NCBI GenBank assembly: GCA_003645615.1
Contig: QNBE01000003.1
Span: 1 to 42,316 of the forward strand
Origin: Caldifarciminota bacterium
GTDB lineage: Bacteria > Hydrothermota > Tepidihabitantia > B36-G15
DNA length: 42,316 nucleotides
Direction: 5' to 3'
Shown: piece after piece, positions 1 through 42,316 of the stretch
Layout: every line of letters starts with the position of its first letter
How positions within the stretch are numbered: the first letter of the stretch is position 1
Position numbers and translations under genes: made by a program
The notes under the pieces: generated by a model
Told to the model about the DNA's origin: nothing
The model's database searches: none
Seen by the model: the letters and a program-made list of their open reading frames with translations, nothing else

Positions 1-2
1 CC

Positions 3-392
3 ACGCTCCTGGTTGAGATAGAGAGGCTTACCGGTTCTGAGGCCACGGTGGCGCTTCTCCTTCTTTATGAATATGAGCCGATCAGGCGGGGTGGTGGTCC
101 GCAGGGCTCGGGTGGAGATCAGGGACTTCCGGCCAAGACCGGTCTTATCTCCCTCTATCCCACCTTAGTGAGTGATGGTTTCACGATTTGCTATGGTCTG
201 GCCCGGCCTGAGGTGGTGCTCATCGACCTCTATGACAGTTCGGGTCGGAGGGTGAAGGAGATCATCAGAAAGGAGCCCTCCGGTTATCACCGGTTATCGA
301 TCCCGACCGGTGACCTTTCTGCTGGTGTCTATTTCTTAAACTTCCAGATTGGAGAGTATCAGAGGATTGAGAAGGTGGTGGTGATCAGGTAG
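3..392 (+). CDS. 3' end of a secreted protein with a T9SS type A-like C-terminal sorting domain (5' truncated by window edge)
   Basis: Frame is open to the window start (TLLVEIERLTGSEATVALLLLYEYE...). C-terminus ISLYPTLVSDGFTICYGL..VVLIDLYDSSGRRVKEI..GYHRLSIPTGDLSAGVYFLNFQ..RIEKVVVIR matches the sorting-domain pattern. Confidence 0.75.
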   Translation, partial: TLLVEIERLTGSEATVALLLLYEYEPIRRGGGPQGSGGDQGLPAKTGLISLYPTLVSDGFTICYGLARPEVVLIDLYDSSGRRVKEIIRKEPSGYHRLSIPTGDLSAGVYFLNFQIGEYQRIEKVVVIR

Positions 393-939
393 TAAGGTGC
401 TCAATCAGGATCTTCACCCCGATCAGGATCAGGATGATACCCCCAACAATCTCGATCCTGGTCTCGAAGAGGTGGCCGATCCGATTTCCGATATAACTGC
501 CCAGAAAAGAGAGGACAAAGGCAACTATCCCGATAATGATCACGGGAGTTATGATTGATACCCCCAAGAAGGCGAAGCTGATCCCGACGGCGAGGGCATC
601 GATACTGGTGGCCAGCGAAAGCATAAGTAGGACCTCAATACGGAAAGGATCGTTTCTCTCCGGCTTGGTAGCAATGGCCTCATAGATCATCTTACCACCG
701 ATAAGTGAGAGGAGGCCAAAGGCGATCCAGTGGTCGAATCCGATGATGAAACCTCTTAGTGACATCCCGGCCAGCCACCCCACCACCGGCATCAAGGCCT
801 GGAACAACCCGAAAAAGATCGCAATCTTGAATGCCTGTCTCAGTCTCAGCGATCTGATCGTCAGGCCACTGGTTATCGAAACCGCAAAACAGTCCATCGC
901 CAGGCCCAGGGCGATCAAAACTACTGCTATCGGGCTCAC
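385..939 (-). CDS. mntP: MntP-family manganese efflux pump
   Basis: N-terminus LGLAMDCFAVSITSGL, six hydrophobic segments and ATSIDALAVGISFAF repeat typical of MntP/DUF204. Confidence 0.9.
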   Translation of the reverse strand: MSPIAVVLIALGLAMDCFAVSITSGLTIRSLRLRQAFKIAIFFGLFQALMPVVGWLAGMSLRGFIIGFDHWIAFGLLSLIGGKMIYEAIATKPERNDPFRIEVLLMLSLATSIDALAVGISFAFLGVSIITPVIIIGIVAFVLSFLGSYIGNRIGHLFETRIEIVGGIILILIGVKILIEHLTT

Positions 940-1844
940 CTTCGGAAGTGCTCGTAACCTCTGGGTCTGATCCGCCTCCCCTGAAACCAGATCCCCTCCT
1001 CTGAAATCACTTCCCCAATACGCCAGAATTTTCTCAATCTCTTTTTGCTGGTGAAGATAAGTTCAAAGTCCTCCCCACCGGAGAGGGCGAGTGTCTCAGC
1101 CCGAATTCCAAACTCCTGTTCGAGTCTGATCAATTCGGGATGGATCGGGAGATGGTGGATGCTGATGCCGACTTGGCTCTCCTCAGCAAGATGAGAAAGA
1201 TCGAGAAGGAGGCCATCCGAGACATCGATCATACTGCTTGCCACTCTTTTCAGCTTCTGGCCCAGTTTAACTTGGGGATAAGGCCTCCGATGTCTCTTGA
1301 CACTCTCCCGATACCTCTTCAGTGAGACTCCCCGCTTCAGGACGATTCGACCCGCTTCGGCAAGACCGGTATATCCGGTAAGATAGATATAATCACCAGG
1401 GGATGCCCCACTTCTTAGAACCGGCCGTCGGGTCCGACCGATCGCAAAACCGGAGAGGATCAGCTTACTACTGCGTGAAAGGTCTCCTCCCAAAAGCCTC
1501 ACGCCTGCTTCCTGCAGGGCTCCTGCCACACCGTTAAATATTGCCTTGAAGAAAGAATAGTCGAGATCTGGCTTAATTCCAAGTGAGAGCATAAAACCGA
1601 CCGGTCTTGCCCCGACTGCGGCAAGATCGGAGAGACAGGCAGTGGTGGCCCGGCAACCGACATCTTCCGGGGTGAGATACTTAAGATCGAAATGGACCCC
1701 TTCAACCATCATATCCGAGGTGAGAACAATATCAGGGGGGATAAAACAGCAGTCATCACCGATCCCGATCCACTTACCAGAAAGGGAAAATTTCCTCTTA
1801 AGATATTCAATCAGACCGAATTCACCAATATCTTCAATCTTCAA
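936..1844 (-). CDS. thiL: Thiamine-monophosphate kinase
   Basis: GIGDDCCFI, TSDMMVEGVHFD, CLSDLAAVGARP, GGDLSRS, DVSDGLLLDL, SGGEDFELIFT motifs. Confidence 0.92.
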   Translation of the reverse strand: MKIEDIGEFGLIEYLKRKFSLSGKWIGIGDDCCFIPPDIVLTSDMMVEGVHFDLKYLTPEDVGCRATTACLSDLAAVGARPVGFMLSLGIKPDLDYSFFKAIFNGVAGALQEAGVRLLGGDLSRSSKLILSGFAIGRTRRPVLRSGASPGDYIYLTGYTGLAEAGRIVLKRGVSLKRYRESVKRHRRPYPQVKLGQKLKRVASSMIDVSDGLLLDLSHLAEESQVGISIHHLPIHPELIRLEQEFGIRAETLALSGGEDFELIFTSKKRLRKFWRIGEVISEEGIWFQGRRIRPRGYEHFRR

Positions 1845-2722
1845 TGGATGACAAGTTCAACCTTGGAAAATTTCGGCTCTAAGCCCGGAATAAATCTTGG
1901 AGAGACTTTTAATCCCCCTGGTGGGAGGACCAACCGGTTCTCGAGCTCCTCCCTGATCCTACGACACCACTGGGATGAGAGAGGCTCGGACTGGGTATAA
2001 CAGTAGACGACCACCTCCTTGCTAAAATAGGTCTTCACCTCATTGGCCATCTCATCAAGGAGTTCGGTCGCATCAGCCCGGAGATGGGGGCTGTTCTTCT
2101 TAAAGAGTTCAGATCCAGCGATGCTGACGATATGGCTCGACCCCTCCTGATAGGAGATTCCCCGGATCCAAAGCACCCTTCCGCCAGGGATGCGGGTGGG
2201 ATTCCCGATTGCATCATAGGCGGTAAAGATGAGATTGTAGAATTCACCAGTTATCACCATATCACCTTCATCGGTCCGGCCATCCCACTCCAACCTTGTT
2301 GGGGGAAGCCCTCTTCCTGTGAAGGTTCGAACCGTATTACCCTGGGAATCGCTGATTTCTAACTTCCAACTCGAGACGGTCTGTTCAAAGGTTGGAAAGA
2401 AGAGATAGATTACTCTTTTAAAGAGTCTTGAGACCAAAGGGACCTTGAGGTATTCCGAATGGAGGTAGAGGATTGGGGCATTCAACCGGTCAATAGTGTT
2501 GTAAAGTTCATTATCGAAGATATACCGCTCACCGGCAAGAATGGTATCAATTGGTTCCCCTGGGTTGAATGGAGGTATCACCTCAATCTTTTTCTCATCA
2601 ATAATCTTCTTCTTCTCCCCTTTGATCACCTCCTCACCGATTATATGCTTTCCTTCCTGTGCGAAGAGGAGAAGGGGAAGAAGAACTATGATAGAACGAA
2701 TTTGAAAGTGATGATCCCCCAT
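1841..2722 (-). CDS. Exported protein with FlgD-like Ig domain and C-terminal region resembling a degenerate OmpA-like domain
   Basis: Signal-like N-terminus; WKLEISDSQGNTVRTFTGRGLPPTRLEWDGRTDEGDMVITGEFYNLIFTAYD (FlgD Ig type); LDEMANEVKTYFSKEVVVYCYTQ...RRIREELENRL...KVELVIH. Confidence 0.6.
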   Translation of the reverse strand: MGDHHFQIRSIIVLLPLLLFAQEGKHIIGEEVIKGEKKKIIDEKKIEVIPPFNPGEPIDTILAGERYIFDNELYNTIDRLNAPILYLHSEYLKVPLVSRLFKRVIYLFFPTFEQTVSSWKLEISDSQGNTVRTFTGRGLPPTRLEWDGRTDEGDMVITGEFYNLIFTAYDAIGNPTRIPGGRVLWIRGISYQEGSSHIVSIAGSELFKKNSPHLRADATELLDEMANEVKTYFSKEVVVYCYTQSEPLSSQWCRRIREELENRLVLPPGGLKVSPRFIPGLEPKFSKVELVIH

Positions 2723-3585
2723 TGGATCTCCCGTTTTACTGAAGGTGGCAGTGGCTCAAACCGCCACTTCCTAAGGGCATTAATAACCGCCTGATCAAGT
2801 TCGGGATAGCCCGAGCTCACCTCGACCAGCATTGAGCTCTTCACCCGCCCATCGGGATAGACCTCAAGTCTGATTACTGTAGTGCCACTAATACCCTGGC
2901 GCAGGGCCCAGGCTGGATAGTCCGGAAGAACTTTCTTCAATATCCTCCGATTGGCGATCGGTCCGGCCACCGAGATCTGGGTGCCAGGGCCAGCCGATCT
3001 GATCTTGGTCGGTATTGCCTCAGATATGTCGATTTCGGTCGGCTGGGTCCGGACTGGAGGGGGCTTATGCTCAATCCGGATCTGGGGTCTTTCCGTCTCA
3101 AGACCGGGAAGTCCTGGCAGACCACCCCCGCCACCGGCACCACGGGGTAGATTTCGAGACAACTCGATCGGCTTCTGCGCCAGAATCTCCTCGGTGGTGC
3201 GCATCCCACCTGCAGCCCGGTCAGCAATCCGGATCACATCCATCATATCAGAACCACCCACCTCCACCTGATCGAGATTGATCTGGGCCTGGGTCCGATC
3301 GAGTCGGGCAGTAAGATCGATCGGTGCCTCAGCTGATGGTGGTGCCGGTGGAGCTCCGGCAAGCTCCTGGGACTCATAGGCCTCTCTTAATGCCCCCCAG
3401 ACACTCCCCTTCTTTATCACCTTGGCCACCTGGGGTTTATAGGTCTGATCAACAAATGTGACCTCATGGATCTCCTCATAGCGCTTCAGCTCGGACTTCG
3501 ATCCAGAGAGAAGGAAGAAGAGGCCGATGTGGAAGAGGATCGAGATGAGGAGTGAAAGGTTGAGCCTCCGATCACCGAACATCAC
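2686..3585 (-). CDS. TonB family energy transducer
   Basis: N-terminal TM anchor, Pro/Gly-rich linker, C-terminal YPAWALRQGISGTTVIRLEVYPDGRVKSSMLVEVSSGYPELDQAVINALRKWRFEP. Confidence 0.9.
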   Translation of the reverse strand: MMFGDRRLNLSLLISILFHIGLFFLLSGSKSELKRYEEIHEVTFVDQTYKPQVAKVIKKGSVWGALREAYESQELAGAPPAPPSAEAPIDLTARLDRTQAQINLDQVEVGGSDMMDVIRIADRAAGGMRTTEEILAQKPIELSRNLPRGAGGGGGLPGLPGLETERPQIRIEHKPPPVRTQPTEIDISEAIPTKIRSAGPGTQISVAGPIANRRILKKVLPDYPAWALRQGISGTTVIRLEVYPDGRVKSSMLVEVSSGYPELDQAVINALRKWRFEPLPPSVKREIQWGIITFKFVLS

Positions 3586-3974
3586 TCCTCCTTCGGTTTC
3601 TTGGTCGCACAGGCCATCCGTTTGGCACCATGCTTCTTAACAAGAGCAAGGATATCGAGCACATCCTGATGGTAGACCTCACGATCGGCCCGCACAATAA
3701 CCAGCTGGTAAGGATCAACCGCGAGTGCGGAATCGAGGAAAGGACCAATCGCATCGAAGCTGGTGGGGATGTCATTCAAGAAGAGGCGACCATCCTTGGT
3801 ATAAGTGATGGTAATGCTCTCTTCGGTCTTAGTCTCGGCAGTATGTGCCAATGGAACCTGAACCGGGGTTCGGGTATGGGTCATCACCATTGGTGCAACC
3901 AGGATCATCATCACTACCAGAAGGAGGCCAACACAGGCCATCGGGATGATGTTGATCGTAAAGAGGGTCTTCAT
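3582..3974 (-). CDS. ExbD/TolR family biopolymer transport protein
   Basis: Single N-terminal TM, ITYTKDGRLFLND..., VIVRADREVYHQDVLDILALVKKHGAKRMACATKKP. Confidence 0.85.
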   Translation of the reverse strand: MKTLFTINIIPMACVGLLLVVMMILVAPMVMTHTRTPVQVPLAHTAETKTEESITITYTKDGRLFLNDIPTSFDAIGPFLDSALAVDPYQLVIVRADREVYHQDVLDILALVKKHGAKRMACATKKPKEE

Positions 3975-4336
3975 CGCTTCCTCAGAAGACAGAGCTGACC
4001 GGCACCGGATTGTTTGGCCAGATCGAGGATCTTGATGACCTCATTATAGATAACATGCTTGTCTGAGGTGATCGTGACTTTCCGCTCCACCGATCGGGCT
4101 AAAAGTTTTGGTAAAAGCTTTTTCAACTTTTCATAAGAGACCTCTTCCTCATTAAGGATAATCCGGCCATCATCGGTGAGATGGATGTTCGCCTTGATAT
4201 CCGAGGCCTGACCTGCCTTGGCCTTAGCTACTGCCGGAGTATTGACGAAGATGCCACTCTCAAAGAAGTAAGGGATGGTAACGATGAAGCCGATCACCAG
4301 AGCGAGGGCAATATCGACCAAGGAGTTAAGGATCAA
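3971..4336 (-). CDS. ExbD/TolR family biopolymer transport protein (true start probably upstream, ~4375-4390)
   Basis: LNSLVDIALALVIGFIVTIPYF, TSDKHVIYNEVIKILDLAKQSGAGQLCLLRK. Frame continues upstream as LEILASRRRHKFGSTPGE, the basic cytoplasmic N-terminus expected of ExbD. Confidence 0.85.
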   Translation of the reverse strand: MILNSLVDIALALVIGFIVTIPYFFESGIFVNTPAVAKAKAGQASDIKANIHLTDDGRIILNEEEVSYEKLKKLLPKLLARSVERKVTITSDKHVIYNEVIKILDLAKQSGAGQLCLLRKR

Positions 4337-4377
4337 CTCCCCAGGTGTGCTTCCGAACTTATGTCTTCTCCTCGACG

Positions 4378-5094
4378 CTAAAATTTCCAGTCTCCTTCGT
4401 CAGCATAAACCTCAGGCTCTCGATACTCCTCTCTCGGCGCCGGTCTCGGCTCCTCAGGTGGCTTCCGGCTCCGCTTCTTCTCCTCCTGAATCAGAACGAT
4501 AACCCGATCCATGGTTGACTCCATCTGAGTGGCGAGGTCGTTTGATTTCTTGACAAAATAGTTGTAGAAAAATAGGGCCGGGATACCGATGAAAAGACCA
4601 AAGGCGGTAGTAAGCAGGGCCTCGGCAATACCCGCGGAAACCACAGCCGGCCCTCCAGAACCAGTAATGGCGATATTATGGAAGGCCCGGATCAGCCCGA
4701 TCACGGTCCCGAGCAGTCCTAAGAGGGTGGCAGCATTGGCCATGGTACCCAACCCACCGAGATAACGGTCGAACTTGATCTTCTCCTCCAGGATATAAGA
4801 ATAGAGGATCTCCCCAAGTTCTTCAGGAGGAAGATGATTGTTCTCCAGTGCGATCTGGAAGAGGCCACCGATCGGATTCCTGAGCATCCGGGTGAAGTGG
4901 CGTGCCTCCCTCGGCCCTCGATTCCTTAAGATCTGGCGAAAGCGGATAAAGAGTCGCTGGGCATCAAAACCATTACGGGCAAAGTAGAGGAAGCGCTCCA
5001 CCACCAATGCCACAACGACAATCGAAGCCAAGAGTAATAGGAGCATAATCAAACTGCCCCGGAAGATATCGACAAGTGACTGACCGAGGATCAT
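4378..5094 (-). CDS. ExbB/TolQ/MotA proton channel family protein
   Basis: GLGTMANAATLLGLLGTVIGLIRAFHNIA...VSAGIAEALLTTAFGLFIGIPALFFYNYF. Confidence 0.92.
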   Translation of the reverse strand: MILGQSLVDIFRGSLIMLLLLLASIVVVALVVERFLYFARNGFDAQRLFIRFRQILRNRGPREARHFTRMLRNPIGGLFQIALENNHLPPEELGEILYSYILEEKIKFDRYLGGLGTMANAATLLGLLGTVIGLIRAFHNIAITGSGGPAVVSAGIAEALLTTAFGLFIGIPALFFYNYFVKKSNDLATQMESTMDRVIVLIQEEKKRSRKPPEEPRPAPREEYREPEVYADEGDWKF

Positions 5095-7926
5095 TTAGCC
5101 CCCTTTCAAGTAACTGATCCGGTTTTTTGCGGCCTGCTGCACTTCTTTTCTGGTTGTGGCCGCAATGATCATCTGATAGATCTTTATCGCCTCGGAGTTC
5201 TTCTTCTCATTCTCAAGGATAATTGCCCACTGGGAGAGGCCTTTGAGGACATAAGGGTTGTCAACCAGATTGAGCTGGGCTAAGTTCCGGTAGTAACCGA
5301 TTGCCCGGGTCTTATCCCCAATATTGCGATAAGACTCGCCAAGGTAGAAAAGGGCCTCGGCCCGTTTATTAACATCGGAAGGCATCACTCCACTCAAGGC
5401 CTTGATCACTCCACTGTAGTCACCTTTATCAAAAAGGATCTTCGCCTTCTCTAAGGCCAACGCCTCTCTATTCCCACCCCGTTTAGCATAGGTATCGAGG
5501 GCACGTAGAGCCTTGGCCTCGAGTCCCAGTTTCCGATAGCAGATGGAGACATTGTAGGCCGCATTCTGGGCATACTCGGATTGAGGAAATGAGTCGGCCA
5601 CAATCTTGAAGTGTTCGAGTGCCTTCTCATATTTTCCGGCATTATAATAGACGGTGGCGAGATTAAAATGACCAGCGGCAGCAGTGGGGTGATCCGGGAA
5701 GTAGCGGACGAAGCGCTCATAGGCATCAATCGCCCTCTGCCAATCCTTCAGATTGACATAACACTCAGCTGCCATTATCAGGGCATCGGCCGCACTCCCG
5801 GAATTGGGAAAGTTAATCGCCACCTTCTCAAACTCCACTGCCGCCTCTTTATACTTCTTATCATCAAAGAGATCGCGGGCGATCTTAAACTGGGCATCGG
5901 CCGCAAGTTCCGATTGTGGAAACCTCTCCACAAACTCCTTCATTGCAGCGGTGTCCTTAAGCCCCTTACGATAGTAGCACATCGCCAACCCTTTGCGGGC
6001 ATTTTCGGCCATCGGATCGGTAACATAGAGATCCAAGAATTTCTGATACTCCCGGATGGCATCGTCATACCTCTTCTGATTATAAAATGCCTGGGCGATC
6101 GCCAGCTGAGAGGCCGGGGCCCATTCTGAGCCGGGATGGAATTCAACCACCCAGCGGAAGATCGCAATCGCCCGATCATATTTGAGCGCCTTGAAATAGG
6201 TATCACCGGTCCGGAATCCGGCCTCAGCAGAAAGTTTTGCTTTGGGACGGGTATTGATGAGACGTTCCCACTTCTCAATCGCCTGAGCATAGTACTCTTT
6301 ATAATAATAACAAAGGCCGGAATAAAAGAGGCCACGCTCGATCACACGATCATCGTAAGGAAACCGATCGTAGCAGCTCTCAAACTGATCGAGGGCCTTC
6401 AGATACTCACCATTATTGAAATAGGCATATCCTAATCCGAGCTTAGCTGCGATCGTGAATGAGGAGTCGTTGGGAAGACCACCAGAGAGAGGTTTTAAGG
6501 CGTTAATCGCCTCGGGATAACGACCTTGATGGATGAGGCAGTAGCCCAGACCAAGACGGGCATAAGGGGTAAGCTCGGTAATCTCCTCCTCTCCACCAAC
6601 CTTCCGATAGAATTCATCCGCATTGCTGTAGCGTCCCAGATAATAGTTCGCTTCAGCCAGGAAATAGTAGATACGCTTCCGCCAGGGTGAGTCATCCTCG
6701 GGATAATCCTTCAGGTATTTACTGCCAAAGCTTGCGGTGATCCGGTAGTTACCCAGTTGATTTTGAATCATGAGATAACTGGCGCAGGCCGGTTCCCGGA
6801 GAGAGGATTTGGGATAGGTTTTGAGAACGTTGAGGAAGTGCTCTGCTGCCTCAGGGAGATGGTTGGTCTTATAGAGAAGATGGCCGGAGATATAATCGCC
6901 GACACTGGAAAGTTCACCGGTCTTGAACATATTGGCAAGCTGTGAGGAGGAGAGGAGCGCAGCCCGATAATCGCCCGAGCTGAGCTGAGACCATATCAGC
7001 TGCAGATTAGCATAAGAGGCGATTGCAGCGTTGGGGAAGTTGGCCCGGACTCGCTGGAAGAAGTTAACCGCCTCCTGGGGGCGATTGAGGGCAGATTTGC
7101 AGAGGCCAACAAAATATCCCGCATGGGCGGCGAGGAGATTATCCGGATTCTTGGTGAGTGGTATTAGCCGCTCCAATGCCGCCGCATACTCGCCAAGATG
7201 GTAAAGAGAGGCAGCTAAGAAATACTGGGCATAATCGAAGAGGGGAGATTTGGGGAAATGGTTGACGAAGTACTCAAGCTTGATTCGGGCTCCGCTGTAG
7301 TCCTGATTTTCAAAGAGGGCCTGTCCGGCTGAGAAGATTGCCAGAGTGGCGAGGTGGGTATTTGGGGCCTCATTAGTAACCTCCTTAAAGACCTTGATCG
7401 CTTCCATTGGCTGTTTCAATCGGGAGTAGGTCTTGCCCAGATAGAATTTTGCTTCAAGCAATGGATTATCCTGGAGCTTGCTCAAGGCCTCTCGATACCT
7501 GCCGTTGAAATAGTAGAAAACCCCGATGGCGAAGTTGGCCCGAGCCTCATTCTGATAGGCGGGATTCTTGATCAGACGGTGGAGGACATCCTGGGCAGTC
7601 TTGAAATCCTTAAGGACGATGGCAGTTATCCCGAGGGCGTAGAGGACTTCGGGACGGAGATACTCCGGTAGGGTCGGGTCTTCGAGCAATTTAGTAAAGT
7701 CGTTACGGGCCTGATAGTAACGACCCAGATTGAAACGGCATTCGGCGAGTCGATACCTTATCTCATACCCGTATTCGCTGTCGCCATAGCGCTTGGCGAG
7801 CTGGGCAAAGTATTTTTCTGCCTGAACATACTCCTTCTGGAGGAAGAGCTGATGGGCAATCTCATACTCTTTGACCAACTTCTCAACATCGATCTTAGCC
7901 AGATAGATAAAAAGAATGAACATCAT
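5095..7926 (-). CDS. Large tetratricopeptide-repeat (BamD/YbgF-like TPR) protein
   Basis: 943 aa with many tandem A..Y..GRY.EAL..F......P.S..A..A.. repeats; N-terminal hydrophobic segment. Confidence 0.9.
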   Translation of the reverse strand: MMFILFIYLAKIDVEKLVKEYEIAHQLFLQKEYVQAEKYFAQLAKRYGDSEYGYEIRYRLAECRFNLGRYYQARNDFTKLLEDPTLPEYLRPEVLYALGITAIVLKDFKTAQDVLHRLIKNPAYQNEARANFAIGVFYYFNGRYREALSKLQDNPLLEAKFYLGKTYSRLKQPMEAIKVFKEVTNEAPNTHLATLAIFSAGQALFENQDYSGARIKLEYFVNHFPKSPLFDYAQYFLAASLYHLGEYAAALERLIPLTKNPDNLLAAHAGYFVGLCKSALNRPQEAVNFFQRVRANFPNAAIASYANLQLIWSQLSSGDYRAALLSSSQLANMFKTGELSSVGDYISGHLLYKTNHLPEAAEHFLNVLKTYPKSSLREPACASYLMIQNQLGNYRITASFGSKYLKDYPEDDSPWRKRIYYFLAEANYYLGRYSNADEFYRKVGGEEEITELTPYARLGLGYCLIHQGRYPEAINALKPLSGGLPNDSSFTIAAKLGLGYAYFNNGEYLKALDQFESCYDRFPYDDRVIERGLFYSGLCYYYKEYYAQAIEKWERLINTRPKAKLSAEAGFRTGDTYFKALKYDRAIAIFRWVVEFHPGSEWAPASQLAIAQAFYNQKRYDDAIREYQKFLDLYVTDPMAENARKGLAMCYYRKGLKDTAAMKEFVERFPQSELAADAQFKIARDLFDDKKYKEAAVEFEKVAINFPNSGSAADALIMAAECYVNLKDWQRAIDAYERFVRYFPDHPTAAAGHFNLATVYYNAGKYEKALEHFKIVADSFPQSEYAQNAAYNVSICYRKLGLEAKALRALDTYAKRGGNREALALEKAKILFDKGDYSGVIKALSGVMPSDVNKRAEALFYLGESYRNIGDKTRAIGYYRNLAQLNLVDNPYVLKGLSQWAIILENEKKNSEAIKIYQMIIAATTRKEVQQAAKNRISYLKGG

Positions 7927-9152
7927 TTCTCCGGTATCGTCTCCAGTTCACCCTCGGGACCAATCGTCTTGATGGTGGTGAGGAAGTCATCGTATTTCAA
8001 GACATCATCCCGCTCATCGATAACAACAAGCTCATAATAATAGTCGCCATCACTAACCGAACGGCCCACATCATCAAGACCGTCCCAGGTGAGTCGCTTC
8101 GGTGGCTCCCCCCAGGAGGAGAAAGTCCTCACCACCTCACCAAGTTCATTACGGATTAGAAGCTGCCACCGCTTTACCGGACGCTGGGCATGGATGTGGA
8201 GATCGATCCAGAGAACATTCTCCCGGTGGAGAGGAGAGGGTGAGAAGATCTTGGGCTTGGCCTTGAGCCAGACCCGGAAACCACCAAACTGGATGTGGAG
8301 ACCCAATTTATGGGTATTCGCAGGTAAATAATTAAAGGCATGGTGCATGAGCATTGCATAGTCGAGTCCAAAGGCGAGTCGTCCATAGGTCCATTTGAAC
8401 CCGCCGCCGAAGGAAAGCTCATTACCATCAACACCAGCACGGAGGGTGAGGGCTCTGGGGATGGCAACAAATTCAATTCCAAAATGGGGATTGAGTTCAT
8501 AGCCGATCGGCTGGGCCCCATCCGCCGCAATCAGGATTCGATTGTCATAGAATCTAAGCGACCCACCAAATCGGAAGATATTAGGGAAGACATCCGTTTT
8601 TTCATTCATGGTCAGTCGAGGAGGAAGAAGGTTATGAACCATCACCCCGAATGAGAATGATTCCCGGGGAAAGAGAAAGATGCCGAGATCGCCACCAAAT
8701 CCGAAATCGGCATACTGGGCCAGTTTGGATGAGATCCCCTTCAGGTTGAGACCGAATCCGAAGAAGTTTCCGATCGGATAGGAGTAGGAGAAGATGAGAC
8801 AGTTCTGGGAGAAGCTGAATGAGGTATAACTCTGGAGGTTCTCATCAAAGGAGTAGAAACCCTCCAGACCATGGTTGATAATCGTGAAACCGAACGAGCC
8901 ATAGTGTTTGGTCGGGAATGAGTAGCCGAGATACTCAAGCCTGCCACCTCCATAGAGGGTCTGGTGGGCAACCCTGAGATCATTAGACTTTAAGGTGATG
9001 AGTCCGGCGGGATTGTAATAACCCGCCTCGACATCACCACCCACCGCACAGAAGGCCTTTCCCATTCCAAGACTTCGGGGATAGAGACCATAGTTGAAGA
9101 TCGCTCCGGCCATTCCCCCATTATAGATTGAAAAGATTAGAATCGCTACCAT
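7923..9152 (-). CDS. PorV/PorQ-like outer-membrane beta-barrel protein with C-terminal FlgD-like Ig domain
   Basis: YPRSLGMGKAFCAVGGDVEAGYYNPAGLITL, alternating beta pattern, C-terminal W.L.I.NELGEVVRTFSSWGEPPKRLTWDGLDDVGRSVSDGDYYYELVVID. Confidence 0.8.
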   Translation of the reverse strand: MVAILIFSIYNGGMAGAIFNYGLYPRSLGMGKAFCAVGGDVEAGYYNPAGLITLKSNDLRVAHQTLYGGGRLEYLGYSFPTKHYGSFGFTIINHGLEGFYSFDENLQSYTSFSFSQNCLIFSYSYPIGNFFGFGLNLKGISSKLAQYADFGFGGDLGIFLFPRESFSFGVMVHNLLPPRLTMNEKTDVFPNIFRFGGSLRFYDNRILIAADGAQPIGYELNPHFGIEFVAIPRALTLRAGVDGNELSFGGGFKWTYGRLAFGLDYAMLMHHAFNYLPANTHKLGLHIQFGGFRVWLKAKPKIFSPSPLHRENVLWIDLHIHAQRPVKRWQLLIRNELGEVVRTFSSWGEPPKRLTWDGLDDVGRSVSDGDYYYELVVIDERDDVLKYDDFLTTIKTIGPEGELETIPEK

Positions 9153-10816
9153 ACCACCCCCACCTTAACCGTCTGATTGAATGGGGTCTCGGTGTGGGAG
9201 TAACCGATGATCCGGACGATATAAGCGCCAGAGGCAACCCTTCGTTTGTGGGCGTCCTTGCCATCCCAGATGAAACGATTCACCCCCATCCGCGCCCCCT
9301 CTTCACCCGGGGCAAGCTCCCACTTCCGGACCGGATTACCAAAGGTATCATAGATGAGGATCTTGACATTACAGGCTGAGGGCAGGTAGTAGAGGAGGAC
9401 CACCTCACGACTTGAACTGGTAAGCGGATTGGGAAAGGCGACAATCTTCCCCTTAATCACCAATGATTCCGGGACCTGGACATAGATGCTGATCAGGGTC
9501 TCGGCGGTATCGGATCTTATCCGAATCGTATCGAACTCATCGACATAAGGGGTGGAGGCGAAGAACCTTGCGATTGCGATCCCGGAGGTATCGGTTGATT
9601 TTAGGGTATCGAGCATCTCACCATGGCCCGAAACCACCTCAAAATATACTGCCCGATCCCAGAGTGGCTTACCATGGATATCGAGGACCTTGGCATAGAT
9701 CGGGGTGATATGACCGGCAGTAATCGTATCGGAATCGGGATAGGCCTCGATATGTCTCGCCCGGGCCAGGATATTGATGTTGCACCGGTAAGACTCCCTC
9801 CCGGTATTGAGATCGACCGCCCAGAGGTTCTGGTTCTCACCCGATGAATCGAAGACGACCGAATCGAATCTGGCCACACCATTACTCATTACTGCTACCG
9901 GAGGATAAACATGACACCAGAAATCAGACCTGATCTCAATCTGATAATTGTTCATCCCCGTGTTGAGATTCCAGAAGCTATCACAGGCCAAAACCCGAAC
10001 CGGAAATCCCTCTCCCATATATTGAGGGTAGGGAGCGCCGGATTTTCCAGGGGTATTGGGTATCCAGGTAGTGGTATCGCCAGGGAGCGAATCCTCACCG
10101 GGAAGAAGTAGCAGGAGTTGAGTGTAGTTACCAAAGAGGACCATAATCGGTCGTGAGGTATCCCCGCTGATCTGGGGATTCTTATCATAGATATATAACT
10201 CCTGGCTCCCGGAGGTCCGGAAATGGAAGGTAAAATCGAGACTGTCACCGGTCATCCGGGCGGTAATCTGGGGAGCAAACTGATCGGTAGAGCTGAAAAA
10301 GATTGAATCATTATTTCCTGATCCCACTCGGTTAAACCAGTCATCGGTGAGAAGGACCGTGCAGGTGAAATCTTCACCGGCATAGTGGGAGTTGGGATTC
10401 CCGTATTTGCCCGGTGGGATACCGGGATCATGAGTCTCACCAGGGGTGAGAAGTAAGAGATGAGAGGCGATGTTGGGTTTTACCGTAAGACGGGCCGAGG
10501 TGTCGGTAACACCCATTGAGGAGCAGATAACCCTTAGGGTATCGCTCAGAGTAACGGTAATATTGGTATCACAAACTCCGTTATAAAAGCGGACCGAGGT
10601 TGGTGAAATATATCTTGAACCAAAGGTGGTTGTGAGATCGGCATCGAAATTATAACGGAATGTATCGCCCTGATTGTCGATTGCGACGATGATTATCGGG
10701 AACTCGATCCCGGCCACCTGAGTCAATCCGGTGGGAAATTCAAAATCGAAATGGTCAAGCTGGGGTTGACCGATAAGACTTAAGTAAACCAATACGAGAA
10801 AAATCCCTATCCTCAT
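9146..10816 (-). CDS. Secreted surface protein with Ig-like repeats and C-terminal FlgD/T9SS-like domain
   Basis: Signal peptide; two related repeats LLLLTPGE...PG.YGNPNSHYAGEDF / LLLLLPGE...PGKSGAPYPQYMGEGF; C-terminal FPNPLTSS...VKILIYDTFGNPVRKW...FIWDGKDAHKRRVASGAYIVRI. Confidence 0.75.
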   Translation of the reverse strand: MRIGIFLVLVYLSLIGQPQLDHFDFEFPTGLTQVAGIEFPIIIVAIDNQGDTFRYNFDADLTTTFGSRYISPTSVRFYNGVCDTNITVTLSDTLRVICSSMGVTDTSARLTVKPNIASHLLLLTPGETHDPGIPPGKYGNPNSHYAGEDFTCTVLLTDDWFNRVGSGNNDSIFFSSTDQFAPQITARMTGDSLDFTFHFRTSGSQELYIYDKNPQISGDTSRPIMVLFGNYTQLLLLLPGEDSLPGDTTTWIPNTPGKSGAPYPQYMGEGFPVRVLACDSFWNLNTGMNNYQIEIRSDFWCHVYPPVAVMSNGVARFDSVVFDSSGENQNLWAVDLNTGRESYRCNINILARARHIEAYPDSDTITAGHITPIYAKVLDIHGKPLWDRAVYFEVVSGHGEMLDTLKSTDTSGIAIARFFASTPYVDEFDTIRIRSDTAETLISIYVQVPESLVIKGKIVAFPNPLTSSSREVVLLYYLPSACNVKILIYDTFGNPVRKWELAPGEEGARMGVNRFIWDGKDAHKRRVASGAYIVRIIGYSHTETPFNQTVKVGVVW

Positions 10817-10824
10817 CTCATCCC

Positions 10825-11238
10825 CTAATCGTAGAAGGTTATATCCTTGACGGCGCTGAGGATGGCAAAGATCCGCTCATTGTTGCTCTCGGGATCGATC
10901 GGGGTGAAGAAGAACCCCTTCCGTTTTGGGGAATAGCCAAGCGTTGTCCCCCGCAACTCCTCCCCATCCTTGAAGACAACCTTCACCTTCTTTCCTACGA
11001 GCCGTTTATCCTTCACCTCGTCAAAATCCCTCTTTACTACCGGCCTTCTGGGATCCATCCCCTCCAGTTGCTTAACAAAAAAGACCGCCTTCAGCTCATC
11101 GAGGACGATGGTGTAACTCTTATCCTCCCCCTTCTCTTTGGCAACGAGATGGAAGACCTCCGCATCCGGCCGGAAGTCAGTTGTATACCCCCGGATCGTC
11201 CGGCCGTTAAGATAACGAGCAACGACGCGGTTAATCAT
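10825..11238 (-). CDS. Conserved hypothetical, first gene of envelope operon
   Basis: 137 aa ORF, promoter immediately upstream, 8 nt before next CDS; two related segments (GRTIRGYTTDFRPDAEVFHLV / GEELRGTTLGYSPKRKGFFFTP). Confidence 0.7.
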   Translation of the reverse strand: MINRVVARYLNGRTIRGYTTDFRPDAEVFHLVAKEKGEDKSYTIVLDELKAVFFVKQLEGMDPRRPVVKRDFDEVKDKRLVGKKVKVVFKDGEELRGTTLGYSPKRKGFFFTPIDPESNNERIFAILSAVKDITFYD

Positions 11239-11244
11239 GATATA

Positions 11245-11272
11245 AGTTTACTCTCGAGTCCCCTCCTGTCAA
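11245..11272 (-). promoter_or_regulatory. Predicted sigma70-type promoter of the envelope operon (TTGACA-N16-TAAACT)
   Basis: + strand agttta / 16 nt / tgtcaa; -10 ends 6 nt before the ATG at 11238. Confidence 0.65.
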
Positions 11273-11287
11273 GTCAGACTTTCTGAC
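11273..11287. promoter_or_regulatory. Perfect inverted repeat GTCAGA-CTT-TCTGAC abutting the -35 of the envelope operon promoter
   Basis: Direct reading of gtcagactttctgac. Confidence 0.45.
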
Positions 11288-11346
11288 ACTCCGGATTCAT
11301 ATTCCTCTTTCCCTCGGCATTCGAACGATAACCGGTAAGTATCAAC

Positions 11347-11374
11347 TTGACTAAGATCAGATAGGGGTTATACT
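11347..11374 (+). promoter_or_regulatory. Predicted promoter (TTGACT-N16-TATACT)
   Basis: ttgact aagatcagataggggt tatact, upstream of the gene at 11391. Confidence 0.65.
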
Positions 11375-11390
11375 CAGTATGGAGGTGATT

Positions 11391-12320
11391 ATGGTAGTGT
11401 TAATCATCATCAGTTTCACAATTGTTGATTCCGTAGATGTCGGCGATTTTGTTAATGGTCTTGCTTTTGCCAATGGTTACCTGTGGGCCTGTGAGAATTA
11501 CAGTGACAATATCTACAAGATTGATCCAGCCACTATGCAGATAGTTGGTTATTTCCACTATTCTGGCGGTCTCGATGGGTTAGCCCACGACGGTCTCTAT
11601 CTCTGGTTGGGCTACTATCCCGCTTCGATTCATAAGATCGATACCTTAGGAAATACAATCGGCACCTGGCCCTCACCAGGCGGTGAATACTCCTATGGTA
11701 TGACTTTCGATGGTCAATACCTCTGGCATTCAGATAAAAATCTCCGCCGGATTTACAAGCTTGATTACAACGATCCGACAGTAATAATTGAGTCCTTCCA
11801 AGTCTCCTGGGAGCCTCAGGACTTAGGCTGGTACCGGAGTCATCTCTGGGCGGTTGCCAATTACGTTCAAATTTACGAACTCGATCCCACCAACATGAAC
11901 ATTATTAACTCCTGGACAACCGGAAGGCCTTATAGTGCTGGTCTTGCCCTGGGGGGTGGATATCTCTGGTTTGGAACCACTAATCGAACCGGTTGGGTCT
12001 ATAAGGTCGAGGGTGTGGTAGATATAGAGGAGGAGGCCAAGAAATCGCCAGCCAGTGGATGGGTATCGGTATTCCCCAATCCCTTCCGAGGCTCAACAAC
12101 CTTGTCTTTAAAGCGCTTTGAGGATGAAAAGGTAGAGGTAAAAATCTTTAATGCTGCGGGAAGGTTGGTAAGATCACTCTTCTGTGGCAAAGCTGGTTCT
12201 GAACTAATTTGGGATGGCAGGGATGATTTTTATTCCCTTGTCCCACCCGGTGTCTACTATTTCCAGATTACGAGCGGCACCACCATAGTTAATCAGAAAA
12301 TTGTCTATCTTGGGAGGTGA
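11391..12320 (+). CDS. Secreted beta-propeller-like protein with T9SS-like C-terminal sorting domain
   Basis: Start moved from 11379 to 11391 because GGAGGTGATT SD precedes that ATG; repeated GxLWACE/YLWHSD/HLWAV/YLWFG blades; C-term VFPNPFRGSTTLSLKRF..VKIFNAAGRLVRSL...GVYYFQITSG. Confidence 0.75.
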   Translation: MVVLIIISFTIVDSVDVGDFVNGLAFANGYLWACENYSDNIYKIDPATMQIVGYFHYSGGLDGLAHDGLYLWLGYYPASIHKIDTLGNTIGTWPSPGGEYSYGMTFDGQYLWHSDKNLRRIYKLDYNDPTVIIESFQVSWEPQDLGWYRSHLWAVANYVQIYELDPTNMNIINSWTTGRPYSAGLALGGGYLWFGTTNRTGWVYKVEGVVDIEEEAKKSPASGWVSVFPNPFRGSTTLSLKRFEDEKVEVKIFNAAGRLVRSLFCGKAGSELIWDGRDDFYSLVPPGVYYFQITSGTTIVNQKIVYLGR

Positions 12321-12380
12321 AAAGGATAGCGAAGAGACATCCTTCCTCCTGCTGACCAATTATCTTATGAGGTTAGACGA

Positions 12381-13472
12381 ATGAATGGGATCCTCTGCCT
12401 GGAAGACGGTGAGATCTTCCAGGGGAGGATATTTGGTCATATCCGGACAACGATCGGTGAGCTCTGTTTCAACACCTCAATGTCCGGTTATCAGGAGATC
12501 CTCACCGATCCCTCTTACTTTGGTCAGATCGTGGTTATGTCCTATCCGATTATCGGAAACTACGGGACCAATTCCCGGGATAATGAGTCCTATCAACCCT
12601 TCCTCTCCGGTTTCATCATCCGGGAGTATTGCCGCCATCCCTCCAATCCGAGGATGGAACTCAGCCTCTCAGAATTTCTTAAAAGAAATCGGGTGAGTGC
12701 AATCGAAGAGATTGACACCCGGGCCTTGGTCCGACATATTAGAGAGAAAGGGGAGATGAGGGCTGCCATCGCTCCTCTACCTGTAGATCGGGGAGAGCTG
12801 CTGAAGAAGGTCCAGAACCATCCCAAACTGGAAGGTCGAGATCTCGTCTCCTCGGTGACCACAAAATCCCCCTATCGGTTTGGCCATCCCAAAGGGATAA
12901 AGATCGTTGTTTATGACTTCGGGGTGAAGCGGAATATCCTGAGACTCTTAAAAGAGGAGGCTTCGGTGATCGTAGTTCCAGCCCAGACCGATCCGGAGAC
13001 TGTGCTGGGACTCGATCCCGCAGGTATCATCCTTTCCAACGGACCAGGTGATCCGGCCGCCGTGACCTATGCCATCGATAATATCAAGAAGCTCCTGGGC
13101 CGAGTCCCGATCCTGGGTATCTGCCTGGGCCATCAGCTATTGGGGTTGGCCCTGGGGGGACGCACTTATCGGCTCAAATTCGGCCATCACGGTGGCAACC
13201 ATCCGGTTAAAGACTTGAGGAGTGGAAAGATCCTCATCACCGTCCAGAACCACTCCTTTGCCCTCGATCCCGCCTCACTCGAAAGGAGCGGGGCCGAGAT
13301 CACCCATATCAACCTGAACGATGGCACCTTAGAGGGGTTCTTCCATCCAGAGTATCGGATCTACTCCTACCAATTCCATCCCGAGGCCAGTCCTGGACCC
13401 ACCGAGGCAAATCAACTGATCCAATCATTCTTAGACCGATGCCGAAGCGGAAGGACATCAAGAAGGTTTTGA
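12381..13472 (+). CDS. carA: Carbamoyl-phosphate synthase small subunit
   Basis: [60 protein letters not shown]. Confidence 0.97.
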
Positions 13473-16400
13473 TTATCGGTTCTGGCCCGATCATCATCGG
13501 CCAGGCCTGTGAATTCGACTACTCTGGCTCCCAGGCCTGTCGGGCCCTGAAACGGGAAGGGATTGAGGTGGTCCTGATCAACAATAATCCCGCCACAATC
13601 ATGACCGATCCTGAGATTGCCGATCGGATCTATCTCGAACCACTCACCGTTGAGTTTGTTACCAAAATCTGTAAGAAGGAACGTCCGGATGCGATCCTTA
13701 CCACCATGGGGGGACAGACCGGCCTCAATCTTACCCTGAGACTCCACGAGCTTGGAGTTTTAAAGGAGCTCTCGATCGAGCCGATCGGGGCCGGAATCGA
13801 ACCGATCCGGCTGGCAGAGGACAGGCGGCTGTTTAAAGAAAGGATGGAACAGATTGGCCTTGAGCTACCCCGGAGTGGCTATGTGAAGAATCTACGCGAG
13901 GCCAAGGAGGTAAGTCAGAAACTCGGCTTCCCCCTGATCATCCGACCCTCTTTCACCCTGGGCGGAAGTGGGGGGTCGATCTGCTATGATGAGGAGGAGT
14001 ATCTAAAAAAAGTTGCCTATGGGATCAGTATCAGTCCAATCCATACCGTTCTGGTGGAAGAATTCCTCGAGGGCTGGAAGGAGTTCGAGCTGGAGTTGAT
14101 GCGGGATCGGATGGACAACTGTGTTGTCATCGCCTCGATTGAGAATGTCGATCCCATGGGGGTCCACACCGGCGATTCCATCACGGTCGCCCCCCAGCAG
14201 ACCCTGAGTGATTATGAGTATCAGAGGATGCGGACCGCAGCGATCAACGTTATTCGGGCGGTGGGGGTCGACACCGGTGGTTCTAATATTCAGTTTGCGA
14301 TCGATCCCAAGACCGGAGCGATGAAGGTGATCGAGATGAATCCCAGGGTCTCAAGAAGTTCAGCCCTTGCCTCCAAGGCAACCGGCTTTCCGATTGCCAA
14401 AATAGCCGCCCTTCTGGCTATCGGCTACACCCTCGATGAGATCAGAAATGACATCACCAAAAAGACCCCGGCATCCTTTGAGCCGGCCCTCGACTACTGT
14501 GTGGTCAAGTTTCCCAGATGGAATTTTGAGAAGTTCCCCCAGGCGAGTCGAACGATCGGCTCTCAGATGCAGTCGGTTGGTGAAGCGATGGCGATCGGAC
14601 GAAATTTTAAGGAGGCACTTCAAAAGGCGATCTATTCCTTAGAATCAAACCATGCAATCCGGATGTGGCAGGCAGGGTTTGAGGAATTTACGCTGAAAGA
14701 GGTGAAGGAAGGCTTGAGACCGAATCCGGATCGGATCTTCTTCGTCCGCCTGGCAATCGGCAAGGGAATCCCGATTCGAGAGATCAATCGGAGGACCGGT
14801 ATCGATCCCTGGTTCTTAAACCAGATCAAGGAGATCGTTGAGATCGAAAAGGCGCTCCCTTCTGAGACGAGGTTGATCACCACCGCCCGGAGGATCGGCT
14901 TCTCCGACTCCCACCTCATCCGCATCCTTAAGATCGACCTTCCACCCCGTCGGACAACCTATAAGGCGGTCGACACCTGTGCCGGTGAATTTGAGGCCCA
15001 GACCCCCTATTTCTACTCCACCCATGAGGATGAGGATGAGGCCTCACCACTTGAAGGGAAGAAGGTCGTCATCGTTGGATCGGGACCGAACCGGATCGGT
15101 CAAGGGATCGAATTCGACTATTGCTGTGTCCATACTGCCCTTGCCCTCCGAAGGATGGGGATAAGGGTGATCATGGTCAATTCCAATCCGGAAACGGTAT
15201 CGACCGACTACGACATCTCTGATAGGCTCTATTTTGAGCCCCTTGACTATGAGCACATCATCGACATCCTGACCCATGAACAACCCGATGGGATCATTCT
15301 CCAGATGGGTGGTCAGACCCCACTAAAACTTGCCCGTGCAGTTGCAGCACAAGGGTTTAAGATCCTTGGAACCGGACCCGAGGTAATTGAGCTCTGTGAG
15401 GATCGGGAGAAGTTCTCCCGTTTCCTCGAGGATAACAGAATCACCTTTCCCGCCTACGGGACCGCCCGTTCTGAACGGGAAGCAATTGCGGTCGCTCAAG
15501 AATTAGGCTTCCCACTCCTCATCCGGCCCTCTTTTGTTCTCGGTGGCCGGGCAATGGGGATCGTCTACAATGAAGCAGATTTGAGGGAGCTTCTTCAGCG
15601 TGCCCTAAGGGTTTCTGAAGAACACCCGATCCTGATCGACCGTTTCTTAGAGGATGCCTTCGAATATGATCTCGATGGTGTGAGTGATGGGGAGGAGATC
15701 CTGATCGGCGGGGTGATGGAGCAGATTGAGGAGGCCGGTATCCACTCCGGCGATTCGGCCTGTTCTTATCCCCCATGCATGGGAAGGAGGGGCTGGTTTC
15801 TGGCGATGGAGCATATCGCAAAGAGAATCGCCCTCGGCCTCGGTGTTATAGGATTGTTCAATATCCAGTTTGCGGTTAAGGAGGACCAGATCTATGTCCT
15901 TGAGGTAAATCCCAGGGCGTCACGAACAGTCCCCTATCTCTCCAAGTCTACGGGCGTCCCTCTGATTGAGATTGCCACCAAGGTAATAATGGGAGCAAGG
16001 CTTAAGGATCTGAAAATTCCGAGACCGAGAAGGGGTCGGTTCGCCATCAAACAGCCGGTCTTCTCCTTCGAGAAGTTTGATCGGGCCGATCCCAAGCTCG
16101 GCCCGGAGATGAAGTCTACCGGTGAGGTGGTTGGGATCGGTCGATCCTTCGGGGAGAGTTTTGCCAAATCCTTCCTCGGAGTATTCCATCGGATACCGAC
16201 CAAGGGAAGGGTTCTGATTACCGTCAACGATTCCGATAAACCAAAAGTAGTGCCGATTGCCTGGGAGCTAAGGGAACTGGGGTTTCAACTTATCGCCACC
16301 GAGGGGACTGGTAGATATTTAAGGGAAAATCACTTAGAGGTCGAAACTGTTAAAAAGATCCACGAGGGGTCTCCCAATCCGCTTCAGCTCATCGAAGAGA

Positions 16401-16585
16401 GGAAAATCGATCTCCTTATCAACACCCCACTCGGCCGGAATGCCCAGTATGATGATTATCTGATTCGGAGAAAAGCACTTGAGAATCGCATCCCTTACAC
16501 CACCACCATATCTGCCGCCCGGTGTCTAATTGAAGCAATAAGGACCTTGAAAGGACGGGATCTGAGAGTCATTCCCCTCCACTGA
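13439..16585 (+). CDS. carB: Carbamoyl-phosphate synthase large subunit
   Basis: [37 protein letters not shown], duplicated ATP-grasp halves, C-terminal MGS-like domain; 1048 aa. Confidence 0.98.
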
Positions 16586-16586
16586 T

Positions 16587-17282
16587 TCAAGGGGCGATGG
16601 CAACAACCGCTCCAAGGACCGCAAGTGCCCCCGCCTCCTTCAATACCCTTGCCCCCTCCTCAATTGTCGCTCCGGTAGTCATGACATCATCAACAAGGAG
16701 GATAACCTTTCCGCTCATCCCCCCCTTCACCTCGAAGATCCCGGCAACATTCTTCTTCCTTTCGGTTTCGGTGAGACCGGTCTGGGAAGGATTATCCCTA
16801 ACCCTGATCAGAGGATTATCTACCAAAAGACCCAACTCCTTTCCGACCGCCCGGGCCAAAAGCTCGCTCTGATTGTATCCCCGCTCCCATCTCCTTCTGG
16901 GGTGGAGTGGAATCGGCACTACCAGGTCAATCCGATGATAGTGGGGATCACCCCGGATAACCGCAGCCATCTTCCTCCCCAGAAATTTAGCCAGCGAAGG
17001 TTTATTGTGATACTTAAACTCCTGGATCAGACGGTCGACCGGTGGTTGATAATAGACCCAGCCCCGGATCCAATCAAGGTGAGTATCACGACACCCACAT
17101 TGCTTCTTTTTCGGTCGGCCGCAGTTGGGACATAAAGGTGGCCCGATCTCGACAAACTCCTCCAGGCAATCTTCACAGATAAAACCGCTCTCTATTTCAT
17201 CTTCACACAACAGGCAATGGGGTGGAAAGAGGAAATCAATCAGACTTCTTAACAGCACTCCGATAGAGAATAATAAACCCAA
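16587..17282 (-). CDS. ComF family phosphoribosyltransferase-like protein
   Basis: N-terminal CLLCEDEI..FICEDCL..CPNCGRP Zn region, RWERGYNQSELLARAVG, VILLVDDVMTTGATIEE. Confidence 0.9.
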   Translation of the reverse strand: MGLLFSIGVLLRSLIDFLFPPHCLLCEDEIESGFICEDCLEEFVEIGPPLCPNCGRPKKKQCGCRDTHLDWIRGWVYYQPPVDRLIQEFKYHNKPSLAKFLGRKMAAVIRGDPHYHRIDLVVPIPLHPRRRWERGYNQSELLARAVGKELGLLVDNPLIRVRDNPSQTGLTETERKKNVAGIFEVKGGMSGKVILLVDDVMTTGATIEEGARVLKEAGALAVLGAVVAIAP

Positions 17283-17994
17283 TCACCGCCACCCCTACGG
17301 CAACAATCTGGTTGGTCAGATAGTTGGCGCTATCTTCATAATAGCGGACAAAATCGATCAGAAATCTGAAGAGGCCGTAGGCGAAGAGGGTAGTCCCGAA
17401 AAGCTCACCATGTTTTGCCCTTGGGCGCCTCTTCTCCAGATAGAAGAAGAGGAGAAGACCAAAAAGGGATGAGATGAGCTGGGTGGGGAGCAGGGGCTGA
17501 TCACCAACCGGAGAGTAACTCGCCGCACACCCCTTAGGAAACCTCACCCCGATCGGAAGGGTGGTGGGGATCCCAAAACAGCAACCATTTAAGAAGCAGC
17601 CGATTCGGGTGAGGAAGATGCCGAGGGCAATCGGAGCAGCGATGATGTCACCAAGGGTAAGGACCTTGATTCTATTCTTCTTAGCAAAATAAATCCCCAC
17701 CACCAGGGCAAGGAGAAAGCCACCAAAGAACATAAGTCCACCCCGCCAGATCGCAATAATCTCGAAAGGATCGTTCTGGAATTCGGCCGGATGGAGGAGG
17801 ACATACAAGAGGCGTGCCCCGACTACTGCTGAGATCAGGATCCAAAAACCGAGATCGGAGACGAGCTTCTTATCAATCCCGGCTTCTACCGCCCTCTTCT
17901 CAGCAAGCCAGATCCCGATGAAGAAGGCGAGGGCGAGCATAACCCCGTAACTATGGATGGCAAACTCACCAAATCGGACTATGATCGGAAACAT
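17236..17994 (-). CDS. lgt: Prolipoprotein diacylglyceryl transferase
   Basis: FGEFAIHSYGVMLALAF, WRGGLMFFGGF, GIFLTRIGCFLNGCCFG, G..FLIDFVR. Confidence 0.93.
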   Translation of the reverse strand: MFPIIVRFGEFAIHSYGVMLALAFFIGIWLAEKRAVEAGIDKKLVSDLGFWILISAVVGARLLYVLLHPAEFQNDPFEIIAIWRGGLMFFGGFLLALVVGIYFAKKNRIKVLTLGDIIAAPIALGIFLTRIGCFLNGCCFGIPTTLPIGVRFPKGCAASYSPVGDQPLLPTQLISSLFGLLLFFYLEKRRPRAKHGELFGTTLFAYGLFRFLIDFVRYYEDSANYLTNQIVAVGVAVIGFIILYRSAVKKSD

Positions 17995-18461
17995 GATCCC
18001 CGAATTAGCTTCTGCTCATAATCGACAACCTGATACCGTTTTCCCTTCTTTACAATTCGATGGCCCTCCAGTTCCAGCATCCGCCTCTGATAAGAAATCC
18101 CACCTGGATACTTCTCATTGAGATAACCACCACTCTTCAGAGTCCGCCAGTAGGGGGTAATCCTCTTCTTGCCTGCCTTGGTTTCCTCTTCTGCGGCATG
18201 GGCGGCAATCCAGGTGAATATTCCGCAGGTGATCGGACAACCAATTGTAGCATGATGCTTCCTGGCGATTATCTCTCGGATTTCACTAATTGTGATCAAC
18301 TTCCCTTTGGGAACCTTCTTCATAATTTCATCGACCTCAACCGGAGCGGGAATTGCCACCGTCCCTTCGCCCCATCTCTCCCTTAGCTTTCCTTTGATCC
18401 TCACCACTTTGGGAAGATCTTTCTTCTCTCGCAGTTTCTCTCGCCAACTCTTCCTCGCCAT
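17979..18461 (-). CDS. MGMT-family / alkyltransferase-like DNA-binding protein
   Basis: VPKGKLITISEIREIIARKHHATIGCPITCGIFTWIAAHAAEEE...PYWRTLKSGGYLN; start set to 18461 (ATG with GGAGGTGGT SD and promoter) rather than 18635. Confidence 0.75.
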   Translation of the reverse strand: MARKSWREKLREKKDLPKVVRIKGKLRERWGEGTVAIPAPVEVDEIMKKVPKGKLITISEIREIIARKHHATIGCPITCGIFTWIAAHAAEEETKAGKKRITPYWRTLKSGGYLNEKYPGGISYQRRMLELEGHRIVKKGKRYQVVDYEQKLIRGSCFRS

Positions 18462-18477
18462 ACCACCTCCTTTTCCG

Positions 18478-18505
18478 ATTATACCAAGATAGTCCTTTCC
18501 GACAA
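18478..18505 (-). promoter_or_regulatory. Predicted promoter (TTGTCG-N16-TATAAT) of the ATL-like/lgt/comF operon
   Basis: + strand attata / 16 nt / cgacaa. Confidence 0.6.
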
Positions 18506-18523
18506 GACAAATCGGAATATAAT
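18496..18523 (+). promoter_or_regulatory. Predicted divergent promoter (weak TTTCCG-N16-TATAAT)
   Basis: TATAAT 18518-18523, 6 nt before the ATG at 18530; -35 is poor. Confidence 0.4.
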
Positions 18524-18529
18524 CATCAG

Positions 18530-19090
18530 ATGAGCTTTCAACTCCCCTCCGGTGTGACGGTCCTGGAAGATGAAACCGGCTATTGCTTTGAGCCCTATGA
18601 GGGATATAGGCTGGAGATGGTGACCAACCAGCCATACGATTTCATCTATCTGATTGCGGTCTCGAGTGAACGACTCTATTCTCTTTTCCGATCCCTGACC
18701 GAGTGCTGCCTCCCCGATTCGGTCTTTTTCATCTTAGAGCACCATGCCCTGGAGCCAAAATCATATCTGAGTCCATACTGGGAGAAAAAGCTGATCATCG
18801 ATTTTCTAACTCCTTATCACAACTTCCTGGCAAACGATGGAGGAATTGGTTTTGGCTTAGCCCACTCCACCTCAGATCACCATAGCGAAATCTTCGTTGA
18901 TGACCACAAGATCGTTACCCTTTTCACTTCGAGAAGGAAAGATGTAGAAAAAGTCATAAAATCATTCGCCATCCCCCACCACGAGAAGATGGAGTTCTTA
19001 AGTCAGTATCCTCATCTCCATACCCACCATCCTGAATCTGAGGAGCTTATAGAAACAATCCTTACAAGATTAAACATGCGTAGTAGTTGA
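18530..19090 (+). CDS. Hypothetical protein
   Basis: 186 aa ORF, no strong overlapping alternative, own -10 upstream. Confidence 0.65.
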   Translation: MSFQLPSGVTVLEDETGYCFEPYEGYRLEMVTNQPYDFIYLIAVSSERLYSLFRSLTECCLPDSVFFILEHHALEPKSYLSPYWEKKLIIDFLTPYHNFLANDGGIGFGLAHSTSDHHSEIFVDDHKIVTLFTSRRKDVEKVIKSFAIPHHEKMEFLSQYPHLHTHHPESEELIETILTRLNMRSS

Positions 19091-19114
19091 CAGAAATCGA
19101 ACCCTCCCTAAAAT
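19087..19114 (+). promoter_or_regulatory. Predicted promoter (TTGACA-N16-TAAAAT)
   Basis: ttgaca gaaatcgaaccctccc taaaat, followed by GAAGGAGGTGAC-ATG. Confidence 0.7.
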
Positions 19115-19132
19115 TGCCTCGAAGGAGGTGAC

Positions 19133-19747
19133 ATGCGGTTACGTCTTTATTATGGTCTGGCGGCGATCCTCTTGTTTGTGATCGGCTGCGGACTCTTCAA
19201 AGGTGAGAAGAAATACCTACCGCTTGCAGTTGGTAACGAGTGGGACTATACCATGACAACACACAATGCCACCTATCAGAATGATACCCTCGTCTCTGAT
19301 ACAACCTTCACCCACCACTATACCTCCAAAATCACCGGAACCGACAAGACCACCGGAGGAGTTGAGGTCTACGTGATGATATCAACCTTTGAGTCAACCA
19401 CCGATACCACCTACTTAGAGGAACGGGATGACGACATCTACAGTTATTCGTCTCTTTCAGATACCAACCCGATTCTGGTTTTAGACCACCCGCTGGATGA
19501 TGGTAAGACCTGGTCCAGCGGTGGATTCACTTACGAGGTGATCGGTAGCGAGGACGTTTCGGTTAAGGCCGGGGATTTCAGTTGTAAGAAGATCAAGGTT
19601 ACCTACAGTGGTGTTGAATCTTATTTCTGGTATGCAGAAGGCGTGGGGGAGGTGAAATACTCCTACGCCGACACCTCAGAAGTTGCACCGGGAACGAAAC
19701 TTATAACTGAAGTAGAAGAAGTCCTCGATGACTACACCGTGAAATAA
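19133..19747 (+). CDS. Predicted lipoprotein
   Basis: AILLFVIGCGLFKG lipobox, strong SD, YLPLAVGNEWDYTM. Confidence 0.75.
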   Translation: MRLRLYYGLAAILLFVIGCGLFKGEKKYLPLAVGNEWDYTMTTHNATYQNDTLVSDTTFTHHYTSKITGTDKTTGGVEVYVMISTFESTTDTTYLEERDDDIYSYSSLSDTNPILVLDHPLDDGKTWSSGGFTYEVIGSEDVSVKAGDFSCKKIKVTYSGVESYFWYAEGVGEVKYSYADTSEVAPGTKLITEVEEVLDDYTVK

Positions 19748-19749
19748 GG

Positions 19750-19772
19750 AAGGGGGCGCAAGCCCCCTTTTT
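19750..19772 (+). terminator. Intrinsic terminator (AAGGGGGC-GCAA-GCCCCCTT + T tract)
   Basis: 8-bp perfect stem with GCAA tetraloop then T run, 2 nt after the stop codon. Confidence 0.85.
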
Positions 19773-19779
19773 CCCTCCT

Positions 19780-20133
19780 ATGGAATACGAAGTCCTGGTC
19801 AGGGTTTGGGAGAAGAGAGTAGCTGAGATGTATTATGATGTCGCCAGGGTCTACGACAGTGAAAGGAGATTTCCACCCCCGGTCTGGGAAGATGAAGAGC
19901 GGGTCGAGATGCAGAAGATGGAGGTCGAAGACAGGAATACCGTGATTGCCCACTATCGTGATATCGTCCTTGATCCGGAAGGAAAGAAGTGGATCATCGA
20001 ATGGGAACCAGATCGAGGTATCCCGATCCTGTTGAGTTTGGAGGGGGAGATAAAGGAGTTCCCCGATGAGATCGAATTTCGTGGCTATGAGGTGATTGGT
20101 AATATCTATGAAGACCCCCAACTTTTGACTTAA
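19780..20133 (+). CDS. Hypothetical protein
   Basis: 117 aa ORF with acidic, high-complexity sequence; begins just after the terminator. Confidence 0.5.
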   Translation: MEYEVLVRVWEKRVAEMYYDVARVYDSERRFPPPVWEDEERVEMQKMEVEDRNTVIAHYRDIVLDPEGKKWIIEWEPDRGIPILLSLEGEIKEFPDEIEFRGYEVIGNIYEDPQLLT

Positions 20134-20140
20134 TTTACCG

Positions 20141-20168
20141 TTGACGATCTGATGGGGCTGATTAAAAT
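20141..20168 (+). promoter_or_regulatory. Predicted promoter (TTGACG-N16-TAAAAT)
   Basis: ttgacg atctgatggggctgat taaaat upstream of 20181. Confidence 0.65.
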
Positions 20169-20180
20169 AGAGAGCGGCCT

Positions 20181-21011
20181 ATGAAAGTTCGATTTTGGGG
20201 AACACGAGGCTCAATACCAGCACCCGGTCCCGAGACCAGCCGTTACGGTGGTAACACCACCTGTGTTGAGATCAGCAGCGGTAAGACCAGAATCATCTTC
20301 GATGCGGGAACCGGGATCAGAAAGCTCGGTTATCTCCTAAAGAGCGAATCTGAGCCGATCCGGATCCTTTTTACCCATTTCCACTGGGATCATATCCAGG
20401 GACTACCTTTCTTCATCCCACTCTATATTCCAGGCAAACCGATCGAATTTTATGCCTATCCTCCATTCTACCAGGGACTGAAAGAGATGATGGTGCACCA
20501 GCTCAAGAAGACCTACTTTCCGGCGGAATATCATACCCTACCTTCTCTGATTAAATTCTTCAAACTCAAAAAGAGAAACAACAATATCGGCCCGCTCCAG
20601 ATTTCGGTGATCGAAAATAACCATCCCGGCGGTGCTACCGGCTATCGGATCAGTGATGGTAAGAAGGTCATCGTCTTTCTCACCGATAATGAACTGAAAC
20701 CTCCGGAGGCGAAGACACCCTGGTCAGATTTTGTCACCTTCTCCCAGGATGCCGATATCCTTATCCACGATGCCCAGTATAATGATGAGGAACTGAAGCA
20801 GAAACCGGGCTGGGGCCACTCCTCCTATTCCCAGGTCTGCCAGCTTGCCTTAGAGGCAAAGGTAAAACAGCTCATCTTTACTCATCATGAGCCGGTCCAC
20901 TCCGATGATTTTATCGATGATATGGTCGATGAGTGGCGGGGATGGGTGAAGGAGAATGGTGGCGGTTTTGAGCTCTGGGCCGCGAGCGAGGGTGAGGAGA
21001 TCGAACTCTAA
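20181..21011 (+). CDS. MBL-fold metallo-hydrolase
   Basis: KVRFWGTRGSIPAPGPETSRYGGNTTCVEI, FTHFHWDHIQGLPFF, LIHDAQY, WGHSSYSQ, LIFTHHEP. Confidence 0.9.
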   Translation: MKVRFWGTRGSIPAPGPETSRYGGNTTCVEISSGKTRIIFDAGTGIRKLGYLLKSESEPIRILFTHFHWDHIQGLPFFIPLYIPGKPIEFYAYPPFYQGLKEMMVHQLKKTYFPAEYHTLPSLIKFFKLKKRNNNIGPLQISVIENNHPGGATGYRISDGKKVIVFLTDNELKPPEAKTPWSDFVTFSQDADILIHDAQYNDEELKQKPGWGHSSYSQVCQLALEAKVKQLIFTHHEPVHSDDFIDDMVDEWRGWVKENGGGFELWAASEGEEIEL

Positions 21012-22558
21012 CCGATCTTTTCCGAGATCGATTTTGCTTGGAGGAAGAGGAGAAGGTAGTCTCTTCCGCCCGCTTTAGAATCGGTCCCAGACATATTGAA
21101 CCCGCCGAAGGGGTGGACGCCGACTAAGGCACCGGTGCATTTCCGGTTGATATAGAGATTTCCAACGTGAGCCAGCCTCTTCGCCTTTTCGATCTTCTCC
21201 CGATTTCTGGTATAGACCGACCCGGTGAGACCATAGATCGTATCGTTGGCGATTTCAATCGCCTGATCATAATCATTGGCCTTGATTACCGCCAGAACCG
21301 GGCCGAAGATCTCCTCCTGAGCAATCCGGGCCTTGGTATCAACATCGGCAAAGACCGTCGGCTGAATAAACCAGCCATTCCCTTCTGCCGGTCCACCACC
21401 ACAAAGGAGTCTGCCTTCCTTCTTGCCGATCTCGATATATTCAAGGATCGATCTGTAGGCGGCCTCATTTATGACCGGACCCATGAAGTTCTTATGATCC
21501 TTGACCGGACCCACTGTAATCTTCTCAACCTCGGGGATGAACCGGCTGAGGAACTCATCATAGATATCGGCAAGGATTATGGCCCGGGAACAGGCCGAGC
21601 ATTTCTGGCCCTGATAACCATAGGCCGAGACCAGAACCCCCTTTACCGCCGCATCAAGATCGGCTTCCGAGTCGACAATAATAAAATCCTTTCCTCCCAT
21701 CTCAGCAATAACCCGTTTGATCCAGATCTGTCCGGGCTGAGTCTTGGCCGCCAGTTCCACAATACGAAGTCCTACCGCCATCGAACCGGTGAAGGCGATA
21801 AACCTCGTTTTGGGATGGGCAACCAGTGTCTCACCAGCGATTCGACCCGGTCCGGTCAGATAGTTGATAACCCCATCTGGTAGACCGGCCTCCTCCATCA
21901 CCTCCATAAATTTGTAGGCGATGAGAGGAGAATCACTGGAAGGCTTAAGGACTACCGTATTACCGGTTACGACCGAGGCCGAGGTCATACCACAGAGGAT
22001 GGCCAAGGGGAAGTTCCACGGTGGGATGACAATGCCGACGCCAAGGGGTATATAGATTAGTTCCGGCTGCTCACCAGGATAGGGTGTAACCGGCTGCTTG
22101 CCACCATAGCGTATCGCCTCCCGACCATAGAACTCCAGGAAGTCGATCGCCTCGGCCACATCGGCATCGGCCTCAGGCCAGGACTTTCCGACCTCAAGGA
22201 CCATGGTGGCGGCCAGTTCTAACCGCCGTTTACGCATAATATCAGCGGCCTTAAATAGATATTCGGCCCGGGTCTCGGGCTTCTCAAACCGCCACTCCTC
22301 AAAACGCCTGAGCGCCGTCTCCAATGCCTTCTCAGCCAGATCCCCATCCGCTTTCTGGAACACACCGAGGACCTGGTCCTTCTCCGAAGGGTTATAAGAG
22401 TTGAAGCGCTCCTTTGCCTTTACCCTCTTACCATCGATGATCAGATCGTATTCCTTTCCCGCCTCAGCCTCGATTCTGGCGATCGCCTCTTCCATCGCCT
22501 TTCGATTTTCGGGATTGGTGAAATCGGTATAACTCTCATTCTTAAACTCCGGTCTCAT
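21008..22558 (-). CDS. pruA: L-glutamate gamma-semialdehyde (1-pyrroline-5-carboxylate) dehydrogenase-like
   Basis: NPWNFPLAI-type motif (PPWNFPLAILCG), AFTGSMAVG, AEMGGKDFIIVD, GYQGQKCSACSR, QEEIFGPVLAVIKA, HPFGGFNMSGTDSKAGG. Confidence 0.85.
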   Translation of the reverse strand: MRPEFKNESYTDFTNPENRKAMEEAIARIEAEAGKEYDLIIDGKRVKAKERFNSYNPSEKDQVLGVFQKADGDLAEKALETALRRFEEWRFEKPETRAEYLFKAADIMRKRRLELAATMVLEVGKSWPEADADVAEAIDFLEFYGREAIRYGGKQPVTPYPGEQPELIYIPLGVGIVIPPWNFPLAILCGMTSASVVTGNTVVLKPSSDSPLIAYKFMEVMEEAGLPDGVINYLTGPGRIAGETLVAHPKTRFIAFTGSMAVGLRIVELAAKTQPGQIWIKRVIAEMGGKDFIIVDSEADLDAAVKGVLVSAYGYQGQKCSACSRAIILADIYDEFLSRFIPEVEKITVGPVKDHKNFMGPVINEAAYRSILEYIEIGKKEGRLLCGGGPAEGNGWFIQPTVFADVDTKARIAQEEIFGPVLAVIKANDYDQAIEIANDTIYGLTGSVYTRNREKIEKAKRLAHVGNLYINRKCTGALVGVHPFGGFNMSGTDSKAGGRDYLLLFLQAKSISEKIG

Positions 22559-22576
22559 CGCACCTCCTTTCTCCCA

Positions 22577-22604
22577 ATTTTAGACCGGCCCTGATGATTG
22601 TCAA
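22577..22604 (-). promoter_or_regulatory. Predicted promoter (TTGACA-N16-TAAAAT) of the pruA-like gene
   Basis: + strand atttta / 16 nt / tgtcaa. Confidence 0.7.
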
Positions 22605-22613
22605 ATGGAGCGG

Positions 22614-22641
22614 TTGTCTTGAGCGAAGAAAGGGTTATAAT
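22614..22641 (+). promoter_or_regulatory. Predicted promoter (TTGTCT-N16-TATAAT)
   Basis: ttgtct tgagcgaagaaagggt tataat, followed by GAGGAGG SD. Confidence 0.65.
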
Positions 22642-22660
22642 ACTTATTGAGGAGGCTGAT

Positions 22661-23152
22661 ATGTTGCTCTTTTCCCTCGTCACTGCTGTTATCCTCTGGC
22701 AGGAGGACTTCGTCCAAACCGCCGGGGGGCTACAACAACTTGCCCACTATAAGGTCCGGATAGAAAACCGCGATGGCAGGGTGATCCTCACCGGGAATCC
22801 AGCCAGAGAAGGCCACTCATCAGCCTGGCTTGCGATAGACCAACTCGATCTCACGGGCAAAGAATTTATCAAGATCCGTCTGAGGGTCGATCGGAATCGG
22901 CTCCGGATCCGTTATTTCCCCTTCGACCCGAAAAGGAGGATCTATCTTGAAGGGAGGAGATATATGGATACCTCCGAATGGTTGGAGATAACTATCCCTC
23001 TCTCCGATGCCACCCCCTTCCCATCACTCAAATTCCCCTACCTCCTCAAACCTAATCAGAGGCCAGCACTCTATCTCTTCTTCGAGAACGACCGGCCAGG
23101 TCCATTTCGGATCGAGATCGATCGAATTACCATCTTTCGGAGGGAGCAATGA
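22661..23152 (+). CDS. Exported hypothetical, carbohydrate-binding-like beta-sandwich
   Basis: Start moved to 22661 (SD gaggaggctgat-ATG); signal peptide MLLFSLVTAVILWQED; overlaps the next gene by 4 nt. Confidence 0.6.
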   Translation: MLLFSLVTAVILWQEDFVQTAGGLQQLAHYKVRIENRDGRVILTGNPAREGHSSAWLAIDQLDLTGKEFIKIRLRVDRNRLRIRYFPFDPKRRIYLEGRRYMDTSEWLEITIPLSDATPFPSLKFPYLLKPNQRPALYLFFENDRPGPFRIEIDRITIFRREQ

Positions 23153-24561
23153 GATGGCTGATATTACTCTTCCTTGCCCTCGGCCTCTACGCTGACTATC
23201 CCTGGTCCCCCAATGTCCGGGTGAGCGTCGAGGCCCCCTGGGACACCCTTAATCAGGGTGAATCCTGCTTTGCCATCTGGGGGGATTCGATCTTCTCAGT
23301 TTGCAACACTGCGGAGCGGGGTCGAGTTGCCACTGCTCCCTTTGCCTACTCCTATGATGGTGGTCAGAGCTTTACCCAGTATCCATTTATCGACTCCTCA
23401 ACCGGCATCACTTGGCATACCGATCCTGTGATCGAGGTTGATGACTCCGGTCGGGTCCATATGCTCATCCAGTTCCAAATTAATCTTTTGAACCATTATC
23501 TTTCAACCGATGGCGGTCAGACCTGGTGCGATACGGTTACGATCACCTCCGACTATGGGGTTGACAAACCGTGGATGATCATCAATAAGAACGAAATCTA
23601 TATCACCTGGGAGCAGGTCTCCGGCCAGATCGGGCTCTGGTTTGCCAAATCGACCGACTACGGAAAGACCTTTACCAAACGGCGGATCTGGAATCGGACC
23701 GGGATCTCCGCCCTCTGTATGGACGAAGAGGAGAACATCCATCTCGCCCTCCTTAAATGGTATCAGGCCCTCTACTACCGGAAGTCAACCGATAAGGGAG
23801 CCAGCTGGCTACCCGAGCATTTCCTATCCGACAACTACTATCAGACCGGATATGGCGATCGGTTCCCCCTCAACTCCATCACTGCTACCGGCAATGTTGT
23901 CTTTGTTACCTTTGTCGACACCAGAAAAGGCGACTGGGATGTCTGGGGGATAAGATCGAGTGATGGTGGTAACACCTGGGGTGAGAAGTTCGTCATCAAT
24001 GACTCATCAGGTGGCCAGTGCAAAGGGTGGGCGGTCTTCGATCCCTACGGTGGGCTCCATGTTGGCTACTACCACACTCCGGACTGGCCAACCAGCTCAA
24101 CCAGCCTCTTCTCCTACCGCTACCAGTTTTCACCCGATAGCGGCAAGACCTTCTATCCCAGTATCCGGGTCTCCGACACCGCGGTCCGGAGCATGAACAC
24201 CTTCCTTGGTGAGTATCATGTCCTGCGCACCGATAGCGAATATGTTTATGTGATCTGGTCCGATGGTCGGAACGGTGATTACAACGATCTCTACTTTGCT
24301 AAGGCCAAGATCTCAGAACTCTCCTGTCCAGAACCGACAACAGCCAAATCCAATCCTGCATCCCGGTTTTCAATTCCAACCCTGTGGCGGGGAAAAATCC
24401 GACTCAATCTCCCCGGCCGGATTACACTCTTTGACTGCACCGGGCGGAAGATCAGGCATCTTTCTCCTGGCCGGTCGGTAATCGATAGCAGGACAATCCC
24501 TTCCGGTATCATCTTTGTCAGGGCCAGAGGAAAGGTCTATAAGGTGGTCAATCTCCATTAG
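23149..24561 (+). CDS. Secreted BNR/sialidase-like protein with T9SS-like C-terminal domain
   Basis: Repeated S.DGG.TW / S.DYGKTF / S.DKGASW Asp-box-like motifs; C-term ITLFDCTGRKIRHLSPGRSVIDSRTIPSGIIFVRARGKVYKVVNLH. Confidence 0.8.
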   Translation: MRWLILLFLALGLYADYPWSPNVRVSVEAPWDTLNQGESCFAIWGDSIFSVCNTAERGRVATAPFAYSYDGGQSFTQYPFIDSSTGITWHTDPVIEVDDSGRVHMLIQFQINLLNHYLSTDGGQTWCDTVTITSDYGVDKPWMIINKNEIYITWEQVSGQIGLWFAKSTDYGKTFTKRRIWNRTGISALCMDEEENIHLALLKWYQALYYRKSTDKGASWLPEHFLSDNYYQTGYGDRFPLNSITATGNVVFVTFVDTRKGDWDVWGIRSSDGGNTWGEKFVINDSSGGQCKGWAVFDPYGGLHVGYYHTPDWPTSSTSLFSYRYQFSPDSGKTFYPSIRVSDTAVRSMNTFLGEYHVLRTDSEYVYVIWSDGRNGDYNDLYFAKAKISELSCPEPTTAKSNPASRFSIPTLWRGKIRLNLPGRITLFDCTGRKIRHLSPGRSVIDSRTIPSGIIFVRARGKVYKVVNLH

Positions 24562-24577
24562 TGGTCAGAATATCCCC

Positions 24578-24652
24578 ACTGGAAACGATGTGAGTTAACA
24601 CCCTCCAAAAATCCATTGATCGGACCAACTGGCTGGTTACAATCTGGTATAA
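24578..24652 (+). repeat. Copy 1 of duplicated intergenic operator/promoter module
   Basis: ACTGGAAACGATGTGAGTTAAC ... TTGATC-N16-TACAAT ... TGGCTGGTTACAATCTGGTATAA. Confidence 0.7.
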
Positions 24653-24783
24653 CAGAGGTGGATGGTGGCAAGGGTGAAGTGTTTTACACCGGAGAAGAGG
24701 AAATGAATGGATTTGCACTGATCTTCAGTATATACATGACTCGCACAAGGGTTTTGGTAATCTCTCTCCTTAGGTAGAGAGAC

Positions 24784-25698
24784 ATGAAAGCGGGACAAGA
24801 ATTGTTCACTATGAGACATCAGAGAATGATCGTGTTAGCAGTCTTAACCATTGCTACCGTTATGTTGTCTTGTCCAAGAGATCCATATACCTATAATACA
24901 AATTTAAAACTCTTAGTTGGCGATACTATAGACTACCAGGATCATTCTACCTGCCCAGTAGTCTCCCCTGATGGAGAAAAGGTTTATTTTCTGTCACTCC
25001 CCTGGGACGAATGGGATGAGGAATATAATTATCAAGATGGCGTTGGTCGTCTATATGAGGTAAAATCTGATGGAACAGGTAAGCGGAAACTGCTCGATAA
25101 CATATTTGAAGCAATAACTATTTCTCCAGATGGTAAGAAACTTGCCGCCGTTTTGTGGCCCGATTCAGGCCTTGATAGAGACGCTACTAACTATATTGTT
25201 CTTATCGATGTAAATACATTATCGATGGATACCTTCGTAGTTTCTCACGGAGGCATCAATCAAATCGAATTCGGAAAGATATCAGAAAATGCTCTGTATT
25301 TCTCTTCGGGCGATAAGATTGTCAGACTTGATCTTTCCGACACCACCGAGCAGATAGTAGGGTATGGTTTAGGCTTCGATATTTCACCTGATGGGAAACT
25401 CTACATTGATTCTAAACTCCATTATGTTGAAATTAACCCAGATAGTAATGACCTTGCGATTTCTGTAGATACCGGTAGTTTCGGTGGAGGTAAGAGATTT
25501 TTGCTCCGTCATATTACTACTCAAGAAATCGACACTTTACCTGCCTCTTTGATTCCCTATAGTGGTGGGCGAGTCAATTTTCCCTATTGGTTTCCATCCG
25601 GAGATAAAATTGTATTCTCCAGTGCTTCGCCATCCTGGGAATTTCCCCATCCTGCACAAATTTGGATTCTTGAAAATTTCTTTGAACAAATTGAATAG
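24784..25698 (+). CDS. Predicted lipoprotein, WD40/TolB-like propeller
   Basis: MIVLAVLTIATVMLSCPRD; CPVVSPDGEKVYFLS, ITISPDGKKLAAV, FDISPDGKLYI repeats; start may be 24811. Confidence 0.75.
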   Translation: MKAGQELFTMRHQRMIVLAVLTIATVMLSCPRDPYTYNTNLKLLVGDTIDYQDHSTCPVVSPDGEKVYFLSLPWDEWDEEYNYQDGVGRLYEVKSDGTGKRKLLDNIFEAITISPDGKKLAAVLWPDSGLDRDATNYIVLIDVNTLSMDTFVVSHGGINQIEFGKISENALYFSSGDKIVRLDLSDTTEQIVGYGLGFDISPDGKLYIDSKLHYVEINPDSNDLAISVDTGSFGGGKRFLLRHITTQEIDTLPASLIPYSGGRVNFPYWFPSGDKIVFSSASPSWEFPHPAQIWILENFFEQIE

Positions 25699-25708
25699 GA
25701 GGTGAGTT

Positions 25709-25858
25709 ATGAGAATTTGTTGGATTATGATCTTTTTAACTGCGGTTTTCTCGTCTCTTAAAGCTGGTGAGCCTCCGTTATTCTACGCCGGGCTTTTTGT
25801 ATCAAGCGGCAGACCCAGGGTGAACGAAGAAATTAGGGAGGCCTATTATTTCCAGTAG
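25709..25858 (+). CDS. 49-aa putative secreted peptide or truncated gene
   Basis: MRICWIMIFLTAVFSSLKAGEPPLFYAGLFVSSGRPRVNEEIREAYYFQ; strong SD (AGGAGGTGAG) overlapping the preceding stop; below ORF track cutoff. Confidence 0.5.
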   Translation: MRICWIMIFLTAVFSSLKAGEPPLFYAGLFVSSGRPRVNEEIREAYYFQ

Positions 25859-25872
25859 AACCTCCAATCCAA

Positions 25873-25946
25873 ACTGGTAACGATGTCTGTTACGTTTACA
25901 TGGGGCTATTGAAAGGCACAAAATGGCTGGTTACAATCTGGTATAA
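25873..25946 (+). repeat. Copy 2 of duplicated intergenic operator/promoter module
   Basis: ACTGGTAACGATGTCTGTTAC ... TTGAAA-N17-TACAAT ... TGGCTGGTTACAATCTGGTATAA (last 23 nt identical to copy 1). Confidence 0.7.
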
Positions 25947-26422
25947 TGAAGGGGAAGAGCTGGTATAAGGGTGGGATGGACTCAAGCCGATGGATAATAA
26001 ACGCTAACATCTGTATATTAATTCTCCTCTTAATTGGTTGTGGAAATGATTCTGAATGGTGGTCTCAGATCCAATTTGTTGATTCCACCTACCTTAGAGC
26101 GAAAACCGAGTATTTTATCGGTGATACCGTATACATTCTATTCACTGGTGAGCACCCTCATTCAGAAGTTCCTGATGATTTTTTAGTTGAAGTGTTGTCC
26201 AACTTAGGTGACCATGAATTTATCATACTTACCCCATTCCTATCCGGCCCTGATACCCTAACCAATCCTCGTATTGGCAAGATTAAGACACAAGAAGGGG
26301 ATACACTCTACTTAGAAAATAATGGAATTTTAGATGTAAAGCCTGGGGGAGATACAATTTTTGTACATTCTGGTTGGAAGACATTTCCAGCGTTGGATAC
26401 TGCTTATGTCAAAAGGCGGTGA
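25946..26422 (+). CDS. Predicted lipoprotein (start 25946 or 25976)
   Basis: NICILILLLIGCGNDSE lipobox; beta-rich sequence. Confidence 0.65.
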   Translation: MKGKSWYKGGMDSSRWIINANICILILLLIGCGNDSEWWSQIQFVDSTYLRAKTEYFIGDTVYILFTGEHPHSEVPDDFLVEVLSNLGDHEFIILTPFLSGPDTLTNPRIGKIKTQEGDTLYLENNGILDVKPGGDTIFVHSGWKTFPALDTAYVKRR

Positions 26423-26582
26423 ATAATGAGATGGGTGATTGGCGTTGATTAGTTTATTTTTACTTATGGGAAAAAGCTTGTTATTGTGGAGGCATCTTCC
26501 CTCAGAAATAAGAGTGGTAAGGGAGAATTCGGGAGAGATGATCAAGCGGATTTGCCTTAGAAGAGTCAATTAACCCCTCTGG

Positions 26583-26610
26583 TTGACATCGGTCTGAGCC
26601 CGAATAATAT
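26583..26610 (+). promoter_or_regulatory. Predicted promoter (TTGACA-N16-TAATAT) of the propionyl-CoA pathway operon
   Basis: ttgaca tcggtctgagcccgaa taatat. Confidence 0.7.
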
Positions 26611-26618
26611 TGATAACT

Positions 26619-28151
26619 ATGAAGGACCTTGACGACCTGAGGGCTGAGGCCCTTAAGGGCGGTGGGGAGGAAAGGATAAAGAGACAGCATGAGGCCGGCA
26701 AACTTACTGCCCGGGAGCGGATCGATCTCCTGCTCGATCCCGATACCTTCCAGGAGATCGGGATGTTTGTTACCCACCGGTGTCATGATTTCGGCATGGA
26801 GAAGAAGAAGATCTTGGGGGATGGGGTCGTCACCGGCTACGGCCAGATCCATGGCCGTCTGGTCTACATCTTTGCCGAGGATTTTACCGTTTTCGGCGGA
26901 TCGCTCTCCAAGGCCTATGCTGAGAAGATCTGTAAGATCCAGGAGCTCGCCCTCAAGAATGGTGCCCCGATCATCGGCCTGAAGGACTCTGGCGGGGCCC
27001 GTATCCAGGAGGGGGTCGATTCCTTAGCCGGTTATGCCGATTTCTTCCTGAGAAATGTCCTCGCCTCCGGTGTTATCCCCCAGATCTCGGCAATCATGGG
27101 ACCCTGTGCCGGTGGTGCGGTCTACTCTCCCGCCCTCACCGATTTCGTCTTTATGGTAAAAAAGACCAGCTACATGTTCCTGACCGGTCCGGATGTGATC
27201 AAGGCTGCCACCCATGAGGAGGTAACCTTCGAGGAGCTGGGCGGGGCGATGGTCCACAATACCAAGAGCGGTGTCGCCCACTTTGCCGCCGATTCAGAGG
27301 AGGAGTGTCTGGCGATGATCCGGAAGCTCCTCACCTTTCTCCCCCAGAACAACCTCGAGGATCCGCCCCGGAGTGAGTGCCATGATCCGATCGATCGGAT
27401 GGACGAGTCCTTAGACACCATCGTTCCCGAGGATCCGACCAAGCCCTATGATATGAAGGATGTTATCAAGAAGGTGGTTGACGATGGCGATTTCTTCGAG
27501 GTCCATGAGCACTTTGCCCCCAATATCATCACCGGATTTGCCCGGCTCGATGGCCAGCCGATCGGGATCGTAGCCAATCAGCCCGCCTACCTTGCCGGCG
27601 TCCTTGACACCCTCTCCTCGGCCAAAGGGGCGAGATTCGTCCGATTCTGCGACTGCTTCAACATCCCCCTCGTCGTCTTTGAGGATGTCCCCGGATTTCT
27701 TCCCGGAGTGAGTCAGGAGCACTCCGGGGTGATCAAGGAGGGGGCAAAGCTCCTCTATGCCTTCTGTGAGGCAACCGTCCCCAGACTGACCGTCATCACC
27801 AGGAAGGCCTACGGTGGTGCCTACTGCGTGATGAACTCCAAACATATCCGGGCCGATATCAACTTTGCCTGGCCAACCGGACAGATTGCGGTTATGGGGG
27901 CGGAAGGGGCGGTCAACATCCTCTACCGGAAAGAGCTTAAGCAGGCGTCGGATCCGGAGAAACTCCGCCAGAAGCTGATCAAGGAGTATAATGAGAAATT
28001 CAACAACCCCTATATCTCTGCCAGCCTCGGCTATATCGATGATGTGATTAAACCACATGAGACGAGATTAAAACTGATCCTGGCGCTCCGATCGATTGAA
28101 AATAAGAGGGATCGAAACCCTCCCAAGAAGCATGGCAACATCCCCCTTTAG
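26619..28151 (+). CDS. Acyl-CoA (propionyl-CoA) carboxylase beta subunit
   Basis: ATG at 26619 (track start 26610 is TTG inside the -10). [85 protein letters not shown]. Confidence 0.93.
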
Positions 28152-29631
28152 AAAGATCCTGATCGCCAATCGGGGTGAGATCGCAATTCGGGTGATGAGG
28201 GCCTGCCGGGAGCTCGGAATCACTGCGGTGACTGTCTACTCCGAGGCAGACCGGGCCTCCAAACATGTCCGGTATGCCGATGAGGCCTATGAGATCGGTC
28301 CACCCCCTTCAACCGAGAGCTATCTCCGGATCGACCGGATCATCGATGTCGCCAAAATCTCCGGCTGTCAGGCGATCCATCCCGGCTACGGCTTTCTGGC
28401 CGAAAATCCTGAGCTGCCCAAGGCCTGTGAAGCGGAGGGGATCATCTTTATCGGTCCCGATTCTAAGGCGATGGCACTGGTCGGTGACAAGACCCAGGCC
28501 CGTAGGACGGTCGAGGCAGCCGGAATACCGATCATCCCGGGGATCAAGGAGCCGATTGAGGATCTCAAAAAAGCCTCTGAGGTTGCCACCCGGCTTGGCT
28601 ATCCGATCCTGCTCAAGGCGGCCGGTGGAGGAGGTGGAAAGGGGATGAGGGTTGTCGAGAAGGAGGAGGAGCTCAAGTCCAGCTTCGAACGGGCCCAGTC
28701 CGAGGCCGAATCCGCCTTTGGTAATCCCGCCATCTATATCGAAAAATTTCTGATCCAGCCCCGCCATATCGAGATCCAGATCCTGGCCGACCATCATGGC
28801 AACATCATCCATCTCAATGAACGGGAGTGCTCAATCCAGCGCCGTTATCAGAAGCTGATCGAGGAATCGCCCAGTCCGATTGTTGATCCCGACCTGAGAG
28901 AGAAGATGGGTGAGGCGGCCAAACGGGCGATCAGGGCCTCGGGTTATACCAATGCCGGAACCGTAGAATTCTTAGTCGATCAAAAGAAGAACTTCTACTT
29001 TCTGGAGGTGAATGCCCGACTCCAGGTTGAACATCCGGTCACCGAGCTTGTCACCGGTGTCGACCTGGTCAAGGAGCAGATCCGGATCGCTGCCGGTGAA
29101 CCCCTCCGCTATGCTCAGGATGATATCGGCTTGAAGGGGGCGGCAATCGAATGCAGGATCTCGGCCGAGGATCCAGAGACCTTCCTCCCCTCAACCGGAA
29201 AGATCACCGAGATGATCGAACCGGCCGGTCCTGGTGTGAGGGTTGAGTCCGGTATCTATGAGGGCTATGAGGTCCCGGTCTATTACGACCCTCTAATCGC
29301 CAAGGTGATCACCTGGGGTCGGGACCGGAAGGAGGCGCTTTCCAGGATGGTCCGGGCCTTGGAGGAGTATCGGATCAAAGGGATCAAGACGACGATACCT
29401 TTCCATAAGCGGATACTGAACTACCCCCCCTTTATTGAGGGTAATTACCATACCCAGACCATAACCGAAGTTGAGCCGAGCATGGAGAACCACCATATCG
29501 AGATCGGGGCAGTTGCGGCCACGATTGTGGCCATGGCCGAGACCAGAATCAGCATTCAAAAGGCAAGACCCGGAATCAATCCCTGGAAACTCTCCGGGAG
29601 GGTCAATGGCCTACGTGGTTCAGGCTGGTGA
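28132..29631 (+). CDS. Biotin carboxylase (acetyl/propionyl-CoA carboxylase alpha type)
   Basis: [65 protein letters not shown]; start set to 28132. Confidence 0.95.
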
Positions 29632-30109
29632 GGATCGTTTCAAGATCGAAGCAAAGAGGCTCGAGGCCAAGCCCCATGAGGATATCTATGAGGTCGAGAT
29701 CGATGGGCGGAAGATGGTAGTCTCGATCGCCCGGATCTCACCCACCCATCTCTCGATCCTGGTCGATAATAACTCCTACGATGTTGAGGTCGAGCGGTTT
29801 GGCAATGACTATCAGGTCTCAATCCGCGGGGAGGTCTATAACTTCCAGGTTCGGGACGAGCGGGAATTGGTCCACACCACCCACCATGAGAGTGGCGAGA
29901 GTATCATCACCGCACCGATGCCCGGTCTGGTCGTCGATGTTGTCGTCGAAAAAGGGAAGGAGGTAAAGAAGAAGGAGAAACTTCTGATCCTGGAGGCGAT
30001 GAAGATGCAGAATGAGATCCGTTCTCCCCGTGATGGTAAGGTGATTGAGATAAAGGTAGGACCGGGTGATTCAGTCAACACCGGTGATGAGCTATTGGTT
30101 ATCGGATGA
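29606..30109 (+). CDS. Biotin carboxyl carrier protein
   Basis: [20 protein letters not shown] biotinylation motif; start at 29606 with GGGAGGG SD. Confidence 0.9.
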
Positions 30110-31662
30110 GCTTTAAACCCTATTATACTCCCGAGGATCTCAAAGATTTCGACTACGATCGTGATCTCGGTCGACCCGGCCATTTCCCTTATACCCGTGG
30201 TGTCTATGAGACGATGTATCTCGGTCGGCTCTGGACCATGCGCCAGTATGCCGGCTTTGGCACCGCTGAGGAGTCGAACCGCCGTTACCGCTATCTCCTC
30301 GATCAGGGTCAGACCGGCCTCTCGGTCGCCTTCGATTTGCCCACCCAGCTCGGTTACGACTCCGACCACCCTCTTGCCCGGGGTGAAGTCGGGAGGTGTG
30401 GTGTTGCCATCGATACGGTCGAGGATATGAAGATCCTCTTTGATGGGATCCCCCTGGATCGGGTCTCCACCTCGATGACCATAAATGCCACCGCTTTGGT
30501 CCTTCTGGCTATGTATCTTGTCGTTGCCGAGGAGGTGGGTATCGATCCTGAGAAGCTGACCGGGACGGTCCAGAACGATATCCTTAAAGAGTATATCGCC
30601 CGGGGGAATTATATCTATCCCCCCCGACCCTCAATTAGGCTCACCCTGGATTTGATTGAGTTCTGCAGACAGAACCTCCCGAAATGGAATCCCATCTCAA
30701 TCTCCGGCTATCACATCCGGGAAGCGGGGAGCAATGCGGTTCAGGAGATCGCCTTCACCTTGGCCAATGGAATCGCCTACCTGGAGGCGGCTCAGACCCG
30801 TGGCATCGATATCGATAGGTGTGCCGAACGTTTCTCCTTCTTCTTTGGAGCCCATAATAATCTCTTAGAGGAGGTGGCAAAGTTCCGGGCTGCCCGGAGG
30901 CTCTGGGCCCGGATCATCAAAGATCGTTTCGGCATCGAAAACCCCAAGGCCCAACGGCTCCGATTCCACACCCAGACTGCGGGTTGTACCCTGACCGCAC
31001 AGCAGCCGGAGAACAATGTTGTCCGGGTTGCCTTCCAGGCCTTAGCCGCAGTCCTGGGAGGAACCCAATCGCTCCATACCAATGCCAAAGATGAGGCACT
31101 GGCCCTGCCCACTGAGGACTCCGCCCTCCTGGCATTGAGGACCCAGCAGATCATCGCCCATGAGTCCGGGGTCGCCCAGACAATCGATCCCTTAGCTGGC
31201 TCCTATCTGATCGAATATCTGACCGACCAGATCGAAAAGGAGGCAAGGGATTATATCGACCAGATTGATCGGATGGGGGGTGCCATCGCCGCCGTTGAGA
31301 ATGGATTCTTCCGCCGCGAGATCGAAGATAGCGCTTACCAATATCAGAAAGAGGTGGAGGAGAAGAAACGGAAGATCGTTGGGGTGAATATATTTACCGA
31401 TGATCGGCAGCCGAGATATGAGATCCTCAAGGTTCGTCCCGAGGTTGAACACCGCCAGATTGAGCAGTTGAGAGCGATAAAGAAGAATCGAGATCAGAGA
31501 AGGGTTACCACCCTGCTTTCCCAACTGAAGGAAGAAGCAGCGGGGAAGAAGAATCTGATGCCAACCATCATCGAACTGGTTCGAGTTAGGGCAACCCTCG
31601 GGGAGATATCGGATGCTCTCCGAGCGGTCTTTGGTGAATACAAGGAGTTTCAGCGATTATGA
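30106..31662 (+). CDS. Methylmalonyl-CoA mutase large (catalytic) subunit, without B12-binding domain
   Basis: [120 protein letters not shown]; 518 aa. Confidence 0.92.
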
Positions 31663-32042
31663 GGATCGATCACATCGGTATTGTCGTCAGGGATCTCGAC
31701 TCCGCCATCCGATTCTATCGGATGATCGGAGCCGAGATCGGCGAGCGGACCAGACTTGAGGAGCAAGGTGCTGACATCCAGGTGATCATCTTGGGAACCG
31801 CTCGTATCGAACTCCTCACCCCATTTAAGGAGGGACCGATCTCCAGGTTCCTGGAGAAACATGGTGAGGGGATGCATCACATCTGTATTGAGGTGGAGGA
31901 TATCGAGGAGATGATCGAGAGATTGAAGGCGGGCGGTTTTAAGATGGTGGATGAGGAGCCCAGACCCGGACTGGAGGGGCTCATCGCCTTCATCCATCCC
32001 AAACTGACCCACCATGTCCTCTATGAGTTGAAAGAGAGGTGA
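31659..32042 (+). CDS. mce: Methylmalonyl-CoA epimerase (VOC family)
   Basis: [54 protein letters not shown]. Confidence 0.92.
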
Positions 32043-32045
32043 AGT

Positions 32046-33230
32046 ATGGATAAAGACAACATGTCCCTCGAGACCCTTGTCGTCCATGGGGCCCAGAAAC
32101 CGGATCCAACCACCGGGGCCATCTCAACACCGATCTACCAGACCTCGACCTTTGTCTTCAAGGATCCCGACCACGGTGCCCGACTCTTCCGGGGTGAAGA
32201 GGAGGGTTATATCTACACCCGAGTTGGCAATCCGACGATCGAGATCCTGGAGCGGAAGCTCGCCCTGCTCGAATCTGCTGAGGCCGGAGTTGCCTTCGCC
32301 TCGGGGATGGCGGCAATCTTCAACACCATCATCTCCATCGCATCAGCCGGTGATCATATCATCGTCGATGATACCGTCTATGGGGGAACCTACGCCCTGA
32401 TGACCAAGATCATCCCAAGGCTCGGGATCGAGGTCTCAATCGTTAACTGCGCCGATGAGAAGGAGATCGAGAGTAAGATAAAGGGGAATACCAGGCTCAT
32501 CTTTTTTGAAACCCCTTCCAATCCAACCCTGAAGGTTATCGATATCGGGCAGATATCACGGCTCGGTCACGACCATAAACTTGTCGTTGTGGTCGATAAC
32601 ACCTTTGCGACCCCCATCCTCCAGCGTCCGATCGAGCATGGTGCTGATATTGTGGTCCATTCGATGACCAAGTATCTGAGTGGACATGGAGATACTATCG
32701 GCGGGATCGTGGTAGGCAGGAGGGAGTATATTGAAAGGTTGAGGGAGGAGACGGCAATCGATGTCGGAAGCTGTATCTCACCGTTTAATGCCTGGCTCAT
32801 CCTCCGCGGTATCAAGACCTTGTATCTTCGGATGATCCGCCATTCGGAGAATGCCTATAAGGTGGCAAGATTCCTGAAGGATCATCCCAAGGTGGAGCGG
32901 GTGATGTATCCCGGTCTTGAGGATGATCCCGGCCATAAGATCGCCAGAAAGCAGATGCTACTCTTCGGCGGGATGGTATCCTTTGAGATTGCTGGTGGTC
33001 GGGAGGCGGGCAAGAGGCTGCTCTCCAATCTCAACCTCTGCACCTTGGCGGTCAGTCTTGGTGATACCGACACCCTGATCGAACACCCGGCCTCAATGAC
33101 CCATTCCACCTATTCCGATGAGGAGTGCCTAAAGTTTGGCATCACCCCTGGTCTGATCCGAATCTCGGTTGGGATCGAAAATGGAACTGAGATCTGCGAG
33201 GATCTGGCCCGGGGGTTGGAGGGTGTCTAA
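32046..33230 (+). CDS. Trans-sulfuration family PLP enzyme, methionine gamma-lyase-like
   Basis: TGAISTPIYQTSTFVF, GYIYTRVGNPT, FASGMAAI, VVDNTFATPILQRP, HSMTKYLSGHGDTIGGIVVG, HPASMTHSTY. Confidence 0.85.
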   Translation: MDKDNMSLETLVVHGAQKPDPTTGAISTPIYQTSTFVFKDPDHGARLFRGEEEGYIYTRVGNPTIEILERKLALLESAEAGVAFASGMAAIFNTIISIASAGDHIIVDDTVYGGTYALMTKIIPRLGIEVSIVNCADEKEIESKIKGNTRLIFFETPSNPTLKVIDIGQISRLGHDHKLVVVVDNTFATPILQRPIEHGADIVVHSMTKYLSGHGDTIGGIVVGRREYIERLREETAIDVGSCISPFNAWLILRGIKTLYLRMIRHSENAYKVARFLKDHPKVERVMYPGLEDDPGHKIARKQMLLFGGMVSFEIAGGREAGKRLLSNLNLCTLAVSLGDTDTLIEHPASMTHSTYSDEECLKFGITPGLIRISVGIENGTEICEDLARGLEGV

Positions 33231-34017
33231 TCTCCTCATCTTAGTAGGCTCAGAACGGAAGAAAGGGAATTCCGAACTTCTTTCCCGGCTGGCGATCAGG
33301 CGGGCCCTCACCTATTTTGATCGAGGTGAGCTTATCTTTCTGAGAGACTTCAATCTCCTCCCCTGCAATGGCTGTATGGCCTGTATCGTCGGCGATAAGG
33401 CCTGCCCCCTTTCCGATGATTTTTATCCACTTTTGGATCGGATCGAATGGGCCAGCCATCTCCTCATCTTCGCCCCCACCTATGTCCTGATGCCCCCGGC
33501 CAAATTGAAGCTCCTCTTAGATCGCTATATTGCCGCTTATCCGAAGCGGAGGAAGGTTAAGCGGTTTGGAGGTGTGGGGGCGGTGATCGCCCTTCCTGAG
33601 TATGCCCAGTTCCAGCTTCCCTTCCTGAATCTCTTTCTCCTCGCCTTCGGTTTCGAACCGGTGATCAATCTCGAATTCATCGGTGCCGGTCCTGGTGAGG
33701 TCTTGCTTGATGATCAGCTACTTACTAAGATTGATAAACTGCTGACCAACCTCAGTAAAGGGGAAAAGGAGATTGGCGAGGGTTGCTGCCCCTTCTGCCT
33801 TTCACCTCTTTTATACTATGAGAAGGGAAAATTCTTCTGTCCGATCTGCAATGTCCCGGTAGAGTTAAGGGATGGAATTCCGGTCTATTCCGGTTCACCC
33901 CGCTGGAATGAGGCGACCCAGGAGGATCACTATCAGAACTGGATCCTGAAGACGAGGGACCGCTTCCGCGCTCGGCTCAGAGCGATTCTTAAGAAGAAGC
34001 GGGAACTTTCCTTATAA
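33223..34017 (+). CDS. Iron-sulfur flavoprotein-like NADPH-dependent FMN reductase with C-terminal zinc-ribbon-like module
   Basis: GTG start at 33223; LLILVGSERKKGNSELLSRLA flavodoxin-like start, CNGCMACIVGDKAC (CX2CX2CX6C), C-terminal CPFC...CPIC. Confidence 0.75.
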   Translation: MSNLLILVGSERKKGNSELLSRLAIRRALTYFDRGELIFLRDFNLLPCNGCMACIVGDKACPLSDDFYPLLDRIEWASHLLIFAPTYVLMPPAKLKLLLDRYIAAYPKRRKVKRFGGVGAVIALPEYAQFQLPFLNLFLLAFGFEPVINLEFIGAGPGEVLLDDQLLTKIDKLLTNLSKGEKEIGEGCCPFCLSPLLYYEKGKFFCPICNVPVELRDGIPVYSGSPRWNEATQEDHYQNWILKTRDRFRARLRAILKKKRELSL

Positions 34018-34440
34018 CTGTATCTTTACTGGATAGCTGAGATCACCGATGATGGTTGAGATATGGGCCTTCCCTTCTAAGCGGTAGTCGGCGGTTTTCA
34101 GCTTGATCGCCTCGACGATTGCCTCACCGATCTTCTTATAAACTAAGGTTATGGTTGTGGTAAAACGGGCCGATTTCTTCGCCTTGATCCTGAGTCCCTT
34201 ACCAGTAGTTCCGGAGAAGACCGAGGTATTGTTAACATAGAGGGTGTAGGTGAGGCGGTCGAGGACGGCATCGATCCGATTGGGATTTTCCACCTTGATC
34301 TCAAAGTCGAGCTTAAGATCGGTAAAGGAGAAGTCATAGGTATGGACCGACTCCAAGGAGAATCGACACTGGTGCAATGCCAGCCGTTCTCTAAAAAAGG
34401 AGCAGTTGAGAAGGAAAATCAGGATTAGGAACCGGTTCAC
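34012..34440 (-). CDS. LEA14/water-stress-domain-like exported protein
   Basis: FTDLKLDFEIKVENPNRIDAVLDRLTYTLYVNNTSVFSGTTGKGLRIKAKKSARFTTTITLVY. Confidence 0.7.
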   Translation of the reverse strand: MNRFLILIFLLNCSFFRERLALHQCRFSLESVHTYDFSFTDLKLDFEIKVENPNRIDAVLDRLTYTLYVNNTSVFSGTTGKGLRIKAKKSARFTTTITLVYKKIGEAIVEAIKLKTADYRLEGKAHISTIIGDLSYPVKIQL

Positions 34441-35000
34441 TCCTCCCCCTCATGGAAGATCGATTCGGAGAGTCTCCGGATGATCTCGGGATCCTTCAGG
34501 ATATCGGTGAGACGGCGGGCAACATCGGGTTCCTTCCTCCGGAGGAAGTTGAGCCGTTCCTTAACCCGCCGATAACTCGGCCTTTCTGATTTAAGCTCAC
34601 ACTTCAACTCCTCAATCTCGGCTAAGAGGTCGTCCTTGGTAAGTGATCGGGGACGGCTCCGGGCCACATCCCGCTTCAACTCCTCCAGACGGTGAATCGG
34701 ATCAGCCTTCTTTTCTATCTGATCCTTCCGGAACCTGAGATCAAACTCAAAATCATCCTCAACCAGATCGATCCCCTTGGCGGTTATCCGGGCCGAGATG
34801 AAGACATCCCCTTCCCTCGGTTTCTGCAGTTCAACATAGCCTTTCTCTTCAAGATAGATCATATTATAGTCAAGACGTTGGAGTGGCACCCCGATGATCT
34901 CACAGAACTCCTTGGCCAAGATCCGATGATAGGGGTGCTCCTGAAACTTCTCATAGAGGAGTCTGAGGATCTGCCGTCTCAGCTCACGGTCGCCGATCAT
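34437..35000 (-). CDS. Winged-helix-like DNA-binding protein
   Basis: Helical N-terminus LRRQILRLLYEKFQEHPYHRILAKEFCEIIGVPLQRLDYNMIYLEEKGYVEL resembling wHTH; charged helical C-terminus. Confidence 0.6.
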   Translation of the reverse strand: MIGDRELRRQILRLLYEKFQEHPYHRILAKEFCEIIGVPLQRLDYNMIYLEEKGYVELQKPREGDVFISARITAKGIDLVEDDFEFDLRFRKDQIEKKADPIHRLEELKRDVARSRPRSLTKDDLLAEIEELKCELKSERPSYRRVKERLNFLRRKEPDVARRLTDILKDPEIIRRLSESIFHEGEE

Positions 35001-35008
35001 TATCGGTT

Positions 35009-35082
35009 CGCGCCTGGAGGGAATCGAACCCCCAGCCTGTGGATTCGAAGTCCACCGCTCTATCCGATTGAGCTACAGGCGC
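35009..35082 (-). tRNA. tRNA-Arg (anticodon TCG)
   Basis: Minus strand GCGCCTG TA GCTC..GAGC GTGGA CTTCGAA TCCAC ... GGGGG TTCGATT CCCTC CAGGCGC G; complete cloverleaf, CCA not encoded. Confidence 0.93.
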
Positions 35083-35084
35083 AA

Positions 35085-35099
35085 GGGGGCTTCGCCCCC
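35085..35099 (-). other. GC-rich hairpin in the tRNA 5' leader (GGGGGC-GAA-GCCCCC)
   Basis: Perfect 6-bp stem, 3-nt loop, 2 nt from the mature tRNA 5' end. Confidence 0.7.
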
Positions 35100-35125
35100 G
35101 GGAAAAATCATCCTCATACCTTCCA

Positions 35126-35153
35126 ATTATAATTGACGGCCAATTGAGGTCAA
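35126..35153 (-). promoter_or_regulatory. Predicted tRNA promoter (TTGACC-N16-TATAAT)
   Basis: + strand attata / 16 nt / ggtcaa. Confidence 0.75.
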
Positions 35154-35194
35154 CCATCCTTGGTATTAAGTGGACCGAACGAAGGGATGGATCT

Positions 35195-36130
35195 TTACTT
35201 CAGGACTAAGAACTTTATGCTCCTGATCCCTTTCTTCCCCCTAATCCGGGCGAAGTAGATCCCGCTGGGGAGAGGAGGACGAAATTCACCACTCTGGTCA
35301 ATCCTGACCTTTCTCTCTTCACAACATCTTCCCGCAACATCATAGACTTCAACCATCCAGCTTCCGGAACCGTGGATTCTTACCCCACCCAGAATCGGGT
35401 AAAGGAGTGGAAGCTGCGAAGTTTCCGCCTCCCTGATCCCGATATAACCGGTATCCACCGCCTCGGTATAGAGGATCATGGTTGCCGCCCAGACCCAGAT
35501 GTTGAAAAGCCTCACCGTATCAATGATCACGGTCGAATCCCTGATCACCCCCAAATAGGGAACCAGATGCTGGAGATCACGGATCCAGAGCCGGCAGGAG
35601 TCACTAATATAGCTCTGCCAGCCGCGTAGGAAGATGGTGAGATCGAGCTGGAAGGCATAGAAGGTACCAAGGGGAACAGAGATAGGTAGACTGTCGCTCA
35701 CCAGCGCTGATGACTGCTCGACAATCAGTGTATCGTCGATCCCATCGTTATCGAAATCACCAATCAGGGTATCACCAACCAGACCGAGATCCCAGCGTGA
35801 CCCCACGGTGAAAGGAATAACATAAGACTTCACCTGAACCGTCTCACCCAAAACGGTATAGGTAAAGAGGGAATCGCCGATCTCCCAGGAGAGGGTGGTA
35901 TCGGCACGGGGACTGAGATCGGAGATCCGCACCCTTCTCGTCAGATAGGCGGGATGGCCCTGATAGGTGAGGGTATCGAGCACCGAGAAGGTATCGGTAA
36001 TGGTGATATCGCCGGAGTCGGAGGTAAGGGTATGGAGAGAATCGAATCCCTGGGAGTAAGTAAAGAAGTGGTAATCAAGCCCCAGATATTCCCCCACCGG
36101 TCCACTAAGTATAAATAACAATAGAATCAT
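35195..36130 (-). CDS. Secreted protein with T9SS-like C-terminal domain
   Basis: Signal peptide; C-term WMVEVYDVAGRCCEERKVRIDQSGEFRPPLPSGIYFARIRGKKGIRSIKFLVLK. Confidence 0.75.
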   Translation of the reverse strand: MILLLFILSGPVGEYLGLDYHFFTYSQGFDSLHTLTSDSGDITITDTFSVLDTLTYQGHPAYLTRRVRISDLSPRADTTLSWEIGDSLFTYTVLGETVQVKSYVIPFTVGSRWDLGLVGDTLIGDFDNDGIDDTLIVEQSSALVSDSLPISVPLGTFYAFQLDLTIFLRGWQSYISDSCRLWIRDLQHLVPYLGVIRDSTVIIDTVRLFNIWVWAATMILYTEAVDTGYIGIREAETSQLPLLYPILGGVRIHGSGSWMVEVYDVAGRCCEERKVRIDQSGEFRPPLPSGIYFARIRGKKGIRSIKFLVLK

Positions 36131-37287
36131 CCTACCTCCAGATTAAGATCAATAAGTTCATGATAGTAATCCGCTATCTGGGCGGCAATCTTCATCCAAT
36201 CGAACTCCCTGGCCCGAGAACCTCCCCCCATTACCAGCTGCTTCCTCAGCCGACCATTGCTGAAGATATCAACCACCGCCTTGCGGATCGCTTCCGGATC
36301 CCGAGGTGGCACAAGATAGCCATCTTTAAGATGAGTAATCACCTCATTATATCCGAGGATATTAGAAGCAATAACCGGAACTCCGGATGCCATCGCCTCC
36401 AGAAGCACGATCCCGAAGGACTCCCCTCCGGTTGATGGAAATACCGCCACCTCGGCGGAGCGATAGATTGAAGGGAGCGAGTCGGGTGGGATATAGCCGA
36501 GATAGTGGATATGGCGGTGATACTTAGCATCCACGAGCCTGAGATATCTACCGATATCCCCTTCGCCAGCGATGAAGAGGTTGACCGATCCCAGATCTTC
36601 AACCAGTCCAGGAAGGGCCCGGATTAGATATTCCAGGCCCTTTCGAGGATCGAGCCGGCCGACAAAGAGGATCCGACGATCATACCGGATGAGGTCATCG
36701 ACCGGGCTCACCTCGGGATTAAATCTCCTGGTATCGATCCCATTACCGATAATCCGGTAGTCGGCCGGAAAATGGGGATGGATAGCCCTGAGGGCGGTCT
36801 GGGAGACGACAATCCGTCCATCGAGCCTCTTAAACGGCCCCCGGCTGATCGGTTTTGCATAAGGATAGAGGTTGCGCCCGGAGAAGGCGGTATGGAAGGT
36901 GGCAACATTTATTCCGGTTGAGTAGTGGAGAGCCCAATAGGGGAGGTTGTAACCGATCGGACAGTGGGTATGGACGACATCGAACCTTTCTCTCCTCAAG
37001 AAGTTCCGGACCTTGAGTGGAAGGAGGGGGTCGAAGGTGAGGGTTATGGTCGATTTATTACCCTTAACCAGGATCACCCTTCCGATCCGATGGACCCACT
37101 CAGGATCATGATAATTCCCCGGATAAGATGGGGCAAGGACGTGGGCATCATGTCCCAGTTCCCTAAGGGCCGAGGTAAGATGGAAGAGATGCTCACTCAC
37201 CCCTCCAGGATGGGGATGATAGGCATCCGATACCTGGAGGAGTTTAAGACATGATCTCTTGGAATCTCTGCCGATCGAGCCGCTCAC
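36127..37287 (-). CDS. Glycosyltransferase family 4 (GT-B)
   Basis: SDAYHPHPGGVSEHLFHLTSALRELGHDAHVLAP, FVGRLDPRKGLEYLIRALP, FPSTGGESFGIVLLEAMASGVPVIAS. Confidence 0.93.
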   Translation of the reverse strand: MSGSIGRDSKRSCLKLLQVSDAYHPHPGGVSEHLFHLTSALRELGHDAHVLAPSYPGNYHDPEWVHRIGRVILVKGNKSTITLTFDPLLPLKVRNFLRRERFDVVHTHCPIGYNLPYWALHYSTGINVATFHTAFSGRNLYPYAKPISRGPFKRLDGRIVVSQTALRAIHPHFPADYRIIGNGIDTRRFNPEVSPVDDLIRYDRRILFVGRLDPRKGLEYLIRALPGLVEDLGSVNLFIAGEGDIGRYLRLVDAKYHRHIHYLGYIPPDSLPSIYRSAEVAVFPSTGGESFGIVLLEAMASGVPVIASNILGYNEVITHLKDGYLVPPRDPEAIRKAVVDIFSNGRLRKQLVMGGGSRAREFDWMKIAAQIADYYHELIDLNLEVG

Positions 37288-38293
37288 TGATGAGGATCAG
37301 GAGTTTCAGGATATTCTCATAATCCCGCTCATCGACCACCGCGATATGGGAATGGATATAACGGGTCGGGATTCCAATCGCTAAGGATGGTACTCCAAAC
37401 CCGGAGATATGGATAACTCCAGTGTCATAGCCACCGGTGATTGAAGTGAGATGGTAGGGGATCTTGTTTACCTCGCAGAGACTGATCACCCAATCACGGA
37501 GCTTTCGATTGGGGATCATCGTCCGGTCATGGATGACAATACCGACACCACCACCCAGCCTCTCTTCACCATCCTCTCCCGGTCCATCCCTCGAAATCGA
37601 GACATCGATGGCAAAAGCAACATCGGGTTCGACCATCCGGGCACAGGTCCGGGCCCCCCTGAGACCGACCTCTTCCTGGACTGTTCCAGCCAGAAAGATC
37701 GAGTTCTTATGTTCAGGCATCCGCTCCGCCAGCTCTAAGAGCAGGCCGGCCCCGATCCGGTCATCGAAGGCCTTCCCCATCAAAAGATCAGGGTTTCCAA
37801 GCCTTGTGAATTCCGATACCGGTGCAATCGGATCCCCTGGTCTGATCTTCAATCTCTCCTTAATCTCAAAACCCTTCTTCACTCCAACATCAACTACAAG
37901 ATCCTTCATCTTGGGCAACTTCTTCCGCTCTTCGGGTTCGAGCTCATGGATCGGTTTGGCTGCAATCACTCCAAGCCATTTCTCGCCCCTTCTATTCTTC
38001 ACCACCACCCGCTGGGCCGGGAGGACCCCTTCCCACCAGCCACCGACCGGGATTATCTTCAAATAGCCTTCCTTGGTAATTGATTTTACCAAAAACCCGA
38101 CCTCATCAAGATGGGCGGCAAACATGATCTTGGGACCATCCCCTTCAAGCGCACCAACAACCGATCCGACTCGATCCCTCTTTACCGTGGCAAAACCGCT
38201 GAGTCGATCCTCAAAAAGGTTCCTCACCTCATCTTCAAAGCCAGAGACACCAAACGCCTCAGAGAGGCTCTTCAGGAGTTCAAAGCGGTCCAT
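37244..38293 (-). CDS. M42 family metallopeptidase (glutamyl aminopeptidase/endoglucanase-like)
   Basis: FAAHLDEVGFLVKSI, KAFDDRIGAGLLLEL, TVQEEVGLRGA, IPTRYIHSHIAVVDERD. Confidence 0.93.
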   Translation of the reverse strand: MDRFELLKSLSEAFGVSGFEDEVRNLFEDRLSGFATVKRDRVGSVVGALEGDGPKIMFAAHLDEVGFLVKSITKEGYLKIIPVGGWWEGVLPAQRVVVKNRRGEKWLGVIAAKPIHELEPEERKKLPKMKDLVVDVGVKKGFEIKERLKIRPGDPIAPVSEFTRLGNPDLLMGKAFDDRIGAGLLLELAERMPEHKNSIFLAGTVQEEVGLRGARTCARMVEPDVAFAIDVSISRDGPGEDGEERLGGGVGIVIHDRTMIPNRKLRDWVISLCEVNKIPYHLTSITGGYDTGVIHISGFGVPSLAIGIPTRYIHSHIAVVDERDYENILKLLILISERLDRQRFQEIMS

Positions 38294-38305
38294 CGAACCT
38301 CCTTC

Positions 38306-40189
38306 TTAAATATCAAGGTTCTCAACCAATGCGGCATTCTCAACGATAAACTCCTTCCGGGGTTGGACCTCATCACCCATGAGGATTGAAAAAATCTGGT
38401 CAGCCCGGGCTGCATCTTCAAGAGTAACCCTTTTGATGATCCTTCTTTCCGGATCCATGGTCGTCTTCCAGAGCTGTTCTGGATTCATCTCACCCAGGCC
38501 CTTATAACGCTGGATCTCAATCCCATCACCGAGCTTCTTTTTAAGCTCATCAAGCTCCTCATCGGAGTAACAGTAATACTCATTCTTCCCCTTCTTGACC
38601 CGATAGAGTGGTGGCTGGGCGATGTAGAGATGGCCGGCCTCAATCGCCTCCTTGAGGAAGCGGTAGAAGTAGGTGAGGAGAAGGGTCCGGATGTGGGCCC
38701 CATCGACATCGGCATCGGTCATAATGATGATCTTGTGGTAACGAAGTTTCGATCCATCCCACTCATCTACCCCAACACCGAGAGCGGTGATAATTGACCG
38801 GATCTCCTTGTTGGAGAGGATCTTGGCCATCGATGCCTTCTCGACATTGAGGATCTTACCCCGTAGCGGCAGGACTGCCTGGAACTCGCGGTTACGGGCC
38901 TGTTTGGCTGAACCACCAGCCGAATCACCCTCGACAATGAAGAGCTCGCACTCGCTGGGATCATTGGAGGTGCAGTCGGCAAGTTTGCCGGGAAGATCGG
39001 CACTCTCAAGCAGTGATTTCTTCCTGGTAAGCTCCTTTGCCTTCCGGGCTGCCTCCCGTGATTTGGCCGCAGTTAACACCTTCCCGATGATGACCGAGCC
39101 GATGCGCGGGTGCTCTTCGAGGTAGGTGGAGAGGCCCTCCGAGGTGATGGAATCGACAATCCCCCTCACCTCAGAATTCCCCAGTTTGGTTTTGGTCTGG
39201 CCTTCAAACTGGGGGTCCTTTAACTTCACCGAGATCACGGCGGTGAGACCCTCCCGGACATCCTCTCCGGTAAAGGATTGACCTTCCTTCACCAGATTTC
39301 TCCGCCGGGCATAATCATTGAGGGTTCTGGTCATGGCCAGTTTAAAACCGGCCAGATGATATCCCCCCTCATGGGTATTGATGGTGTTGGCATAGGAGAA
39401 GATATTTTCCTGATAACTCTCATTATACTCCAAGGCAATCTCCACCTCGACCCCATTCTTCTTACCACTGATATAGATCGGTTTGATAATCGGTTTACGG
39501 GTTCGGTCAAGGAACTGGACAAACTCAACAATCCCGCCTTTATACTGATAGACCTCCTTTCTTCCGATCCTCTTATCATCAAACTCGATCCGCAACCCCT
39601 GATTGAGATAGGCGAGTTCCCTCAGCCGCATGGCAATCAGATTATTGTCGAACTTCACCTTTTTGAAGATCTTATCATCAGGCCGGAAGGTAATCTTGGT
39701 GCCTCGTTTCTTCGTCTTCCCCTTCACCTCGACCCTGGTGACCGGACGGCCCCTTTCATAACGCTGATAGTAGATCTTTCCACCGCGATAGACCTCAGCC
39801 TCCAGAAACTCACAGAGGGCATTGACCGCCGATACCCCGACCCCATGGAGTCCACCGGAGATCTGGTAGACCTTGGTATCGAATTTGGCCCCGGCATGGA
39901 GGGTGGTCATAACCAGCTCTAAGCCACTCTTCTTATACTTGGGGTGGGGATCAACCGGGATGCCACTACCATCGTCTTCAATCGAGACGATCTCTCCAGA
40001 AAACAGGGTCACCCAGATGTGCTTACAGTTTCCACTCAGTGCTTCATCAATGGCATTGTCAACAACCTCAAAGATGAGATGGTGGAGGCCACGGATACCG
40101 ACATCACCAACATACATTGCCGGTCTCCGCCTTACCGCCTCCAGCCCTTTTAGGACCGTTATCTTACTGGAATCATAGATATCAGCCAT
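38306..40189 (-). CDS. gyrB: DNA gyrase subunit B (type IIA topoisomerase B subunit)
   Basis: RRRPAMYVGDVGIRGLHHLIFEVVDNAIDEAL, GGLHGVGVSAVNAL, FIVEGDSAGGSAKQARNREFQAVLPLRGKILNVEKA, IIMTDADVDGAHIRTLLLT, QRYKGLGEMNPEQLW. Confidence 0.95.
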   Translation of the reverse strand: MADIYDSSKITVLKGLEAVRRRPAMYVGDVGIRGLHHLIFEVVDNAIDEALSGNCKHIWVTLFSGEIVSIEDDGSGIPVDPHPKYKKSGLELVMTTLHAGAKFDTKVYQISGGLHGVGVSAVNALCEFLEAEVYRGGKIYYQRYERGRPVTRVEVKGKTKKRGTKITFRPDDKIFKKVKFDNNLIAMRLRELAYLNQGLRIEFDDKRIGRKEVYQYKGGIVEFVQFLDRTRKPIIKPIYISGKKNGVEVEIALEYNESYQENIFSYANTINTHEGGYHLAGFKLAMTRTLNDYARRRNLVKEGQSFTGEDVREGLTAVISVKLKDPQFEGQTKTKLGNSEVRGIVDSITSEGLSTYLEEHPRIGSVIIGKVLTAAKSREAARKAKELTRKKSLLESADLPGKLADCTSNDPSECELFIVEGDSAGGSAKQARNREFQAVLPLRGKILNVEKASMAKILSNKEIRSIITALGVGVDEWDGSKLRYHKIIIMTDADVDGAHIRTLLLTYFYRFLKEAIEAGHLYIAQPPLYRVKKGKNEYYCYSDEELDELKKKLGDGIEIQRYKGLGEMNPEQLWKTTMDPERRIIKRVTLEDAARADQIFSILMGDEVQPRKEFIVENAALVENLDI

Positions 40190-40472
40190 CTCTGGTAACC
40201 ATCCTTATCTCCCGGATTCCGATCCGGGGAAAATGGACCTGTATCTTCCTTAGGATCTCACCCTTAAGTAGGAAGAGATGATGATGCCAGGCCGAACCAT
40301 CTACTTCAATCACAAGAAGGCCATCCTTTAGATCGACCGGATGGGCGTGTTGAGCGATCTTTTCCCCTACAAGGTCTGGCCAGACCTTGATCAACCCCTC
40401 AACCTCAGACCGCACCGATATGGACCTGGTCACCTCATCAACGAGTCGATTTAACTTAATCGGTCGCTTCAA
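40182..40472 (-). CDS. DUF721 (DciA-like) protein
   Basis: WPDLVGEKIAQHAHPVDLKDGLLVIEVDGSAWHHHLFLLKGEIL; between recF and gyrB. Confidence 0.88.
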   Translation of the reverse strand: MKRPIKLNRLVDEVTRSISVRSEVEGLIKVWPDLVGEKIAQHAHPVDLKDGLLVIEVDGSAWHHHLFLLKGEILRKIQVHFPRIGIREIRMVTRDG

Positions 40473-41484
40473 CCCTCCCCCCTTTGAGACGAACGGTCTT
40501 CCCTTGCCAGTCTGGTGTTGTTGTGGCCAGAATCAGCTGACCTTTATTGGCGAGAAGACTCTTTAACCTCTCCTGATTATGCTTATCGATCTCAATAAAC
40601 GGCTCATCAAGGAGCAGAATCGGGTCTTTCCTTGCCTTGATCATCTCCGCCTCAACCAACCTCAGGATAATCCCGGCCAGCCGCTCTTCTCCCTCTGACC
40701 CATAGGCCCGAATGTCCTGGCCTGCCTTGGTGATACCGATCTCATCCCGATGTGGCCCAACAACCGTCAGCCTCAGTTCCCGCTCCCTTGATGCCGATCG
40801 TCTAAGATCAGGCCAGAAGCGCTCAGGAGAAGTGACAGGGTGGTAGGAGATCTCCAAGGGGAGATTCAACTGGTGCGCAAGGGCTTGAAACCATTCCTTA
40901 ATCCTGGGGAAGGTCTGATAGCGGATCTGATAGACCTTACTTCCCACTTCGACCAGCCGCTCACTCCATGCCTCAAGTTCCGGACCATACCGTTCCTGCA
41001 GTAAGAGCTGATTTCTCTGCTTCAGGATTGATCGATATTCGTTGAGGAGTAGGCGGTAGTTAGCATCACAACGGGCCAGGAGAGAGTTGAGCCAGTCACG
41101 TCGGAGTGAAGGAGAGCCCCGGACGATGAGGATGTCACTCAGGCTGAAAACCACCCCATCGAGCCAGCCATAATAGTCATGAAAACGGTGGCGCTCGATC
41201 CCATTCCGGAAGACCCGTTTGGTTCCATTTCTTACCCTTACCTCAACCCGATCCTCATCCCCAAAACCCTTAAGGGAGAACCCCTCTGATTCCAGATTGA
41301 CCAGTTCCGCCTCGGTGGCATTACGATAGGAGCGGAGATAGAGGAGATAATAGATCGCCTCAAGCAGATTTGACTTCCCTGCTCCATTCTCACCCACGAT
41401 CAGATTTATCCCGGGGTCGAAATCGATCTCGATCCCCTTCAGATTGCGGAAACCATCAACTTCAATCCGGTTGATTCTCGACAC
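40456..41484 (-). CDS. recF: DNA replication and repair protein RecF
   Basis: GTG start; IEVDGFRNLKGIEIDFDPGINLIVGENGAGKSNLLEAIYYL, GPHRDEI, LLDEPFIEID. Confidence 0.94.
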   Translation of the reverse strand: MSRINRIEVDGFRNLKGIEIDFDPGINLIVGENGAGKSNLLEAIYYLLYLRSYRNATEAELVNLESEGFSLKGFGDEDRVEVRVRNGTKRVFRNGIERHRFHDYYGWLDGVVFSLSDILIVRGSPSLRRDWLNSLLARCDANYRLLLNEYRSILKQRNQLLLQERYGPELEAWSERLVEVGSKVYQIRYQTFPRIKEWFQALAHQLNLPLEISYHPVTSPERFWPDLRRSASRERELRLTVVGPHRDEIGITKAGQDIRAYGSEGEERLAGIILRLVEAEMIKARKDPILLLDEPFIEIDKHNQERLKSLLANKGQLILATTTPDWQGKTVRLKGGRVEATD

Positions 41485-41489
41485 AGATT

Positions 41490-41517
41490 ATTATAGTTAA
41501 TTATCTGATAATAGCAA
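41490..41517 (-). promoter_or_regulatory. Predicted recF operon promoter (TTGCTA-N16-TATAAT)
   Basis: + strand attata / 16 nt / tagcaa; -10 ends 5 nt before the GTG start. Confidence 0.55.
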
Positions 41518-41529
41518 TAACGATCTTGC

Positions 41530-42316
41530 TTATTTTCTGATTAAAATGAACTTATCGAACCTCGACCCACAGGTGAGGAAATATACTCCGGATTTGAGAT
41601 GTTCGAGATTTATTAATGGTTTCCGAGGAGAGACATCCTGGTTCACCATCTCCCGACCCAGAAGATCAAGAATTCTAATCCGGATCATCGCTTTTACCCC
41701 GGACAATTGGAGTCGGTTGCCATAGATGAGACCAGGGATGTTGATCCTGCTGACCTTCTCTTCTGGCAGCTGTTCGGTCTTGATGATCGAATCGACCGGA
41801 CAGAAGTAGACCCGATAGGGGTTGTCGGTTTCGGTGCCTTCTTGCTGAGGCACAGCACCGGCATCCTTGTCCTCAAGATAGCTGATGATCAGACACTTCC
41901 TGCCATTAATCTCCTCCACATAGGGGTGCATCGAGGGATAGTCATCATCACAACACTCTCCCGGCGGTGCGCCCGGGGTCGGGGTCCTGGTTAGATTGAC
42001 CCCGGTATCACCCTGAGCACGACTGATCCAGGTAGCCCCATTATCAGTCGAATACTTGGCCATGAGCTCCCCATTGGGATAGCCACCCTGAGAGGTATCA
42101 GTATCCCGGTTTAAGACATAGACACAGTAAAGCCAGCCATTATCACGATCTAAAGCGATCTGGGCATGATCACAGGGGAGCCGCCAGGCACCGGGTTCTT
42201 TACTCATACTGTGGGGTCCGGTAATGATGTTAAATCCGGTATTGGGAGACCAGTGGATGATCCAGGACTTATAATACGCCGTCTGATTGAGAAAATAATT
42301 AACCGGAAAGACGATA
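41530..42316 (-). CDS. 3' part of a secreted sialidase/BNR-like protein with T9SS-like C-terminal domain (5' truncated by window edge)
   Basis: Frame open to window end (IVFPVNYFLNQTAYYKSWIIHWSPNTGF...); YSTDNGATWISRA; C-term IRILDLLGREMVNQDVSPRKPLINLEHLKSGVYFLTCGSRFDKFILIRK. Confidence 0.75.
   Translation of the reverse strand, partial: IVFPVNYFLNQTAYYKSWIIHWSPNTGFNIITGPHSMSKEPGAWRLPCDHAQIALDRDNGWLYCVYVLNRDTDTSQGGYPNGELMAKYSTDNGATWISRAQGDTGVNLTRTPTPGAPPGECCDDDYPSMHPYVEEINGRKCLIISYLEDKDAGAVPQQEGTETDNPYRVYFCPVDSIIKTEQLPEEKVSRINIPGLIYGNRLQLSGVKAMIRIRILDLLGREMVNQDVSPRKPLINLEHLKSGVYFLTCGSRFDKFILIRK

Follow-up and report, generated by a model that had tools for sequence, protein, structure and literature searches.

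In mitochondria, tRNA genes abut protein-coding genes and excision of the tRNAs sets the 5' ends of mRNAs that are leaderless or nearly so, an organization known as tRNA punctuation; the spacers are about nil, and long polycistronic transcripts arising from few promoters are cut at the tRNAs. Bacteria are also known to transcribe a tRNA and a protein gene downstream of it from a shared promoter, as in the thrU-tufB arrangement of E. coli in which a tRNA-Thr is associated with tuf. Leaderless bacterial genes, in turn, are recognized by a TANNNT box about 12 bp before the start codon (PMC3160421). In archaea, RNase Z cleavage after a tRNA makes the 5' end of the downstream sRNA8 of Nanoarchaeum equitans (PMC3491384), and the 5'-UTR of the Thermococcus gene TK0306 contains a tRNA-Lys (PMC4247193).

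Here we analyse a 42,316-nt stretch of the genome of a Caldifarciminota bacterium (the whole stretch is referred to as the window) in which 8 nt separate the end of a tRNA-Arg(UCG) gene from the start codon of a gene encoding a winged-helix protein. The reading that we favour, to which we assign a probability of roughly 70% on the basis of comparative sequence analysis, is that promoter-tRNA-ORF dicistrons of this kind are transcribed as a whole and that maturation of the tRNA 3' end creates a near-leaderless mRNA, which would make the arrangement a bacterial equivalent of the tRNA punctuation of mitochondria.

The tRNA-Arg(UCG) unit of the window

The elements of the unit are the following.

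35126..35153, minus strand: promoter-like site, TTGACC (35153-35148), 16 nt, TATAAT (35131-35126), 11/12 consensus matches
35085..35099, minus strand: hairpin GGGGGC-GAA-GCCCCC in the tRNA 5' leader, from folding
35009-35082, minus strand: tRNA-Arg(UCG), Rfam RF00005, 73.7 bits (gathering score 29)
35001..35008, minus strand: 8-nt spacer AACCGATA, between the tRNA discriminator and the ATG at 35000
34437..35000, minus strand: 187-aa winged-helix protein of an orphan family specific to the class, 22 aligned homologs
34012..34440, minus strand: LEA_2-domain protein, second ORF of the unit, GTG start, PF03168 at 61.2 bits (cut-off 25.4)

ARAGORN (which places a tRNA-Arg with anticodon TCG at 35008-35083 on the minus strand), Rfam and the sequence itself agree on the arrangement to which the sequence-only reading had drawn attention, namely a tRNA-Arg(UCG) lying 8 nt before the winged-helix ATG with no SD in the spacer. 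The discriminator base is the G at 35009, the acceptor stem closes at 35010 and CCA is not encoded. Inspection of AACCGATA revealed no SD, and its 8 nt are too few for a promoter or a terminator; it is predicted to constitute the entire 5' leader of the mRNA once the tRNA 3' end has been trimmed.

The TTGACC-16-TATAAT site at 35153-35126 is the best promoter-like site on the minus strand, the sole other match on this strand being inside the winged-helix ORF, and the promoter scan of the minus strand found no separate promoter between the tRNA and the ATG. With the only good upstream site preceding the tRNA and none in between, the earlier proposal that one promoter serves both tRNA and gene is supported; from the position of this site, transcription is predicted to start near 35118-35120. 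The place of a leaderless-type promoter, defined here as a TANNNT -10 box whose first base lies 10-13 nt ahead of the start codon, is taken up ahead of the window ATG by the acceptor end of the tRNA and AACCGATA, and no such box is present there. RNA polymerase would accordingly transcribe through the tRNA into the gene: whichever polymerase makes the mRNA must traverse the tRNA because the spacer can neither stop nor restart it.

Members of the family of the first protein of the unit occur in 25 of the 146 other genomes of the phylum, almost all of them of the same class, with 36-43% identity in the aligned set; a scan of genome contigs revealed no close homologs of the gene. No Pfam family scored over its cut-off, the best being DUF2513 (15.6 bits, cut-off 29.6), and HTH_34 also fell below the threshold (13.1 bits, cut-off 27). 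The AF2 model of the protein (pLDDT 79, pTM 0.46) displays a winged helix at residues 4-84, made of helices 4-21, 29-36 and 40-52, strands 56-59 and 69-72 and helix 74-84, and a C-terminal part that is helical. Foldseek searches with this model retrieved MarR/MntR/YodB-like winged helices with a probability of about 1.0 and a best E value of only 0.0076, and the N-terminal domain is predicted from the model to adopt a MarR/ArsR-like winged-helix fold. The LEA_2 ORF begins at a GTG that overlaps the stop codon TGA of the gene before it (GTGA), and the unit would therefore consist of the tRNA, the winged-helix protein and the LEA_2 protein.

Since no SD precedes position 35000, one may ask whether the start codon was misassigned and the winged-helix protein begins further downstream, behind a normal leader. 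We regard this as highly improbable. M1 is invariant in the 23 aligned sequences, which have many other invariant residues in common, and this supports the window ATG as the start codon; the conserved R8, R9 and I11 are too near M1 for a downstream start, and most start codons of the homologs either stand behind a leaderless promoter or are not preceded by an SD.

Recurrence of short tRNA-ORF gaps in the genome and the class

The layout of the window is found throughout the source genome. An ORF starts 6-12 nt downstream of 21 of the 39 tRNA genes (all of the tRNA genes found), most often at 7-10 nt, and the same is true of 4.7% of random genome positions; a tRNA directly 5' of ORFs at many loci, as in mitochondria, is thus also seen here. 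None of the 39 genes encodes CCA, and a promoter-like site of the type TTGACN-16-TANNNT lies no more than 75 nt upstream of 30 of them. Mostly 7-9 nt separate the end of the -10 box of these promoters from the tRNA, and transcription is therefore expected to begin at the tRNA or just before it. The locus of the window would accordingly belong to a set of dicistrons spread over the genome, each composed of a promoter, a CCA-less tRNA, 6-12 nt and a start codon.

Relative to this usual geometry, the leader of the window tRNA is unusually long, the -10 box ending 43 nt upstream of the tRNA. The hairpin in this leader was considered as a repeated element and rejected, as it is present in a single copy among the window and the loci of relatives compared. 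The leader also contains the start of a 14-codon ORF, MRMIFPGGEAPLRL (window 35073-35117, minus strand), which begins 8 nt past the -10 box of the tRNA promoter and stops at a UAG within the 5' part of the tRNA; it may be due to chance.

The ORFs downstream of tRNAs encode GltX, Prs, trigger factor, TilS, D-Ala-D-Ala ligase, LolA, YidD and a nitroreductase, among others. These ORFs are genuine genes: the Pfam domains of GltX, Prs, trigger factor, the nitroreductase and an ATP-grasp protein begin at residues 2-7, so that in several of the tRNA-led ORFs a start further downstream would not fit. With partners that are mostly housekeeping genes, the other units lend no support to the earlier suggestion that the expression of a regulator is specially tied to tRNA maturation.

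Could the tRNA and the gene merely abut in a compact genome, the gene being read from a tRNA-internal promoter or by read-through and processing having no role? Tight packing is common among neighbouring genes on one strand, 74 of 158 gaps being below 0, and the window pair is lineage-specific, both of which fit such a coincidence. The peak at 6-12 nt is, however, a property of the gaps between tRNAs and genes and not of the gaps between genes, only 9 of 158 of which fall in this range; no promoter-like site is present within the window tRNA, and the 5' end of a read-through transcript would still be set by trimming of the tRNA. We therefore find a coincidence quite unlikely. An assembly artefact is also an unlikely cause, as the layout is seen on many contigs and also in other, independent genomes.

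Leaderless-type promoters stand at 18 of 91 operon heads in the source genome, with a sharp peak at offsets -11/-12. The proposal that trimming of the tRNA 3' end yields a near-leaderless mRNA gains weight from this wide use of leaderless promoters and from the recurrence of the layout at about half of the tRNA genes, and, as a reading of the sequence, is supported by our analysis. Within the window, genes with leaderless promoters are found at 10825-11238 (minus), 11379-12320 (plus), 26619-28151 (plus) and 40456-41484 (minus).

The source genome also has a unit of the thrU-tufB type, in which tRNA-Thr(GGU) precedes EF-Tu with a gap of 25 nt and a GGAGG. Whereas this operon has an SD and a long gap, gaps of 6-12 nt and, mostly, the absence of an SD mark the window unit along with about 20 others; with this layout, the bacterial tRNA-mRNA operons come to include near-leaderless genes. 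tRNA-Thr(GGU) precedes EF-Tu, again with a long gap, in four families (L116, L230, L213, L261), in at least three of which an SD is present.

The same tRNA-by-tRNA survey in three other families of the class found an ORF start 6-12 nt after 17 of 36 tRNAs in G102, 10 of 38 in G065 and 2 of 38 in G088, a complete genome which hardly shows the layout; among named outgroup loci, 1 of 21 had it when the gap range was set slightly wider. The presence of the layout in two further families thus strengthens the resemblance to mitochondrial tRNA punctuation put forward in the sequence-only reading. Pairs in which a given tRNA retains a partner of one protein family across at least two families of the class are those of Val-UAC, Leu-UAG, Ser-CGA, Ala-CGC, Pro-CGG and Ile-GAU, and, with partners that could be named, in Arg-CCG/nitroreductase, Ser-GCU/GltX and Gln-UUG/Prs. 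The gaps of conserved pairs differ between families (8, 7 and 29 nt for Val-UAC), indicating that tight spacing is not universal. An SD-like 4-mer was found in 4 of 56 units with a gap of 4-13 nt versus 17 of 24 with a gap of 14-40 nt, a contrast that is partly geometric because a short spacer has little room for an SD.

Pattern counts covering 147 genomes, a crude measure, yielded 19 tRNA-like patterns with a 4-10 nt gap in the source genome versus a mean of 7.0 in 64 classmates (sd 2.5, maximum 12), and 6 versus a mean of 6.3 at the control gap; in the tRNA-by-tRNA surveys, some classmates do have the layout. The counts at the short gap reject the notion that the whole phylum has the layout to an equal degree; in the outgroup, the pattern search is hard to read as encoded CCA and tRNA clusters intervene. 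Four genomes of one family (G028-G031, f21) gave 46-61 matches to the tRNA-like pattern plus ATG, several-fold above any other genome, which probably reflects a repeat.

The tRNA-led units of the source genome and mitochondrial tRNA punctuation differ in several respects. Spacers of 6-12 nt replace the near absence of a spacer; the promoter-like sites proper to 30 of the 39 tRNAs take the place of a few promoters driving long polycistronic transcripts, most tRNAs heading one unit; and the setting is a bacterial chromosome of more than 2 Mb with an RNA-based RNase P. The archaeal dicistrons of a tRNA with an mRNA or sRNA are single cases, whereas the near-leaderless layout of this bacterium is recurrent. 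A search of open-access papers for bacterial tRNA punctuation with leaderless mRNAs returned nothing matching and, being confined to such papers, lends weak support to novelty.

Leaderless-type promoters on homologs of the winged-helix gene

The adjacency of tRNA and winged-helix gene, whose conservation the sequence-only reading had proposed to check, is not kept in relatives: no tRNA is present at any of 26 homologous loci in 25 genomes, within the approximately 1.5 kb inspected on each side of the gene where contigs allow, and the tRNA-Arg(UCG) of relatives is followed by other genes or by none, never by a member of the winged-helix family. A conserved Arg(UCG)/winged-helix pair is thus rejected. 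The sequence-only reading had named relatives with the gene far from the tRNA as a refuting result; these findings refute the conservation of the pair and leave the architecture untouched. The window pair is a lineage-specific case of a general, apparently undescribed arrangement.

About 12 of the 22 homologs instead have a promoter of the type TTGACN-16/17-TANNNT, with its -10 box 5-6 nt ahead of the start codon, and SD sequences are nearly absent before the start codons of the family. By the criterion of a TANNNT box approximately 12 bp upstream, the gene is classed as leaderless in much of its family. Given that leaderless promoters are found on the homologs and genome-wide, a near-leaderless message would be normal for both the gene and the organism. 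The window gene thus resembles described leaderless bacterial genes, a widespread group in the source genome that also includes its own homologs, in having next to no leader and no SD (PMC3160421). It differs from them in that their 5' end is the transcription start site, whereas that of the window gene would come from tRNA processing. The winged-helix gene would then be natively leaderless, with tRNA maturation substituting for the leaderless start site in the window.

Seven loci of one family of the class (L307-L310, L317-L319) have the winged-helix gene near lysS, lolE, lolD, mcsA, mcsB and a metallo-beta-lactamase gene, a neighbourhood in which the gene names were read off the sequences and not assigned by family search; the lysS/lolE/lolD/mcsA/mcsB neighbourhood is absent from the window. 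Fragments of the 5' half of tRNA-Arg recur many times in relatives (G081, G083, G089, G078; L323, L324, L347). Several tRNA-Arg genes are also followed by approximately 50 nt in common, and the two observations suggest a hotspot for the integration of mobile elements.

Proposed maturation of the tRNA and translation of the message

From the layout we infer not only cotranscription but also a cleavage site and a mode of initiation. An endonucleolytic cut right after the discriminator base would free the tRNA, to which CCA would then be added, and would leave an mRNA with a leader of approximately 8 nt and no SD; its translation would follow the leaderless or near-leaderless mode of which the lineage appears to make wide use. 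Judging from ribosome footprints, a folded tRNA 6-12 nt before a start codon would occupy the site in which upstream mRNA is usually held by the small subunit. Such a tRNA is expected to hinder the small subunit, and cleavage is therefore likely needed before translation.

The source genome encodes RNase P RNA (300.7 bits), so that the absence of RNase P is rejected as a cause of tRNA-proximal promoters. CCA is unencoded in the tRNAs of the class genomes surveyed, with two exceptions. The earlier designation of RNase Z as the trimming enzyme is unproven, as no protein over the TIGR02651 cut-off was found in any of 65 class genomes (the source genome and 64 relatives), 9 of 14 controls passing the same search. 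Two metallo-beta-lactamase proteins of the source genome match TIGR02651 weakly; one is encoded in the window at 20181-21008 (76 bits, cut-off 293) and may be considered a weak RNase Z candidate, and a further candidate is a protein of 281 aa encoded on contig 64. Cutting of tRNA 3' ends has been reported in Propionibacterium acnes, which has no obvious RNase Z homolog (PMC3848588).

The failure to find a canonical RNase Z with TIGR02651 in these 65 genomes would also fit a tRNA that stays attached, in which case either ribosomes translate an uncleaved fraction that still carries the folded tRNA at its 5' end, or the mRNA part is mostly discarded or lowly translated after cutting. There are precedents for attachment in a tRNA half that serves as an mRNA 5' UTR in Nanoarchaeum (PMC3491384) and in the tRNA-Lys of the TK0306 5'-UTR (PMC4247193). 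Yet the partners include the essential gltX, prs and trigger factor genes, which must be expressed, and the spacers cluster at 7-10 nt as if tuned. Together with the conflict between an attached tRNA and the small subunit described above, this makes the alternative unlikely in our view, and we retain the reading in which tRNA 3' maturation generates the message.

Tentatively, and at rather less than even odds, the uncultured class might use tRNA genes as standard 5' heads for many of its mRNAs, leaderless-type translation being gated by a tRNA 3' maturation that proceeds without canonical RNase Z, and the expression of housekeeping genes, among them gltX, prs, tilS and trigger factor, being coupled to the supply of particular tRNAs. 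tRNA punctuation is taught as a feature of organelles; a bacterial genome with about half of its tRNA genes so arranged would show that bacteria, too, can evolve it. If true, the arrangement would provide a natural link between tRNA supply and the birth of mRNAs and, beside leaderless promoters, a second route to leaderless-type messages.
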